Part shown: piece after piece, positions 1 to 52,092 of the stretch
Layout: the number at the start of each line of letters is the position of its first letter
Position numbering within the stretch: position 1 is the stretch's first letter
Source: Acholeplasmataceae bacterium
Lineage (GTDB): Bacteria > Bacillota > Negativicutes > Acidaminococcales > Acidaminococcaceae
Length of the DNA: 52,092 nt
Assembly: GCA_012517145.1 (NCBI GenBank)
Contig: JAAYVM010000216.1
Location: forward strand, 1-52,092
Direction: 5' to 3'
Notes under the pieces: generated by a model
The model's input: the letters and a program-made list of their open reading frames with translations, nothing else
What the model was told of the DNA's origin: nothing
Database searches by the model: none
Made by a program: the position numbers and the translations under genes

Positions 1-1
1 A

Positions 2-466
2 GTTGATATTTCGCCTACGGCACTTGCTGTTGCCACAGAGAATGCCGAAAGGCTCGGCGTCAGGGAACGCTTTACACCTGTATTGTCCGACCTTTACAGC
101 AAACTGCCGGCAGGAGAGCGCTACGATGTCATTGTTTCCAACCCGCCGTATATACCTACAGAAGATATAACCACGCTTGCCGCTGACGTACAAAAGGAAC
201 CGAAAGGCGCCCTGGATGGCGGTAAGGATGGGCTTGATTTTTATCGAAGGATCATTGCCGGTGCTTCGGAGCACTTATTGCCGGGAGGCTTGCTGGCTTT
301 TGAAATCGGCATTCACCAAAGTGATGCTGTCACGCAGCTTTGCCGGGAACAAGGCTTTTCCGTAACGGCAGTTCGCAAGGATTATGCCGGTATCGAACGG
401 ATGATTTTTGCAGCGAAAGAAGGCTCAGTATATGCAGACTCGCTTATGGCGATTGATAAAGAATGA
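2..466 (+). CDS. prmC: Peptide chain release factor N5-glutamine methyltransferase, 5'-truncated by window
   Basis: The reading frame is open from base 2 and stops at 464-466, so only the last 154 codons are present. The catalytic NPPY motif is visible in VSNPPYIP, which in this family places the glutamine of the release-factor GGQ motif next to S-adenosylmethionine. The C-terminal segment GGLLAFEIG followed by a block ending in AGIERMI is typical of PrmC/HemK. The enzyme methylates RF1 and RF2 in the cytoplasm and improves termination. The stop lies inside the start region of the next gene (tsaC starts at 432), so the two are translationally coupled. PrmC followed by a Sua5/YwlC gene is the usual Firmicutes order. 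The start is outside the window. Confidence 0.9.
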   Translation, partial: VDISPTALAVATENAERLGVRERFTPVLSDLYSKLPAGERYDVIVSNPPYIPTEDITTLAADVQKEPKGALDGGKDGLDFYRRIIAGASEHLLPGGLLAFEIGIHQSDAVTQLCREQGFSVTAVRKDYAGIERMIFAAKEGSVYADSLMAIDKE

Positions 467-1529
467 AGAACAGTTAAATGAAGAAAAATTGAATGAGGCC
501 GCTGCTTTAATAAGAGAAGGGGAAGTAGTTGCTTTCCCAACAGAAACGGTTTATGGGCTTGGTGCCAATGGACTCAACGGCAGTGCGGTCAGAAAAATTT
601 TTGCGGCCAAAGGACGGCCCGCAGATAATCCTCTGATTCTTCATATAGCGAAAAAAAACGAAATAGAACAATTGACAGCTGGGTTATCGGCTAATGCGCA
701 GGCCTTGATGCAAGCCTTTTGGCCGGGTCCCTTAACTCTGGTTGTACCTAAATCAGCACTTATACCTGACGAAGTCAGTGCCGGTCTGGATACGGTGGCA
801 GTAAGGATGCCTGTGCATCCGGTGGCACGCAGGCTTATTGCGTTGGCAGGCTGCCCGATAGCTGCTCCATCGGCTAATAAATCCGGTAAACCGAGCCCGA
901 CTAACGCCCAGGATGTTCTGGAAGATATGAATGGACTGATTGCCGGCATTATCGATGGCGGCAGCAGTGATATTGGCGTTGAGTCCACTGTGGTGGATAC
1001 GACGACACCGGTACCTGTGATTTTAAGACCGGGCGGCATCACGAAAGAGATGCTGGAAGAAGTTTTAGGCGCGGTAGAAATCGATCCTGCGCTGGCAGGA
1101 AACAGTGAATGCAGGCCTAAAGCGCCGGGCATGAAATATCGTCACTACGCTCCGCAGGCACCGATGTATTTATTTATCGGCAATGAAGCTCCATTGCAGA
1201 TGAAAGCTGCTATAGCGAAAGGTCTGGCCAGCGGCAAAAAGATTGGCGTTATTGCTAATGCAGCTGTGGCCACTGCTCTACCAAAGGATAGTAATCTTGT
1301 TATTAGAAACTGGCAGGAAGATCCGGCAGTTCTGGCAGAAAATCTTTTTACCTGGCTCAGGAGTTTCGACCACGAAAAAGTCAATGTAATCCTGGCACAG
1401 GGAGTTGCTGAAACAGGCCTCGGACTGGCTTTAATGAACAGGCTGCGCAAAGCGGCGGGCAACAACATCCTGCTCGCAGAGAACCAAAAACTTTTCGTAC
1501 AAAGTGGTACGTGTCCTGAATTTTTGTGA
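432..1529 (+). CDS. tsaC: L-threonylcarbamoyladenylate synthase, Sua5/YwlC type
   Basis: The 365-residue protein makes threonylcarbamoyl-AMP from threonine, bicarbonate and ATP, the first step of t6A modification at position 37 of ANN-decoding tRNAs. The N-terminal YrdC domain shows FPTETVYGLGANG and APSANKSGKPSPT, both family signatures. The length and the segment after about residue 215 (PGMKYRHYAP onward) show the long Sua5 form with a C-terminal Sua5 domain rather than the short TsaC form. ATG at 432 is preferred over ATG 408 because an AAGAAGG-like site lies just before it and the family motif begins soon after. It overlaps the 3' end of prmC by 35 bases. Confidence 0.92.
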   Translation: MQTRLWRLIKNEEQLNEEKLNEAAALIREGEVVAFPTETVYGLGANGLNGSAVRKIFAAKGRPADNPLILHIAKKNEIEQLTAGLSANAQALMQAFWPGPLTLVVPKSALIPDEVSAGLDTVAVRMPVHPVARRLIALAGCPIAAPSANKSGKPSPTNAQDVLEDMNGLIAGIIDGGSSDIGVESTVVDTTTPVPVILRPGGITKEMLEEVLGAVEIDPALAGNSECRPKAPGMKYRHYAPQAPMYLFIGNEAPLQMKAAIAKGLASGKKIGVIANAAVATALPKDSNLVIRNWQEDPAVLAENLFTWLRSFDHEKVNVILAQGVAETGLGLALMNRLRKAAGNNILLAENQKLFVQSGTCPEFL

Positions 1530-1583
1530 TAAAATAGCATTATGGTTCGTCCTATGAATAATTATGTTGGGAGTGAAGCAGAC

Positions 1584-2027
1584 ATGAGAATCGCAATTGG
1601 CAGCGATCATGGCGGATTTCATTTGAAGGAACACATCAAAAAATATTTGCAAGCGAAAGATGTTGAAGTGCTGGATTTTGGTACTTTTACAGAAGCATCG
1701 GTTGATTATCCCGATATTGCTGAAAAAGTGGGGCGGGCAGTAGCCGCAGGAGAACCTAAAAGAGGTATCCTTATTTGTGGTACAGGTATAGGCATTTCTA
1801 TAGCTGCTAACAAGATTCACGGTATTCGTGCCGCACTTTGTGCTGATGTTTTTTCAGCATTGATGAGCCGTGAACATAATGATGCTAACATCCTCTGCCT
1901 TGGTGAGCGCACTTTGGGTGTCGGACATGCTGAGATGATCGTCGATACCTGGCTGCATGGAGTTTTCCAGGGGGGTCGGCACGCCTGCCGGACAGAGAAA
2001 ATCACGAAATTAGATGAAGCAAGGTGA
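1584..2027 (+). CDS. rpiB: Ribose-5-phosphate isomerase B
   Basis: This 147-residue RpiB/LacAB-family protein interconverts ribose 5-phosphate and ribulose 5-phosphate in the pentose phosphate pathway. The opening MRIAIGSDHGGF and the active-site loop ICGTGIGISIAANK, with its catalytic cysteine, identify it. ATG 1584 is chosen because GGGAG lies at the right distance upstream; an in-frame ATG at 1542 would add 14 non-conserved residues. The stop TGA overlaps the GTG start of the next gene. In Bacillus the homologue (ywlF) also sits between ywlC and ywlG, so gene order is conserved. An allose-6-phosphate isomerase activity cannot be excluded from sequence. Confidence 0.93.
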   Translation: MRIAIGSDHGGFHLKEHIKKYLQAKDVEVLDFGTFTEASVDYPDIAEKVGRAVAAGEPKRGILICGTGIGISIAANKIHGIRAALCADVFSALMSREHNDANILCLGERTLGVGHAEMIVDTWLHGVFQGGRHACRTEKITKLDEAR

Positions 2028-2575
2028 TTGTGTTGCCTTTGGAAAAAATAATGAAACAGGTCAAAACAGCAGCTGAAGAACTCATTGAGGCTTCCGCACC
2101 GAAACCGGGGCAGGTTTTTGTTGTAGGCTGCAGTACGAGTGAAGTTTTGGGCAATAAAATCGGCACCGCCGGTTCGCTCGAAGCAGCGCAGGCAATCTTT
2201 GACGCGCTGCGGGAAGTTACTTCCGCGCATGGCTTATATCTCGCAGTACAATGCTGCGAACATCTTAACCGCTCGTTGGTGACAGAAAGTGAAGCTGCTG
2301 AAAAGTACTGCTGGGAAGAGGTGGCCGTCAGACCGGTGGCACACGCCGGTGGTTCTTTGGCACAAGTTGCTTACGAAACTTTTAACCAACCGATTGTAGT
2401 GGAAAAAATCACTGCCCATCTTGGGCTTGATATAGGACAGACTTTGATAGGCATGCATCTTAAACGCGTTGCCGTGCCAGTACGTTTGTCGCAAAATGAA
2501 ATAGGCGCAGCTATTTTGACTGCTGCCAGGACCCGCCCGCCCTATGTAGGCGGTGAAAGGGCCGTATACGAATAA
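2024..2575 (+). CDS. UPF0340/TIGR01440 family protein (YwlG-like)
   Basis: This 183-residue protein belongs to the conserved UPF0340 family (YwlG in Bacillus). Typical segments are FVVGCSTSEVLG, the central CCEHLNRSLV and the closing RTRPPYVGGERAVYE. Its biochemical function is not established, so none is claimed. It overlaps rpiB by four bases (GTGA), and glyA follows 18 bases later, the same neighbourhood as in monoderm Firmicutes. The start is uncertain: GTG 2024, GTG 2030 and TTG 2033 are all in frame and no single ribosome binding site decides between them. There is no signal peptide or membrane segment, so it should be cytoplasmic. Confidence 0.85.
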   Translation: MIVLPLEKIMKQVKTAAEELIEASAPKPGQVFVVGCSTSEVLGNKIGTAGSLEAAQAIFDALREVTSAHGLYLAVQCCEHLNRSLVTESEAAEKYCWEEVAVRPVAHAGGSLAQVAYETFNQPIVVEKITAHLGLDIGQTLIGMHLKRVAVPVRLSQNEIGAAILTAARTRPPYVGGERAVYE

Positions 2576-2593
2576 TAGTTGAGGGGGATTTTG

Positions 2594-3841
2594 ATGTATT
2601 TGGAAAATTTGCAAGCTTCTGACCCGGCAATCTATGCTGCTATACAAGAAGAATTAGGCAGGCAGCGCAACAAAATTGAGTTGATTGCATCTGAAAACTT
2701 TGTAACTCCGGCAGTTATGGAAGCCATGGGCACCGTTCTGACCAATAAATACGCAGAAGGTTATCCTGGACACCGTTATTACGGTGGCTGCGAATACGTC
2801 GATAAAGTTGAAACATTGGCTATTGAACGTGCCAAAGAACTTTTTGGCGCTGAACACGCCAACGTGCAGCCTCATTCCGGCGCCAATGCCAATACTGCTG
2901 TTTATTTTGCTTTTCTGAAACCGGGCGACACCATCATGGGCATGAATCTTTCTCATGGCGGCCATTTGACTCATGGCAGCCCTGTTAATATTTCCGGTAC
3001 TTATTACAATATCGTTCCTTACGGTGTCAATCCGGAAACCGAAACCATCGACTATAATGAGCTCGAAAGACTGGCAGAAGAGCACAAGCCAAAAATCATT
3101 GTCGGCGGCGCAAGTGCGTATCCGCGCATAATTGATTTTGCAAGAATGGCAGAAATTGCTCACAAAGTCGGCGCTTTATTGATGATAGACATGGCGCATG
3201 TCGCTGGACTTGTTGCCGCAGGCCTGCATCCGAGCCCAGTGCCTTATGCTGATATTGTTACTACCACTACTCACAAAACTCTGCGTGGACCACGCGGCGG
3301 CTTGATTTTGTGCAAAGAAAAAGATGCAAAAGCCATCGATAAAGCTATTTTCCCGGGAACCCAGGGCGGTCCTTTGATGCACGTGATTGCTGCAAAAGCT
3401 GTCGCTCTGCACGAAGCGCTGCAGCCTGAATTCAAAATTTACCAACAGTCTATTTTAGATAATTGCAAAGCTTTGGCTGAAGGACTTCTGGCCGAAGGCT
3501 TCCGTCTAGTTTCCAACGGCACTGATAACCACTTGCTGCTGGTTGATGTCCGTGGGCAAGGATTGACAGGTAAAGAGGCTGAGCACCTGCTTGATGAGGC
3601 AGGCGTCACCTGCAATAAAAATACTATTCCGTTTGATCCGGCAAGTCCGTTTGTAACTAGCGGCATTCGCCTGGGAACGGCAGCTGTTACTTCCAGAGGG
3701 TTTAAACAGGAAGACCTTAAAGAAGTGGCCGCGATTATTGGCTTGGTATTAAATAATCCGACAGATTCGGATAAACAAAAAGAGGCTGCAGCCAGAGTTG
3801 ATGCTCTCTGCAAGAAATATCCGATGTATCCGGAGCTATAA
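2594..3841 (+). CDS. glyA: Serine hydroxymethyltransferase
   Basis: The 415-residue pyridoxal-phosphate enzyme converts serine and tetrahydrofolate to glycine and 5,10-methylene-tetrahydrofolate, the main source of one-carbon units. The PLP-lysine motif [14 protein letters not shown] is intact, as are IELIASENF near the N-terminus and [12 protein letters not shown]. The length equals that of bacterial GlyA. ATG 2594 follows a strong GAGGGGG site; the TTG at 2579 lies upstream of that site and is rejected. It is 22 bases from upp, forming a small C1/nucleotide supply operon with the genes around it. Confidence 0.97.
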
Positions 3842-3863
3842 TTTAGAAAAAGGGGCAATTTAA

Positions 3864-4487
<624 letters not shown>

Positions 4488-4489
4488 TC

Positions 4490-4957
4490 ATGCCGAACAG
4501 ACCGGATTGGGATTCATATTTTATGGAAATGGCACAAGTTGCCAGTAAACGCTCTACCTGTCTGCGTCGCAGCGTTGGTGCTGTCATTGTTAAGGACAAG
4601 AGACTTCTGGCTACCGGCTATAACGGAACTCCAAAGGGTTTGGCCCACTGCGAAGAAGTAGGCTGCTTCCGCGCCAAGATGAATGTTCCTTCCGGCAAAA
4701 TGCATGAACTTTGCCGGGGCATACATGCGGAGCAGAATGCGGTAATCCAGGCGGCAGTATATGGCGTTTCTGTTGATGGTGCTACGCTTTATTGCACTCA
4801 CCAGCCCTGTGTCGTGTGCACAAAGATTTTGATTAATGCAGGTATCAAGAGGATTGTTTACGCAAATCCGTACCCGGACGAGTTAGCTGAAAACATGATG
4901 AAGGAAGCAACTGATCTGGAAATAGTTATCTGGAATCCTGAAGCAAGTTCTAAATAA
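4490..4957 (+). CDS. Deoxycytidylate (dCMP) deaminase
   Basis: This 155-residue zinc-dependent deaminase shows the HAEQNA motif (zinc histidine plus catalytic glutamate) and the zinc-binding pair in PCVVC, with an extra N-terminal Cys/His segment (HCEEVGC) found in ComEB-type dCMP deaminases. It would convert dCMP to dUMP, feeding thymidylate synthesis in the cytoplasm. It begins two bases after upp, and a strong terminator follows, making it the last gene of this operon. ComEB is the Bacillus name, but no competence role is implied here. Confidence 0.9.
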
Positions 4958-4972
4958 AAAAGTAAAAATATT

Positions 4973-5006
4973 AATGTAGGAATGCATAGCCATTCCTACA
5001 TTTTTT
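4973..5006 (+). terminator. Rho-independent terminator after dCMP deaminase gene
   Basis: A perfect 12-bp stem (arms 4973-4984 and 4991-5002) with a six-base loop is followed by a T run to 5006. It closes the prmC-to-deaminase operon. Confidence 0.92.
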
Positions 5007-5046
5007 ACATCTTTTGCAGCAAATGGTAAAAACGAATCATGGCAAA

Positions 5047-5229
5047 GGCTAAAGATGCGACCGGCTGTTTGCAACCGGATAGTCGTGTGTGAGCAGTGCG
5101 AGGAGCACTTTGTCTTTGAAATGACAATCGAGGAAATGGCTAAAGAAGTGACGGGCTTGCTGCACATCAGCGACCGGCTGTTTACAGCCGAATAGTCGCG
5201 TGTGGAAGCAGCCAGAGGAACTCTTTAAC
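5047..5229 (+). repeat. Composite imperfect direct repeat with hairpins upstream of wecA
   Basis: Two copies of a roughly 58-bp unit start at 5057 and 5170. They share GCGACCGGCTGTTT, then a purine-varied CAACCGG/CAGCCGA, then ATAGTCG-Y-GTGTG. Each copy can fold as a small hairpin; the second is CGGCTG-TTTA-CAGCCG. A third, degenerate half-unit (GGCTAAAGA... at 5138-5163) resembles the start of copy one at 5047-5072. The region lies after a terminator and before the wecA promoter. A 46-codon frame (5055-5195) spans the repeats but has no convincing ribosome binding site. This may be an intergenic repeat family or a structured RNA. Confidence 0.6.
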
Positions 5230-5286
5230 TATTGCCATATAAATTTAAAATATAGTTTTGCAGCAATTGACATAAAATTAATATAC

Positions 5287-5333
5287 TTGTCGCGGGACCT
5301 TTTTCGGTATATACTGTTAATGTTAACTGTATA
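5287..5333 (+). promoter_or_regulatory. Promoter with overlapping palindrome before wecA
   Basis: TTGTCG (5287-5292), 17 bases, then TATACT (5310-5315) form a good housekeeping promoter. The -10 box begins a 24-bp near-perfect palindrome at 5310-5333, with half-sites TATAC-N-GTTAA and TTAAC-N-GTATA. A palindrome over the -10 box and start point is the normal position for a repressor operator. The leader to the GTG start at 5415 is about 90 bases. Confidence 0.65.
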
Positions 5334-5414
5334 GTTTTTTATATATTTTCATTTTACACAATAACACGCAAGAAAAAATAGAAAGTGGCTACGGCCGTTA
5401 AGAGGTATATTTTA

Positions 5415-6425
5415 GTGAAAACATATGTAATAGCATTTGCTATAGCATTATTCACGAGTTGGATTTTAACTCCTTATGTTAAAAATCTTGCATTTAAGAT
5501 CGGAGCAGTCGATAAACCTGATCCACGTAAGGTTCATAAAGGCATTATGCCGCGACTTGGTGGATTGGCAATTTTTGTAGGCTTTTTGATTGCAGTACTC
5601 TCAACTGTGACTATGTCGAAAGACTTGTTTGGCATTTTAACGGGTGCCTTGGTCATCCTGATTGTTGGTATTCTGGATGATGTTTATCAGCTTCCGGCGA
5701 AGGTTAAGCTGCTTGGGCAGATAGTCGCAGCTGCAGTTCTGATTCTTTTTGGTATACAGATTGAATGGTTAAATAACCCTATGGGGGGATATTTCTATCT
5801 GGATTATCTTTCCGTTCCCATAACTATTTTTTGGGTAGTAAGTTTCACCAACGTTGTCAACTTGATGGATGGTCTTGATGGTCTGGCAGCAGGCGTTTCT
5901 GCGATTGCGTCCGTGACAATCATCCTTGTCGCCTTGCAGGAAGGATATTATACGGTAGCGGTTATGACGGCAGCTTTGGCTGGTGGTATCATAGGTTTTA
6001 TCCGCTATAATTTCAATCCGGCTACTATCTTTATGGGAGATACAGGCAGTATGTTTATCGGTTACATTTTGGCCGCCATCTCTATCCTGGGTGCGGTAAA
6101 AAGTGCGACCACGATTGCTTTGATCGTGCCGGCTATAGCATTGGGGCTGCCTATTATGGATACTGCTTTTGCTATTTTGCGCCGCCATCTTGCCGGTAAG
6201 CCTATTTTTAAACCGGACAAAGGACACTTTCATCATAGACTATTAGCGATGGGACTAACGCAAAGACAGGCAGTTATTCTGATGTATCTTATCAGTGCCG
6301 GTTTGGGATTAAGTGCCATCCTGCTGACCGAGATAGACGGTATTTATGCAGTTTTGTTGGTATCAGTTATTATTGCGTGTGTATGTTTTTGCGCGAAAAA
6401 AATCGGTATCTTGAACGACCGTTAA
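5415..6425 (+). CDS. wecA: Undecaprenyl-phosphate GlcNAc-1-phosphate transferase (WecA/TagO family)
   Basis: This polytopic membrane enzyme of about 336 residues transfers a sugar 1-phosphate, usually GlcNAc-1-P, to undecaprenyl phosphate. It starts polysaccharide or cell-wall polymer assembly at the inner face of the membrane. The family motifs are present: a PRLGG loop, the catalytic DDVYQLPAK region, NLMDGLDGLAAG, and MGDTGSMFIG, with a His-rich FHHRLLAMG loop near the end. GTG 5415 is preferred because AAGAGG lies ten bases upstream; an in-frame GTG at 5385 has no such site. It is followed 24 bases later by UDP-GlcNAc 2-epimerase, so the pair probably supplies a surface glycan. TagO versus WecA naming cannot be decided here. 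Confidence 0.88.
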   Translation: MKTYVIAFAIALFTSWILTPYVKNLAFKIGAVDKPDPRKVHKGIMPRLGGLAIFVGFLIAVLSTVTMSKDLFGILTGALVILIVGILDDVYQLPAKVKLLGQIVAAAVLILFGIQIEWLNNPMGGYFYLDYLSVPITIFWVVSFTNVVNLMDGLDGLAAGVSAIASVTIILVALQEGYYTVAVMTAALAGGIIGFIRYNFNPATIFMGDTGSMFIGYILAAISILGAVKSATTIALIVPAIALGLPIMDTAFAILRRHLAGKPIFKPDKGHFHHRLLAMGLTQRQAVILMYLISAGLGLSAILLTEIDGIYAVLLVSVIIACVCFCAKKIGILNDR

Positions 6426-6449
6426 TAAAAAATGTCAGGAGAGTATGTA

Positions 6450-7610
6450 GTGAAAAAACTTAAAGTCATGGCAGTTTTTGGAACGCGACCAGAAGCAATC
6501 AAGATGTGCCCGGTAGTTTTGGAAATGAAGAAATACCCGGATTTTATTGAGCCGGTTGTTGCTGTTACAGCACAGCACAGAGAAATGCTTGATCAGGTGC
6601 TGCACCTTTTTTGTGTTGTGCCTGATTATGATTTGAATATTATGACGAAAGGCCAGACTCTTTACGATGTTACTCGCCGCGCCCTGGAAGGATTGGGTTC
6701 TGTGCTTGCAGAAGCAAAACCCGATATAGTATTGGTACACGGGGATACGACAACAACCTTCGTAGGAGCGCTGGCATCTTTTTATGCTCAGATTGCTGTG
6801 GGGCATGTAGAGGCAGGGTTGCGTACCGGCGATAAGTATTCGCCCTTCCCTGAGGAAATGAACCGTAAACTGACTGGATCACTGGCTGATTTCCATTTTG
6901 CACCTACCGCTATTTCTAAAGAAAATCTTTTGCGGGAAAATATTGATGCAGGCAAGATATTCGTTACGGGTAATACCGTAATTGATGCCTTGGTAAAAAC
7001 AGTAAAGACTGACTATAGATTTTCGGAAGATTCTCTCCACGATTTGCTGAACAGTGGTGGACGTCTTATCCTTGTGACAACGCATCGTCGAGAAAATCTT
7101 GGCGCACCTATGCGTCAGGTTTACCAGGCACTGAAAGAGGTTATCCTTACTCATCCTGATGTAAAAGCTATCTTTCCAGTGCATAAAAATCCAAAAGTGC
7201 GGGAAATAGTTGAACAGGAATTAGGGCATCTTGACAGGGTGCATCTGATAGAACCGCTTGATTACGAGCCATTTGCCAACCTGATGGCCAAAGTGAATAT
7301 AGTTCTTACTGACTCCGGCGGTATCCAGGAAGAAGCACCGGCACTAGGCAAACCTGTACTGGTTTTACGTGATACGACAGAGCGTCCGGAAGCAGTGGAA
7401 GCAGGTACGGTAAAACTTATTGGAACAGCGTTTGAAGATGTTCTTCAGGAAACCAACAAACTGCTCGATGATGAAAGATATTACAGACAGATGGCTGATG
7501 CCTGCAATCCTTATGGTGATGGCAAAGCCTCAGAACGCATTGTAAAGACCTTGCTGGCAGCTTACGGATACCCGGTGGAAAGAATGCCGGAATTTTCGTC
7601 TGCAATTTAG
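6450..7610 (+). CDS. wecB: UDP-N-acetylglucosamine 2-epimerase, non-hydrolysing
   Basis: The 386-residue protein interconverts UDP-GlcNAc and UDP-ManNAc in the cytoplasm. Signatures are VFGTRPEAIKM at the start, VHGDTTTTF, GHVEAGLRTGDKYSPFPEEMNR, TTHRRENLG and LTDSGGIQEEAP. GTG 6450 follows CAGGAGAG and gives the canonical N-terminus; the upstream ATG 6432 overlaps that site. The homologue mnaA lies directly before the ATP synthase operon in Bacillus, and the same order is seen here, so gene order is ancestral rather than newly acquired. Confidence 0.94.
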   Translation: MKKLKVMAVFGTRPEAIKMCPVVLEMKKYPDFIEPVVAVTAQHREMLDQVLHLFCVVPDYDLNIMTKGQTLYDVTRRALEGLGSVLAEAKPDIVLVHGDTTTTFVGALASFYAQIAVGHVEAGLRTGDKYSPFPEEMNRKLTGSLADFHFAPTAISKENLLRENIDAGKIFVTGNTVIDALVKTVKTDYRFSEDSLHDLLNSGGRLILVTTHRRENLGAPMRQVYQALKEVILTHPDVKAIFPVHKNPKVREIVEQELGHLDRVHLIEPLDYEPFANLMAKVNIVLTDSGGIQEEAPALGKPVLVLRDTTERPEAVEAGTVKLIGTAFEDVLQETNKLLDDERYYRQMADACNPYGDGKASERIVKTLLAAYGYPVERMPEFSSAI

Positions 7611-7653
7611 AAAAAAAGGTTGTCAAATAAGTGTTTTTTTATTAAAATGTAGT

Positions 7654-7662
7654 TGTTATAAT
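7654..7662 (+). promoter_or_regulatory. Extended -10 promoter candidate upstream of atp operon
   Basis: TG-N-TATAAT (7654-7662) is a consensus extended -10 box in an AT-rich gap after wecB. The -35 region is poor at the right spacing. A second candidate is TTGGCT (7733-7738), 16 bases, GATAAT (7755-7760), which would start transcription just before atpI. Confidence 0.5.
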
Positions 7663-7779
7663 TTGGAGAATGCCAAGATTGTGACAGTTTTTGCATCTTT
7701 ACAAAAAGGTTGGTAATATTGACTGTTGATTATTGGCTGATGGTTATTACTTCGGATAATACTAACAAGGAAAAGCACT

Positions 7780-8160
7780 ATGAATAAGATGGTACAAGAT
7801 GTTCTTGCGTCCTTTAAGACAGTGCTCTTTCGTCATGCCTTCTTTTCGTTATGCATTGTATCTTTGGTTCTTTTTTCCCGAGGACTGGAAAGCGCGCTTA
7901 TTTGGGCCGCTGGTTGTGCCTGGGGATTTATTGATACGCTGATGATGTTTCGAGGCGTACGCAAAGGTATGACTATGGAAGGTGAGAAGTCGCTGCAGGA
8001 GATGCATCGAACTTTAATTAAAAGGCTTGCCTTTGCTGTCATGTTGGTTATGGTTATGTTAAAGTTGGGGCTCAGTGTTTTTGGTGTATTCATGGGCTTC
8101 ATACTGTCACATATATTTTTACTTTGCAATCTCATAATTATCGCGGGCCGCAAGAGATGA
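7780..8160 (+). CDS. atpI: ATP synthase subunit I (AtpI-like membrane protein)
   Basis: This small integral membrane protein of 126 residues has about four hydrophobic segments (roughly 18-33, 38-55, 83-101 and 103-122) and stands first in the ATP synthase operon. AtpI proteins act as assembly helpers for the c-ring or in Mg2+ handling and are weakly conserved, so the call rests mainly on position, size and topology. An AAGGA-type site precedes the ATG. The next gene, atpB, starts 31 bases on. Confidence 0.75.
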   Translation: MNKMVQDVLASFKTVLFRHAFFSLCIVSLVLFSRGLESALIWAAGCAWGFIDTLMMFRGVRKGMTMEGEKSLQEMHRTLIKRLAFAVMLVMVMLKLGLSVFGVFMGFILSHIFLLCNLIIIAGRKR

Positions 8161-8191
8161 TTCTCTGTTCGTGAAGAAAGGAGTGAACAAA

Positions 8192-8890
8192 ATGGAAATC
8201 GCTGAAGCATCTGGAAGTGGTATTATTCACTATTTGCCCACAGAAGTCTTTGACGGGGTAGTTATCAATATGCAGACCATGTATATGTCCTGGCTTACGA
8301 TGGCTGTGGTCGCTCTTATTGTTTTTGCGGCAACCCGTAAAGCAGAGATTATTCCTTCTGGAGTTCAAAACATTGTTGAAGTCTTCATTGAGTGGCTAAA
8401 TGGCTTGATGGAAGGCAATATGGGAATGGAAGGACGCCGCGCAGCCGCTCCCTTCATTATAACTCTTTTCCTTTACTTATTCGTCGGCAATGAGATTGGT
8501 TTGCTGCCGCAGGTTGGCGCACACTTTACTTCACCGACAAATGATATCAACGTTACACTTGGTATGGCTGTTACCGTGTCTTTTACGGTTTATGTTCTAG
8601 GTATCATGCGCAATGGTTTGGGCTATTTTAAACATTTTATTCAACCGTCATTTCTTTTCCTGCCATTGAATCTTTTGGAAGAAGTATCAAAACCTTTAAC
8701 CATGGCTTTACGTCTATTTGGTAATATTCTGGCCGGTGAAATTTTGCTTATTGTTCTTTATATGCTGGCACCTTGGGTTATTCCAGATTTATGGATTGGT
8801 TTCAGCTTGATCGTTGGCTTCCTGCAGGCTTTTATTTTTACAATGCTGACTATGATTGCCATCGCCCCTGTATTCAGGGCACATCACTAA
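8192..8890 (+). CDS. atpB: ATP synthase F0 subunit a
   Basis: The 232-residue membrane protein forms the stator half-channels that lead ions to the c-ring. The segment MALRLFGNILAGEILL contains the essential arginine of the a subunit, and the final helix around QAFIFTMLTMIAIAP is typical. ATG 8192 follows AAAGGAG at the correct spacing; the GTG at 8171 is upstream of that site. It is followed by a 92-bp AT-rich gap before the c-subunit gene. Confidence 0.95.
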   Translation: MEIAEASGSGIIHYLPTEVFDGVVINMQTMYMSWLTMAVVALIVFAATRKAEIIPSGVQNIVEVFIEWLNGLMEGNMGMEGRRAAAPFIITLFLYLFVGNEIGLLPQVGAHFTSPTNDINVTLGMAVTVSFTVYVLGIMRNGLGYFKHFIQPSFLFLPLNLLEEVSKPLTMALRLFGNILAGEILLIVLYMLAPWVIPDLWIGFSLIVGFLQAFIFTMLTMIAIAPVFRAHH

Positions 8891-8982
8891 TAGGTAAGGT
8901 ATATATTTTTACTTAGTTCAAATTAAAATTTATATAATTTGAAAAACAAAATTTTTTTAAAATCGAAAGGATGAATTTTAAA

Positions 8983-9237
8983 ATGACAGAAAATGCTATT
9001 ATCGTTACTGCTTCAGTATTTGCTTCTGCTATTATTGCAGTTGGTGCTTCACTTGGTGCTACAAAAGGAGATTCCGCCGTTGCTACTAAAGCTTTAGAAT
9101 GTATGGCTCGTCAACCGGAAGCTGCTTCCACTTTCCAAGTAAATATGCTTATTGCTATCGGTCTTGTTGAGTCTATTCCTATTATTTCCGCAGTTATTGC
9201 TATCGTTCTTGTCTTCGCTAATCCCTTTGTAAAATAA
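8983..9237 (+). CDS. atpE: ATP synthase F0 subunit c with Asp30/Glu63/Ser64 ion site
   Basis: This is an 84-residue hairpin of two membrane helices that oligomerises into the rotor ring. The loop ARQPEA is canonical. The ion-binding glutamate lies in GLVESIPII (Glu63-Ser64). Alignment on the loop places Asp30 where Ilyobacter tartaricus has Gln32. Glu-Ser is typical of Na+-binding rings, and a second carboxylate at the Gln32 position is the motif described for Fusobacterium nucleatum, there Glu rather than Asp. The helix-1 glycine repeat is degenerate (S-L-G-A-T-K-G-D-S), which could influence ring size. ATG 8983 is chosen over ATG 8971 because GAAAGG directly abuts the latter. Na+ coupling is inferred, not shown. 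Confidence 0.95.
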   Translation: MTENAIIVTASVFASAIIAVGASLGATKGDSAVATKALECMARQPEAASTFQVNMLIAIGLVESIPIISAVIAIVLVFANPFVK

Positions 9238-9278
9238 TTCGCAGAGTTTCAAAAAGGGGAAAAAGGAGAGTGCTATAA

Positions 9279-9764
9279 TTGGTAGATGTTAATGCAACAC
9301 TTATTGCGCAGATCCTGAATTTTTTAGTTCTTTTGGCAATTCTTGCGAAATTCGCTTACAAGCCATTATTAAAGGCAATGGACGACCGGCGCAACCGAAT
9401 CATTAACGATTTGGATTCCGCTGAGCAAACAAGATTGGATGCAGAAGCTCTGAAAGAGCAATATGCAGAACAATTAGCTGGTGCACGCCAGGAAGCAACT
9501 GAAATTGTTAACAAAGCTAATCAAATTGCACAAAATCTTCATGATGAACTTGTAGAACAGGCGCGTGTAGAACAGGAAGCCTTAATGGCTAATGCAAAAG
9601 AACGTATTGAACAGGAGAAACAGCAGGCATTATTGGATATCAGAGCCGAAGTTATCAAATTAAGCACTTTGATAGCAGGAAAGATTGTTAACCAGAAATT
9701 GAATTCCGATAAGGATCAAAAACTGGTTGCCGATATTGCTGATGATGTTTTGAACAAGCGCTGA
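9279..9764 (+). CDS. atpF: ATP synthase F0 subunit b
   Basis: The 161-residue peripheral-stalk subunit has one N-terminal membrane helix (about residues 5-25, ending near AKFAYKPLLKAMDDR) and a long charged coiled coil to the C-terminus. It starts at TTG 9279 with AAGGAG nine bases upstream. In normal operons a complete delta gene follows within a few bases. Here a 138-bp gap is followed by a delta-alpha fusion. The C-terminus (to DDVLNKR) looks complete, so b itself is not fused or truncated. Confidence 0.94.
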   Translation: MVDVNATLIAQILNFLVLLAILAKFAYKPLLKAMDDRRNRIINDLDSAEQTRLDAEALKEQYAEQLAGARQEATEIVNKANQIAQNLHDELVEQARVEQEALMANAKERIEQEKQQALLDIRAEVIKLSTLIAGKIVNQKLNSDKDQKLVADIADDVLNKR

Positions 9765-9838
9765 TTTTTTTGATCAGCTTAACGTACGTCTTGCAAAAGG
9801 GTATGTAGCTAATAATTGAAGAAAATGACAGAGTCATT
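9760..9838 (+). other. Two small hairpins in the gap where atpH would be expected
   Basis: One stem is GCTGAT/ATCAGC (9760-9765 with 9773-9778) round a T-rich loop. The other is AATGAC/GTCATT (9824-9829 with 9833-9838) round AGA. The 138 bases between atpF and the fusion gene show no frame resembling the N-terminal domain of the delta subunit. The hairpins may act in mRNA processing or in setting relative expression, which is speculative. Confidence 0.5.
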
Positions 9839-9902
9839 AATTTAGATTTATTTAATTCCCATAGCTTAGGCATTGGGGGAATACGGAGGTGATTGATACA
9901 GT

Positions 9903-11753
9903 ATGGAAACTAATGAAAACTTTTCTTTGATCAGCGAAAGCTTGTCATCAATTGAGTTTGAACCAAAAGATCTCGAGCTTGTTGCTAACGAAGAATTAAT
10001 CACAGTGCTAGTTACCACTGCCAGAGATCTTGCTGTATCTGAATATGAATCTGTTTCCGTAATTCTGGCTGAAAAGTTAGGCAAAAAGGTTGAACTGCAA
10101 AAGATTGTTGATCCATCTATAATTGGCGGCATCATCGTTAAAATTGGCGACAAGGTTTTTGATGCAAGCTCCAAACGTCAACTTGAAAAAGTCGGCGGCT
10201 TGATGGGTAAAGTACAAGTCGGAGACCAATCTCTGGAAAAACCTGCAGGCATAGCTGAAGCCCTGACTAAAGAAGTTCAGGATTATAAAATAGATGTCGA
10301 TTTGGAAGAAGTCGGTGTTATTGAAAAAGTTGGTGACGGTATCGCAACCGTAACCGGCATGCGTGGCGTAATGGCGGGCGAACTGGTTGAGCTCCCTGGT
10401 GGCGTTAGCGGCATGGTACAAAATTTAAGACCTGATGAAGTTGGTATCGTTTTAATGGGTGGCGAGACCAAAATAAAACAAGGTGACGTGGTACGCCGTA
10501 CCGGTCGTATCATGGAAGTCCCTGTCGGCGAGAAAATGCTCGGCCGTATAGTTGACTCCCTTGGTGATCCTATTGATGGCAAAGGCGAAATCAAGCATGA
10601 AGCTGTACGTTGTATCGAAGCTCAAGCTCCTGGTATCGCTGACCGTAAATCTGTAGACGTTCCTCTTCAGACCGGTATTAAAGCTATCGATGCTTTGGTG
10701 CCAATCGGCCGTGGACAACGTGAGTTGATCATCGGCGACCGTGGTACTGGTAAAACTGCTGTTGCAGTTGACACCATCATCAATCAAAAAGGTTTAGGCG
10801 TTATTTGTATTTACGTTGCTATCGGACAAAAGACTTCTACTGTTGCCCGTATTGCTCGTACTTTGGAACAACATGGCGCACTTGCTTATACTATTATCGT
10901 AGCAGCTACTGCAGCTGACAGCGCACCGCTGCAATATCTTGCACCTTATACCGGCGTTACTATCGGTGAGTTCTTCATGGATCAAGGCAAAGATGTCCTT
11001 TGTATCTATGATGACTTGTCCAAACATGCCGTTGCTTATCGTGCAATGAGCTTGCTGCTTCGTCGTCCACCAGGCCGCGAGGCTTATCCTGGCGACGTAT
11101 TCTATCTACATTCCCGTTTGTTGGAACGTGCTGCAAGACGTAATGAGGCTGCAGGCGGCGGTTCGATTACGGCTCTGCCGATTATCGAAACCCTTGCAGG
11201 CGACGTCGGCGGTTATATCCCAACCAACGTAATTTCTATTACTGATGGCCAGATATTTCTTGAAAGCGAACTTTTCTACTCCGGTATCCGTCCTGCTATC
11301 AACGTAGGTCTCTCGGTATCCCGTGTAGGTGGTTCTGCGCAGATAAAAGCAATGAAATCTGTTGCTGGTACGCTCCGTCTTGACCTTGCACAATATCGTG
11401 AGTTGGCAGCTTTTGCTCAATTTGGTTCTGACCTGGATAAAGCGACCAAAGCACAGCTCGATCGTGGCGCACGTATGACTGAAGTTCTGAAACAAGGTCA
11501 ATATGCTCCGCTTCCGGTTGAAAAACAAGTAATGTCGCTTTATGCGGCTACAAAAGGTTATGTCGATGATATTCCTGTTCATGATGTAACTCGTTTCGAA
11601 AAAGAATTGTTGGCTTATCTTGCTGCCAATGCACCGGAACTCGGTGAATCAATCCGTACGGAGAAGAAAATTACTGACGAAACAGAAGCATTATTGAAAA
11701 AGGCTATTGTCGATTTCAAGGATACCTTTGCTATCACCGGCGAATCGAGGTGA
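9903..11753 (+). CDS. atpA: Fusion of ATP synthase delta C-terminal domain to alpha subunit
   Basis: The protein has 616 residues, about 100 more than a usual alpha subunit. Residues about 115-616 are a full alpha subunit: [18 protein letters not shown], Walker A GDRGTGKT at 278-285, and the segment [10 protein letters not shown]. Residues about 28-101 match the C-terminal domain of the delta subunit, with [43 protein letters not shown] and RQLEKV. In other synthases that domain binds the b stalk. The alpha-binding N-terminal domain of delta is absent here and upstream. GGAGGTGAT (9885-9893) sits nine bases before ATG 9903, with a stop in frame at 9894, so the fused start is genuine and no frameshift is needed. 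Met101 (10203) could be an internal start giving a 516-residue alpha. Its in-operon neighbours b, gamma, beta and epsilon are normal. Confidence 0.93.
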
Positions 11754-11759
11754 TGACTG

Positions 11760-12683
11760 ATGGCTACTCCACGCGAAATACGCAGGCATATGAAGAGCGT
11801 CAAAAACATCCAGCAGATTACTAAAGCCATGAAGATGGTTGCTGCCGCTCGTTTGCGCCGTGCGCAGGAAAAAGCTGCATCCAGTCGTCCATTCTCAGAA
11901 AAAGTTAAAGAGCTTTTAACTACTGCTGTCAGTGACAAGGCTACGATGAGAAATCTTGACTATTCAGAACATCCGCTTCTGCAGGAAAGACCTATTAAGC
12001 GTAGCGCATATATCGTTGTAAGTTCTGATAAAGGCTTAGCAGGCGCCTATAATGCCAACTTGCTGAAGCATGCTCTTGTTGAGTTAATGGACCAAGACGA
12101 TTATGTTCTGATTACTGTCGGCCGTAAGGCTAAAGATTTCTTCTCACGCCGTGGGTTTGATATCGAGGAATCTTTCTTTGGATTCTCAGATAAGCCGACC
12201 TATGATGATGCAGATGATGTTGCTTATTTAGCAAAAAAACTGTTTACATCCGGTGTTGTTGACGAAGTTATTCTGATTTATACTCAGTTTAAATCAGCAT
12301 TATCTTTTACACCGTTGTCCAAAAAGCTTTTACCTGTTGTGCCTCCGCAGGCCGGCGAAACAGCAGTAAATAATGAGCCTTTTGATGATGAACATGCTAA
12401 ACTTGCAGACAAAGATGAAGAAGCAGGCGACGTTATCTTCGAACCTACTGCAAGTGAAACATTGAAATATTTGGTGCCGTACTATGTTAAGACTATCATG
12501 TATGCTGCATTAATGCAGGCGGCAGCCAGTGAGTTGGGCGCACGTATGACAGCAATGTCTTCGGCGACAGACAATGCTAATGACTTGTTGAAGAGCCTGG
12601 AACTCTCCTACAATAAAGTGCGTCAAGCTGGTATAACCAGAGAAATTAATGAAATCGTTGGTGGAGCAGAAGCTCTGCAGTAA
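11760..12683 (+). CDS. atpG: ATP synthase F1 gamma subunit
   Basis: The rotor shaft of F1 has 307 residues, slightly longer than most. The N-terminal MATPREIRRHMKSVKNIQQI and the C-terminal SATDNANDLLKSLELSYNKVRQ, both ends of the coiled-coil shaft, are conserved. The surplus is an acidic insertion at about residues 200-225 (rich in Glu and Asp) in the globular domain. It begins six bases after the fusion gene. Confidence 0.95.
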   Translation: MATPREIRRHMKSVKNIQQITKAMKMVAAARLRRAQEKAASSRPFSEKVKELLTTAVSDKATMRNLDYSEHPLLQERPIKRSAYIVVSSDKGLAGAYNANLLKHALVELMDQDDYVLITVGRKAKDFFSRRGFDIEESFFGFSDKPTYDDADDVAYLAKKLFTSGVVDEVILIYTQFKSALSFTPLSKKLLPVVPPQAGETAVNNEPFDDEHAKLADKDEEAGDVIFEPTASETLKYLVPYYVKTIMYAALMQAAASELGARMTAMSSATDNANDLLKSLELSYNKVRQAGITREINEIVGGAEALQ

Positions 12684-12688
12684 AATAA

Positions 12689-14116
<1,428 letters not shown>

Positions 14117-14120
14117 TTGC

Positions 14121-14540
14121 ATGGCTAAATTAATGCAATTGGAAATTGTTACACCTGATAAATCGCTGATGAAAAGAAATGACGTTTCCTACGTGTTGGC
14201 AGAAACAGTTATGGGTCCAATTGGCATTTTGGCCAACCATGCTCCACTGATTGGCACGTTGAATGAATCTCCTTTGAAATATAGGAGTGAAGATGGAAAA
14301 GATCACTTCATTTTCATTGATGCCGGTTTTATGGAAGTTAACAATAATAAAGTCACTGTCCTCAGTGCTGCTGCAGAGATGTCTGAAAATATCGATGTAG
14401 CACGTGCACAAGCGGCAGAAGCCAGAGCTTTGAAGCATATTGAAAACCCGGAACCTACGATTGACCTTGAGGTTATCGGCAGGAACCTGCGTCGTGCAAA
14501 AGGACGACTCAAAACTGTGCAATTAGCCCGTGGCTTATAA
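14121..14540 (+). CDS. atpC: ATP synthase F1 epsilon subunit
   Basis: This 139-residue subunit has the N-terminal beta-sandwich (LEIVTPDKSL, GPIGILANHAPLIG) and a C-terminal helical pair (ARAQAAEARAL onward to the end). It couples gamma to the c-ring and can inhibit ATP hydrolysis. It closes the atp operon, with a strong terminator 14 bases past its stop. Confidence 0.95.
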   Translation: MAKLMQLEIVTPDKSLMKRNDVSYVLAETVMGPIGILANHAPLIGTLNESPLKYRSEDGKDHFIFIDAGFMEVNNNKVTVLSAAAEMSENIDVARAQAAEARALKHIENPEPTIDLEVIGRNLRRAKGRLKTVQLARGL

Positions 14541-14553
14541 AATTCAACCTGAA

Positions 14554-14592
14554 CAAGGATCTTTACTAAAACCGTAAAGATCCTTGTTTTTT
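14554..14592 (+). terminator. Rho-independent terminator of atp operon
   Basis: A perfect 13-bp stem (14554-14566 with 14574-14586) with a seven-base loop is followed by TTTTTT. It ends the atp transcript. Confidence 0.95.
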
Positions 14593-14612
14593 GTTAAGAG
14601 CGTTTCGCTATA

Positions 14613-14641
14613 TTGAAATATCGTACTGAGTTAGTTATAAT
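14613..14641 (+). promoter_or_regulatory. Sigma-70 promoter before small gene at 14691
   Basis: TTGAAA (14613-14618), a 17-base spacer and TATAAT (14636-14641) form a near-consensus promoter, placed about 50 bases before the start codon. Confidence 0.8.
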
Positions 14642-14690
14642 AATAGTAATAGAAAATATTGCAGGAATAATGTAGAGGAGGATTTGTATC

Positions 14691-14873
14691 ATGGAAGACA
14701 TTTTAGGTTCGGTTGCAGGGAATAAAATGGGTCAGCTGAGACAGGAAATCGCCGATTTGAGAAAAATTCTGGCAAAAACAGATGACCCTGATAAAATTGC
14801 TACTATCAAAAAAGAAATTGGCGAAAAAGAAACCTACTACAATATTCTTGCTGATCGTGCCCGCACGAAATAG
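14691..14873 (+). CDS. Small helical protein of unknown function (60 aa)
   Basis: I do not recognise this protein. The 60-residue, highly charged sequence is probably all helical and includes heptad-like stretches (MGQLRQEIADLRKILAK, KKEIGEKETYYNILADRA). It has no signal peptide or membrane segment. It has its own near-consensus promoter, a strong AGAGGAGG ribosome binding site and its own terminator, which argues for a real monocistronic gene. Its position directly after the atp operon may be incidental. Confidence 0.75.
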   Translation: MEDILGSVAGNKMGQLRQEIADLRKILAKTDDPDKIATIKKEIGEKETYYNILADRARTK

Positions 14874-14883
14874 AGTTTTCAAA

Positions 14884-14912
14884 AGAAGCACGTCTGAGGA
14901 TGTGCTTTTTTT
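14884..14912 (+). terminator. Rho-independent terminator after small gene
   Basis: The stem AAGCAC/GTGCTT (14886-14891 with 14902-14907) with a ten-base loop runs into a T tract. Confidence 0.8.
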
Positions 14913-14983
14913 CTAGCAAACAAACTTGTTAAGCAGTTCATTAAGTCTTTTCAGGTAAAGACAATTAACTGAAGGAGAGGGTA

Positions 14984-15457
14984 TTGGTGGAAGGGATAGC
15001 AGTTCTTATTGCCAAGGCATTGTTAGGTATGGGCCTTTCGTATTGGGTCTATAGAGACAGCCGCAAGAAAAAAATAAAATACAGCAATCTTTGGCTTATC
15101 GGAACTTTTGTTTTTCCGCCTATCGCTCTTGTTTACTATATCTATCAAGCGACTGCCGGCAGAAATACCGAACTAACGTTGAAGCAGAAGTTCGAAATTG
15201 AACTAAGGCAGCAAACTGAACAACACAAAAAAGCAGTAGAAAAAGAACGCAAAGAAATGGAATTATTGAAGAAAGAGGAAAGAGAAAAGAACCAAATGAC
15301 CTTAGAGGAAATCGAAAAGGTCAAAGCTGAGCGTCTGGCCATGAAAGCGAAGAGGCTGGAAGAGCTTAAGGAAGAAAGACGGCAGCAGCAGGAAGAAATC
15401 GCTAAGAAGATGAAAATGAGCATAGATGCCGCAAATAACATGAAGATGTTTGATTAA
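14984..15457 (+). CDS. Membrane-anchored coiled-coil protein of unknown function
   Basis: The 157-residue protein has two hydrophobic N-terminal segments (about residues 3-21 and 36-56, the latter LWLIGTFVFPPIALVYYIYQ). A long, very charged Glu/Lys/Arg-rich coiled coil follows from about 66 to 145. No family is recognised. The topology suggests a small membrane anchor with a cytoplasmic rod. The start is TTG 14984 or GTG 14987 after GAAGGAGAGG. It stands alone between two strong terminators. A structural or scaffold role is possible but is only inference. Confidence 0.75.
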   Translation: MVEGIAVLIAKALLGMGLSYWVYRDSRKKKIKYSNLWLIGTFVFPPIALVYYIYQATAGRNTELTLKQKFEIELRQQTEQHKKAVEKERKEMELLKKEEREKNQMTLEEIEKVKAERLAMKAKRLEELKEERRQQQEEIAKKMKMSIDAANNMKMFD

Positions 15458-15461
15458 AAGC

Positions 15462-15505
15462 AGACAGATAACTGACAATTTTGTAACAGTTATCTGTCTT
15501 TTTTG
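15462..15505 (+). terminator. Strong Rho-independent terminator
   Basis: A perfect 13-bp stem (15462-15474 with 15487-15499) with a twelve-base loop is followed by a T run. Confidence 0.95.
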
Positions 15506-15520
15506 TCTAAAAATGTAGCA

Positions 15521-15550
15521 TTGCCAAAAATATGGACATGGTGATAAAAT
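15521..15550 (+). promoter_or_regulatory. Promoter candidate for murA-mreB
   Basis: TTGCCA (15521-15526), then TAAAAT (15545-15550) at 18 bases, lies directly after a terminator and about 75 bases before the murA start. Confidence 0.5.
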
Positions 15551-15623
15551 AAATAAGATGTATACTTTTCTAAAATAAATAGTTTTTAGGATAGAGTTAA
15601 ACGTATTTTTGGGAGGAAATTTT

Positions 15624-16889
15624 GTGGAGAAACTAATTATCAGGGGCGGCAAGCGCTTGATGGGTACAGTAAAAACCAGTGGGGCTAAAAACGCGGTTCT
15701 GCCAATCATAGCAGCCTCGATTCTTGGTAAAACGCCAAGCCATCTGGATGAAATACCAGCCCTCGAGGATGTGCGGACTATTTGTTCTGTGCTCAAATGT
15801 CTGGGATTGAAAATCGATGATTCAACTAAAGGTGTCTTGGACATTGACAGCAGTGAAATTACCTCCTGCGAAGCTCCTTATGAATTAGTTCGGAGCATGA
15901 GGGCCTCCTTTCTTGTGATGGGACCCCTACTGGCACGTAAAGGCAAAGCACGCATTTCCCAGCCCGGTGGCTGCGCGATAGGCACCAGACCTATAGATAT
16001 CCACTTAAAAGGCTTTGAGGCTTTAGGCGTAAAAATTGAGAGTGGGCATGGCTATATTGAAGCAACTGCACCAAATGGTTTGGTGGGGACAACTATTTAT
16101 CTTGATTTTCCAAGCGTTGGCGCAACAGAAAATCTGATGATGGCGGCGACGATGGCCGAAGGTGTTACTATCATTGAAAATGCAGCTCAGGAACCGGAAA
16201 TTGTTGATTTGGCAAATTATTTAAATGTCATGGGCGCAAAAGTTCGTGGTGCCGGCACGAATGTTTTGCACATCAGCGGTGTTAAAGAACTGAAGGGTGC
16301 TGAACATACTGTCATTCCTGACCGGATCGAAGCAGGCACCTATATGGTTGCGGCGGCAATGACCCAAGGTGATGTGAGAGTTGAAAATGTTTTAACTGAG
16401 CATTTAAAACCGTTGATTGCCAAACTGAAAGAAGCAGGAGCCACTGTTTATGAAGATATTGGCGGCGTTCGTGTTATCGGCAGTGAAAAAATAAAACCGA
16501 TAACAATTAAAACTTTACCTTATCCAGGTTTTCCTACCGATATGCAGGCACAAGTCATGGCTTTGATGACTATCGCTGACGGGCGCAGTTTTGTGACAGA
16601 AACGGTTTTTGAAAACAGGTTTATGCATGTGGAAGAATTAATCCGCATGGGAGCCGACATTCATACGGAAGGCCGCAGTGCAACTATTCAGGGCGTGCCG
16701 AAATTGATGGGCTGTCAGGTACGTGCTACCGACCTCAGAGCAGGCGCTGCCATGATTCTGGCTGGTCTGGTTGCCGAGGGCATTACGGAGATTGGTGATA
16801 TTTATCACATAGACCGTGGTTATGAGGATATAGTTTCTAAGTTATGCAGTTTAGGCGCAGATATTGAAAGACGCGATATCAAAAATTGA
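15624..16889 (+). CDS. murA: UDP-N-acetylglucosamine 1-carboxyvinyltransferase
   Basis: This 421-residue cytoplasmic enzyme transfers enolpyruvate from PEP to UDP-GlcNAc, the first committed step of peptidoglycan synthesis. The active-site cysteine, the target of fosfomycin, is present in [15 protein letters not shown]. The N-terminal [12 protein letters not shown] and the C-terminal [14 protein letters not shown] are also typical. GTG 15624 follows GGGAGG; an in-frame TTG at 15609 is upstream of that site. murA followed by an mreB/mbl gene after the atp operon mirrors Bacillus, but the sporulation genes that lie between them there are missing. Confidence 0.96.
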
Positions 16890-16909
16890 TATGTTGGGAG
16901 AAAAGTTTT

Positions 16910-17935
16910 ATGAGGTTGTTTAAAAGTGTAGATATTGGTGTCGATTTAGGTACAGCTAATATTCTTGTTTATCTAAAAGGCAGCGGCATCGTATTGCGTG
17001 AGCCTTCTGTAGTCGCTATTGACAGAAATACTAACAAGATACTGGCTATCGGTGAAGAAGCCAAAACTATGCTGGGGCGTACTCCTGGTAATATTGTTGC
17101 TATCAGGCCTTTGCGCGAAGGCGTAATTGCTGACTATGACATCACGCAGAGCATGCTGGAAAATGTTATCCAAAGAGTGGCAGGCAAGAGCCTTTTCTTT
17201 AAGCCGCGTGTAGTTATCTGTATTCCTTCCGGCGTTACAACGGTCGAAAAAAGGGCAGTACTGGAAGCTGCAATTCAGTCAGGTGCTTCCAAGACCTATC
17301 TTGTTGAAGAACCGATTGCTGCCGCTATGGGTGCGGGCCTGGAAATCAGCGAATCAAGAGGAGCGATGGTCGTCGATATCGGCGGCGGTACTACGGATGT
17401 TGCGGTTATGAGCCTTGGCGGCGTAGTTGTCAGTGATTCACTGCGTGTTGGTGGTGACAAATTTGACGAAGCAATTATCCGCTTTGTTAAAAAAGAACGC
17501 AATGTCCTGATTGGCGAACCAACTGCGGAAGAAATAAAAATGAAAGTTGCTACGGTTTTCAAGGGAAACAGGCAAGCAGAAATCGAAGTGCGCGGACGCG
17601 ATCTGGTGAGCGGTCTGCCTACCACGATCAAGCTTACTTCTGAAGAGATTTACAGAGCTTTGCAGGAACCCGTTTCTACGTTGGTTTCCTGTGTACGTTC
17701 TATTTTGGAAAAAACTCCGCCGGAATTGTCTGCGGATATTATTGACCGCGGCATAGTCCTGACTGGCGGCGGTGCGCTTCTTGATGGTATGCCTGAACTC
17801 TTACAGGCAGAGACAGGTATCGCGACCTTTGTTGCGGAAAATCCGCTCGAATGTGTTGCAGTTGGCACCGGTAAAGTTTTGTCTTCTTTGCAAAAACTTA
17901 AAGACAGCGTTGTCATGACGCACAATAAAAAATAA
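16910..17935 (+). CDS. mreB: Rod-shape-determining actin homologue MreB/Mbl
   Basis: This 341-residue bacterial actin forms membrane-bound filaments that guide lateral wall synthesis. Motifs are DIGVDLGTANILVY (phosphate 1), DIGGGTTDVAVMSLGG (phosphate 2) and LTGGGALLDGMPEL (adenosine). ATG 16910 has GGGAG ten bases upstream and begins with the usual MRLFKSVDIG. Gene order after murA suggests the Mbl branch, but sequence alone does not settle MreB versus Mbl. No mreC or mreD follows. Confidence 0.94.
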   Translation: MRLFKSVDIGVDLGTANILVYLKGSGIVLREPSVVAIDRNTNKILAIGEEAKTMLGRTPGNIVAIRPLREGVIADYDITQSMLENVIQRVAGKSLFFKPRVVICIPSGVTTVEKRAVLEAAIQSGASKTYLVEEPIAAAMGAGLEISESRGAMVVDIGGGTTDVAVMSLGGVVVSDSLRVGGDKFDEAIIRFVKKERNVLIGEPTAEEIKMKVATVFKGNRQAEIEVRGRDLVSGLPTTIKLTSEEIYRALQEPVSTLVSCVRSILEKTPPELSADIIDRGIVLTGGGALLDGMPELLQAETGIATFVAENPLECVAVGTGKVLSSLQKLKDSVVMTHNKK

Positions 17936-17937
17936 GT

Positions 17938-17985
17938 ATGACAATGTCATAGAATAAATACACAGCCTGAACAAGGCTGTGTATT
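17938..17985 (+). repeat. Palindrome plus 12-bp hairpin after mreB
   Basis: ATGACA-A-TGTCAT (17938-17950) is a perfect palindrome. It is followed by a 12-bp stem (17957-17968 with 17974-17985) round GAACA. There is no long T tract, so this could be a weak terminator or attenuator before the next gene. Confidence 0.6.
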
Positions 17986-18004
17986 GTCATTAGTGGAGGT
18001 AAAA

Positions 18005-19390
18005 ATGCGAGTATTTGCTTATTTGCTTTTTGTAGTATTCATTCTGACAGCTTCTGACTCTGAGGCTGCTGTTATTAATAACTTACGTGCCGGTAATTAT
18101 GCTGATAAGACAAGAATCGTTCTTGATTTGGATGAGGCGCCGAAGTATTCTGAAGTTTTGTCCGGCAGTCAGCTGAATATTAACATAGACGCAGATGTAA
18201 GGCAGGAAAATGTCCTTACACCAAAGAGTGATTTGGTAAAAAAAGTAATACTGCAAAGAGCCGGTCAAGGCAAGGCAAAAGTAGCAGTTGATTTGTCAAA
18301 AGAGCCTGGCTCTTACAAGGTTTTTGTTCTGAAAGCACCAAACAGGCTGGTCATTGATTTTTACAGATACGTGCTGAGCAAGCAAAGAACTGAGATAGAC
18401 AAGGATATGTACTATTTATCCTGGCGTGATTACCAGGGGGGCAGGCCTGTCTGGCTGCATATTCTGGAAGTAGCGCCAAAAAGCGGATATGAATTGCGCC
18501 CGATTTTAGGCAAGGTAAGCACAATAGATAAAGGACGTCTTTCCTCTGCAGCAGTAGAGGCAGGCGCATTTGCCGCAATCAATTCTTCTTATTTTGACAG
18601 CTCCAAATGGATAATAGGCAATCTGAAAATTGATGGTGACTGGGTTTCCTGTGATTTTACACCGCGTACCGGACTCATCATTGATCAAACAGGCAAGGCA
18701 AAAATAATACCAGATTTGTATTATGATGGACAGGTTGTCGCCAAAAATGGCAAGGCAGTCGATATAACCGGTATTAACAGGGAAAGACAGGTCAATGACC
18801 TGATTCTTTATAATGGGTTTTACGGCTCAAGTACGGGTACCAATACATTTGGCAGAGAAGTACGTGTTGAGAAAGGTAAGGTTACTGAAATCAGCCTTAA
18901 AGGTAATATGACTTTGCGTCCTGGCAGCATAGTGCTTTCCGGACATGGCCGCAGCGCGGAATTTCTCAAAACCCTGAAAGTCGGGAGCAAGGTAGAAATC
19001 AGACAAACTTTGGAACAGGAAGAGGCTGATAATGCCAAGCATGTAATAGGGGCAGGACCGCTGCTTGTTCGTAATGGTAAAGCTTACGTGACTGCAGAAG
19101 AGGAGCAATTTCCTGCTGATATTGCCGTTGGCAGGGCTCCAAGGACAGCGATTGGACTAAAGCCTGATGGCAGCATACTGCTTGTTGTTGCTGAAGGGCG
19201 TTCCGCGACGAGCGCAGGACTTACGCTCAATGAATTGGCTGAGTATATGGTGAAACTAGGTGCCAGTGAAGCAATGAACTTTGACGGCGGTGGTTCCAGT
19301 GAAATGGTGCTGAACAGGAAGGTCGTGAATAAACCATCTGATGGTTCTGAACGGCCGGTCCGTGCAGGGCTGGGAGTGTTTAGAAATTAG
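18005..19390 (+). CDS. Secreted AMIN-like plus phosphodiester glycosidase (NAGPA) protein
   Basis: The 461-residue exported protein has a signal peptide (about residues 1-22, ending in SEAA). An AMIN-like beta domain follows at about 23-118 (NLRAGNYADKTRIVLDLDEAP and a repeat-like second half). The catalytic C-terminal domain belongs to the phosphodiester glycosidase/NAGPA (DUF2233) family, with AAINSSYFD, RAPRTAIGLKPDGSILLVV and MNFDGGGSSEMV. The family removes GlcNAc-type caps linked by phosphodiester bonds. In bacteria the substrates are often cell-wall polymers, though none is proven here. AMIN domains commonly bind peptidoglycan. ATG 18005 follows GTGGAGGT. The protein probably acts in the periplasm. 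Confidence 0.85.
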   Translation: MRVFAYLLFVVFILTASDSEAAVINNLRAGNYADKTRIVLDLDEAPKYSEVLSGSQLNINIDADVRQENVLTPKSDLVKKVILQRAGQGKAKVAVDLSKEPGSYKVFVLKAPNRLVIDFYRYVLSKQRTEIDKDMYYLSWRDYQGGRPVWLHILEVAPKSGYELRPILGKVSTIDKGRLSSAAVEAGAFAAINSSYFDSSKWIIGNLKIDGDWVSCDFTPRTGLIIDQTGKAKIIPDLYYDGQVVAKNGKAVDITGINRERQVNDLILYNGFYGSSTGTNTFGREVRVEKGKVTEISLKGNMTLRPGSIVLSGHGRSAEFLKTLKVGSKVEIRQTLEQEEADNAKHVIGAGPLLVRNGKAYVTAEEEQFPADIAVGRAPRTAIGLKPDGSILLVVAEGRSATSAGLTLNELAEYMVKLGASEAMNFDGGGSSEMVLNRKVVNKPSDGSERPVRAGLGVFRN

Positions 19391-19439
19391 ATACCTTGCC
19401 AAAGTAAGATGGTCATATTATAATTAGGATAGGTATCTA
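19388..19439 (+). promoter_or_regulatory. Promoter flanked by inverted repeat
   Basis: TTGCCA (19396-19401), 17 bases, TATAAT (19419-19424) is a strong sigma-70 promoter. The arms TAGATACCT (19388-19396) and AGGTATCTA (19431-19439) are perfect inverted copies that bracket it, the second lying at the expected transcription start. This suggests a looped operator or an mRNA 5' structure. Confidence 0.7.
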
Positions 19440-19467
19440 GCTCTTAAGATGGAAGGAGGGCATTCTA

Positions 19468-19845
19468 ATGGTATCGATCAAAAGAAAATCTTACATTAAA
19501 TTTGTTGCTATATTAATGTTGGCCAGCTTGGTTGTTTTAGGTTCTGCTTTCCCAGCTGCACAAGCAAATGGGAAAGTTTGGACTACTGGTGCGCCGGTGG
19601 CATTGGCAGCAGGAGCTGCTGACGCTGTGGCTCAGGTAAGCAGTCTGAATGGTACGGTAGTAGCTGATGGCCTTGTGGCAGTAGGAACGGCAGTCAAAGA
19701 GGGTCAGGTTCTTGTAATGGTGAAAACTTTTGCAGGTAATGCACCGGCCGCAAGGGCCAGTATCGATGGAACAGTTGTCGAGGTATTGGTTGTTCCAGGG
19801 TCAGAAATTTCTGCCGGACAAGTTGTAGTAAAGATTAAGCCTTAA
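19468..19845 (+). CDS. Exported biotinyl/lipoyl-like (barrel-sandwich) domain protein
   Basis: The 125-residue protein has a signal peptide of about 33 residues (cleavage probably after AQA). The rest resembles two mirrored half-motifs of the biotinyl/lipoyl fold: LNGTVVADGLVAVGTAVKEG and IDGTVVEVLVVPGSEISAG, each followed by a hydrophobic strand. The hairpin that normally carries the modified lysine (EAMK in biotin proteins) reads MVKTFAGNAPA, so modification is doubtful. Stand-alone secreted versions of this fold resemble the hairpin domain of HlyD/RND adaptors. The gene is monocistronic, with its own strong promoter, GGAAGGAGGG site and terminator. Function unknown. Confidence 0.8.
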   Translation: MVSIKRKSYIKFVAILMLASLVVLGSAFPAAQANGKVWTTGAPVALAAGAADAVAQVSSLNGTVVADGLVAVGTAVKEGQVLVMVKTFAGNAPAARASIDGTVVEVLVVPGSEISAGQVVVKIKP

Positions 19846-19859
19846 AAAGGCAAAAAGAA

Positions 19860-19893
19860 AAAACCGGCGCGCTTTGTTGTGCGTCGGTTTTTA
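19860..19893 (+). terminator. Rho-independent terminator
   Basis: An 11-bp stem with two G-U pairs (19862-19872 with 19879-19889) and a six-base loop is followed by T's. Confidence 0.88.
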
Positions 19894-19910
19894 AACATTA
19901 TGAGGTTATT

Positions 19911-21605
19911 ATGAGAAAAATGCGCTTAATAGTACTGTTTTCGTTATTTTTACTTCTTTTCACACAGATTGCCGCGGCGGGAACACCGCTTATTACCGTT
20001 GATGAGCTACGCCCTGGCATGCATGGCATAGCGAAAACGGTAATCAAAGGTGCGGAGATTGAGACCTTTGATGTAGAGATTCTTGGCGTTACAGGTTCAC
20101 AGGCAGAAGGCCACAGTATATTGGTCAAGGCTTCCGGTGACCTGATTGAGCGTTCGGGCGGCATAGCACAGGGTATGAGCGGTAGTCCGGTATATATTAA
20201 CGGCCGTTTGGCGGGGGCTGTTGCCTATGGCAAAGCATTTTCCGACCCAGATTATTGTTTTTTAACACCAATTGAAGAAATGCTCACAATGTTTGAGAAA
20301 ACAGATGAAAGACCATCTGCCTTTTTGCCTAAGAATTCGCCATTAATGGCCAGCGGCTTTACTGCCGAAGGCATGAAATATCTTACGGAAAAACTGTCAA
20401 CACTGGACCTGAAGCCACTAGCTGTGCCTACAGGACAGAAAGAAATTGAAAATGTACAACTCGAACCGGGCAGCTCAGTCGGTGTTGAGTTGATTCGCGG
20501 TGATATTCGTTTGGGGGCTATCGGCACTGTGACCTGGATGGACGACGAAGGCAGGATTTTGGCGTTTGGACATCCTTTCCTGCAACGCGGGAATGCTGAT
20601 TATTTTATGACCAATGCGTGGATTTTTGCTTCAATTCCTAACGTAGAGAGTTCTTATAAAGTGGGTGCTTTGGGCAATACTCTTGGTGCTGTTACACAAG
20701 ACAGAGCTGCAGGTATTGCCGGTAAAATAAATCAATACCCTCACATTATCCCTATGTTTGTTTCGGTAACGGATACGGACCGAGGTATCAATAAGAGCGC
20801 GACAGTGCAAATGGTTACTGACGAAGCGCTTGTGCCTTTGATGCTTGACGCAGTCTGCTTTAATACCGTCAGCGCTACGACTGACCGTAACGGCGGCGGA
20901 ACAGCAAGGGTAAACTTTCATATCACGGCTCGTGGCGAGAATAGCGGAGAAATTAACATAGTACGTGAGAACATGTTCTATAACCCAAGCAATCTTGCAA
21001 AGGCAATCAATGGTGAACTTGTCTATATCGGTGATTTGTTGATGAACAATAAATTTGAAAAGGTCACCCTTTTTGACGTCAATGTCAACATCGAAGCCAG
21101 TTCACGCTGTGATGTAGCAGAGATTACGCGTGTCAATGCGCTGAATGGACAGGTAAAGGCTGGTGAGAATGTTACTGTGGAAGTTGAATTCCAACCATAT
21201 AGGAATAAGAAATTTACCAAGACCTTTGAATTTAAAGTGCCGTCTAACCGTGAGCCAGGACCAATGCCGCTGATTGTTCGCGGCGGCGGAGCGTCGGCTT
21301 GGCTGGCCACTGTTTTACAAAAGCAGCAGTCAGCAGATGCTGTGCCTAAACTTGACGACAAAAAGACATTGAACGATTATCTGCAGGATTTTAAAGATTA
21401 TGATAAGAACAATGAGCTTATCATAGATATCATGCCGGGAATGTCAGCAGCCCCAACAACAAAAGGCGGCGACAAACCAGCTGAAGAACAACAGGCGGCC
21501 ATGACCGTAAAGTCTCTGTTCAAAGGCAGTAAGGCTAAACAAAAATACCCTGTTGATTTTATTGTCGACGGCGAGACTGAGATTATGGTACAAGTTGTCC
21601 GTTAG
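19911..21605 (+). CDS. SpoIVB-like S55 family serine peptidase, exported
   Basis: The 564-residue protein has a signal peptide (about 1-23). A SpoIVB/S55 peptidase domain follows, with the GMSGSPVYINGRLAGAVAYG active-serine block at residues 88-107 and GHPFLQRGNADYF further on. SpoIVB is a sporulation signalling protease in Bacillus. Here the neighbours are wall and outer-membrane genes, so a periplasmic processing or envelope role is more likely. The C-terminal 230 residues have no recognised domain and include a Lys/Asp-rich stretch near 475-540. ATG 19911 has only a weak GAGG; ATG 19920 is an alternative. It has its own terminator. Confidence 0.82.
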   Translation: MRKMRLIVLFSLFLLLFTQIAAAGTPLITVDELRPGMHGIAKTVIKGAEIETFDVEILGVTGSQAEGHSILVKASGDLIERSGGIAQGMSGSPVYINGRLAGAVAYGKAFSDPDYCFLTPIEEMLTMFEKTDERPSAFLPKNSPLMASGFTAEGMKYLTEKLSTLDLKPLAVPTGQKEIENVQLEPGSSVGVELIRGDIRLGAIGTVTWMDDEGRILAFGHPFLQRGNADYFMTNAWIFASIPNVESSYKVGALGNTLGAVTQDRAAGIAGKINQYPHIIPMFVSVTDTDRGINKSATVQMVTDEALVPLMLDAVCFNTVSATTDRNGGGTARVNFHITARGENSGEINIVRENMFYNPSNLAKAINGELVYIGDLLMNNKFEKVTLFDVNVNIEASSRCDVAEITRVNALNGQVKAGENVTVEVEFQPYRNKKFTKTFEFKVPSNREPGPMPLIVRGGGASAWLATVLQKQQSADAVPKLDDKKTLNDYLQDFKDYDKNNELIIDIMPGMSAAPTTKGGDKPAEEQQAAMTVKSLFKGSKAKQKYPVDFIVDGETEIMVQVVR

Positions 21606-21622
21606 ACTTGGAAGCAATAAAG

Positions 21623-21657
21623 AACTGTGATATTCTTCAGGGGTATCACAGTTTTTT
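21623..21657 (+). terminator. Rho-independent terminator
   Basis: A 10-bp perfect stem (21623-21632 with 21644-21653) with an eleven-base loop is followed by TTTT. Confidence 0.92.
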
Positions 21658-21762
21658 CACAAAGAATTGCATTAAATTGCAGGTAAATTGTTTTTTTTCT
21701 TGAATAATAACTTTGTAGTGGTTATTTTTGTATTTATAGGTTGAAATATGGGGGACATTACT

Positions 21763-22545
21763 GTGTTAACAGCTTTAAGCGAACGTTTAGGCAGGTTAAT
21801 ATTGCGTTTTTGTACAAGCACAGGCCGTATAGTAATTTTGTTTTTTGATACCTGTGTCAGGCTGCGGCATGCAGATATTCGCGAAACCATCAGGCAAATG
21901 GCCAGATTGGGCGCTGACTCGTTGCCGATAGTATTGATGACAATTATGTTTACCGGCATGGTACTGGCTGTGCAGACCTCGAAAGAGTTCGTGCGGTTCG
22001 GTGCGGCATCTTCGGTAGGCGGCGTTGTAGCTATTGCGATGGGTCGTGAGTTGGCACCTGTTTTAACGGGGGTAGTCGTAGCTGGACGTGTCGGCGCTGC
22101 TATTGCAGCGGAAATAGGTACAATGAAAGTTACTGAGCAAATTGATGCTTTGCGTGTTATGGCGACCAATCCAACAACTTATCTAGTCGTGCCGCGTTTT
22201 TTGGCTGCAGTATTGATGCTGCCGGTGCTGGTAGTTTTTGCTAATGCCATAGGCAGCATAGGCGGCTGGATTGTAGCGACTAACTATGCTAACATCAGCA
22301 GTTTTACCTACACGAATTCCATTAAGGTTTTTATGGAACCTTTTGATATGATCAGCGGCATGATCAAAGCCGCCGTCTTTGGCGCAATAATCGCAATTGT
22401 TGGCTGTCATAAAGGGCTGCATACCAGGCAGGGTGCCGAGGGTGTAGGTATATCAACGACTGCAGCTGTTGTTATATCAATCATCTTGATTTTTATCAGC
22501 AACTATTTTCTTTCCATAATCCTTTTCGTCAGCGGAGGTAAGTAA
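21763..22545 (+). CDS. mlaE: MlaE-family lipid ABC transporter permease
   Basis: The 260-residue inner-membrane permease of the Mla phospholipid transporter carries the MlaE-family segments RELAPVLTGVVVAGRVGAAIAAEIGTM and EQIDALRVMATNP. About five hydrophobic segments are visible. GTG 21763 with GGGGG eight bases upstream is favoured; ATG 21748 is an alternative. It abuts mlaF directly. With MlaF and MlaD it should move lipids between the membranes. Confidence 0.92.
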   Translation: MLTALSERLGRLILRFCTSTGRIVILFFDTCVRLRHADIRETIRQMARLGADSLPIVLMTIMFTGMVLAVQTSKEFVRFGAASSVGGVVAIAMGRELAPVLTGVVVAGRVGAAIAAEIGTMKVTEQIDALRVMATNPTTYLVVPRFLAAVLMLPVLVVFANAIGSIGGWIVATNYANISSFTYTNSIKVFMEPFDMISGMIKAAVFGAIIAIVGCHKGLHTRQGAEGVGISTTAAVVISIILIFISNYFLSIILFVSGGK

Positions 22546-23331
22546 GTGTCTGATAATGTTATCGAATTTCAACAAGTGAATATGGCCTTCGGCAAAAAAG
22601 AAATTTTGAACGAAGTTTCTTTTACCGTCGAGAAGGGTGAAACACTGGCAGTCATAGGGCCAAGCGGCAGCGGTAAAAGTACTATACTGCGTTTGCTTAT
22701 AGGGTTACTGGAGCCTAGTGGCGGCAAGATACTGATCAACGGTCAGGATGTGAGCTTGTTTGATGAAGATCATTGGAATTCCCTGCGTCAGAAGATGGGA
22801 ATGGTTTTCCAATACTCAGCACTTTTTGATTTTTTGACTGTCGGCGAAAATGTTGCTTTTGGTCTGCGTCAGCATACGGAACTGAATGAAGCAGAGATTC
22901 AGAAGATTGTTGCTGAAAGATTGGAACAAGTTGGTTTGCCTGGCACACAGTCTGCCTACCCAGCCGAACTTTCAGGCGGTATGAAGAAAAGGGTCAGTTT
23001 GGCCAGGGCAACTGCACTGCAGCCGGAAATAGTGCTTTATGATGAACCGACAGCAGGTTTAGACCCGATCATGTCGGAGAATATCAATGATCTGATAGTG
23101 AAGACGCGTGAAACAATGGGTGTAACCTCTATTTTGGTGACGCATGACATGCATTCTGTTTTCAAAGTTGCCGATAGAATTGCTCTTTTGTATGATACGC
23201 GGATTGCCGCAATAGGAACTGTTGCCGAAATGCGCAATAATCCACATCCTGTTTTGCAACAATTTATTAATGGGCAGAATATGCTGCATGATATAGAAGG
23301 GGGAAGAGCGAAGAATGAAAGGAACCAGTGA
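22546..23331 (+). CDS. mlaF: MlaF lipid ABC transporter ATPase
   Basis: The 261-residue cytoplasmic ATPase has Walker A GPSGSGKST, signature LSGGMKKRVSLARA, Walker B EIVLYDEPTAGLDP and the switch histidine in LVTHDMHS. LSGGMKKR is typical of the MlaF/Ttg2A branch. It starts at GTG 22546 with GGAGGT six bases upstream and overlaps mlaD by 17 bases, so translation is coupled. Confidence 0.95.
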   Translation: MSDNVIEFQQVNMAFGKKEILNEVSFTVEKGETLAVIGPSGSGKSTILRLLIGLLEPSGGKILINGQDVSLFDEDHWNSLRQKMGMVFQYSALFDFLTVGENVAFGLRQHTELNEAEIQKIVAERLEQVGLPGTQSAYPAELSGGMKKRVSLARATALQPEIVLYDEPTAGLDPIMSENINDLIVKTRETMGVTSILVTHDMHSVFKVADRIALLYDTRIAAIGTVAEMRNNPHPVLQQFINGQNMLHDIEGGRAKNERNQ

Positions 23332-24589
23332 AGTTAAAGTAGGGGCAGTAGCGCTGGGCGCTCTGGCTATTTTCATGGCTATTATCTCCTTCTTAGGAAC
23401 TTTTTCTTTTGCCGGCGGTGGTTATAGAATGTCTGTGCTCTATGATCAGGTTGGCGGTCTTAAAGAAGGCCATGTTGTACGCTATGCAGGTGTCGATATC
23501 GGTACCGTCCGGGCTGTAAATGTTGATGGCAATAAAGTACATGCTATTTTAAAAATTAAAGAAGGAATCAAGATACCGCACGGTTCCAATTTTTCTATTG
23601 GCGCTGATGGTATGCTGGGTGAGAAATTCGTGGCAATCTTACCGCCCGCCAAGATGGACGGCCGGTTTATTGAACCTGGCGAAGAAGTCCAGGGCTCACA
23701 GGGAGCAGGACTTGATGAGTTTATGGCCTCCTCCGCGAAGGTTCTCGAAAAGGTGGAAGGCATTGCTGATGCCCTGAATAATGTACTGGGTGACAAAGAA
23801 GTCCAGAAGTCAATGCGCGACGGTTTTCTGAATGCACGCGACATCAGTTCCAACCTTAATACTTTCAGCAGAGTTATGGCGGAGGTAGCAGTTGATAATC
23901 AAAAAGATATGACGGTGATGATCTCGCAGCTCAGTCAGATGGCAGAACGCATGAACAGCGTAGCGACACATCTGGATAGCATAGTGGCAGGCGCTGATAA
24001 TAATGGACAAACTGGCAAAGATATGGCGGCCATGGCTCAGAACTTGGCAACAGCAAGCGCACGCGTAGAAAAAATGACAGGCGTATTGGAAAAAGTTGTC
24101 ACAGACCCCAAAACCGAAAAAGATTTGCGTGCAACTTTGAAGAACGCTAAAGAAACAAGTGAAAAGGCCAATAGGATGCTAGGCACGCTGGAAACTGCAC
24201 AGTTTAAGGCGGAAGCACTTTATAATGACAAAAACAGCGATTGGCTGACTAATATGGGCGTAACCTTGCGCCCGCAAGATGACAAATTTATTTATCTAGG
24301 CGCTCATGATATGGGCGGTAAGAATAAGCTTGACCTGCAATTTGGACACGATATGGATGACTTTTCTCTTCGACTCGGCGCAATGCAGGGTAAATTGGGT
24401 GTCGGCCTTGACTACAGGGTAAATAATTCCTTTAAGCTTTTTACCGATATCTATGATTTTGATGAAACGAAGGTTAAAGTTGGCGGTGAATATATGTTCA
24501 GCCCGAATTTGTCTTTGGTAGGTGAAAGCCTGGATGTGACGGGCCGCGGTTCAGAAAACGCTTATGTCGGTGTCCGCACTTATTTTTAA
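23315..24589 (+). CDS. mlaD: MlaD-type MCE protein with C-terminal barrel-like extension
   Basis: The 424-residue protein is much longer than proteobacterial MlaD (about 180). An N-terminal membrane anchor (about 8-32) is followed by one MCE domain (about 37-120: YDQVGGLKEGHVVRYAGVDIG). A long helical stretch spans about 135-300. The last 110 residues look like an outer-membrane beta-barrel: alternating hydrophobic strands, turns rich in Asp and Gly, and a terminal aromatic (YVGVRTYF). In Veillonella parvula, MlaD was described as a transenvelope bridge with a C-terminal barrel, which this fits. No MlaA, B or C gene is present nearby, consistent with a minimal system. Confidence 0.92.
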   Translation: MKGTSEVKVGAVALGALAIFMAIISFLGTFSFAGGGYRMSVLYDQVGGLKEGHVVRYAGVDIGTVRAVNVDGNKVHAILKIKEGIKIPHGSNFSIGADGMLGEKFVAILPPAKMDGRFIEPGEEVQGSQGAGLDEFMASSAKVLEKVEGIADALNNVLGDKEVQKSMRDGFLNARDISSNLNTFSRVMAEVAVDNQKDMTVMISQLSQMAERMNSVATHLDSIVAGADNNGQTGKDMAAMAQNLATASARVEKMTGVLEKVVTDPKTEKDLRATLKNAKETSEKANRMLGTLETAQFKAEALYNDKNSDWLTNMGVTLRPQDDKFIYLGAHDMGGKNKLDLQFGHDMDDFSLRLGAMQGKLGVGLDYRVNNSFKLFTDIYDFDETKVKVGGEYMFSPNLSLVGESLDVTGRGSENAYVGVRTYF

Positions 24590-24593
24590 AGAG

Positions 24594-24646
24594 TTGACTT
24601 TCTGGCGAGAAATTTATATAATTTACTAGTATTGACTATACAGTCA
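24594..24646 (+). promoter_or_regulatory. Promoter and palindromic operator-like site before tolC
   Basis: TTGACT (24594-24599), 17 bases, TATAAT (24617-24622) is a near-consensus promoter. Just past the expected start point TGACT-ATAC-AGTCA (24633-24646) forms a palindrome, as for a repressor operator. No regulator gene lies next to it. Confidence 0.75.
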
Positions 24647-24669
24647 GTTTTAACACAGGAGGAAGAGAC

Positions 24670-25977
24670 ATGTTGAAATATAAAAAAAGCAGACAGGTAC
24701 TCGTAACAGCAATAGTGCTTGGTTTGATGTCCGCACAGACTGCGTTTGCCGCAGCAGTAGAAATCAATCTGGACAAGGCCATTGAGATGGCACTCCAAAC
24801 CAATCCAACAGTTAAGATTTCTGAAGCGGAGAGTTCAGCCGCTTTAGCGCAGAAAGATGAAGCCAAGGCTTCCCGCTGGCTGAGCATCGACTATAGCCAT
24901 AGCACTAATCGTGGCGGTTACTACGATCCGAATCCTGCTATAAGCAGCCAGTCCGGACCGGATAGTAACTATAGTAATGGTTTTACGGCTTCAATTCCCC
25001 TCTATACCGGCGGCAAACTGAGCGGTACGATCGAACAGGCAGTTCAGAACTACAAATCAAGCGAATATGGTGTTGACGAGTCTTATCAGGCCGTTAAACT
25101 TTCTGCGACCAATGCTTATTACGGTGTTTTGGAAGCAATTGACACTGTCAAGTTAAGCAAGGAATCTGTAGACAGGCTTAGCGCACATTTGCAAAACGTG
25201 CAGGCACAGTATGATGTCGGCGTTGTTGCCAGAGTCGATGTACTGCGAAGCCAGGTTGAACTTGCCGATGCTGAGCAAACTCTGATCAAGGCACAAAACG
25301 CCTATGACCTTGCCGTCGCCGACTTGAACAACATTATTGGTCTGCCGCATGGAACAGAGTTGAAGGTGACAGAGAGCCTCCAATATAATAAATATGATAA
25401 TCCTATGGAAAACTGCATAAATTTTGCGTTGGCAAACCGTCCTGAACTTTTCCAGGCTGAAGCAGGCATCGAAGCGGCGAAGGCTTCTGTAAAAGTTGCG
25501 AAATCAGGATATATGCCACAGGTAGCGGCCAGTGCGTCCAATAAGTGGAGTTCTGATGAGTGGCCAGGCGATGACAATGAAAACTGGGGTGTTGGTGTAA
25601 GTGTAAGTATGAACGTTTTCGATTCCGGCGTAACGGCGGCTAAAGTCAGAGCGGCGGAAGCCAATTTGTATAAAGCAGAAGAAACTTATCGTCAGACGAA
25701 AGATTCGGTACAGCTTGATGTTCGCAATAGCTATTTGAGCTTGCGCGAAGCTGAGAAACGCATTGCAACCTCCAAGGTTGCTGTTGAGTCAGCCCAAGAG
25801 GATTACAGGATTTCGCAATTGAGGTACCAAGCTGGTGTTGGTACTAATATCGACGTCATGGATTCACAGGTTGCTCTTACGCAAGCCCAGAACAACTATG
25901 TACAAGCTTTGTATGACTACAATACTTCCAGTGCTTCGCTCGCAAAAGCAATGGGTGTGCCGGTGCGCCAAAGCTGA
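24670..25977 (+). CDS. tolC: TolC-family outer membrane channel protein
   Basis: The 435-residue exported protein has a signal peptide (about 1-28, ending AAFA/AAA) and two Outer Membrane Efflux Protein repeats. The first starts at LDKAIEMALQTNPTVKISEAE and the second at NCINFALANRPELFQAEAGIE. Each is followed by long coiled-coil helices and a beta segment (GFTASIPLYTGGKLSGT and GVSVSMNVFDSGVTAAKV). TolC forms a trimeric channel-tunnel for export pumps. It has its own promoter and terminator, so it is a single transcription unit. No adaptor or pump gene is in the window. Confidence 0.92.
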   Translation: MLKYKKSRQVLVTAIVLGLMSAQTAFAAAVEINLDKAIEMALQTNPTVKISEAESSAALAQKDEAKASRWLSIDYSHSTNRGGYYDPNPAISSQSGPDSNYSNGFTASIPLYTGGKLSGTIEQAVQNYKSSEYGVDESYQAVKLSATNAYYGVLEAIDTVKLSKESVDRLSAHLQNVQAQYDVGVVARVDVLRSQVELADAEQTLIKAQNAYDLAVADLNNIIGLPHGTELKVTESLQYNKYDNPMENCINFALANRPELFQAEAGIEAAKASVKVAKSGYMPQVAASASNKWSSDEWPGDDNENWGVGVSVSMNVFDSGVTAAKVRAAEANLYKAEETYRQTKDSVQLDVRNSYLSLREAEKRIATSKVAVESAQEDYRISQLRYQAGVGTNIDVMDSQVALTQAQNNYVQALYDYNTSSASLAKAMGVPVRQS

Positions 25978-25990
25978 TTTTAACTTTTAT

Positions 25991-26022
25991 AACTGCTATG
26001 GTTCGCCCATAGCAGTTTTTTT
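25991..26022 (+). terminator. Rho-independent terminator after tolC
   Basis: A perfect 11-bp stem (25991-26001 with 26007-26017) round a five-base loop is followed by TTTTT. Confidence 0.94.
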
Positions 26023-26133
26023 GTGAATTTTTTGTGTGATTATTTTACAGGGCAGGGAAGATGCTTTTCAATGTCGAATAAGTATCCGATTAGTTTTGTT
26101 TAAGAGTGATAATAAATCATGGGGGCAAAATTC

Positions 26134-29100
26134 ATGTCGAAAGCAAAGGCTGTTTTCCTAATACTAGCAGCACTGTTGATGGGCTATTTTGCGGTTTTGC
26201 GCCTTTTCATGCCTGGTTTTTTACAACAGATGATACCGCTGGTGCAAACTACAGCGGCAGAATACGTTAATGGAGAAATAAATATCGGGTCTTTGCACGT
26301 GTCGGATTCTCTGCAGATAGCAGCCGATGATGTCGCTGTTTATGACACAAAGGGCAAACTGGTAGCTTCCTCGCCATCTGTCACAGTAAGCTTCAATTTG
26401 TGGAAGGGCCTCATGCAAGCTGACCCTATCAAGGCTGTTAACAAGATTACTGTTAACCAGCCTGTTTTCCATTTGCAAATGGATGACAAAGAACATTGGA
26501 ATGTCAAAGATGTCATTAAGCAAAGAGAACCGGAAAAGAGCAGATTTGCCGGCCTCGTCAAAATTGTTGACGGGCGCAGTGAAGTAGCCACACCTTTTGG
26601 CAATTGGAGTTTTGGCGTCGATGGCAGCATTGATGCCGCGGCTAATCCGGATTATGAGCTGAATATCGTGCTTGCTTATGGTGGCGAAAACTGGAAGATA
26701 ACAGGTCTTGTCAATACTGAAGCAAAGGGCCATTTGTTTTTACAAACAGAACATTTTGCTCTTGACCCTTTTAGCGCCCTGGCAAAACGTTATTTGGAAA
26801 TAGAAGGTCTGAAGGGTTCTGTTAAAGATCTGCATCTGCGTTGGTCAGGAGATGGCAAGGATGTTGCCCTCGAAGGAGCCGGTTTCTTGGCGAATGTTGC
26901 GGCTGCTAAAGACTATAAGGAAGAAAAATTGCCCATTGTACTGAACGGCAAAGTGTCCTTTCACCAGCAAGTGGTAGAAGCGGTTGGTCTTGATTTTACA
27001 GTTAATGGTGAAAAAGGCCGTCTTAACGGCAAACTTGATTTAAGTAATATCGAGGAGCCTTTGGCTGATGATCTTTCCGTAGAACTTTTTGCGTTTGATT
27101 TGCAAAAGGCTTTGGCATCTTCACCTCTTGGCGGTAAAATAGCAGGGTCACTGGTATTGAATGGTACGCAGGCAGATTTCAATGCCAATGGAGTTTTTAA
27201 TGCTGAAGAACTTGACTATAATGGCCAGATTTTTTCCAATGTGCGTCTGCCGCTTTCCGCGCAGAACAGCAAGATAGTAATACCAGGTGCCAAAGCCGAA
27301 TATGGCGGCGGCAGTCTTTTCCTTTTTGGTGAATATGAAGTAAATGAAGGAGATTTTTCTGCGGCGCTGGAGTGTGATAACGCCAACATTGCAGGTTTAG
27401 CAGGTTTGGCGGGTGAAAATGCTGTTCTTTCCGGCGATGTCGCTCTTTCAGGAAAAGTCAAAGGAGAGCAAGGTAAAATCAATGCGGTAGCTAAGATGGC
27501 TGCTTTGAGCTGGCGCAATAATATATTCAGGGATTTTCGTCTGGATGTCGATTACAACCGGAATAATATAGTTATCAATAACCTTTCCGGCTACTGCAAC
27601 GACGATGGTTCACTTGTCGCACAGGGTAGTATTACTGGCGGCAATATTGCGGCTGAAGCGCGTATCGCTAACTTCCCGCTGCAGCCATTCCTTTCTTTGG
27701 CCGGTCAGGAAGGAGATGGCAAGCTGACGGGTACTTTTGTCGTCAGTGGGACTACTGCTTCACCGCAGGTCAAAGGTACGGCGAGAGTGACTGACGGCGA
27801 AATTTTAAAACAAAAAGTAACTGACGCTCATGGTTCTTTCTCGTGGCTCAATAAGCGATTACAAATTGATGGGCTGGATATAAGTATGCCAGCAGGCGAA
27901 CATAAGGTAAAAGGCTGGGTTGACCTTGGCGGCGAGGAACCTTTTGTTGACTTGCAAGTTTCAACTAAAGGCATCAGAGTTGAGCCTTTGGTTGCTGCTA
28001 TTGCCCCAGATGTCGCACTTACCGGTAATCTGGACAATGAAGTTACTGTAAAAGGGACGATATCCAATCCTGAAGTTGTCGGTAAGATGAATTTTTACGA
28101 GGGCAGTCTTAATAAATATCTGCTGGATGACGCTGTAGGCGAATATAGTGTTAACGGTGGCAATCTGTATCTCAAGAATTTCGTCATTCACGCTTTGCAG
28201 ACAGAAATACACCTTGATGGTATAGTAGACAAAAACAAGAATCTTGATTTTGTGATGAATGCCAGCAAGATAGATTTGCGGAGGCTCGCAATACCTGACA
28301 AGGTAAAAGTCTCCGGGTTGGTTGACCTGAATGGTAAACTGCAGGGTACATTAGATACGCCGCTTTTTACAGGTGAATTGAATTCACGCAGTATTGTTAT
28401 TAATGGTCAGGAATTCACTGATATCATGGGTAGTCTGGAAAGCACTGCAGGGAAGGTCAACAAACTCAAAGGAAGTGCCAGACAGAACGGCGGCATATTT
28501 GGCATAGACATGTTGATTGATTTTACGAATGCTCTTTTACAAGGCAATATCGAAGTAAAAGGCGGCAATATGCAATCGTTGCTCTCTTTGGCCGGGCAGG
28601 ATTATGATATAGCGGGTGACCTTGACGGCAGCATCATAGTCAATAAAGGCGGCAAAGGAACCGGCATCAGCGTCGGTGGGCAGATACGCAATTGCAGCAT
28701 TCGCGGCATCAGTTATCCATCAGCTGTTTTTGATGTTTTTATTCACAAAGATGTACTTAATATACTTAAAGTGCGTATAGACGAGGTGCAAGGGGGTTTT
28801 CTTGCCGCACAAGGCACGGTTGATTTCCGAAATCGTAATCTGGCACTTGATGCTTTCTGCAGTGAAGCTGACGCTTCTGTACTAAATGCCTTCATTAAAG
28901 CTCCGGTTGATTTTGGCGGCAAAATGAGTTTTGCGGCTCAGGTCAGCGGTACTATTGATAATCCGGCGGCCAATGCTTCCGTGACAATCAACCAGGGGCA
29001 AATAGCGGATACTCCGTTTGATAACCTGTACGGCATGTTCACTTTACGGGATGATCTCTATAATATTGAGCAGCTTTATATTCAGAAAGATATTTATAAG

Positions 29101-30462
29101 GCGAGCGCTTATGGTGTCCTGCCGCATGATTTGTTCAGGGCAAAAGCTGATAGGAGAAATCCTGATGCACAGATGTCGATCAAGGTAAAACTTGATAATG
29201 CGAACCTGGCTATTTTGCCAATGCTCAATAAGAATGTGGAGAGCGGCAGCGGCGAGACCAATGGTTCACTTATGCTGACAGGTACCTTAGAAGAGCCGCT
29301 TGTTGACGGCACCTTCAATATCAATAACGGCACGCTTAAATTTAAACAAATGTCTACTTTAATCGAAAATTTGAAGATGGCTGTGAAATTTGAAGGACGC
29401 ATGCTGCGTCTTGAAGAAATGTCGGCTAAAATCGGACCGAATGGCAAACTGAATGCTAATGGTACTTTTGCCTTGGTTGACGGCGATAGCAATCCTTACC
29501 AACTGAATGTGAAAGCTGACAATGTAGAAATAGCATCGCCAATTTTCAGCGGTATGATCAATGGCAAAGCCACTGTGACCCAACAGCGAAACAGACCTCA
29601 TATTGCCAGTGAAGTTCGTCTGGATAAGGTTCTTGTCAATATGCCGACGATTCCGGAATTACAACCGGGAGAATCTAACATAGGGCTAGATATCAAAATT
29701 GAACTCGGACCTGAAATCCATCTTTACAACAAATACCTTTATGACCTGTGGCTGGCCGGAGGTTTGCATATTATGGGCAGTACGAGGTATACTAATGTGG
29801 ATGGATCACTGTCGGCAACAAAAGGAACCGTCAGTTATTTAAGAACACCTTTCAAAATAAGAAAGGCCACGGCAGGTTTTCCGACGCCAGGTTCTGTTAT
29901 ACCAACCATTAATCTCGATTCCTATACTAAATTCGGACGTTATAATGTGAATATGCAGATTGATGGTCCGCTCGACCAGATGGAATTGCGCTTGTCTTCT
30001 GACCCGCCATTAAGCCAGCAGGAATTATTCAGAATGTTGACTTTGAAAAGTTATAGCAATGGCAACGGTACAAGCGGTAATGGCCTGGAAAGCCAGGACC
30101 TGCAGGCACTTCTTGATGTCGGCATCGAGATGACTTTCTTAAGAGACGTAGAGACTCTCTTTAAAGAAGAACTTAATCTTGATCAGTTCCGGGTTTACAG
30201 CGGTAATACAGCAACAGGCATCGGCTTTGATATTAATGCCAAAAATTCCAGCGAGTTTACGCAGGAAGAAAAAGAACAATATAATGTATTGGTGAGCAAG
30301 TATGTCACGGATAATATCCTGGTTGGCTATGCAACAAGCCTGGACGGCCAGTATCATGATGTCTTTACCCAGTACGAGGTTAATAAAAATATCACTGTTA
30401 ATTTTTCGCTTGATGAAGAACAGAAGAAATGGTATGGAGTAGAGTACCACATTTCATTCTGA
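26134..30462 (+). CDS. tamB: TamB/DUF490 family translocation and lipid-transport protein
   Basis: This very large protein of 1442 residues has one N-terminal membrane anchor (about 4-28) and an otherwise beta-rich, repetitive body. Many strands follow the pattern G-x-(hydrophobic)-x-G (for example GKLTGTFVVSGTTASPQVKGTA). This is typical of AsmA/TamB proteins, which form a hydrophobic groove across the periplasm. The conserved C-terminal TamB domain is present from about residue 1130, including SSDPPLSQQELFRMLTL and the closing YGVEYHISF. In diderms it takes part in phospholipid transport and outer-membrane protein assembly. ATG 26134 follows GGGGGC; ATG 26119 is upstream of that site. No TamA gene is adjacent, but a BamA gene is nearby. 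Confidence 0.92.
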   Translation: MSKAKAVFLILAALLMGYFAVLRLFMPGFLQQMIPLVQTTAAEYVNGEINIGSLHVSDSLQIAADDVAVYDTKGKLVASSPSVTVSFNLWKGLMQADPIKAVNKITVNQPVFHLQMDDKEHWNVKDVIKQREPEKSRFAGLVKIVDGRSEVATPFGNWSFGVDGSIDAAANPDYELNIVLAYGGENWKITGLVNTEAKGHLFLQTEHFALDPFSALAKRYLEIEGLKGSVKDLHLRWSGDGKDVALEGAGFLANVAAAKDYKEEKLPIVLNGKVSFHQQVVEAVGLDFTVNGEKGRLNGKLDLSNIEEPLADDLSVELFAFDLQKALASSPLGGKIAGSLVLNGTQADFNANGVFNAEELDYNGQIFSNVRLPLSAQNSKIVIPGAKAEYGGGSLFLFGEYEVNEGDFSAALECDNANIAGLAGLAGENAVLSGDVALSGKVKGEQGKINAVAKMAALSWRNNIFRDFRLDVDYNRNNIVINNLSGYCNDDGSLVAQGSITGGNIAAEARIANFPLQPFLSLAGQEGDGKLTGTFVVSGTTASPQVKGTARVTDGEILKQKVTDAHGSFSWLNKRLQIDGLDISMPAGEHKVKGWVDLGGEEPFVDLQVSTKGIRVEPLVAAIAPDVALTGNLDNEVTVKGTISNPEVVGKMNFYEGSLNKYLLDDAVGEYSVNGGNLYLKNFVIHALQTEIHLDGIVDKNKNLDFVMNASKIDLRRLAIPDKVKVSGLVDLNGKLQGTLDTPLFTGELNSRSIVINGQEFTDIMGSLESTAGKVNKLKGSARQNGGIFGIDMLIDFTNALLQGNIEVKGGNMQSLLSLAGQDYDIAGDLDGSIIVNKGGKGTGISVGGQIRNCSIRGISYPSAVFDVFIHKDVLNILKVRIDEVQGGFLAAQGTVDFRNRNLALDAFCSEADASVLNAFIKAPVDFGGKMSFAAQVSGTIDNPAANASVTINQGQIADTPFDNLYGMFTLRDDLYNIEQLYIQKDIYKASAYGVLPHDLFRAKADRRNPDAQMSIKVKLDNANLAILPMLNKNVESGSGETNGSLMLTGTLEEPLVDGTFNINNGTLKFKQMSTLIENLKMAVKFEGRMLRLEEMSAKIGPNGKLNANGTFALVDGDSNPYQLNVKADNVEIASPIFSGMINGKATVTQQRNRPHIASEVRLDKVLVNMPTIPELQPGESNIGLDIKIELGPEIHLYNKYLYDLWLAGGLHIMGSTRYTNVDGSLSATKGTVSYLRTPFKIRKATAGFPTPGSVIPTINLDSYTKFGRYNVNMQIDGPLDQMELRLSSDPPLSQQELFRMLTLKSYSNGNGTSGNGLESQDLQALLDVGIEMTFLRDVETLFKEELNLDQFRVYSGNTATGIGFDINAKNSSEFTQEEKEQYNVLVSKYVTDNILVGYATSLDGQYHDVFTQYEVNKNITVNFSLDEEQKKWYGVEYHISF

Positions 30463-30475
30463 GAAGGAGTACTAG

Positions 30476-31111
30476 GTGCTGAACAGCTATCTGGAAGAAC
30501 TGAAAAAAATAAAATTGCTGTCACGGGAAGAGGAGCTCAAGCTGTGGGAAGCCTGCGCGGCAGGCAGTGAAGATGCTCATCACCGTTTGATTAGTTCTTA
30601 CCAACCCCTTGTTTTCAAAGTGGCAATGGGTTTCCGTTTGCCGGAAGCCCAGATAAGGGAATTGATTCAGGAGGGAACGGTTGGTTTGCTGGAAGCTGCT
30701 GAACGCTACGACTACCAAAAAGGTGTAGCTTTCAGTCTTTTTGCCGTGCATCGCATCAAGGGCAGGATGTTGGATTATTTGGAGCGTGAATACGGCAAAA
30801 AAACCTTATCGCTCGACAGTGAAACTAATGAAGGCAGCGGTATTTCCTGGGCAGAATGTCTGATTTCCAACGAAATATCCCCTGCTGAGAATGTTGAGAG
30901 GGAATTTCTTTCCGGCAAAATACTGGAAGCTATGGACAGACTTTCTGTGAACGAGCAGAAAGTCTTGTCCGGTATTTATATTGATTATAAATCAGCCAGC
31001 GATCTGGCAGCGGACATTCATGTTTCACCAAGCCATATTTATCGTTTGCAGAAAAAAGCAGTCAGGCGTGTGCGCGGAATGCTTTCGCGGTTGATGGCGG
31101 AAATAAAATAG
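30476..31111 (+). CDS. Sigma-70 family RNA polymerase sigma factor
   Basis: The 211-residue protein has sigma region 2 at about 37-110 (HRLISSYQPLVFKVA, LIQEGTVGLLEAAERYDYQKG, FSLFAVHRIKGRMLDYL). Region 4 spans about 150-205 (MDRLSVNEQKVLSG, then a helix-turn-helix including SASDLAADIHVSPSHIYRLQKKA). Region 3 is short, which resembles alternative sigma factors rather than the housekeeping one. It starts at GTG 30476, only 13 bases after tamB, so it is co-transcribed with an envelope gene. The next gene is a single-pass membrane protein. A role in envelope or outer-membrane gene control is inferred from position. Confidence 0.88.
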   Translation: MLNSYLEELKKIKLLSREEELKLWEACAAGSEDAHHRLISSYQPLVFKVAMGFRLPEAQIRELIQEGTVGLLEAAERYDYQKGVAFSLFAVHRIKGRMLDYLEREYGKKTLSLDSETNEGSGISWAECLISNEISPAENVEREFLSGKILEAMDRLSVNEQKVLSGIYIDYKSASDLAADIHVSPSHIYRLQKKAVRRVRGMLSRLMAEIK

Positions 31112-31273
31112 AGCTAGCTGAAGAAAAACAGTCATATTGACTAGATATTTTGATTAAAAGTGCTAAAAACACCGAAAAATGGGCTAAATTTACTATTTTT
31201 CACAGATTAATATTTACGTTGCTTACCGATTATATAGTAGTGTGATTGAGAATCAGAGAAAGGAGTAAGCATA

Positions 31274-31780
31274 ATGTCTGGCAATATTAAAAATGTGTGC
31301 GACCATATCAAAAACGTGCGTAACAGTTTGAAAAACGCTGAGGACAGCTTCCGCAGCAATAATGATATGCGTGGTGAGTTGGATTTGATGCTCGCAGAAG
31401 CGGAAATGCAGCACTTGCGTGAGAGACGTGGATTTGCAGCCGTTTGGACACGGCAAAGACTTGCCGTTGTAGCAGCCTTTTTGCTGGTTTTAACCGGAGC
31501 AGGCGGTTGGTTTTGGGCTAAAAATTCGCTGCCGTCAAAACCTGCGGATATTGTTATCGCACAAACAACTATTATGCCGGATGAAAAGAAAATTCCCAGG
31601 TCCGCTTCTCTTATAGAAAGTGCACCGGAAAAAATAAAAACACAATCTGTGATACAGGATGAACCGCAAGTTTTACCACAAAAAACTCAACAAGTTGAAA
31701 AAGCGGGTTTACAGGTTCCTGAAAATGAAGTAAGGAATCTTGTAAGGACAGCGCGAAAGACCTTGAATGATTCTAATTAA
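31274..31780 (+). CDS. Single-pass membrane protein of unknown function, next to sigma factor
   Basis: The 168-residue protein has a charged, helical N-terminal cytoplasmic part (about 1-60), one membrane helix (about 62-83, LAVVAAFLLVLTGAGGWFWA) and a Pro/Gln/Lys-rich external tail. The layout resembles anti-sigma factors in topology, but no zinc motif (HxxxCxxC) or recognised anti-sigma domain is present. ATG 31274 follows AAAGGAG. It overlaps the upstream edge of the bamA leader. The pairing with the sigma gene is suggestive only. Confidence 0.75.
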   Translation: MSGNIKNVCDHIKNVRNSLKNAEDSFRSNNDMRGELDLMLAEAEMQHLRERRGFAAVWTRQRLAVVAAFLLVLTGAGGWFWAKNSLPSKPADIVIAQTTIMPDEKKIPRSASLIESAPEKIKTQSVIQDEPQVLPQKTQQVEKAGLQVPENEVRNLVRTARKTLNDSN

Positions 31781-31793
31781 CAGGGGGCTCGTT

Positions 31794-33668
31794 ATGAAAA
31801 AGAAAAAAATGTGGCGACCAATTGCAATGGGAATGGCAGCAACTTTGCTTGTTGCACTGCCGGTATACGCTGAAGAAACGAATCCAGATTCCGCTAAGAC
31901 AACAGAGCAAATAGCAGACACTATGCTGCCGACTGACCCTGCCGCACCTCAGAAGGGTAATACGGACAATATCAAGATTGCCTCGGCAGAAGAAGTCAAT
32001 TCCTATGTTGGCCAGACTGTTACCAAGATCACTGTTGATGGTGACAAGCATGGCAACCATGATGCGATAATGGACGCACTGAAGGTAAAACCGGGCATGG
32101 AATTTACTAAGGACGGTATTGCAGGTGATTTACACGCAATTTACCAACTTGGCTGGTTTTACGATATTGTTCCGGAATATAAACAAGTGCCGGAAGGTGT
32201 ACAGATTACTTATCATGTAATGGAGAACCCTGTTTATAAAACACTGGTGGTTGAAGGTAATACCAAAGTTAGCACTGATAAGATCAAAAACATCATAGAC
32301 TTGCCTAAAGATAAGATAATTAACCTTAGAGACGTTAACGAAAAAGTTCGTAAAGTAGAAGCTGAATATTCCAAAGAAGGATATATATTGGCTCGCGTTA
32401 CAGATGTACGTGTTCTGCCAAGCGGTGAACTATTCGTACAGGTTAATGAAGGCATTGTTGAAGATTTCAAAATTAAAGGCAATACCAAGACCAAAGATTA
32501 CGTTATTACCCGGGAAATGAAATTGAAAAAGGGGCAGCCTTTCAACAGCAAGGACGCCCGCCGCAGTATGCAGCGCATTTATAACCTCGGTTATTTTGAG
32601 GATGTCAACATCAAGTTGAACCCTGGTAAGGCTCCTAACGCAGTTGATGTGGAGATCACGGTTGTTGAAATGAATACAGGAACATTTGGTATCGGCGCTG
32701 GCTATAGCGACGCAGATGGTTTCCTGGGCATGGTTTCCATTGGTGATAAGAATTTCCGTGGTACCGGTGATAAAGTTAATATCCGTTGGGAATTCGGTGG
32801 TGACGAGGACAACAATAAGAATTATGAATTCAGCTACACACGTCCTTGGCTTGATGATAAAGAAACCAGCGCAGGCTTAACCATTTATGATATGACCAAT
32901 GAATATGCCGACTATGACCACGATGGCGATGAAATAGCCCGCTATGACAAACAGCGCCGCGGACAGGAATTGACCTTCAGCCGCAGGACAAACAATGAAT
33001 ATGTAGTAAACTATCTGACTTTGAAAAACAGGGAAGATATTTATAAAGGCGTGGCTGATGGATACGAAAATGCTCCTCAATATTTTGAAGAAGGCGATAC
33101 CGTTGCGCGCCAAAAAGAAAACTTTGGTACGACTCGCAGCATTGGTTTTACCAGAGCATTTGATTCCCGTGATAATGTCAACGATCCGCACGAAGGTAAG
33201 CGAAATTCCTACTCGATAGAGTGGGCCGGTATGGGCGGAGACTTTGATTTCACGAAGTATTCAGCAGATTGGCGTTATTATTACCGTATGGGTGCCAGTG
33301 AAGATGTTTTGGCCTTTATGGTCGGCGCTGGTTATGCCGACGGCACGATGCCTCTGAGCCAGAGATTCGCGGTTGGCGGCTCGGACAGCCTGAGAGGCTA
33401 CAAGGATGATCAATTCAAGGGCAACAGCATGTTGAGAGGAACTCTTGAGTATAGAGTGCCATTAATGAAAAAGGTTCAGGGTGTGCTCTTTACGGACACT
33501 GGTTATGCCTGGGACAAGAATACAGAGGATAATTTCGACCTTGGTCTGATGAAATACAGCTATGGTGTTGGTTTGCGCATTAATTCCCCTTTGGGTCCAT
33601 TGCGTCTTGACTATGGTATTGGTGACGATGGCGGCCGTTTCCACTTCAGCTTTGGCGGCCAATTCTAG
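31794..33668 (+). CDS. bamA: BamA/Omp85 outer membrane assembly protein with three POTRA domains
   Basis: The 624-residue exported protein has a signal peptide (about 1-27, ending VYAEE). Three POTRA repeats follow (about 73-148, 150-225 and 228-300), then the Omp85 barrel. The barrel contains the RGY loop VGGSDSLRGYKDDQFKGN and ends in GRFHFSFGGQF with the terminal phenylalanine signal. Proteobacterial BamA has five POTRAs, so this is a compact form. It inserts beta-barrel proteins into the outer membrane. ATG 31794 follows CAGGGGG; ATG 31767 is upstream and rejected. Confidence 0.94.
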   Translation: MKKKKMWRPIAMGMAATLLVALPVYAEETNPDSAKTTEQIADTMLPTDPAAPQKGNTDNIKIASAEEVNSYVGQTVTKITVDGDKHGNHDAIMDALKVKPGMEFTKDGIAGDLHAIYQLGWFYDIVPEYKQVPEGVQITYHVMENPVYKTLVVEGNTKVSTDKIKNIIDLPKDKIINLRDVNEKVRKVEAEYSKEGYILARVTDVRVLPSGELFVQVNEGIVEDFKIKGNTKTKDYVITREMKLKKGQPFNSKDARRSMQRIYNLGYFEDVNIKLNPGKAPNAVDVEITVVEMNTGTFGIGAGYSDADGFLGMVSIGDKNFRGTGDKVNIRWEFGGDEDNNKNYEFSYTRPWLDDKETSAGLTIYDMTNEYADYDHDGDEIARYDKQRRGQELTFSRRTNNEYVVNYLTLKNREDIYKGVADGYENAPQYFEEGDTVARQKENFGTTRSIGFTRAFDSRDNVNDPHEGKRNSYSIEWAGMGGDFDFTKYSADWRYYYRMGASEDVLAFMVGAGYADGTMPLSQRFAVGGSDSLRGYKDDQFKGNSMLRGTLEYRVPLMKKVQGVLFTDTGYAWDKNTEDNFDLGLMKYSYGVGLRINSPLGPLRLDYGIGDDGGRFHFSFGGQF

Positions 33669-33701
33669 GCTAGCCTGAAGAAAGCGGGGAGGGTGTAAAC
33701 A

Positions 33702-34985
33702 TTGCAATTAGGTAAAAGCAGGTTTGCCAGCTTAATAGGGCTTTGTTTTTGTCTGTTGCTAATGCCGCAAACTGGATCAGCTGCAACTATCGAAAATGTC
33801 AAGGTGAGTGTTATCGATAGTACCGGCCGGACTGCAAAAGCCCTGACGGAGCGAATGACATCCAGTATGCAGGTTGTTGCCGAACAGCTTTTTCTGGAGA
33901 AGGACACTGCGCAGATTGAACCGGTCAAAAGTGATTACGCCCGCCTGCTTGGAGAAGTTGGTGAACGAGCGCTAACCGGGTATAAAGTTGAAGAAACTGT
34001 TATCAACCTTGGCACTTCTTCAGAAATTGTTTTGAAGTTGTCACCTTGGCTGGATGTAGTAAATGATGTCGAGGTCGATTTGAAATTTTCCGGTGTTGAC
34101 CAGGCCATGTCTGAAGTTTTATTGTCCAAACTGCCTGAACTGAAAGCAAGGATCATTAAAACCGTCAGCGGTGCTTCCATAGATGCTGTCGATTGGGCTG
34201 GCGGTGTTTTGAGGCAGAAAGTCCGACAAGATATGGAGTCCATGCTGCCGGAATTCAGAGCATCGGTTGATCTTAGCCAAATCGGTAAAAAAGTCGTGGT
34301 GCAGGTCATTGTTTATCCGGTTGGACAAACAGTGCATGATGTCAAGTTCGAACTTTTATCAGAAACAGTGCCGAACATTCTTTTTATGAAGACTAAGGAA
34401 CGCTTGCACGAAGAAGCTGATGAACTCAGGGGTCTGCCTGTTGATTTTGTCAAAAAGCACAGACCAGAGCTGGAGAACCGTCTTTTAACCTCCGTCAATG
34501 AGGAAAAAGTTGTCAGCCTTTATTCTTTGAAGCCGACTGTAACCATAACACCGGGCACAGATACTTTCGTTGAAATAAGGATGGAAGCCGACAAATATAA
34601 GATTTGGATTGAAGGCTATGGTGACAGCGGCCGTGATGAAAACAATCTTTCCGGTAGAGCACATTTAGGGAAGTATATTTCAGATAATGATGAACTTTTT
34701 GCGGAGTTTTCCGTTGAGTTGGAAAACATGGAGTGGGAGTTTGCTCCGGGACTCGCTCATCGCCACGGCAAAACAACTATTGCCTACGCGAGAAGAATTA
34801 CCGAGCACGAAAATAATTATCGCCTTGAATATGATGTGTCACCGAAATGGCGGTTCAGGGCAGAACATTTCTCTGGTACGAACGTCAATGAGTTTGGAGC
34901 GCGTTTCCGCATTCACGAATTTTTGAGCGTGGAATATGTGTACTCAAACGACAAGCCCTACTTGCGTTTAATTGGTAACTTGTAG
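33702..34985 (+). CDS. Exported protein of unknown function, C-terminal beta-rich
   Basis: I do not recognise this family. The 427-residue protein has a signal peptide (about 1-28, MPQTGSAA). The N-terminal 270 residues are mixed alpha/beta with two similar halves (each with a V-x-L/V-x-V strand and a long helix), reminiscent of POTRA-like folds but without clear motifs. The last 140 residues are strand-rich with aromatics at alternating positions, as in a small outer-membrane barrel (from TFVEIRMEADKYKIWIEG to YLRLIGNL). TTG 33702 has GGGGAGGG eight bases upstream. It sits between bamA and ompH, so an outer-membrane role is likely. Confidence 0.8.
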   Translation: MQLGKSRFASLIGLCFCLLLMPQTGSAATIENVKVSVIDSTGRTAKALTERMTSSMQVVAEQLFLEKDTAQIEPVKSDYARLLGEVGERALTGYKVEETVINLGTSSEIVLKLSPWLDVVNDVEVDLKFSGVDQAMSEVLLSKLPELKARIIKTVSGASIDAVDWAGGVLRQKVRQDMESMLPEFRASVDLSQIGKKVVVQVIVYPVGQTVHDVKFELLSETVPNILFMKTKERLHEEADELRGLPVDFVKKHRPELENRLLTSVNEEKVVSLYSLKPTVTITPGTDTFVEIRMEADKYKIWIEGYGDSGRDENNLSGRAHLGKYISDNDELFAEFSVELENMEWEFAPGLAHRHGKTTIAYARRITEHENNYRLEYDVSPKWRFRAEHFSGTNVNEFGARFRIHEFLSVEYVYSNDKPYLRLIGNL

Positions 34986-34991
34986 GAATAG

Positions 34992-35020
34992 TTGAAAGAT
35001 TGTGCCAGTACTGATATAAT
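34992..35020 (+). promoter_or_regulatory. Promoter before ompH
   Basis: TTGAAA (34992-34997), 17 bases, then TATAAT (35015-35020) with an extended TG at 35012-35013. Very good match to consensus, about 45 bases before the start codon. Confidence 0.85.
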
Positions 35021-35064
35021 TGTTAGGTGTACCAAAAATCCATTAGAAGAGAGTAGGGATAATC

Positions 35065-35547
35065 ATGATGAGAAAATTAGCCGATAAAAAAACTGTTAAA
35101 CTTATTTCTTTGACAGTAGCGGCCGTTTTTGTTTTAAGCGTGTTCGGCATGGCCTTTACGAAGAGCGGTTTCAGCGGAGTTGCTTCCGCAGCTGCAGCAG
35201 ATTCTGCAGTCGGTGTGGTAAATTATCAGATGTTGGTAGCACAGAGCCCTGACATGGCTGGTTACAGAACAGCTATGCAGCAAGAAGAGCAAAATGCCAA
35301 AACTGAATTTGATAACAACAGCGCAAACATGAGCAACGAAGAAAAACAAAAATATGCAATGCAGCTTAAAGAGCGCCTGGGCGACAAACAAAAAGAACTT
35401 CTGGAACCAATTTACCAGAAGATTGACGCTGCTATCGAAAAAATAGCTAAGAAAAAAGGCTTATCAATAGTTGTTGATAAAGGCTTTGTTGTTTATGGTG
35501 GTGTGGACATCACCGGTGAAGTTGGATCTTCCTTAAACGGTAAATAA
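35065..35547 (+). CDS. OmpH/Skp-family periplasmic chaperone
   Basis: The 160-residue protein has a signal peptide (about 1-40, ending VASAAAA). The OmpH domain begins at VGVVNYQMLVAQSP, is followed by a long helical arm (about 70-120) and ends with LSIVVDKGFVVYGGVDITGEV. Skp-type trimers hold unfolded outer-membrane proteins in the periplasm for BamA. It has its own promoter and is followed by a stem-loop. It is the first of three tandem OmpH-like genes. Start ATG 35065 or 35068. Confidence 0.9.
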   Translation: MMRKLADKKTVKLISLTVAAVFVLSVFGMAFTKSGFSGVASAAAADSAVGVVNYQMLVAQSPDMAGYRTAMQQEEQNAKTEFDNNSANMSNEEKQKYAMQLKERLGDKQKELLEPIYQKIDAAIEKIAKKKGLSIVVDKGFVVYGGVDITGEVGSSLNGK

Positions 35548-35561
35548 TTAAACAGGTATTA

Positions 35562-35592
35562 CCGGGCCGGTTAGCTGGCCCGGCTTTCTGTC
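35562..35592 (+). terminator. GC-rich stem-loop after ompH (weak terminator)
   Basis: A nine-pair stem (35562-35570 with 35575-35583, one G-U) with a TTAG loop is followed by only a short interrupted T stretch. It may reduce rather than stop read-through to the two lipoprotein genes. Confidence 0.6.
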
Positions 35593-35611
35593 GTCTAAGA
35601 GGAGGGGTATC

Positions 35612-36526
35612 ATGCGTTGGCTTGCTTACATAATATTGGTAGTTAGTCTGCTGGTATCAGCCTGTGGCTCTTTGCCTGGAAACTCTTCTGACCAGATAGC
35701 CGTGATTGACTGGCAAAAGGCCTCTAGTGTTCATCCTCGTTATGAAGCCTTGCAAAAAGCGAAAGCCGATCTCGAAGCGGCAGTTAAGTTTCGCAATGAA
35801 CAGGCAGAGCAGGGCAAACGGCAGATATTCCTGCTGAATAAGTTGGTCGAAATCAAACAAAGCGGCAAACAAAGCTTCCTGGCTGCTGATTACGCTACAA
35901 GACTGGCGGAAAAGGAAGCCCAGGAACGTACAAAGCTTGCTTCAGAAGCAAAAGAAGCGAGCCAGGCAGCTGACGAAATCGTAGCACCTGAACAGGCAAA
36001 AGTTCTTGAAACTTACCAATTGCCTATTCTAAATTTAAGATTGAAGCTGGAGAATGTAAAGCTAACTCCGGAAGAGAGAACTGCCGTAGAGCAGGAATTG
36101 GCTATGACATTGAACAAGCAGTATGGCGAGCTTGCAATAATTGAGAAAAGGCGTCAGGCAATAATCAGCGAAAAGCTAGCAGCCCAGAAAAATTTAAGCC
36201 TTGAAAATATGCGCTCTTATGCTTCTGAACTAAAAACAACAATGTCCGGTGAGCATCTTGCCATGGCAAAAAACGATGAAGAAAAGCTGGGACAGGGACC
36301 AAAAGAATTAGCTAAACTCATGGAGTCTTTGGACAAACAAGTAGAAATAAAACAAAAGAATTACGAGCATCTGCGCAAAGAAATCGATGCTGATGTGCAA
36401 AGTGCTTTGCTCAAAGTTTTGAATGGCAGAAAAGATATACTGGTAGTCAAAAAACCGTTGGTTAATCTTACCGCTGTCGATTTGACTGAAAAAGTTTGCA
36501 CAGAGCTTAAAAAAATAAAAAAATAG
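35612..36526 (+). CDS. OmpH-like lipoprotein, long form
   Basis: The 304-residue protein has a lipoprotein signal (residues 1-18) with lipobox VSAC. It starts its mature part as OmpH-like proteins do (QIAVIDWQKASSVHPRYEAL). A long, highly charged helical region covers most of the protein, and the end (DILVVKKPLVNLTAVDLTEKV) again matches the OmpH end motif. It is twice the length of an ordinary Skp, with extended arms. It should be anchored to a membrane facing the periplasm. A strong GAGGAGGGG site precedes the ATG. Confidence 0.82.
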   Translation: MRWLAYIILVVSLLVSACGSLPGNSSDQIAVIDWQKASSVHPRYEALQKAKADLEAAVKFRNEQAEQGKRQIFLLNKLVEIKQSGKQSFLAADYATRLAEKEAQERTKLASEAKEASQAADEIVAPEQAKVLETYQLPILNLRLKLENVKLTPEERTAVEQELAMTLNKQYGELAIIEKRRQAIISEKLAAQKNLSLENMRSYASELKTTMSGEHLAMAKNDEEKLGQGPKELAKLMESLDKQVEIKQKNYEHLRKEIDADVQSALLKVLNGRKDILVVKKPLVNLTAVDLTEKVCTELKKIKK

Positions 36527-36550
36527 ATAAGAGTAAAGAGGGAATAATTA

Positions 36551-36961
36551 ATGAAAAAATATTTGGTTGTTGTGTTAATGTTGTTATTTGCACTTACTGC
36601 TCTCGGCTGCGGTGGCCGCAATACTGCTTTTGGTGTAGTAGACATGCAAAGAATTGAAGCAGAAAGCACAGTTTACAAAGATATTAGAGACGATATCATG
36701 ACCAAAGCTAAAACTGCTCAAGATGAAATGATGAAAGCTTCCGAAGGAAAATCCGCGGAAGAAACACAAAAAATAATGCAGGAAAAATCTGCCGAAATGC
36801 AATTAGTGCAGTCTGAAGCGCAGAATAAATTAAAAACAAGCTTCAACAATGCGTTGAACCAAGTTGCCAAGGATAAAAAATTGGGCGCGATCCTCATTAA
36901 AGATGCCGTACCGCAGGGCGGCGTCGATGTTACTGATGATGTTCTCAAGAATATGAAATAA
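36551..36961 (+). CDS. OmpH-like lipoprotein, short form
   Basis: The 136-residue protein has a lipobox TALGC (residues about 16-20). The OmpH pattern is clear: FGVVDMQRIEAES at the start, a central helical arm and LGAILIKDAVPQGGVDVTDDV at the end. Size equals a classical Skp domain without further parts. It follows the longer paralogue by 24 bases, so the two are co-translated. Membrane anchoring distinguishes these from the soluble OmpH two genes upstream. Confidence 0.87.
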   Translation: MKKYLVVVLMLLFALTALGCGGRNTAFGVVDMQRIEAESTVYKDIRDDIMTKAKTAQDEMMKASEGKSAEETQKIMQEKSAEMQLVQSEAQNKLKTSFNNALNQVAKDKKLGAILIKDAVPQGGVDVTDDVLKNMK

Positions 36962-36975
36962 GCTGTGTTGTTGTA

Positions 36976-37078
36976 GGGCGGGCTTATGCGTCCGCCCTTC
37001 TTTACTTAAATTGACAGGGATTGCAAGCGCAGACCTAAGAAAGATTTCTTAGGTGTTCGTTTTCAATCCTGTGCAGTT
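36976..37078 (+). other. Structured leader upstream of lpxD
   Basis: A first hairpin, AGGGCGG/CCGCCCT (36976-36999) with a short T-rich tail, may terminate the lipoprotein operon. A nested structure follows: outer arms CAGGGATTG (37015-37023) and CAATCCTG (37064-37071), inner arms CCTAAGAA (37034-37041) and TTCTTAGG (37046-37053). The lpxD start is 34 bases downstream. This could be an attenuator. Confidence 0.55.
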
Positions 37079-37104
37079 AACTTCGCAATCGGGAGGATTA
37101 TTAC

Positions 37105-38130
37105 ATGAAAAAAACACTTGAAGAATTAGCAGTTTTTCTTGAGGGAAAGCTGGAAACAACGACGCCGCAAATGGTCATTACAGGAGTCAATGGACTGGAA
37201 GAAGCAACAGCTTCTGACATTTCCTTTGCTGTGCCTCCGCATATTGAAGCAGCAGCAGGTTCTGGGGCAGGTGCCCTTGTTCTGCCGCTGGACGCACCTT
37301 TTAGTGCTAAACCTGTGATCCGTGTAGCTAATCCTCGTTTGGCTTTTGCCCGTTTGCTCGATTTATTCAGGCGTCCGGAAGATGTCGAACGTGTAATAAG
37401 CCCTCTGGCTGCTATTGCGCCGACAGCACAAATAGGCGCGAACGTAGCGGTTTTACCTTTCGCCGTCATCGACAGCGAAGCTGTTATAGGTGATAATACT
37501 GTAATTTATCCTCATGCCTATATTGGCAAACAAGTCAAAATAGGACAGGACTGCAAAATATACCCAAATGTTACGATTCGTGAAGGCTGTGAACTCGGCA
37601 ACCGAGTAATCATCCAAGCTGGTGCGGTTATCGGCGGTGATGGTTTTGGTTATATTACTGAGCAAGGCAAACATAGCAAAGTTCTCCAGGTTGGTAACGT
37701 TGTCCTCGGTGATGACGTTGAAATAGGCAGCAATACCTGTATCGACAGAGCAACGGCAGGCAGCACCATTGTTGGTGCCGGCACCAAGATTGATAATCTT
37801 GTACATCTCGGTCATAATGATGTGTTGGGCGAAAACTGCCTGGTTGTTGCGCAGGTTGGTTTATCGGGCAGCATTACTGCCGGGAATAATGTTACATTCG
37901 CTGGCCAGGTCGGCAGCGTTGGTCATATCAAAATTGGCGATAATTGCGTTTTTGCAGCTCGCTGCGGTATAACTTCCGATGTACCTTCCAACTCCTTCTA
38001 TGCAGGTTTTCCGGCAGTGCCGCACAGGGATTGGCTGAAGCAGGAAGCTACTTTGCGTAATGTCAGCAAAATGGTGAAAAAAGTCAAGGAACTGGAAAAA
38101 GCTTTGGCTGCCATACAAGATAAAGACTAA
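37105..38130 (+). CDS. lpxD: UDP-3-O-(3-hydroxyacyl)glucosamine N-acyltransferase
   Basis: The 341-residue enzyme adds the N-linked hydroxyacyl chain in lipid A synthesis. An N-terminal uridine-binding domain (about 1-100) is followed by a left-handed beta-helix of hexapeptide repeats (from about 108, IGANVAVLPFAVIDSEAVIG), with the catalytic histidine in NLVHLGHNDVLGENC, and a C-terminal helix. ATG follows GGGAGG. It starts the lipid A gene run. Confidence 0.95.
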   Translation: MKKTLEELAVFLEGKLETTTPQMVITGVNGLEEATASDISFAVPPHIEAAAGSGAGALVLPLDAPFSAKPVIRVANPRLAFARLLDLFRRPEDVERVISPLAAIAPTAQIGANVAVLPFAVIDSEAVIGDNTVIYPHAYIGKQVKIGQDCKIYPNVTIREGCELGNRVIIQAGAVIGGDGFGYITEQGKHSKVLQVGNVVLGDDVEIGSNTCIDRATAGSTIVGAGTKIDNLVHLGHNDVLGENCLVVAQVGLSGSITAGNNVTFAGQVGSVGHIKIGDNCVFAARCGITSDVPSNSFYAGFPAVPHRDWLKQEATLRNVSKMVKKVKELEKALAAIQDKD

Positions 38131-38169
38131 TACTTAGCAAAATACGATATAATTATTAGGAGTGTATTT

Positions 38170-38784
38170 ATGAAAAAAAATATTTTTACAGCAATACTTA
38201 TGAGCTCATTAGTGGCTTTACCTTTGGCATGCGAAGCAAGAACATTAGCCAGCGGAACTTCTGGTGTTATTAATACACCTTCAGCTTATGTGCGCTCTAT
38301 GGGCCACGCGGCAGTCACTTATCAATATACGGAAGACTACGATGTCATTGCCGGTAATGTAGCAGTAATGCCGGGTTTGGAAATTGCTTATAGCAGATGG
38401 TCACCGGATAAGGCTGACGATTTTAATATGTACAGCGCTAAATTCATGATTTTGCCGGAAACAGTGGCAAGTCCTGCCATTGCTGTCGGCATTGAAGATG
38501 CGACTGACGAGAGGGACCGCAGCGGTTACGCTGTCATCAGTAAAGCTGGTCCTTGGGGTCTTAAGATTCATGCAGGTACAGGAACCGGTCGTTTCCGTGA
38601 TGGCTTTGTCGGGTTGGAGAAACAGTTCAAAGTCAATAGCAAGTCTTTGAATCTGGGACTGGCGGCTGAATATGACGGAGATGATTTCAATTACGGTATG
38701 TTCGTTCCGGTCGGCAAACTGATGCAGGCCGAAGTAGGCGTACGTGATGATAAGTTCTATGCAGGGGTACATGGAACTTTCTGA
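38170..38784 (+). CDS. Predicted small outer-membrane barrel protein (YjbH-like)
   Basis: The 204-residue protein has a signal peptide (about 1-22, ending CEA). The rest consists of alternating strands and Gly/Asp turns, ending with YAGVHGTF, a typical outer-membrane C-terminus. The opening SGTSGVINTPSAYVRSMGHAAVTYQY resembles the first part of YjbH-type barrel proteins, but the similarity is seen by eye only. An AGGAG site precedes the ATG. It sits between lpxD and an acyltransferase gene and is probably part of this operon. Confidence 0.65.
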   Translation: MKKNIFTAILMSSLVALPLACEARTLASGTSGVINTPSAYVRSMGHAAVTYQYTEDYDVIAGNVAVMPGLEIAYSRWSPDKADDFNMYSAKFMILPETVASPAIAVGIEDATDERDRSGYAVISKAGPWGLKIHAGTGTGRFRDGFVGLEKQFKVNSKSLNLGLAAEYDGDDFNYGMFVPVGKLMQAEVGVRDDKFYAGVHGTF

Positions 38785-38803
38785 TCAGGAAAGGATGTAA
38801 CTG

Positions 38804-39703
38804 ATGCTCGGATATTGGGGAATGAAGGCTTTGAGCTGGGTGCTCTGCCATTCACCTAAATTTATAAGAAAAATATTTGCCAGCTTTCTTGGCAGTGTTG
38901 CCTGGGTTGCGACACCTGCCTGGCGCAAGACCATGGCTGTAGAAAATATTAAGGAATGTCTGGGCGTGCCAGAAGAAAGAGCGAGAGAAATTGCGGAAGC
39001 CAGTGTCCGTCGTTTTGGACGTATGCTGGTTGAAGTATTGCGCTTTCCAACATTGACTCCGGAGAACTTCAGAAAAAACGTAAACATAGAAGGCGCAGAG
39101 TATCTGGAGGCGGCATTTAAGCAAGATAAAGGCGTCATTCTTTGCACGGGACATTACGGAAACTGGGAACTCTTGGGTGCCTCAGTAGCACTTCTCGGTT
39201 ATCCTATCTTGTCGATTGCCCGCAAGCAAAACAATAGTGCGATGGATGACTTCATTAATGAATACCGGGAGCTGACAGGCCAAAAAATTACTTACAACCG
39301 CGGCGAAAACAGTATGCTTGCCATTAACAGGATTATCAAGGATAAAAAAATCCTTGGTGTCCTCTATGATCAGGATACGGGAAAAGACGGTATTGATGTG
39401 CTTTTCTTCGGGAAGCCTTCAACGGCACCTACAGGGGCAGCGCTTTTGTCACGTATTCATGGTGCGCCCATGCTGCCGATTTTTATTCATAATGAAGAGG
39501 ATGAAAGATTTACAATCAGAATTCATCCGCCGCTTTACACGAAGAAAACTACTGACCGTCTGCAGGATTTGCGTAAACCAACAGAGGAACTTATGCTGAT
39601 CGCGGAGCACGAGATAATAAGTGATCCAAGTATGTGGTTCTGGGTACATGACCGTTGGAAAGACGGCAAGAAAAAATACAAAGGGAAAAAAGGAGAGAAC
39701 TGA
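38804..39703 (+). CDS. Lysophospholipid/lipid A secondary acyltransferase, LpxL/HtrB family
   Basis: This 299-residue protein adds a secondary acyl chain to Kdo-lipid A or a precursor at the inner membrane. The HX4E motif is in CTGHYGNWELLG, and the conserved block VLYDQDTGKDGIDVLFFGKPSTAPTGAALL follows. An N-terminal amphipathic or membrane helix is present. Directly followed by lpxC two bases later. A second family member lies at 51546. Confidence 0.88.
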   Translation: MLGYWGMKALSWVLCHSPKFIRKIFASFLGSVAWVATPAWRKTMAVENIKECLGVPEERAREIAEASVRRFGRMLVEVLRFPTLTPENFRKNVNIEGAEYLEAAFKQDKGVILCTGHYGNWELLGASVALLGYPILSIARKQNNSAMDDFINEYRELTGQKITYNRGENSMLAINRIIKDKKILGVLYDQDTGKDGIDVLFFGKPSTAPTGAALLSRIHGAPMLPIFIHNEEDERFTIRIHPPLYTKKTTDRLQDLRKPTEELMLIAEHEIISDPSMWFWVHDRWKDGKKKYKGKKGEN

Positions 39704-39705
39704 CG

Positions 39706-40548
39706 ATGCAGCAAACCAACCAGCAAACGCTGGCTGCGCCGGTTATTTATGCCGGCATTGGCCTCCATTCTGGCAAAAATGTTAATATTTGCATGCTGCC
39801 GGCAGAAATCGATACGGGAATAGTGTTTGTCAGAACAGACCTTCCTGATAAGCCGGAAATTGCGGCCAAGCCTGCCAATGTAAGTTCAACTCTGAAAGCG
39901 ATGACACTGAGCGAAAATGGTGCTGAAGTTTTTACGGTTGAACATTTGATGGCTGCTCTTTCGATGCTGGGCATTGATAATTGTCGAATCGAGATGGATT
40001 CACCGGAACCGCCTGTTACTGATGGCAGTTCAGCTGTTTTTGCCGATTTGATTTTACAAGTTGGCAGGAAAGTGCAGGAGGCACAGAGGAAAGTTTATGC
40101 TTTAGACAAAGCTTTTGCCGTGCATCAGGATGACAGGTATATCTGCGTTTTGCCTTATGATGGCTATCGCATATCTTTTACCTCCATTAATCCACATCCG
40201 CTGCTTGGCACTCAGTATTATGACATAGAGCTGACGGAAGAAAACTTCCTGAAAGAAATAGCAACCGCCAGAACAGTGGCTTTCATGCATGAAGTGGAAC
40301 AAATGAAGAAAATGGGACTTGGCTTGGGCGGCAATACCGAAAATGTCGTAGTTTTCGATGACACAGGCATGCTGTCGACGCCACGTTTTGAAGATGAATT
40401 GATCAGACACAAAATTCTTGATGTCATCGGTGATTTGTATTTGCTGGGTCACATCAAGGCTCATGTAGTTGCAGTGAAAACCGGTCATGCTTTTAATGCT
40501 GAACTGGCGCGGCAAATTGAAAATTACCGCAGTAAAGGAGAGAAATAA
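39706..40548 (+). CDS. lpxC: UDP-3-O-acyl-N-acetylglucosamine deacetylase
   Basis: The 280-residue zinc enzyme carries out the committed step of lipid A synthesis. Zinc ligands appear in VEHLMAAL and HKILDVIGDLYLLG, and the catalytic histidine in GHAFNAELAR. ATG 39706 follows AAAGGAGAGAA; an upstream in-frame ATG at 39655 lies inside the previous gene. fabZ starts one base after the stop. Confidence 0.96.
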   Translation: MQQTNQQTLAAPVIYAGIGLHSGKNVNICMLPAEIDTGIVFVRTDLPDKPEIAAKPANVSSTLKAMTLSENGAEVFTVEHLMAALSMLGIDNCRIEMDSPEPPVTDGSSAVFADLILQVGRKVQEAQRKVYALDKAFAVHQDDRYICVLPYDGYRISFTSINPHPLLGTQYYDIELTEENFLKEIATARTVAFMHEVEQMKKMGLGLGGNTENVVVFDDTGMLSTPRFEDELIRHKILDVIGDLYLLGHIKAHVVAVKTGHAFNAELARQIENYRSKGEK

Positions 40549-40549
40549 T

Positions 40550-40990
40550 ATGATTACCTTAGAGGCAAGAGAAATTCAGAAGATAATTCCACATCGCTAT
40601 CCGTTATTACTGGTTGACAGGATTCTCGAACTGGAGCCAATGAAACGCGCTGTAGGTGTGAAAAACATAACGATGAATGAGATGCAGTTCATCGGGCATT
40701 TCCCCGGTGAACCAATCATGCCGGGAATCATGTTGATCGAAGCAATGGCACAGGTTGGCGGTGTAGCAATGCTTTATCCTGAAGAAAACCGCGGCAAGAT
40801 AGCTGTGTTCGGCAAAATTGACGGGGTGCGTTTCCGTCGTCAGGTAGTGCCTGGTGACCAGGTTATCACGACCGCTACCGTAACCAAGATCCGCGGCAAC
40901 ATGGGTATTATCCGTTGTGAAGGAACTGTTGATGGCAAATTAGCCTGCGAAGGTGAATTTACCTTTGCTATTGTCGACAAAAAAGATTAA
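40550..40990 (+). CDS. fabZ: 3-hydroxyacyl-ACP dehydratase
   Basis: This 146-residue hot-dog-fold enzyme dehydrates hydroxyacyl-ACP in fatty acid synthesis, competing with LpxA and LpxD for hydroxyacyl-ACP. Motifs are IPHRYPLLLVDRI and the catalytic block GHFPGEPIMPGIMLIEAMAQ. ATG 40550 has AAAGGAG upstream; upstream in-frame starts lie within lpxC. The lpxC-fabZ-lpxA order is common in diderms. Confidence 0.96.
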   Translation: MITLEAREIQKIIPHRYPLLLVDRILELEPMKRAVGVKNITMNEMQFIGHFPGEPIMPGIMLIEAMAQVGGVAMLYPEENRGKIAVFGKIDGVRFRRQVVPGDQVITTATVTKIRGNMGIIRCEGTVDGKLACEGEFTFAIVDKKD

Positions 40991-41145
40991 AATAAGTAGT
41001 ATTGAATAGAAACTTGTAGAAAAAGCGAGATATTTGGTTAAAAACCTGTGTTTTTGCTGAATTTTGGCAGGTTAAAATTAGATTAAGATTGGCGAATGTA
41101 GTTTAAAGTAGTTTTGGTGTTAATTTTTATTTGGGAGTGGAAATA

Positions 41146-41958
41146 ATGGGTTTTGATAATGTTGTAAAAATGTCTCGCAAAATTCACGAAAACGCAGTCG
41201 TTTCGCCAGGTGCTATTTTGGGGCGCGACGTTGAAATAGGACCTTATGCTGTAATCGGCCCGAATGTAGTTATTGGCGATGGGACCAAGGTATCCGCCCA
41301 TGTTGTTATCGATGGCTGGACCACTATTGGTAAGAATTGCAAGTTTTTCCCAGGCTGCTCAATCGGTGCGGAACCGCAGGACCTGAAATTCAAAGGCGAA
41401 AAAGCTTATACTGTTATTGGCGACGGCGTAACTATCCGTGAATGTGCAACTGTCAACCGTGCGACAGGTGAAGGAAATGAAACTCGTCTGGGTAACAACG
41501 TATTGATGATGGCTTATACACATGTAGCGCACAACTGCATCGTCGGCAATAATGTCATCATGTCCAATGTGGCAACGTTGGCAGGACACGTCGTCGTTGA
41601 GGACCGTGCTGTCATCGGCGGACTGGCAGCAGTACACCAGTTTGTAAAAATTGGCCGCAATGCCATGATTGGCGGTATGTCCAAAATAGTTCAGGATATC
41701 CCTCCTTTCGTCATTGCCGATGGTAACCCTGCGCATGTAGCAGGATTGAACAGCGTTGGTATTTCTCGCGCAGGCGTTGTTCCTGAAGTACGTGCTAACC
41801 TGAAAAAAGCTTACCGCATACTTTACCGCTCCGGACTGACTCTTGATGAAGCAGTTTCAACTATGGAACAGGAATTGGACAGCAGCGAAGAAGTCGAACA
41901 CCTTTTGCGTTTCTTGCGCAATGTTGAGCGTGGTATTTGCCGCGGACGTAAGGACTAG
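41146..41958 (+). CDS. lpxA: UDP-N-acetylglucosamine O-acyltransferase
   Basis: The 270-residue hexapeptide-repeat enzyme adds the first 3-hydroxyacyl chain to UDP-GlcNAc. Hexapeptide ranks start at about residue 15, and the catalytic histidine is in MMAYTHVAHNCIVG. The C-terminal helical domain begins near AGLNSVGISRAG. ATG 41146 has TGGGAG before it. A 155-bp AT-rich gap separates it from fabZ and holds a weak inverted repeat (AACCTG/CAGGTT, 41043-41073) but no clear promoter. Confidence 0.95.
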   Translation: MGFDNVVKMSRKIHENAVVSPGAILGRDVEIGPYAVIGPNVVIGDGTKVSAHVVIDGWTTIGKNCKFFPGCSIGAEPQDLKFKGEKAYTVIGDGVTIRECATVNRATGEGNETRLGNNVLMMAYTHVAHNCIVGNNVIMSNVATLAGHVVVEDRAVIGGLAAVHQFVKIGRNAMIGGMSKIVQDIPPFVIADGNPAHVAGLNSVGISRAGVVPEVRANLKKAYRILYRSGLTLDEAVSTMEQELDSSEEVEHLLRFLRNVERGICRGRKD

Positions 41959-41970
41959 GATGGTGGCTTG

Positions 41971-42774
41971 ATGGAGACACTAGGTTTATTATCCGGCATC
42001 GGCCATCTGCCGGTTGATGTGGCACAATCTGCTAAAGCTATGGGTTATAGGGTCGTAGCTATCGGCGTTGTTCCCGGCGTTGACCCCGGCCTGGCAGCAA
42101 GCGTTGATGCTTACTATGATATTCATATAGGCAAATTAGGCAAAATTATTAACACTTTGAAAAAGAATCAGGTTACCAAGGTTACGATGATCGGCAAGGT
42201 AACCAAAGAGATTCTCTACAGCGAAGGCGCTATCATTCCTGACTTTCGCGCGATAAAACTGCTTACATCTCTGCCTGACCGCAAAGATGATACTATTATG
42301 AATGCCATAGTAAAAGAACTGGAAGAAGAAAAGATGGTGGTAATGGATCAGACACTGCTGATTCAGCCGCTCTTGCCGGCACCGGGAGTACTCAGCAAGC
42401 GCAAACCGACTGCTGATGAACTTGAAGACATTGAATTTGGTTTTCAGGTTGCCAAAGAAATTGGCCGTCTCGATATCGGACAAACAGTTGTGGTAAAAAA
42501 TAAAGCCGTGATGGCTGTTGAAGCTATCGAAGGAACCGATGCCTGCATTTTACGCGGCGGTACCTTGGGCAAAGGTGTGATTGTTGCTAAAACGGCAAAA
42601 CCGGCTCAGGACAATCGCTTTGATATGCCGAGTGTTGGTGTGAGAACAATTGAATCCATGATTGCTGCGAGAGCTGCCGGCATTGTGATGGAAGCAGGAC
42701 GCACTCTCCTGGTTGAAAGAGAAAGAACTCTGGCTTTGGCTGACGAACATAATATGTTTGTAGTAGCACGTTAA
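41971..42774 (+). CDS. lpxI: UDP-2,3-diacylglucosamine pyrophosphatase, LpxI type
   Basis: The 267-residue LpxI/DUF1009-family enzyme hydrolyses UDP-diacylglucosamine to lipid X. Characteristic segments are GLLSGIGHLPVDVA, VTMIGKVTKEILYS and KPAQDNRFDMPSVGVRTIESM. It stands in for LpxH, which is unrelated. ATG 41971 is chosen over TTG 41968. It follows lpxA by 12 bases and ends at a terminator. Confidence 0.92.
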   Translation: METLGLLSGIGHLPVDVAQSAKAMGYRVVAIGVVPGVDPGLAASVDAYYDIHIGKLGKIINTLKKNQVTKVTMIGKVTKEILYSEGAIIPDFRAIKLLTSLPDRKDDTIMNAIVKELEEEKMVVMDQTLLIQPLLPAPGVLSKRKPTADELEDIEFGFQVAKEIGRLDIGQTVVVKNKAVMAVEAIEGTDACILRGGTLGKGVIVAKTAKPAQDNRFDMPSVGVRTIESMIAARAAGIVMEAGRTLLVERERTLALADEHNMFVVAR

Positions 42775-42801
42775 CAAAATTTAACAATTAAGTGATATTT
42801 T

Positions 42802-42831
42802 TAGGGAGGACAACACGTCCGCCCTATTTTT
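42802..42831 (+). terminator. Rho-independent terminator after lpxI
   Basis: The stem TAGGG-A-GGAC / GTCC-G-CCCTA (42802-42826, one mismatch) with an AACAC loop is followed by TTTTT. A TG-N-TATAAT box (42833-42841) right after it may start the lpxB transcript. Confidence 0.8.
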
Positions 42832-42906
42832 GTGTTATAATATAGCGTGATAATTTATGTTTAATTTATAACACCTATAGATAGAGATTCAGGGGAAGGA
42901 ATATTT

Positions 42907-44043
42907 ATGGCCAAAATAATGATTTCGGCAGGTGAGGCATCCGGTGATGTACATGCCGCCGCATTGACGAGAGAAATATTGAAGCTTGATCCGACCGCCG
43001 AGGTTTACGGTATGGGCGGCGACGGCATGCGTACAGCAGGCGGTGAAGTCCTGTTTGATATCAAAGACCATGGCGTCATGGGCCTGGTGGAGATTATCCG
43101 CAAGCTGCCGGCTTTGTTTAAACTGCGCTCTGACTTTGCGGAAGTTATGGACAAAAGACGCCCTGACTGTCTGGTTACAATAGACTATCCAGGGTTCAAT
43201 ATGCGTTTGGCCAAGGTAGCGAGAGCTAAGGGAATTCCTGTAATTTCTTTCATCGCACCTTCAGCCTGGGCCTGGCGCAAAGGCCGTGCCAAAAATGTCG
43301 CAAAACTTGTAAACAAGGTAGCGGCCATTTTCCCCTTCGAATATGAAGTTTACAAAGAGGCTGGCGCGGATGTAGAATTCATGGGCCATCCTTTAGTTGA
43401 TATAGTAAAACCAAGTTTGCCGGTGGCTGAAGCAATTGCCAAGGCTGGCAAACATGAAGGACGACCGCTCGTATTATTATTGCCGGGAAGCCGTCTGCAG
43501 GAAATTCAACGTCTTTTGCCAACTATGCTGGACGCCGCAAAATTAATGGTAAAAGTGAATCCTGCTTTGGAATTCGTCATGCCGAGGGCAGGAACCATAC
43601 CACGTGCAATGCTGGAAGAGGAAATAAACCGCGCAGGTATACATGTGCAAATAACGGAAGGCAACAATTACGACGTGATTGGTGTTGCCGATGTTGCCTT
43701 AGCCGCCAGCGGCACAGTTACCCTGGAAGCTGCTCTTTGCGGACTGCCGAGCGTCATTGTTTATAAAACAGCGCCGCTGACGGCCTTTATTATCAGACGC
43801 TTATTGAATATCCCTGATATAGGACTGCCGAATATTGTTGCCGGCCGTCGTGTTTTGCCGGAGCTATTGCAGGAAGATGCTACGCCGGACAAGATGGCTG
43901 CAGAAGTTTTGCATTTGCTGGAGCCGGCTGCGCATGCGCAAGCACTGGCTGATTTGGATGACGTCAAAAAACGCCTGGGAGAACCAGGTGCAGTAAGGCG
44001 TGTGGCCGAACTTACACTGAGAGTTGCAGGAGAAAAAGCATGA
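42907..44043 (+). CDS. lpxB: Lipid A disaccharide synthase
   Basis: The 378-residue GT19 glycosyltransferase joins lipid X and UDP-diacylglucosamine. Motifs are MISAGEASGDVHAA at the start, VTIDYPGFNMRLAK, FIAPSAWAWRKGR and AASGTVTLEAALCG. It overlaps msbA by four bases (ATGA). Confidence 0.95.
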   Translation: MAKIMISAGEASGDVHAAALTREILKLDPTAEVYGMGGDGMRTAGGEVLFDIKDHGVMGLVEIIRKLPALFKLRSDFAEVMDKRRPDCLVTIDYPGFNMRLAKVARAKGIPVISFIAPSAWAWRKGRAKNVAKLVNKVAAIFPFEYEVYKEAGADVEFMGHPLVDIVKPSLPVAEAIAKAGKHEGRPLVLLLPGSRLQEIQRLLPTMLDAAKLMVKVNPALEFVMPRAGTIPRAMLEEEINRAGIHVQITEGNNYDVIGVADVALAASGTVTLEAALCGLPSVIVYKTAPLTAFIIRRLLNIPDIGLPNIVAGRRVLPELLQEDATPDKMAAEVLHLLEPAAHAQALADLDDVKKRLGEPGAVRRVAELTLRVAGEKA

Positions 44044-45773
44044 ATTTATATTTTAGAATCCTGAGTTATATAAAGCCTTATCTGCCGCGGCTCATTACCG
44101 CGGCAATTTGTACGGTACTGGCAGCAGCCGGTAATTTGTACGTGCCCTGGATCATCAAAGATGTTATAGACAAGGTGCTCGCCGACAAAAATGCAGATAT
44201 GCTGAATATCATTGCTGGCGGTATCATTGTCATCTTCTTCGTCAGAGGAGTTTGTTTTTATGGACAAAATTACCTGATGAGCTACGTTGGTGAAAGAGTG
44301 ATCATTGATATACGCAGCGCGGTCTACCAGAAGCTGCAGCGTTTAAGCGTGTCTTTTTACGACAAGAACAAGACGGGCACGATCATGAGTTATGTCACCA
44401 ACGACGTTTCAGCTCTGCAGGCGGCGATGGTGCAGAATACAATCGATATGATTACCGAAGGCAGCGTCCTGATTGGTTCTATAACCGCGATGGTTTATCT
44501 GGACTGGAAGCTGACTTTGTTTACTTTTTGTACTTTCCCCTTTGTTCTCTGGCTGATGGATTTCTTTGGCAAGCGAATCCGCAAGTCCGGCCGCAGGATT
44601 CAGGAATGTACGGCTGACATCACTTCTATTTTGCAGGAAACAGTTTCCTCCGCACGGGTTATTAAATCTTTCGTGCGCGAAGACTACGAAATAGAGCGTT
44701 TTTGCAATCAGAATTTCGCTAATTTCCGTGCTAATATGAAGAACGCGCAGTTAATGGCGCTCTTAACCCCGGTTATCGAATTTGTTGCTGCTATCGGCGT
44801 TACAGCAATTATCTGGTACGGCGGTCACGGTGTTATCAATGGTGACCTGACTGCTGGTTCTTTGGTTGCGTTCCTGGTCTACGCAGTTAATATTTCCAAC
44901 CCGGTCAAACGCCTGACGCGTGTAGTTGGCAGCATTCAAAGAGCGTTGGCTGCTGCCCAGCGTGTTTTTGACGTCCTTGATATGAAGGAAGAAATTGCAG
45001 AAATTCCCGGCGCTAAAGTGCTCCCGCAGATTGAAGGACGCGTGCAGTTCAATGACGTAAGCTTTGCTTATGGTAAAGGTGAAAAAGTCCTGAATAATGT
45101 AAGCTTCATGGCCGAACCTGGCGAAGTTATCGCCATCGTAGGTCCGTCCGGCGCCGGCAAATCGACAATTGCGAATTTGCTGCCGAGGTTTTATGACACA
45201 ACTTCCGGTTCCATCACCATTGACGGCAATAACATTGCCGAAGTAACCTTAAATTCCCTGCGTGAACAAGTAGGCATCGTACCCCAGGAAACAGTTCTTT
45301 TCAACGGTTCCTTGTACGACAATATTCTTTACGGCCGTCTGGAAGCAACACGCGAAGAGGTAGAAGCCGCAGCGAAAGCAGCTAATGCCCATAATTTCAT
45401 CATGGAATTCCCTAATGGCTATGAAACGATGCTGGGCGACCGTGGTCTTAACCTTTCCGGCGGACAACGTCAGCGTATCGCCATTGCCCGTGCGATTCTG
45501 AAGAATCCGCGTGTGCTTATTCTGGACGAGGCGACTTCTGCACTTGATACAGAAAGCGAACGTATCGTACAGGAGGCTTTGGACCGGCTGATGGTTGGCA
45601 GGACGTCCTTTGTCATTGCTCACAGGCTTTCCACGATTAAGAATGCCGATAAGATTATTGTCCTGCAAAGAGGCCGAATTGTGGAAACAGGCACGCATGA
45701 GGAATTGATGGCTAATAATAAGCTTTATTCTCATTTGTATAATATTCAGTATCGCGAAAAGGAAGCGAAATGA
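44040..45773 (+). CDS. msbA: MsbA-like lipid A export ABC transporter
   Basis: The 577-residue half-transporter has six membrane helices (residues about 15-310) and an ABC domain with Walker A GPSGAGKST, signature LSGGQRQRIAIARA and Walker B RVLILDEATSALD. Located between lpxB and the Kdo transferase, it is very likely the lipid A flippase. General multidrug exporters share the fold, so the identification rests on context. Confidence 0.88.
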   Translation: MNLYFRILSYIKPYLPRLITAAICTVLAAAGNLYVPWIIKDVIDKVLADKNADMLNIIAGGIIVIFFVRGVCFYGQNYLMSYVGERVIIDIRSAVYQKLQRLSVSFYDKNKTGTIMSYVTNDVSALQAAMVQNTIDMITEGSVLIGSITAMVYLDWKLTLFTFCTFPFVLWLMDFFGKRIRKSGRRIQECTADITSILQETVSSARVIKSFVREDYEIERFCNQNFANFRANMKNAQLMALLTPVIEFVAAIGVTAIIWYGGHGVINGDLTAGSLVAFLVYAVNISNPVKRLTRVVGSIQRALAAAQRVFDVLDMKEEIAEIPGAKVLPQIEGRVQFNDVSFAYGKGEKVLNNVSFMAEPGEVIAIVGPSGAGKSTIANLLPRFYDTTSGSITIDGNNIAEVTLNSLREQVGIVPQETVLFNGSLYDNILYGRLEATREEVEAAAKAANAHNFIMEFPNGYETMLGDRGLNLSGGQRQRIAIARAILKNPRVLILDEATSALDTESERIVQEALDRLMVGRTSFVIAHRLSTIKNADKIIVLQRGRIVETGTHEELMANNKLYSHLYNIQYREKEAK

Positions 45774-45782
45774 GGTTAATGC

Positions 45783-48311
45783 ATGTATATACTCTATAAT
45801 TTAATTTTTTGCTCAGCAGTTGTCTTAATAATGCCTTATTTTCTCTATCGCTTTTTGACTGAGAAAGGGTTTAAAAGACGTTTTCGTCAGAACCTGGGTT
45901 TTATCAGAGATGAGGAAATTGCTGCTGTTGCTGGTAAGGAATGCATCTGGATTCATGGGGCTTCTGTCGGCGAAATCGTTGCAACCAGCCCGTTGGTCAA
46001 AGAAATAAGGAAAGCGATGCCGGAAGCAAAAATTCTGGTTTCGTCCGTTACTACCAGTGGTTATGATATGGCTCACCAGATTATTCCGGAAGCAGATGCC
46101 ATTATTTATTTCCCACTGGATTTGCCTTTTGTTTCGGAATCCTATGTTAAGAGAATAATGCCGCGTGTCTTTCTGCCCGTAGAAACCGAATTGTGGCCTA
46201 ATTTTCTCCGCGCTGTGCGTATGCGCAAAATACCGGTCATGATGGTTAACGGACGTATCAGCGAAAAATCGGTGAAAACGTATCGTTATTTGTACGGTAT
46301 CCTGGAAGATATGCTTGGCAGTGTCAGCCGTTTCTGCATGCAATCGACGATTGACGCCGAATACATAACTCATCTTGGTGCCGATAAACGCAAAATCCTC
46401 GTCACCGGCAATACTAAATTTGACCAGACCTATGCCGAAGTTACACCGGAAGATTTAGCTCGTTATAAAGAAGAACTGGGTATTAAAGATAGTTTTCCGG
46501 TTATTGTGGCCGGCAGTACTCACCCTACCGAAGAAAAAGCTCTTTTTGAAGCTTTTACGGAAGTTCGTAAGGTCTATCCTGAAGCAAGACTGGTTATCGC
46601 ACCGCGCAAGATTGCACGTGCTGACGAAATAGCAAAACTGGGACGTCAGTATGGGCTCGAGACAGGTCTGCGTTCTCGCTTGCTGCAGGTCGAGGGGGAA
46701 AGGCCGCATTATCCATTGCTTCTGATCGACACTATCGGCGAACTTGGCCGTATTTATGCTGTTGGTGACATTGTCTTTGTCGGCGGCAGCCTGATTAAGC
46801 ATGGCGGTCATAATGTACTGGAACCGGCGGCTCATGGCAAACCAATTTTAGTTGGGCCAAGCATGTCAAATTTCAAAGACTCCTTCGCACTTTTACGCAA
46901 AAGCGGCTCCTGCCGTCAGGTAAAAGATGAGAAAGAACTGACAAGTGAAATTTTGGATATTGTCGGCAATGAGGAGCTCAGAGAAAAAATGGGCAAGGCC
47001 TCCTTACAGGTTATTCGTGAAAATCGCGGCGCTGCTGTTCGCAGCATCGAATATCTGATGGAACTCCTGGAACTTACGGCCACCGAATGTCGTATTAATG
47101 AACATTATAAAATCAACACCCGTAATATCAATGAAGAAGGCGGCACACATCTGCGCCGCGGCGACGCCGTAACGCAATATCTGTTCCAACTGGCTCATGG
47201 TCATGACAATACTTTGATAGACTGGTTTGTTCTCAGCGTCCTGAGTATTTTCTCCGTAATCTACGAAGCAGGTGTTCGCCTGAAACTTTACCTTTATAAA
47301 TCAGGTGTTTTCAAACAGAGCAAGCTTTCCTGCTGCGTTATCAGTATCGGCAATATTACTGTTGGCGGCACCGGCAAAACGCCGACTGCCCAGAAGATGG
47401 CTCTGATCATTCAGGATATGGGCTACCGTGTAGTCATTCTGAATCGCGGCTACCGCTCACATTGGAATGAAGAAATCGGTGTTGTTTCTGACGGCAAAAA
47501 AATCTTCATGACAGCTTACGAAGCAGGCGACGAAGCTTATCTGATGGCCAAGACGCTGCCGGGTATTCCGGTAGTTATCGGAAAGAACCGTGCTGTTACC
47601 GGTGAATTCGCAGTAAAAACTTTTGACGCCCAGGTTATCATCATGGATGATGGCTATCAGCACTGGACCCTTTACCGTGATCTTGACGTTGTCCTGGTTG
47701 ATACGTTAAATATTTTTGGTAACAGAAGGCTGCTGCCGCGCGGCACTCTGCGCGAACCGCTGCAGAATCTGGACAGGGCAGGCATGTTCCTGCTGACCAA
47801 GACTGACCAAAGCTCAGTTTTCTCACGCGCTGAACTTCGTGATACTTTAGCAAAATATAACCGACATGCACCCATCATCGAGAGTGTGCACAAGCCTGTC
47901 AATTTCGTGGAGATTGCTGACTGGTACAAAGGCCTTCTCAGCCACGCCAAGTCGCTTGAAGAATTAAAAGGCCGTTCCGTCATGGTATTTTCAGCCATTG
48001 GCAACCCATCTTCCTTTGAACAGACCTTATCCGATGTCGGGCTTGACATTAAAGAAGCCATACGCTATCCGGATCATCATGATTATGGTATGTTGGAAAT
48101 GCAATATATAATGGAACGTGCTATCAAAGAAAATGTTGGTGCTTTGATTACCACAGCGAAAGATGCTGTGAAAATTCCAACAGAGTTTATCTATTTTGAC
48201 CGTGAAGTGCCACTCTATGTTTTGAATATGGAGATCCAGATAACTTCCGGCCGAGAGTTATTTCAGGAAACAATAGCACGCGCAATCAAAAAGGAGACAA
48301 AGAACAAATGA
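45783..48311 (+). CDS. waaA-lpxK: Fused Kdo transferase (WaaA) and lipid A 4'-kinase (LpxK)
   Basis: This 842-residue protein joins two lipid A enzymes. Residues about 1-430 are WaaA/KdtA: an N-terminal membrane helix, WIHGASVGE at 56-64 with the catalytic glutamate, VETELWPNF, and KHGGHNVLEPA. After a charged linker (about 431-465), residues about 466-842 are LpxK, with an N-terminal membrane helix near 481-497, ISIGNITVGGTGKTPT (Walker A 528-535), and the block NIFGNRRLLPRGTLREPL. The frame is continuous with no stop or shift. LpxK acts just before WaaA in the pathway, so the fusion could channel the intermediate. kdsB overlaps the stop (ATGA). Confidence 0.93.
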   Translation: MYILYNLIFCSAVVLIMPYFLYRFLTEKGFKRRFRQNLGFIRDEEIAAVAGKECIWIHGASVGEIVATSPLVKEIRKAMPEAKILVSSVTTSGYDMAHQIIPEADAIIYFPLDLPFVSESYVKRIMPRVFLPVETELWPNFLRAVRMRKIPVMMVNGRISEKSVKTYRYLYGILEDMLGSVSRFCMQSTIDAEYITHLGADKRKILVTGNTKFDQTYAEVTPEDLARYKEELGIKDSFPVIVAGSTHPTEEKALFEAFTEVRKVYPEARLVIAPRKIARADEIAKLGRQYGLETGLRSRLLQVEGERPHYPLLLIDTIGELGRIYAVGDIVFVGGSLIKHGGHNVLEPAAHGKPILVGPSMSNFKDSFALLRKSGSCRQVKDEKELTSEILDIVGNEELREKMGKASLQVIRENRGAAVRSIEYLMELLELTATECRINEHYKINTRNINEEGGTHLRRGDAVTQYLFQLAHGHDNTLIDWFVLSVLSIFSVIYEAGVRLKLYLYKSGVFKQSKLSCCVISIGNITVGGTGKTPTAQKMALIIQDMGYRVVILNRGYRSHWNEEIGVVSDGKKIFMTAYEAGDEAYLMAKTLPGIPVVIGKNRAVTGEFAVKTFDAQVIIMDDGYQHWTLYRDLDVVLVDTLNIFGNRRLLPRGTLREPLQNLDRAGMFLLTKTDQSSVFSRAELRDTLAKYNRHAPIIESVHKPVNFVEIADWYKGLLSHAKSLEELKGRSVMVFSAIGNPSSFEQTLSDVGLDIKEAIRYPDHHDYGMLEMQYIMERAIKENVGALITTAKDAVKIPTEFIYFDREVPLYVLNMEIQITSGRELFQETIARAIKKETKNK

Positions 48312-49051
48312 AAGTTTTGTGTGTTATCCCAGCTCGTTATTCTTCTACCCGTCTGCCGGGCAAACCTTTGGCCATGATTGCTGGCAAACCAATGATACAG
48401 CATGTATACGAACGTGCTTGCCGCGCTTTGCTGCCGCAGGAAGTCGTTGTTGCTACTGACAGCAAAATTGTAGCCGATGCTGTCGAGAGTTTCGGCGGCA
48501 AGGTAATGATGACTTCGCCTGATCATCCGAGTGGTACCGATCGCCTGGCCGAAGTAGCACTCAGTTATCCCGATATTGATGTTATCGTCAATGTGCAGGG
48601 TGATGAACCGATGATTCCACCTGAAGTCATTGACAAACTCGCACAAGCTTTTGAAGATGATAAAGACTTGAATATGACTACGTTGAAAACGCTGATGAGC
48701 GAAGAAGAATACAACAATCCGAATGCCGTTAAAGTCGTCACCGACCAGAACGGCTATGCTTTGTATTTCTCTCGCAGCTTGCTGCCTTATCCGCGCAACA
48801 AGACGGCTGATTTCAAAGTCTACAAACACGTCGGTATTTATGCTTACCGTCGGAGTTTCCTTTTGAGCTACGCAGCTTATGAACCAACGCCGCTTGAACA
48901 AATTGAAGGCTTGGAACAGTTGCGTGTATTGGAAAACGGCCAGCGCATCAAAGTGCTGGAAAGCAAGTTCCAGGGCATCGGTATTGATACCCAGGAAGAC
49001 CTGGATGCCATAAATGCTCTTTTTACCAGAATGGAAGCCATGAAAGAATGA
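48308..49051 (+). CDS. kdsB: CMP-Kdo synthetase
   Basis: The 247-residue cytidylyltransferase activates Kdo with CTP. The motifs IPARYSSTRLPGKPLAMIAGKPM, ATDSKIVADAV and NVQGDEPMIPPEVI are present. It overlaps the waaA-lpxK stop by four bases. Confidence 0.95.
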   Translation: MKVLCVIPARYSSTRLPGKPLAMIAGKPMIQHVYERACRALLPQEVVVATDSKIVADAVESFGGKVMMTSPDHPSGTDRLAEVALSYPDIDVIVNVQGDEPMIPPEVIDKLAQAFEDDKDLNMTTLKTLMSEEEYNNPNAVKVVTDQNGYALYFSRSLLPYPRNKTADFKVYKHVGIYAYRRSFLLSYAAYEPTPLEQIEGLEQLRVLENGQRIKVLESKFQGIGIDTQEDLDAINALFTRMEAMKE

Positions 49052-49068
49052 TAGAGCCATTTCCTGAC

Positions 49069-49115
49069 TACGCTCGAAATGATAAATAGGGAAGTTGTCA
49101 TCTCGACCGGAGTGG
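49069..49115 (+). repeat. Degenerate palindromic intergenic element
   Basis: Arms TACGCTCGAAATGATAA (49069-49085) and TTGTCATCTCGACCGG (49095-49110) pair with G-U and a few mismatches. Sequences of this type occur as dispersed intergenic repeats in several bacterial groups. No gene is seen in the 100-bp gap. Confidence 0.5.
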
Positions 49116-49151
49116 GGACATGCGATTATTTTGAACACAAGGAGTGAGATT

Positions 49152-49970
49152 ATGCATATAGTTAAAGTTGGCAATTATGAAGTCGGTGCAGGCCGTCCTA
49201 TGCTCTTAATGGCAGGGCCTTGCGTGCTGGAGGGTTACGAGCGCAGCCTGGCAATCGGCAAAGCGGTCAAGGAGATAGCCGAAAGACTCGGGATGCCTTA
49301 TGTTTTTAAGGCTTCCTATGATAAAGCAAACAGATCATCTTATAAATCTTTCCGCGGACCGGGTCTGGAAGAAGGCCTGAAAATTATTGCCCAGATAAAA
49401 AAAGACCTTGGCGTGCCTGCAGTTAGTGATATCCATGAATGCTGCCAGGTAGAAAAAGCAGCTGAAGTGCTCGATATTCTGCAGATACCGGCTTTTCTCT
49501 GCCGTCAGACAGATCTGGTTTATCAGGCAGCTCAGACCGGCAAAGTAGTTAATATTAAAAAAGGCCAATTCTTGGCACCTTGGGATATGAAGAATGTCGT
49601 TGCCAAAGCAGAAGAAGCGGGCAACAATAATATCATGCTGACCGAACGCGGCGCCAGCTTCGGCTACAACAATTTAGTCACCGATATGCGTGCGCTGCCT
49701 ATCATGCGTGATATTGGCTATCCTGTAGTAATGGATGCCACGCACAGCGTGCAGATCCCGGGTGGCCAGGGCACAACCTCTGGCGGACAGAGTCAATATG
49801 TGCCGCATATGGCACGTGCAGCGGCAGCCGTAGGCATCGACGCATTGTTCCTCGAAGTTCATGATAACCCTGCTGAGGCTTTGTCAGACGGTCCGAACAT
49901 GGTTCGCATCGATGAACTCGAGGCACTGTTGAAAGATGTGCTCGCAATTGATAAGATAGTAAGAAAATAA
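49152..49970 (+). CDS. kdsA: Kdo-8-phosphate synthase
   Basis: The 272-residue enzyme condenses PEP with arabinose 5-phosphate. The sequence shows [37 protein letters not shown] and [15 protein letters not shown] 49152 follows AAGGAGTGAG; an in-frame upstream ATG at 49095 falls inside the palindromic gap. Confidence 0.96.
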
Positions 49971-49999
49971 GACTTGTTTACTGAAAGGATTGAAGAGTA

Positions 50000-50965
50000 A
50001 TGCTGGAGAATGCACGTAATGTATTAAAGATGGAAGCGGACGCAATTTTAGAACTGGTTCCGCGCATCAATGGACAGTTTACTGCGGCGGTAGAGATGAT
50101 TCTCGCCTGCCCGGGACGTACGGTAATTACCGGCATGGGTAAATCAGGCATAATCGGCCGCAAAATGGCGGCTACACTCGCTAGTACGGGTACGCCTTCT
50201 TTTTATCTGCACCCGGCAGAAGGTATTCATGGCGATTTGGGTATGGTAACTGCGGACGATGTAGTCATCGCTTTGTCCAACAGCGGTGAAACCGGAGAAA
50301 TATTGCACATCCTGCCTTCTTTGCGCCGCATCGGTGCCAAGGTGATTGCCATGGTTGGTAATCCCAATTCTTCTCTGGGTAAAAATGCCGATGTGGTATT
50401 AGATGTCGGTGTTTCCAAGGAAGCCTGCCCACTGGGTCTCGCGCCTACTTCCAGCACTACAGCTGCACTCGCTTTTGGCGATGCTCTTGCTGTTGCTCTT
50501 CTTTCCAAACGTAAATTTACTGCCGATCAATTTGCTGTCTTCCATCCAGGCGGCTCCTTGGGCAGAAAGCTATTGATGACTGTTGCCGATGTTATGCATT
50601 CAGGCGACGATAATCCGCTTGTTAAAGGTGATATGAAGGTGCAGGATGCATTGTTCGTCATTACAGACAAAGGCTTGGGAGCTGTTTCCGTTGTAGATGA
50701 CGACAACAAGATGATCGGCGTACTGACTGATGGCGATATCCGCCGCGGCTTGAGCCAGGGCTTCTCGTTCCTGACGAGACCTGTCACGGAACTTATGACC
50801 AAGTCTCCGAAAACAATCACTCAGGACAAGCTAGCTGCAGAAGCCTTGCATTTGATGGAAAGTAACAAACCTCGTCCTATCACTGTATTGCCGGTAATTG
50901 ATGCGGAGAAACATGTCATTGGTTTATTACATATGACTGATCTTGTCCGCCAGGGGGTTGTCTGA
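50000..50965 (+). CDS. kdsD: D-arabinose 5-phosphate isomerase
   Basis: The 321-residue protein has an N-terminal SIS domain (ITGMGKSGIIGRKMAATLASTG, IALSNSGETGEI) and two C-terminal CBS domains (about 205-320). It supplies arabinose 5-phosphate for KdsA. The stop overlaps the kdsC start by one base. Confidence 0.94.
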   Translation: MLENARNVLKMEADAILELVPRINGQFTAAVEMILACPGRTVITGMGKSGIIGRKMAATLASTGTPSFYLHPAEGIHGDLGMVTADDVVIALSNSGETGEILHILPSLRRIGAKVIAMVGNPNSSLGKNADVVLDVGVSKEACPLGLAPTSSTTAALAFGDALAVALLSKRKFTADQFAVFHPGGSLGRKLLMTVADVMHSGDDNPLVKGDMKVQDALFVITDKGLGAVSVVDDDNKMIGVLTDGDIRRGLSQGFSFLTRPVTELMTKSPKTITQDKLAAEALHLMESNKPRPITVLPVIDAEKHVIGLLHMTDLVRQGVV

Positions 50966-51546
50966 TGACAGCAGTTAACTCTTTAGAGAGATTAACATCA
51001 TTGGTGAATAGTGTTGCCAAGGCCGAAAATATACGTCTGCTGGCTCTTGATGTCGATGGCGTGCTGACCGACGGCGGTCTTTATATCGGGGCGGGCGGCG
51101 AAAGCTGTAAGCGCTTTAATGTGCAGGATGGTTTGGCGATCAGCTGTGCTATCCGCAACAACCTGATCGTAGCGATCATCACCGGACGCCAAAGCGAGAT
51201 AGTCTGCCGCCGTGCCGCAGAACTGGGCATTACCGAGATTTATCAAGGCGTCAAAGATAAAAAAGAAATGTTAAAAAATATTGCTGCGAAGCATTCTTTG
51301 CAGCTGACCGAAGTGGCCTATATGGGCGATGACCTGAATGATTTATCGGCACTAAGTATTGCAGGCCTTGCTTGCGCACCGGCGAATGCTGCAGCGGAAG
51401 TAAAGGCTAGGGCTCATTTTGTTGCTGCCAAAAGCGGCGGCGAAGGAGCTGTGCGTGAAGTCGTAGAAACTATTATGAAAGCTCGAGGTGAGTGGGCACA
51501 GATTGTGGCTGCTTACATCAACAATGGACAGGGAGATAGTCAGTAA
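50965..51546 (+). CDS. kdsC: Kdo-8-phosphate phosphatase
   Basis: The 193-residue HAD-family phosphatase has LALDVDGVLTDGGLYIG (nucleophile Asp), an IITGRQS motif and MGDDLNDLSALSIAGL. It releases Kdo from Kdo-8-phosphate. The stop overlaps the next start by one base (TAATG). Confidence 0.95.
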   Translation: MTAVNSLERLTSLVNSVAKAENIRLLALDVDGVLTDGGLYIGAGGESCKRFNVQDGLAISCAIRNNLIVAIITGRQSEIVCRRAAELGITEIYQGVKDKKEMLKNIAAKHSLQLTEVAYMGDDLNDLSALSIAGLACAPANAAAEVKARAHFVAAKSGGEGAVREVVETIMKARGEWAQIVAAYINNGQGDSQ

Positions 51547-52092
51547 TGTGGCTTTATTATTTATTGAAAACTTTGAGTGCGATCATCTCGCATCTTCCAT
51601 ATAAACTGGTTGTCAATATCGGCGTCGGACTGGGACATCTTTATTGGCGTATTGCGAAGAAGCAGCGAATAAGGGCTGAAGCAACCATGTGCGAACGTCT
51701 TGGCGTTTCCGAGGCTGAAGCCAGAAAAAACATCAAGGGTCTTTTTGTCAAGACCGGCATAACTTTTTTGGAAATACTTTACATGCCGGCATTGAATAAA
51801 AATAATATTCGCGGGCTAGTCACGATTGACCGCCCGGAAATACTCTGGGAGGAACTGTCCAAGGGAAAGGGCGTCGTTATTCTTGCCTGCCATATGGACA
51901 ACTGGGAATGGCTGGGAGCAGCACTTGCGCTCTACGGTTTCCCACTTAGTGCTGTCGAAAAACCGCAGCCGAATCGTGTCTACAGCCAGTTTATGAATGA
52001 ATTGCGTACCGGTGCGGGACAGGAAATTTTCTCCCGCGGTACCAGCGAGATACTGGGCTGTGCGCGTGCGATGAAAAAAGGCAGGATGCTTG
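51546..52092 (+). CDS. Second LpxL/HtrB-like acyltransferase, 3'-truncated by window
   Basis: ATG 51546 opens a frame that runs off the window end (182 codons seen). The N-terminus (MWLYYLLKTLSAIISHLPYK) and the HX4E motif in CHMDNWEWLGAAL are typical of lipid A secondary acyltransferases. It differs clearly from the paralogue at 38804, so the two probably add different acyl chains. It is coupled to kdsC. Confidence 0.88.
   Translation, partial: MWLYYLLKTLSAIISHLPYKLVVNIGVGLGHLYWRIAKKQRIRAEATMCERLGVSEAEARKNIKGLFVKTGITFLEILYMPALNKNNIRGLVTIDRPEILWEELSKGKGVVILACHMDNWEWLGAALALYGFPLSAVEKPQPNRVYSQFMNELRTGAGQEIFSRGTSEILGCARAMKKGRML

What the first reader, a model, noticed from the sequence alone, without database searches (positions are those of the whole stretch)
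8983..9237. c subunit with Asp30 plus Glu63-Ser64: variant two-carboxylate Na+ motif
Alignment on the ARQPEA loop puts Asp30 at the Gln32 site of Na+-binding rings, with Glu63-Ser64 at the coupling site. A two-carboxylate rotor (Glu/Glu) is known from Fusobacterium nucleatum; here the first acid is Asp. The residue after Ser64 is Ile rather than Thr, so specificity is uncertain. The first helix has a degenerate glycine motif, which may alter ring size.
Basis: partly seen in the sequence, partly recalled or inferred. Interest (0 to 1): 0.62.

Follow-up and report, generated by a model that had tools for sequence, protein, structure and literature searches.

The report
Ordinary proton-type ATP synthase rotor subunit
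The rotor subunit does carry two acidic residues in its ion site, but the same site (Asp, or interchangeably Asn) is found throughout this class of bacteria and most resembles the proton-driven rotors of mycobacteria; the unusual part of the same ATP synthase is the next-door fused delta-alpha subunit, which predicts an enzyme with several stalks.

Summary
The c subunit (8983-9237) has Asp30 at the Gln32 site, Glu63-Ser64, Ile65, and a poor glycine motif (SGTGS against GGGGG in Ilyobacter). The sodium reading is not supported. The Thr67 and Tyr70 sites are Ile, and the Pro28 site is Ala. Five of seven ligand sites match the M. tuberculosis proton rotor (Asp28/Glu61), against two of seven for Ilyobacter. 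The best structural matches are mycobacterial rings. So "first acid is Asp" is not new. In 147 distinct relatives the site is always Asp (113) or Asn (34), never Gln or Glu, with at least 10 Asp/Asn changes on the tree. A second carboxylate so freely exchanged with Asn is best read as a permanently protonated hydrogen-bond donor, with Glu63 carrying the transported H+. The genome keeps a separate V-type ATPase whose K subunit has every Enterococcus Na+ ligand. More interesting is the same operon's alpha subunit (9903-11753): it begins with the delta C-terminal domain, the delta N-terminal domain is missing, and there is no separate delta gene. This matches an engineered "multi-stalk" enzyme, whose authors noted the natural fusion in Acidaminococcus fermentans. 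I find it family-wide, with a likely intermediate in a sister family and two other, apparently independent lineages.

The parts
8983..9237 (+). atpE, c subunit, 84 aa plus stop
8965..8971 (+). Shine-Dalgarno-like GAAAGGA supporting the start at 8983 rather than the in-frame ATG at 8971
   Evidence: read directly
9064..9066 (+). Lys28 codon (Val30 site of Ilyobacter), lumen-facing by helical wheel
   Evidence: inference for orientation
9070..9072 (+). Asp30 codon, Gln32/Glu32 site, proposed permanently protonated H-bond donor
9169..9174 (+). Glu63-Ser64 codons, coupling carboxylate and neighbouring hydroxyl
9175..9186 (+). Ile65-Pro66-Ile67-Ile68: Thr67 and Tyr70 sites of Na+ rings both aliphatic
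7780..8160 (+). probable atpI (no Pfam match at 1e-3; assigned by position and by comparison with relatives)
8171..8890 (+). atpB, a subunit
   Evidence: PF00119
9279..9764 (+). atpF, b subunit
   Evidence: PF00430
9903..11753 (+). fused delta(C-terminal domain)-alpha, 616 aa; delta part 9987-10193, alpha from about 10245
11760..12683 (+). atpG, gamma
12689..14116 (+). atpD, beta
14121..14540 (+). atpC, epsilon

Best explanation
This is the c subunit of a proton-coupled F-type ATP synthase of an Acidaminococcaceae bacterium. Each hairpin offers one transported-ion site: Glu63 on the outer helix takes up and gives off H+ as the ring turns past the a subunit, while Asp30 on the inner helix stays protonated and donates a hydrogen bond to Glu63, doing the job that Asn does in many relatives and Asp does in mycobacterial rings; Ser64 adds an optional hydroxyl. 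Shown: residues, alignment, class-wide Asp/Asn exchange, loss of Na+ ligands. Inferred: protonation state and coupling ion. The ring belongs to an enzyme whose alpha subunit carries the delta C-terminal domain, so it may be contacted by more than one a subunit (inferred from an engineered homologue).
For: Site by site the window matches M. tuberculosis at 5 of 7 ligand positions and I. tartaricus at 2 of 7. Among 148 distinct c subunits position 30 is D 113, N 34 and one outgroup I; position 65 is I/M/V/L in all but that outgroup and position 68 is I/L/M in all. D/N changed at least 10 times on an a-subunit tree (some of these branches are weakly supported, and 5 independent pairs remain on starred branches only). 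Foldseek's first 11 PDB matches of the predicted hairpin (pLDDT 94.9) are mycobacterial c chains; Na+ rings rank 24-27. An aliphatic residue at the Thr67 site marks H+ enzymes (PMC2359735). Schulz et al. argued that the second carboxylate is permanently protonated, equals Gln/Asn in effect, and expected the same of H+ enzymes such as M. tuberculosis (PMC3692424). Sporomusa and Acetonema synthases are tabulated as H+ (PMC8578096); Quinella is read as H+ despite a Na+ decarboxylase (PMC9585023). The same genome holds a V-type K subunit with all E. hirae Na+ ligands, identical, so Na+ has its own ATPase.
Against: No ion-binding data exist for this protein; the Sporomusa, Acetonema and Quinella assignments appear to be largely sequence predictions. 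Ser64 is kept in every Acidaminococcaceae sequence of the set (37 of 37), which a pure H+ site would not need. The genome has two Na+ decarboxylase beta subunits and an Rnf-type pair, so a Na+ gradient is probably made. Foldseek similarity of hairpins is a weak guide to ion type.
Confidence: 0.73

Rival explanations
1. One reading: a variant two-carboxylate Na+ rotor in which Asp30, Glu63 and Ser64 hold Na+, as Glu32, Glu65 and Ser66 do in F. nucleatum.
For: Asp30 and Glu63-Ser64 are at the right sites; the minimal motif Q/E + E/D + S/T of PMC4715464 is nearly met; Na+ pumps are encoded.
Against: Thr67, Tyr70 and Pro28 sites are Ile, Ile, Ala; Asp is one carbon shorter than the Gln/Glu ligand; Ser64 is Ala in 36 class members that keep Asp or Asn; no Q or E at the site anywhere in the class set.
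Confidence: 0.12
2. A promiscuous rotor that uses H+ under normal conditions and Na+ when Na+ is in large excess, as reported for Methanosarcina acetivorans.
For: Ser64 invariant in the family; PMC3692424 describes selectivity as graded.
Against: A separate Na+-type V-ATPase is present; the water-binding Thr67 and the Tyr70 lock are missing.
Confidence: 0.13
3. Asp30 is ionised and salt-bridged to Lys28 of a neighbouring subunit rather than protonated.
For: Lys or Arg at 28 goes with Asp30 in 37 of 38 rows.
Against: Asp30 stands without a basic residue 28 in 73 rows; the association is not significant once relatedness is counted; 28 and 30 lie about 200 degrees apart on a helix; Asn replaces Asp freely.
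Confidence: 0.04

Closest known systems
Mycobacterial c ring (M. tuberculosis 8j0s, M. phlei 4v1f), H+
   Same: Asp at the Gln32 site plus Glu in the outer helix; Ala at the Pro28 site, Leu at the Val63 site, Ile at the Tyr70 site; closest predicted fold
   Different: Ser64-Ile65-Pro66 instead of Ala-Ala-Tyr after the Glu, so the bedaquiline contact residues listed in PMC5874750 are not kept; 28% identity
Fusobacterium nucleatum two-carboxylate c11 ring (3zk1), Na+
   Same: second carboxylate at the same site, Glu-Ser pair
   Different: Asp not Glu; no Thr67, Tyr70, Pro28; glycine motif broken
Other Negativicutes c subunits
   Same: Asp or Asn at 30, Glu63, Ser or Ala64, aliphatic 65 and 68
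   Different: glycine motif mostly fuller (often AGGGG), position 28 usually hydrophobic
Engineered Bacillus PS3 deltaDeltaN-alpha FoF1 (9jc1; PMC12229609)
   Same: delta N-terminal domain absent and delta C-terminal domain fused to the alpha N-terminus; top PDB hit by sequence and by fold
   Different: natural gene here, with about 30 extra N-terminal residues; number of stalks unknown

Membership tests
F-type ATP synthase subunit c (TIGR01260, PF00137) | hairpin with ARQP loop and outer-helix carboxylate, over curated cut-off | tested here: met
Na+-binding c rings (Ilyobacter type) | Gln/Glu at 32 plus Glu65 and Ser/Thr66 | tested here: inconclusive
   Asp30, Glu63, Ser64: 2 of 3 met, first one changed
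Na+-binding c rings (Ilyobacter type) | polar residue (Ser, Thr, Gln, Arg) at the Thr67 site | tested here: not met
   Ile65; rule from PMC2359735
Na+-binding c rings (Ilyobacter type) | Tyr70 locking the glutamate | tested here: not met
   Ile68; never Tyr in 148 sequences
Na+-binding c rings (Ilyobacter type) | Na+ protection against DCCD, Na+ stimulation | not testable with these tools
   needs the purified enzyme
Two-carboxylate c rings (Fusobacterium, Mycobacterium, Streptococcus pneumoniae) | second carboxylate at the Gln32 site plus the outer-helix carboxylate | tested here: met
   Asp30 and Glu63
Two-carboxylate c rings (Fusobacterium, Mycobacterium, Streptococcus pneumoniae) | second carboxylate permanently protonated | tested here: inconclusive
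   Asp/Asn exchange at least 10 times agrees; no direct measurement
Mycobacterial-type c ring | Glu-Ala-Ala-Tyr outer-helix site (bedaquiline contacts) | tested here: not met
   Glu-Ser-Ile-Pro
deltaDeltaN-alpha fused FoF1 (PMC12229609) | delta C-terminal domain fused to alpha, delta N-terminal domain absent from the genome | tested here: met
   OSCP positions 99-168 only, one match in the genome, 618-aa open frame
[quoted passage not shown]
   needs cryo-EM or stoichiometry

The most novel reading that the evidence does not exclude
The Asp/Glu rotor sits in a natural multi-stalk, proton-driven ATP synthase: because each alpha carries a delta C-terminal domain and the symmetry-breaking delta N-terminal domain is gone, two or three b2 stalks each hold an a subunit against one c ring, roughly doubling or tripling H+ per ATP so that ATP can be made at low proton-motive force. 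The design is fixed in Acidaminococcaceae, has passed horizontally to a Selenomonadaceae lineage, and arose separately in at least two other lineages of the phylum.
Probability: 0.45. Interest if true: 0.82.

Novelty: new member of a known kind. Interest (0 to 1): 0.42.

Why it matters
For the c subunit the value is modest but concrete: the Asp/Asn exchange across a whole class is a natural test of the claim that the second carboxylate of such rotors is permanently protonated, and it warns against reading a second acid as a Na+ signature. For the operon as a whole the value is higher: an ATP synthase layout that was engineered in 2025 appears to be the normal enzyme of a family of gut anaerobes, some of them culturable (A. 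fermentans), so the predicted multi-stalk enzyme and its high H+/ATP ratio can be tested directly.

Tried and rejected
Alternative start at 8971: rejected because the Shine-Dalgarno-like site overlaps it. Correlated change of Asp/Asn30 with Ser/Ala64 and with Lys/Arg28: too few independent pairs to decide. Fusion-specific loss of the glycine motif: rejected, since sister families without the fusion also have broken motifs. Internal start giving a free alpha: start-like codons lie at residues 100, 101 and 134, but I saw no obvious ribosome site upstream of them and Met101 is not kept in every relative; not excluded. Ring size: no reliable sequence rule; not attempted. The predicted delta-alpha model is only moderate (pLDDT 68) and is used for fold matching alone.

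Full report
OBSERVATION. Window 8983-9237 (+) encodes an 84-aa F-type c subunit, with atpB upstream and atpF downstream in a complete atp operon. What was not noted: Ile68 at the Tyr70 site, Ala26 at the Pro28 site, Pro66, and Lys28 two residues before Asp30. The glycine positions read SGTGS. The start at 8983 fits the Shine-Dalgarno-like GAAAGGA.

HOW UNUSUAL IS IT. I collected c subunits from named genome contigs, the window's family and its class, 148 distinct sequences. Position 30 is Asp in 113 and Asn in 34; the one exception is a betaproteobacterial outgroup. Gln and Glu never occur. Position 63 is Glu in all but the outgroup, position 64 is Ser (111) or Ala (37), position 65 is always aliphatic apart from the outgroup, position 68 is never Tyr. 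So the finding describes the standard site of the class, not a peculiarity of this genome.

WHAT ASP30 DOES. On a tree of 143 a subunits, Asp and Asn change at least 10 times, including within the window's own family, where the Phascolarctobacterium branch has Asn (quick tree, many weak branches, but 5 independent pairs remain on starred branches alone). Asp and Asn share geometry but not charge. Repeated exchange with no other residue accepted fits a neutral, protonated Asp acting as hydrogen-bond donor to Glu63. Schulz et al. argued this for F. nucleatum Glu32 and expected it of H+ enzymes such as M. tuberculosis (PMC3692424). This is inference from evolution, not a measurement.

WHICH ION. 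Against Na+: the polar residue at the Thr67 site that all predicted Na+ enzymes share is Ile here, and an aliphatic residue there marks the predicted H+ enzymes (PMC2359735); Tyr70 and Pro28 are absent. The window agrees with M. tuberculosis at 5 of 7 site positions and with I. tartaricus at 2 of 7. The predicted hairpin (pLDDT 94.9) matches mycobacterial rings first, Na+ rings at ranks 24-27. Preiss et al. call proton rotors that keep elements of the Na+ motif the "mix" type (PMC2914638), which is where I would file this one. In the class, Sporomusa and Acetonema are tabulated as H+ (PMC8578096) and Quinella is read as H+ in spite of a Na+ decarboxylase (PMC9585023). For Na+: Ser64 is invariant in the family, and the genome encodes two Na+-decarboxylase beta subunits and an Rnf-type pair. 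But it also encodes a V-type K subunit in which every E. hirae Na+ ligand is identical (135 bits to 2bl2), so Na+ has its own rotary ATPase. I put H+ at 0.73, promiscuous at 0.13, Na+ at 0.12.

WHAT THE NEIGHBOURHOOD SHOWS. There is no separate delta gene. ORF 9903-11753 (616 aa) carries the C-terminal part of the OSCP/delta family (positions 99-168 of 172, 57.7 bits, cut-off 22.3) in front of a complete alpha, and the genome has no other OSCP match. The best PDB hit of the N-terminal stretch, by sequence and by fold, is the engineered delta-alpha fusion 9jc1. Ueno et al. (PMC12229609) removed the delta N-terminal domain of Bacillus PS3 and fused the rest to alpha; [quoted passage not shown] They noted the same fusion in A. 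fermentans and two UniProt entries and predicted a natural multi-stalk enzyme, so the fusion itself is known.

What I add. (1) In the family every OSCP match over the cut-off (50 of 59 genomes) is the delta C-terminal part in front of alpha; two of them (G002, G042) align further upstream only by reading through stop codons, and their loci show the same fused ORF; some frames are cut by contig ends. (2) All 28 genomes checked from 21 other families of the class have a full, separate delta. (3) A sister family of the same order (G059, locus L212) has delta (192 aa), then a free-standing 110-aa delta C-terminal gene, then an ordinary 511-aa alpha, with overlapping stop and start codons: a plausible intermediate by duplication, then fusion, then loss of the full delta. 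(4) A genome coded in another family of the class (G146; named relatives L019, L020 are Selenomonadaceae) carries the fusion and its a subunit nests inside the Acidaminococcaceae, which suggests horizontal transfer of the operon. (5) Two other lineages of the phylum have the fusion too: f51 (3 of 3 genomes) and f78 (6 of 6), the latter beside a second operon with a normal delta; in the genome read out (G319) that second operon has a Na+-type c subunit (Gln, Glu-Thr-Ser) while the fused operon has an Asp/Glu c subunit. I call these independent from their scattered taxonomy; I did not build an alpha tree. No paper beyond PMC12229609 turned up on natural multi-stalk enzymes.

LIMITS. Coupling ion, protonation state, ring size and stalk number are all untested. 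The a-subunit tree is a short search. Several literature assignments of ion type are themselves predictions.

Noticed in passing
window 9903-11753: delta C-terminal domain fused to alpha, no delta N-terminal domain and no separate delta gene in the genome; matches the engineered multi-stalk FoF1 (9jc1, PMC12229609). Present in all Acidaminococcaceae with an OSCP match over the cut-off, absent from 28 genomes of 21 other families of the class.
   Followed up: yes
L212:2093-4532 (coordinates on the - strand; G059): Sister family of the same order has full delta (192 aa), an extra 110-aa delta C-terminal gene and normal alpha in overlapping order: a likely evolutionary intermediate.
   Followed up: partly
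L232, L233, L234, L236, L237: Separate delta-alpha fusions in two other lineages of the phylum; one genome (G319) also has a Na+-type F-ATPase operon with a normal delta.
   Followed up: partly
L020, L100 (G146): Genome of another family of the class whose atp operon, fusion included, nests inside Acidaminococcaceae: apparent horizontal transfer.
   Followed up: partly
window 9064-9066: Lys28 in the middle of the inner helix, lumen-facing by helical wheel; Lys or Arg there in 38 of 143 rows (37 of them with Asp30). A ring of buried basic residues in the lumen is odd.
   Followed up: partly
G000:C8 (L001, L217): V-type ATPase K subunit with the complete E. hirae Na+ ligand set in the same genome.
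   Followed up: yes

Follow-up and report, generated by a model that had tools for sequence, protein, structure and literature searches.

A sigma factor paired with a single-pass membrane protein between tamB and bamA: a putative outer-membrane regulatory unit of double-membraned Bacillota

In the SigmaE-RseA system of Proteobacteria, a sigma factor is encoded beside a single-pass membrane protein and is linked to outer-membrane protein assembly. Promoters of the FliA and SigB types carry an A-rich -35 element and a G-A-T -10 element, in which T at -12 is replaced by G. RsiG, as described in the accessible text of PMC8325347, is an antiparallel coiled-coil anti-sigma factor of WhiG, with c-di-GMP motifs on the coiled-coil helices. 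The outer-membrane locus of Negativicutes and Halanaerobiales was described in a 2016 eLife paper (PMC5007114), and a term search of the available main text of that paper did not return the word "sigma". The open full-text literature searched holds no description of how double-membraned Firmicutes sense or adjust their outer membrane. No paper describing the gene pair reported here was found in that openly available literature.

The pair is located in a 52,092-nucleotide stretch of Negativicutes DNA (the window; contig JAAYVM010000216.1), where the plus-strand order is mlaD, tolC (OEP), tamB, the sigma factor gene, the small membrane protein gene, and bamA, followed 3' of bamA on the same strand by an unknown gene, two ompH-like genes, lpxD, and lpxC. 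The tamB gene (26119 to 30462; Pfam TamB, 1.5e-39) is the upstream neighbor of the pair across the fetched loci. Its stop at 30462 and the GTG start of the sigma gene (30476 to 31111) at 30476 leave exactly the 13 bases given in an earlier note made from the sequence alone. That note had also placed the membrane protein gene directly before bamA, and this was borne out, with the open reading frame (ORF) at 31274 to 31780 and bamA, the downstream partner of the unit, at 31794 to 33668 (Omp85, 2.9e-53, with POTRA matches). The bamA ORF opens at 31767; judged from the sequence, the likely start is the ATG at 31794 behind AGGGGG, a better ribosome site. A few genes upstream of the pair, positions 19911 to 21605 encode a SpoIVB-like protein of the S55 peptidase family (2.9e-15) with GMSGSP and AFGHP stretches, possibly an envelope protease near the sigma module; in many loci from outside the class, look-alikes recognized by eye immediately precede tamB, whether or not the pair is present. 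After bamA, positions 33702 to 34985 encode a 427-residue protein without Pfam matches, which was present, aligned over its N-terminal part, in 72 of 80 named loci and has look-alikes by eye outside the class.

The 211-residue sigma protein has regions 1.2, 2, and 4 of the sigma-70 family and no sigma-3 domain. It scored 90.9 bits against the sigma-70 superfamily model TIGR02937 (curated cutoff, 42.9), and region 2 was matched by Sigma70_r2 (1.1e-15; 57.6 bits, cutoff 24). The match of region 4 to Sigma70_r4 (PF04545) was barely over the cutoff (1.7e-5; 24.7 bits, cutoff 24.1), and that of region 1.2 to PF00140 was subthreshold (19.4, cutoff 22). In the alignment of relatives, the QEGxxGL stretch, through which region 2 binds the core, shows no or almost no variation. 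The AlphaFold2 model (pLDDT 85.4) consists of a helix at residues 2 to 10, sigma-2 at 17 to 106, an extended linker at 107 to 135, and sigma-4 at 136 to 209, these domain names being assigned from the family matches, and it contains no sigma-3 helices. The scores fell far below the curated cutoffs of the FliA/WhiG family TIGR02479 (80.0 bits, cutoff 189.6), the SigB/SigF/SigG family TIGR02980 (69.1, cutoff 234.35), and the RpoH family TIGR02392 (78.1, cutoff 323.1), as well as below that of the ECF-type region 4, Sigma70_r4_2 (PF08281; 14.0 bits, cutoff 25.7). The traits of the ECF group (group 4) were mixed, as the sigma-3 helices are absent from the model, yet a region 1.2 helix with its subthreshold PF00140 match is there. 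Foldseek returned RpoS, RpoH, SigA, FliA, and WhiG alike for the model, with no closer class among them. From sequence and model, the protein is best called a member of an unnamed sigma-70 group with a FliA-like region 2 and without sigma-3. In one genome (loci L028 and L110), the sigma gene looks broken, its open frame running to about 120 codons, and the partner and bamA are intact.

The partner is a 168-residue single-pass membrane protein of no known family. In the window it matched no Pfam or NCBIfam family at E ≤ 0.01, and among 73 members the anti-sigma families of Pfam and NCBIfam gave just three weak matches, all to NF052375 (best E, 0.0023). The search for a relative in the PDB gave nothing convincing (best E, 0.037). 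The structural model (pTM 0.30) has a helix at residues 3 to 28, a helix at 33 to 84 that enters the membrane, a disordered linker, and a helix at 150 to 166. The N-terminal helical hairpin (residues ~3 to 57; 31280 to 31444) is predicted to be cytosolic and carries the motif ARxWLxxAExSF....RGELDLMLAxAEL in the alignments of relatives. The membrane helix (residues ~62 to 84; 31457 to 31525) was assigned from the model and the sole hydrophobic stretch. Past the disordered linker, the conserved C-terminal helix (31721 to 31771) would be periplasmic. Basic residues stand just before the membrane helix and thereby suggest an N-in/C-out topology. The alignment contains two conserved blocks, an N-terminal one with GELDLMLA and a C-terminal one, L-V-R-x-A...L-R-G. 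The hairpin is the part that was matched in genomes outside the class; the C termini there are similar by eye, so that both ends are recognizable. The protein is probably a membrane-bound regulator, a putative anti-sigma factor.

The co-occurrence of the two genes is well shown. Among 300 genomes of the class, the sigma factor was found in 233 (E ≤ 1e-30) and the partner, sought with one sequence and then with a profile, in 222 by the one-sequence search. When the lists were compared by hand, 220 genomes had both, 13 the sigma factor alone, and 2 the partner alone. The profile recovered the partner in all 13, and thus every sigma-bearing class genome (233/233) also carries it, which bears out the conservation in Negativicutes that the earlier note had proposed as a check. 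As for the two genomes with the partner alone at first, a sigma fragment sits at the contig end in one (G026), and in the other (G210) the partner begins 360 bases from the first base of the contig. In a sample of 299 genomes of the phylum, the sigma factor was present in 19, and convincing partner matches (E ≤ 2.8e-12 with the N-terminal part covered) were obtained in the same 19. Weak profile matches in 27 further genomes (E, 1.4e-6 to 8.2e-4) covered mostly the membrane and low-complexity part and were dropped before this count. Omp85 was found in 77 of the 299 genomes, including all 19 carriers, and the pair was absent from all 222 genomes that lack Omp85. Fifty-eight of the 77 Omp85 genomes have no pair, and the pair is therefore dispensable. 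Among the named carriers are Phascolarctobacterium, Succiniclasticum, Pelosinus, Megasphaera, Negativicoccus, Anaeroglobus, and Propionispora.

The gene order was conserved as well. The order tamB, sigma, partner, bamA was observed in the fetched class loci that were long enough at both ends to be judged, and the four genes stay together in the 11 of the 19 phylum carriers that fall outside the class. In those 11 loci the sigma factor was a called ORF in 10, and by profile both genes were on one strand in all. Over all loci examined, sigma factor and partner were on the same strand in 169 of 169, a set in which many loci represent one genome fetched twice and most were picked by the partner match. 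In one locus outside the class (L181, genome G446), a 3.2-kb insertion splits sigma factor and partner and both genes are kept; by eye, its two further ORFs resemble a methyltransferase fragment and an HD-type protein.

Absence was also joint. In the pair-less class genomes G015, G243, G118, G048, G008, G057, and G062, tamB is next to bamA; bamA directly follows tamB in seven pair-less class loci (L238, L246, L253 to L256, and L260), and the two genes abut in the majority of the loci outside the class that have no pair. In one pair-less locus (L259, genome G058), bamA has moved from tamB and now follows a groEL-like gene. A quick BamA tree was made with 73 rows; five changes were required to account for the class rows without the pair, counting the doubtful locus L258 discussed below, and pair-less G062 (L246) was sister to a carrier with support of 100. 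The carriers outside the class were scattered among noncarriers. The simplest reading of these data is that an old pair was lost repeatedly, both genes together; alternatively, the distribution may have arisen by transfer of the whole cluster. In Veillonella parvula, TamB and BamA have the neighboring locus tags Vpar_0526 and Vpar_0527 in the accessible text of PMC5491611, an adjacency that is consistent with absence of the pair from this species.

A conserved promoter-like element was detected in the gap between the sigma and partner genes. When 93 such gaps of under 75% similarity were searched, the motif found consisted of AAAAT, about 15 nt, and then GATTATATA. The 34-column motif scored 1399, compared to 709 to 897 in five shuffled sets, and a 12-column motif scored 940, compared to 594 to 636. 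A matrix was then built from 75 sites (75 of the 93 gaps kept, with sites 45 to 75 nt from the start and GA at columns 24 and 25, plus the site of the window); the window's own site had been placed wrongly by the motif finder, and the GATTATATAG site was substituted by hand before the matrix was made. Columns 24, 25, and 29 were 97 to 98% conserved, with G at 98%, A at 98%, T four columns past that A at 97%, and then A at 89%. Region 2 domains of the sigma-70 type need A-11 and T-7. It is at these positions that the motif has its near-invariant A and T, and G replaces T at -12.

In the window the 34-column element occupies 31205 to 31238 of the plus strand. The conserved -10 part is GATTATATA at 31228 to 31236, that is, GATTAT(ATA), and the in-register proposed -10 hexamer is therefore GATTAT at 31228 to 31233, with A-11 at 31229 and T-7 at 31233. 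The -35-like block at 31208 to 31212 is weak and A-rich, reading TAATA here and thus matching the family consensus AAAAT poorly in this genome. The earlier note had singled out a TATAGT without a normal -35 in this gap. This hexamer is present at 31233 to 31238, and no sigma-70 promoter using it emerged from the consensus scan; taken as a unit, it is off register, being the tail of the GATTATATA element with its A-rich -35-like block and starting on the last base of GATTAT. The one plus-strand match of the sigma-70 consensus scan in the gap lies at 31246 to 31275 and overlaps the start codon, and over the region five consensus promoters were found compared to 2.8 ± 1.5 in shuffles.

The specificity of the element was assessed with matrices from which similar sites were left out. 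With its own site omitted, the GATTATATAG site ranked best in the gap of the window, with p 0.06 for the whole motif and p 0.005 for the -10 block. At p ≤ 0.05 the element was found in 71 of the 93 sigma-partner gaps, the other 22 failing, and in 1 of 25 bamA-upstream regions from pair-less loci (9 from the class and 16 others; L257 is absent, as bamA was not called there, and L230, which carries the pair, was left out). The flank of this single match, L258 (G153), encodes a fragment like the C terminus of the partner (E, 1.7e-4); the locus may be a carrier cut by the contig end and was kept among the pair-less counts. As a control, the regions preceding 13 other cluster genes in 80 named loci gave 55 of 735 (7.5%) at p ≤ 0.05; an apparent excess for mlaD came from wrongly sliced locus ends and was discounted. 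The matrix used for these control regions found 69 of 80 for the membrane protein gene itself, a partly circular figure because some of those sites had gone into the matrix, and the leave-similar-out figures were therefore relied upon. Over the 52 kb and both strands, the element ranks fifth in the window and is therefore unrecognizable without comparison.

An extended 31-base element (≤3 mismatches) had exactly one copy, beside the pair, in 10 of 11 Sporomusaceae-type genomes, and the reversed control had no match in the 11. Near-matches to CGATTATATAG in the genome of the window numbered 26 + 25 (51), compared to 30 + 32 (62) for the reversed-pattern control, and no regulon is therefore claimed. 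The sigma-partner gap shrinks to 9 to 30 nt in certain non-class lineages, which leaves no room for a promoter between the two genes, and a search upstream of the sigma gene in these lineages gave nothing but one marginal site. In Sporomusaceae-type gaps (L036, L038, L043, L059, L121, and others), conservation extends to the spacer that separates the -35-like block from the -10 block (CTGGCCTCTT). This conservation exceeds what a sigma factor alone would need, and perhaps a second regulator binds there. Most likely, the sigma factor reads the GATTAT-type candidate promoter to express the partner and bamA.

The earlier note's suggestion of a sigma/membrane-protein module within the outer-membrane cluster is accordingly well backed by co-occurrence, synteny, co-loss, and the conserved promoter-like element; the envelope-stress role that it also named is, like the anti-sigma function, a putative one. 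We hypothesize that the two proteins form one regulatory unit of outer-membrane assembly, in which the sigma factor drives the partner and bamA and the partner is a sigma-holding sensor; taken as a whole, this explanation seems to us somewhat likelier to be right than wrong. The sigma factor would be made with TamB, being translated right behind it, and would guide RNA polymerase to the GATTAT-type promoter upstream of the membrane protein gene, giving membrane protein and BamA from a transcript that would begin some 34 nt before the ATG of the partner gene. The cytosolic helical hairpin would tether the sigma factor at the inner membrane, and the conserved C-terminal helix would sense the periplasmic side, where BamA or TamB are the candidates for what is sensed. 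Once BAM/TAM assembly became short or disturbed, the sigma factor would be freed. A membrane-bound anti-sigma factor with feedback fits because the partner would head the sigma factor's own target operon and because its most widely conserved part is presumably cytosolic. Pairwise distances in 38 genomes gave a partial correlation of 0.38 between the hairpin and the sigma factor and of 0.41 between the C-terminal helix and BamA. In 49 other loci the hairpin-sigma values shrank to 0.12 to 0.13 with intervals touching zero, and the value for the C-terminal helix with the first half of BamA was 0.22, in a set where the positive control (the two sigma halves) gave -0.02.

The co-occurrence and promoter evidence would be shared in full by a reading in which the sigma factor drives the membrane protein and bamA, with the membrane protein acting as an effector that assists the BAM/TAM machinery instead of as an anti-sigma factor. 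Its gene adjoins bamA and its C-terminal helix is conserved, as would suit an accessory, but the part best conserved beyond the class is the putatively cytosolic hairpin, which a BAM accessory would not need, and we consider this reading rather unlikely. It is less probable still that the element is a housekeeping promoter or the operator of another regulator, with the sigma factor acting elsewhere and the genes held together by co-expression of the cluster. A TTGCCA-N17-TATAAT reading does overlap the element in Succiniclasticum-type gaps, and the spacer conserved in Sporomusaceae-type genomes beyond the need of a bare promoter, together with the single copy of the 31-base element in 10 of 11 genomes, would suit an operator. 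However, the element is missing from 24 of 25 bamA-upstream regions without the sigma factor, the conserved -35 is not TTGACA, and the conserved first base of the -10 is not T. That the two genes are functionally unlinked bystanders is scarcely credible: a short distance and conserved synteny may come from a slowly evolving operon, but the distribution is identical across the phylum sample (19 of 299 genomes) and the genes are jointly absent on several branches.

Under the preferred reading of a sigma factor held by a membrane sensor, the pair between two outer-membrane assembly genes looks like a built-in control circuit for outer-membrane building. A further idea, possible and on balance doubtful, is that this is an ancestral, nearly single-target sigma factor of double-membraned Bacillota that tunes BamA, with its regulator first in the target operon, and that it was repeatedly lost while the outer membrane was kept. 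The single target is proposed because the 31-base element is the sole copy in 10 of 11 large genomes, and the ancestry because carriers are scattered over the BamA tree. Since the pair spans several deep lineages in the same order, it provides a regulatory character for the debate on an ancestral outer membrane in Bacillota. With defined genes in the BAM/TAM cluster, a defined putative promoter, and lineages that have neither, outer-membrane control becomes directly testable.

Compared to known systems, region 2 is most like that of FliA/sigma-28, the best local match being FliA in PDB entry 6pmi (3.6e-16). The likeness to the FliA/sigma-28 and SigB/SigF types is in region 2 (TIGR02479 and TIGR02980), whereas the protein here is far under the family cutoffs and has no sigma-3 domain; the A-rich -35 and G-A-T -10 of their promoters are resembled by the element described here. 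WhiG-RsiG (6pfv and 6pfj among the Foldseek matches) likewise combines a FliA-type region 2 with an antiparallel two-helix partner. In the accessible account RsiG carries c-di-GMP motifs, whereas the protein here is anchored in the membrane, and the resemblance seen is in the two-helix arrangement; by eye, the E(X)3S(X)2R(X)3Q(X)3D motif was not seen in the hairpin. With SigmaE-RseA, the locus shares the pairing of a sigma factor with an adjacent single-pass membrane protein and the link to outer-membrane protein assembly. It differs from that system in that its sigma factor, with a region 1.2 helix and a sigma-3.2-like linker, is non-ECF by the Pfam region 4 test, the membrane protein has a helical hairpin instead of a known anti-sigma domain, the genes lie between tamB and bamA, and the proposed promoter is of the GATTAT type.
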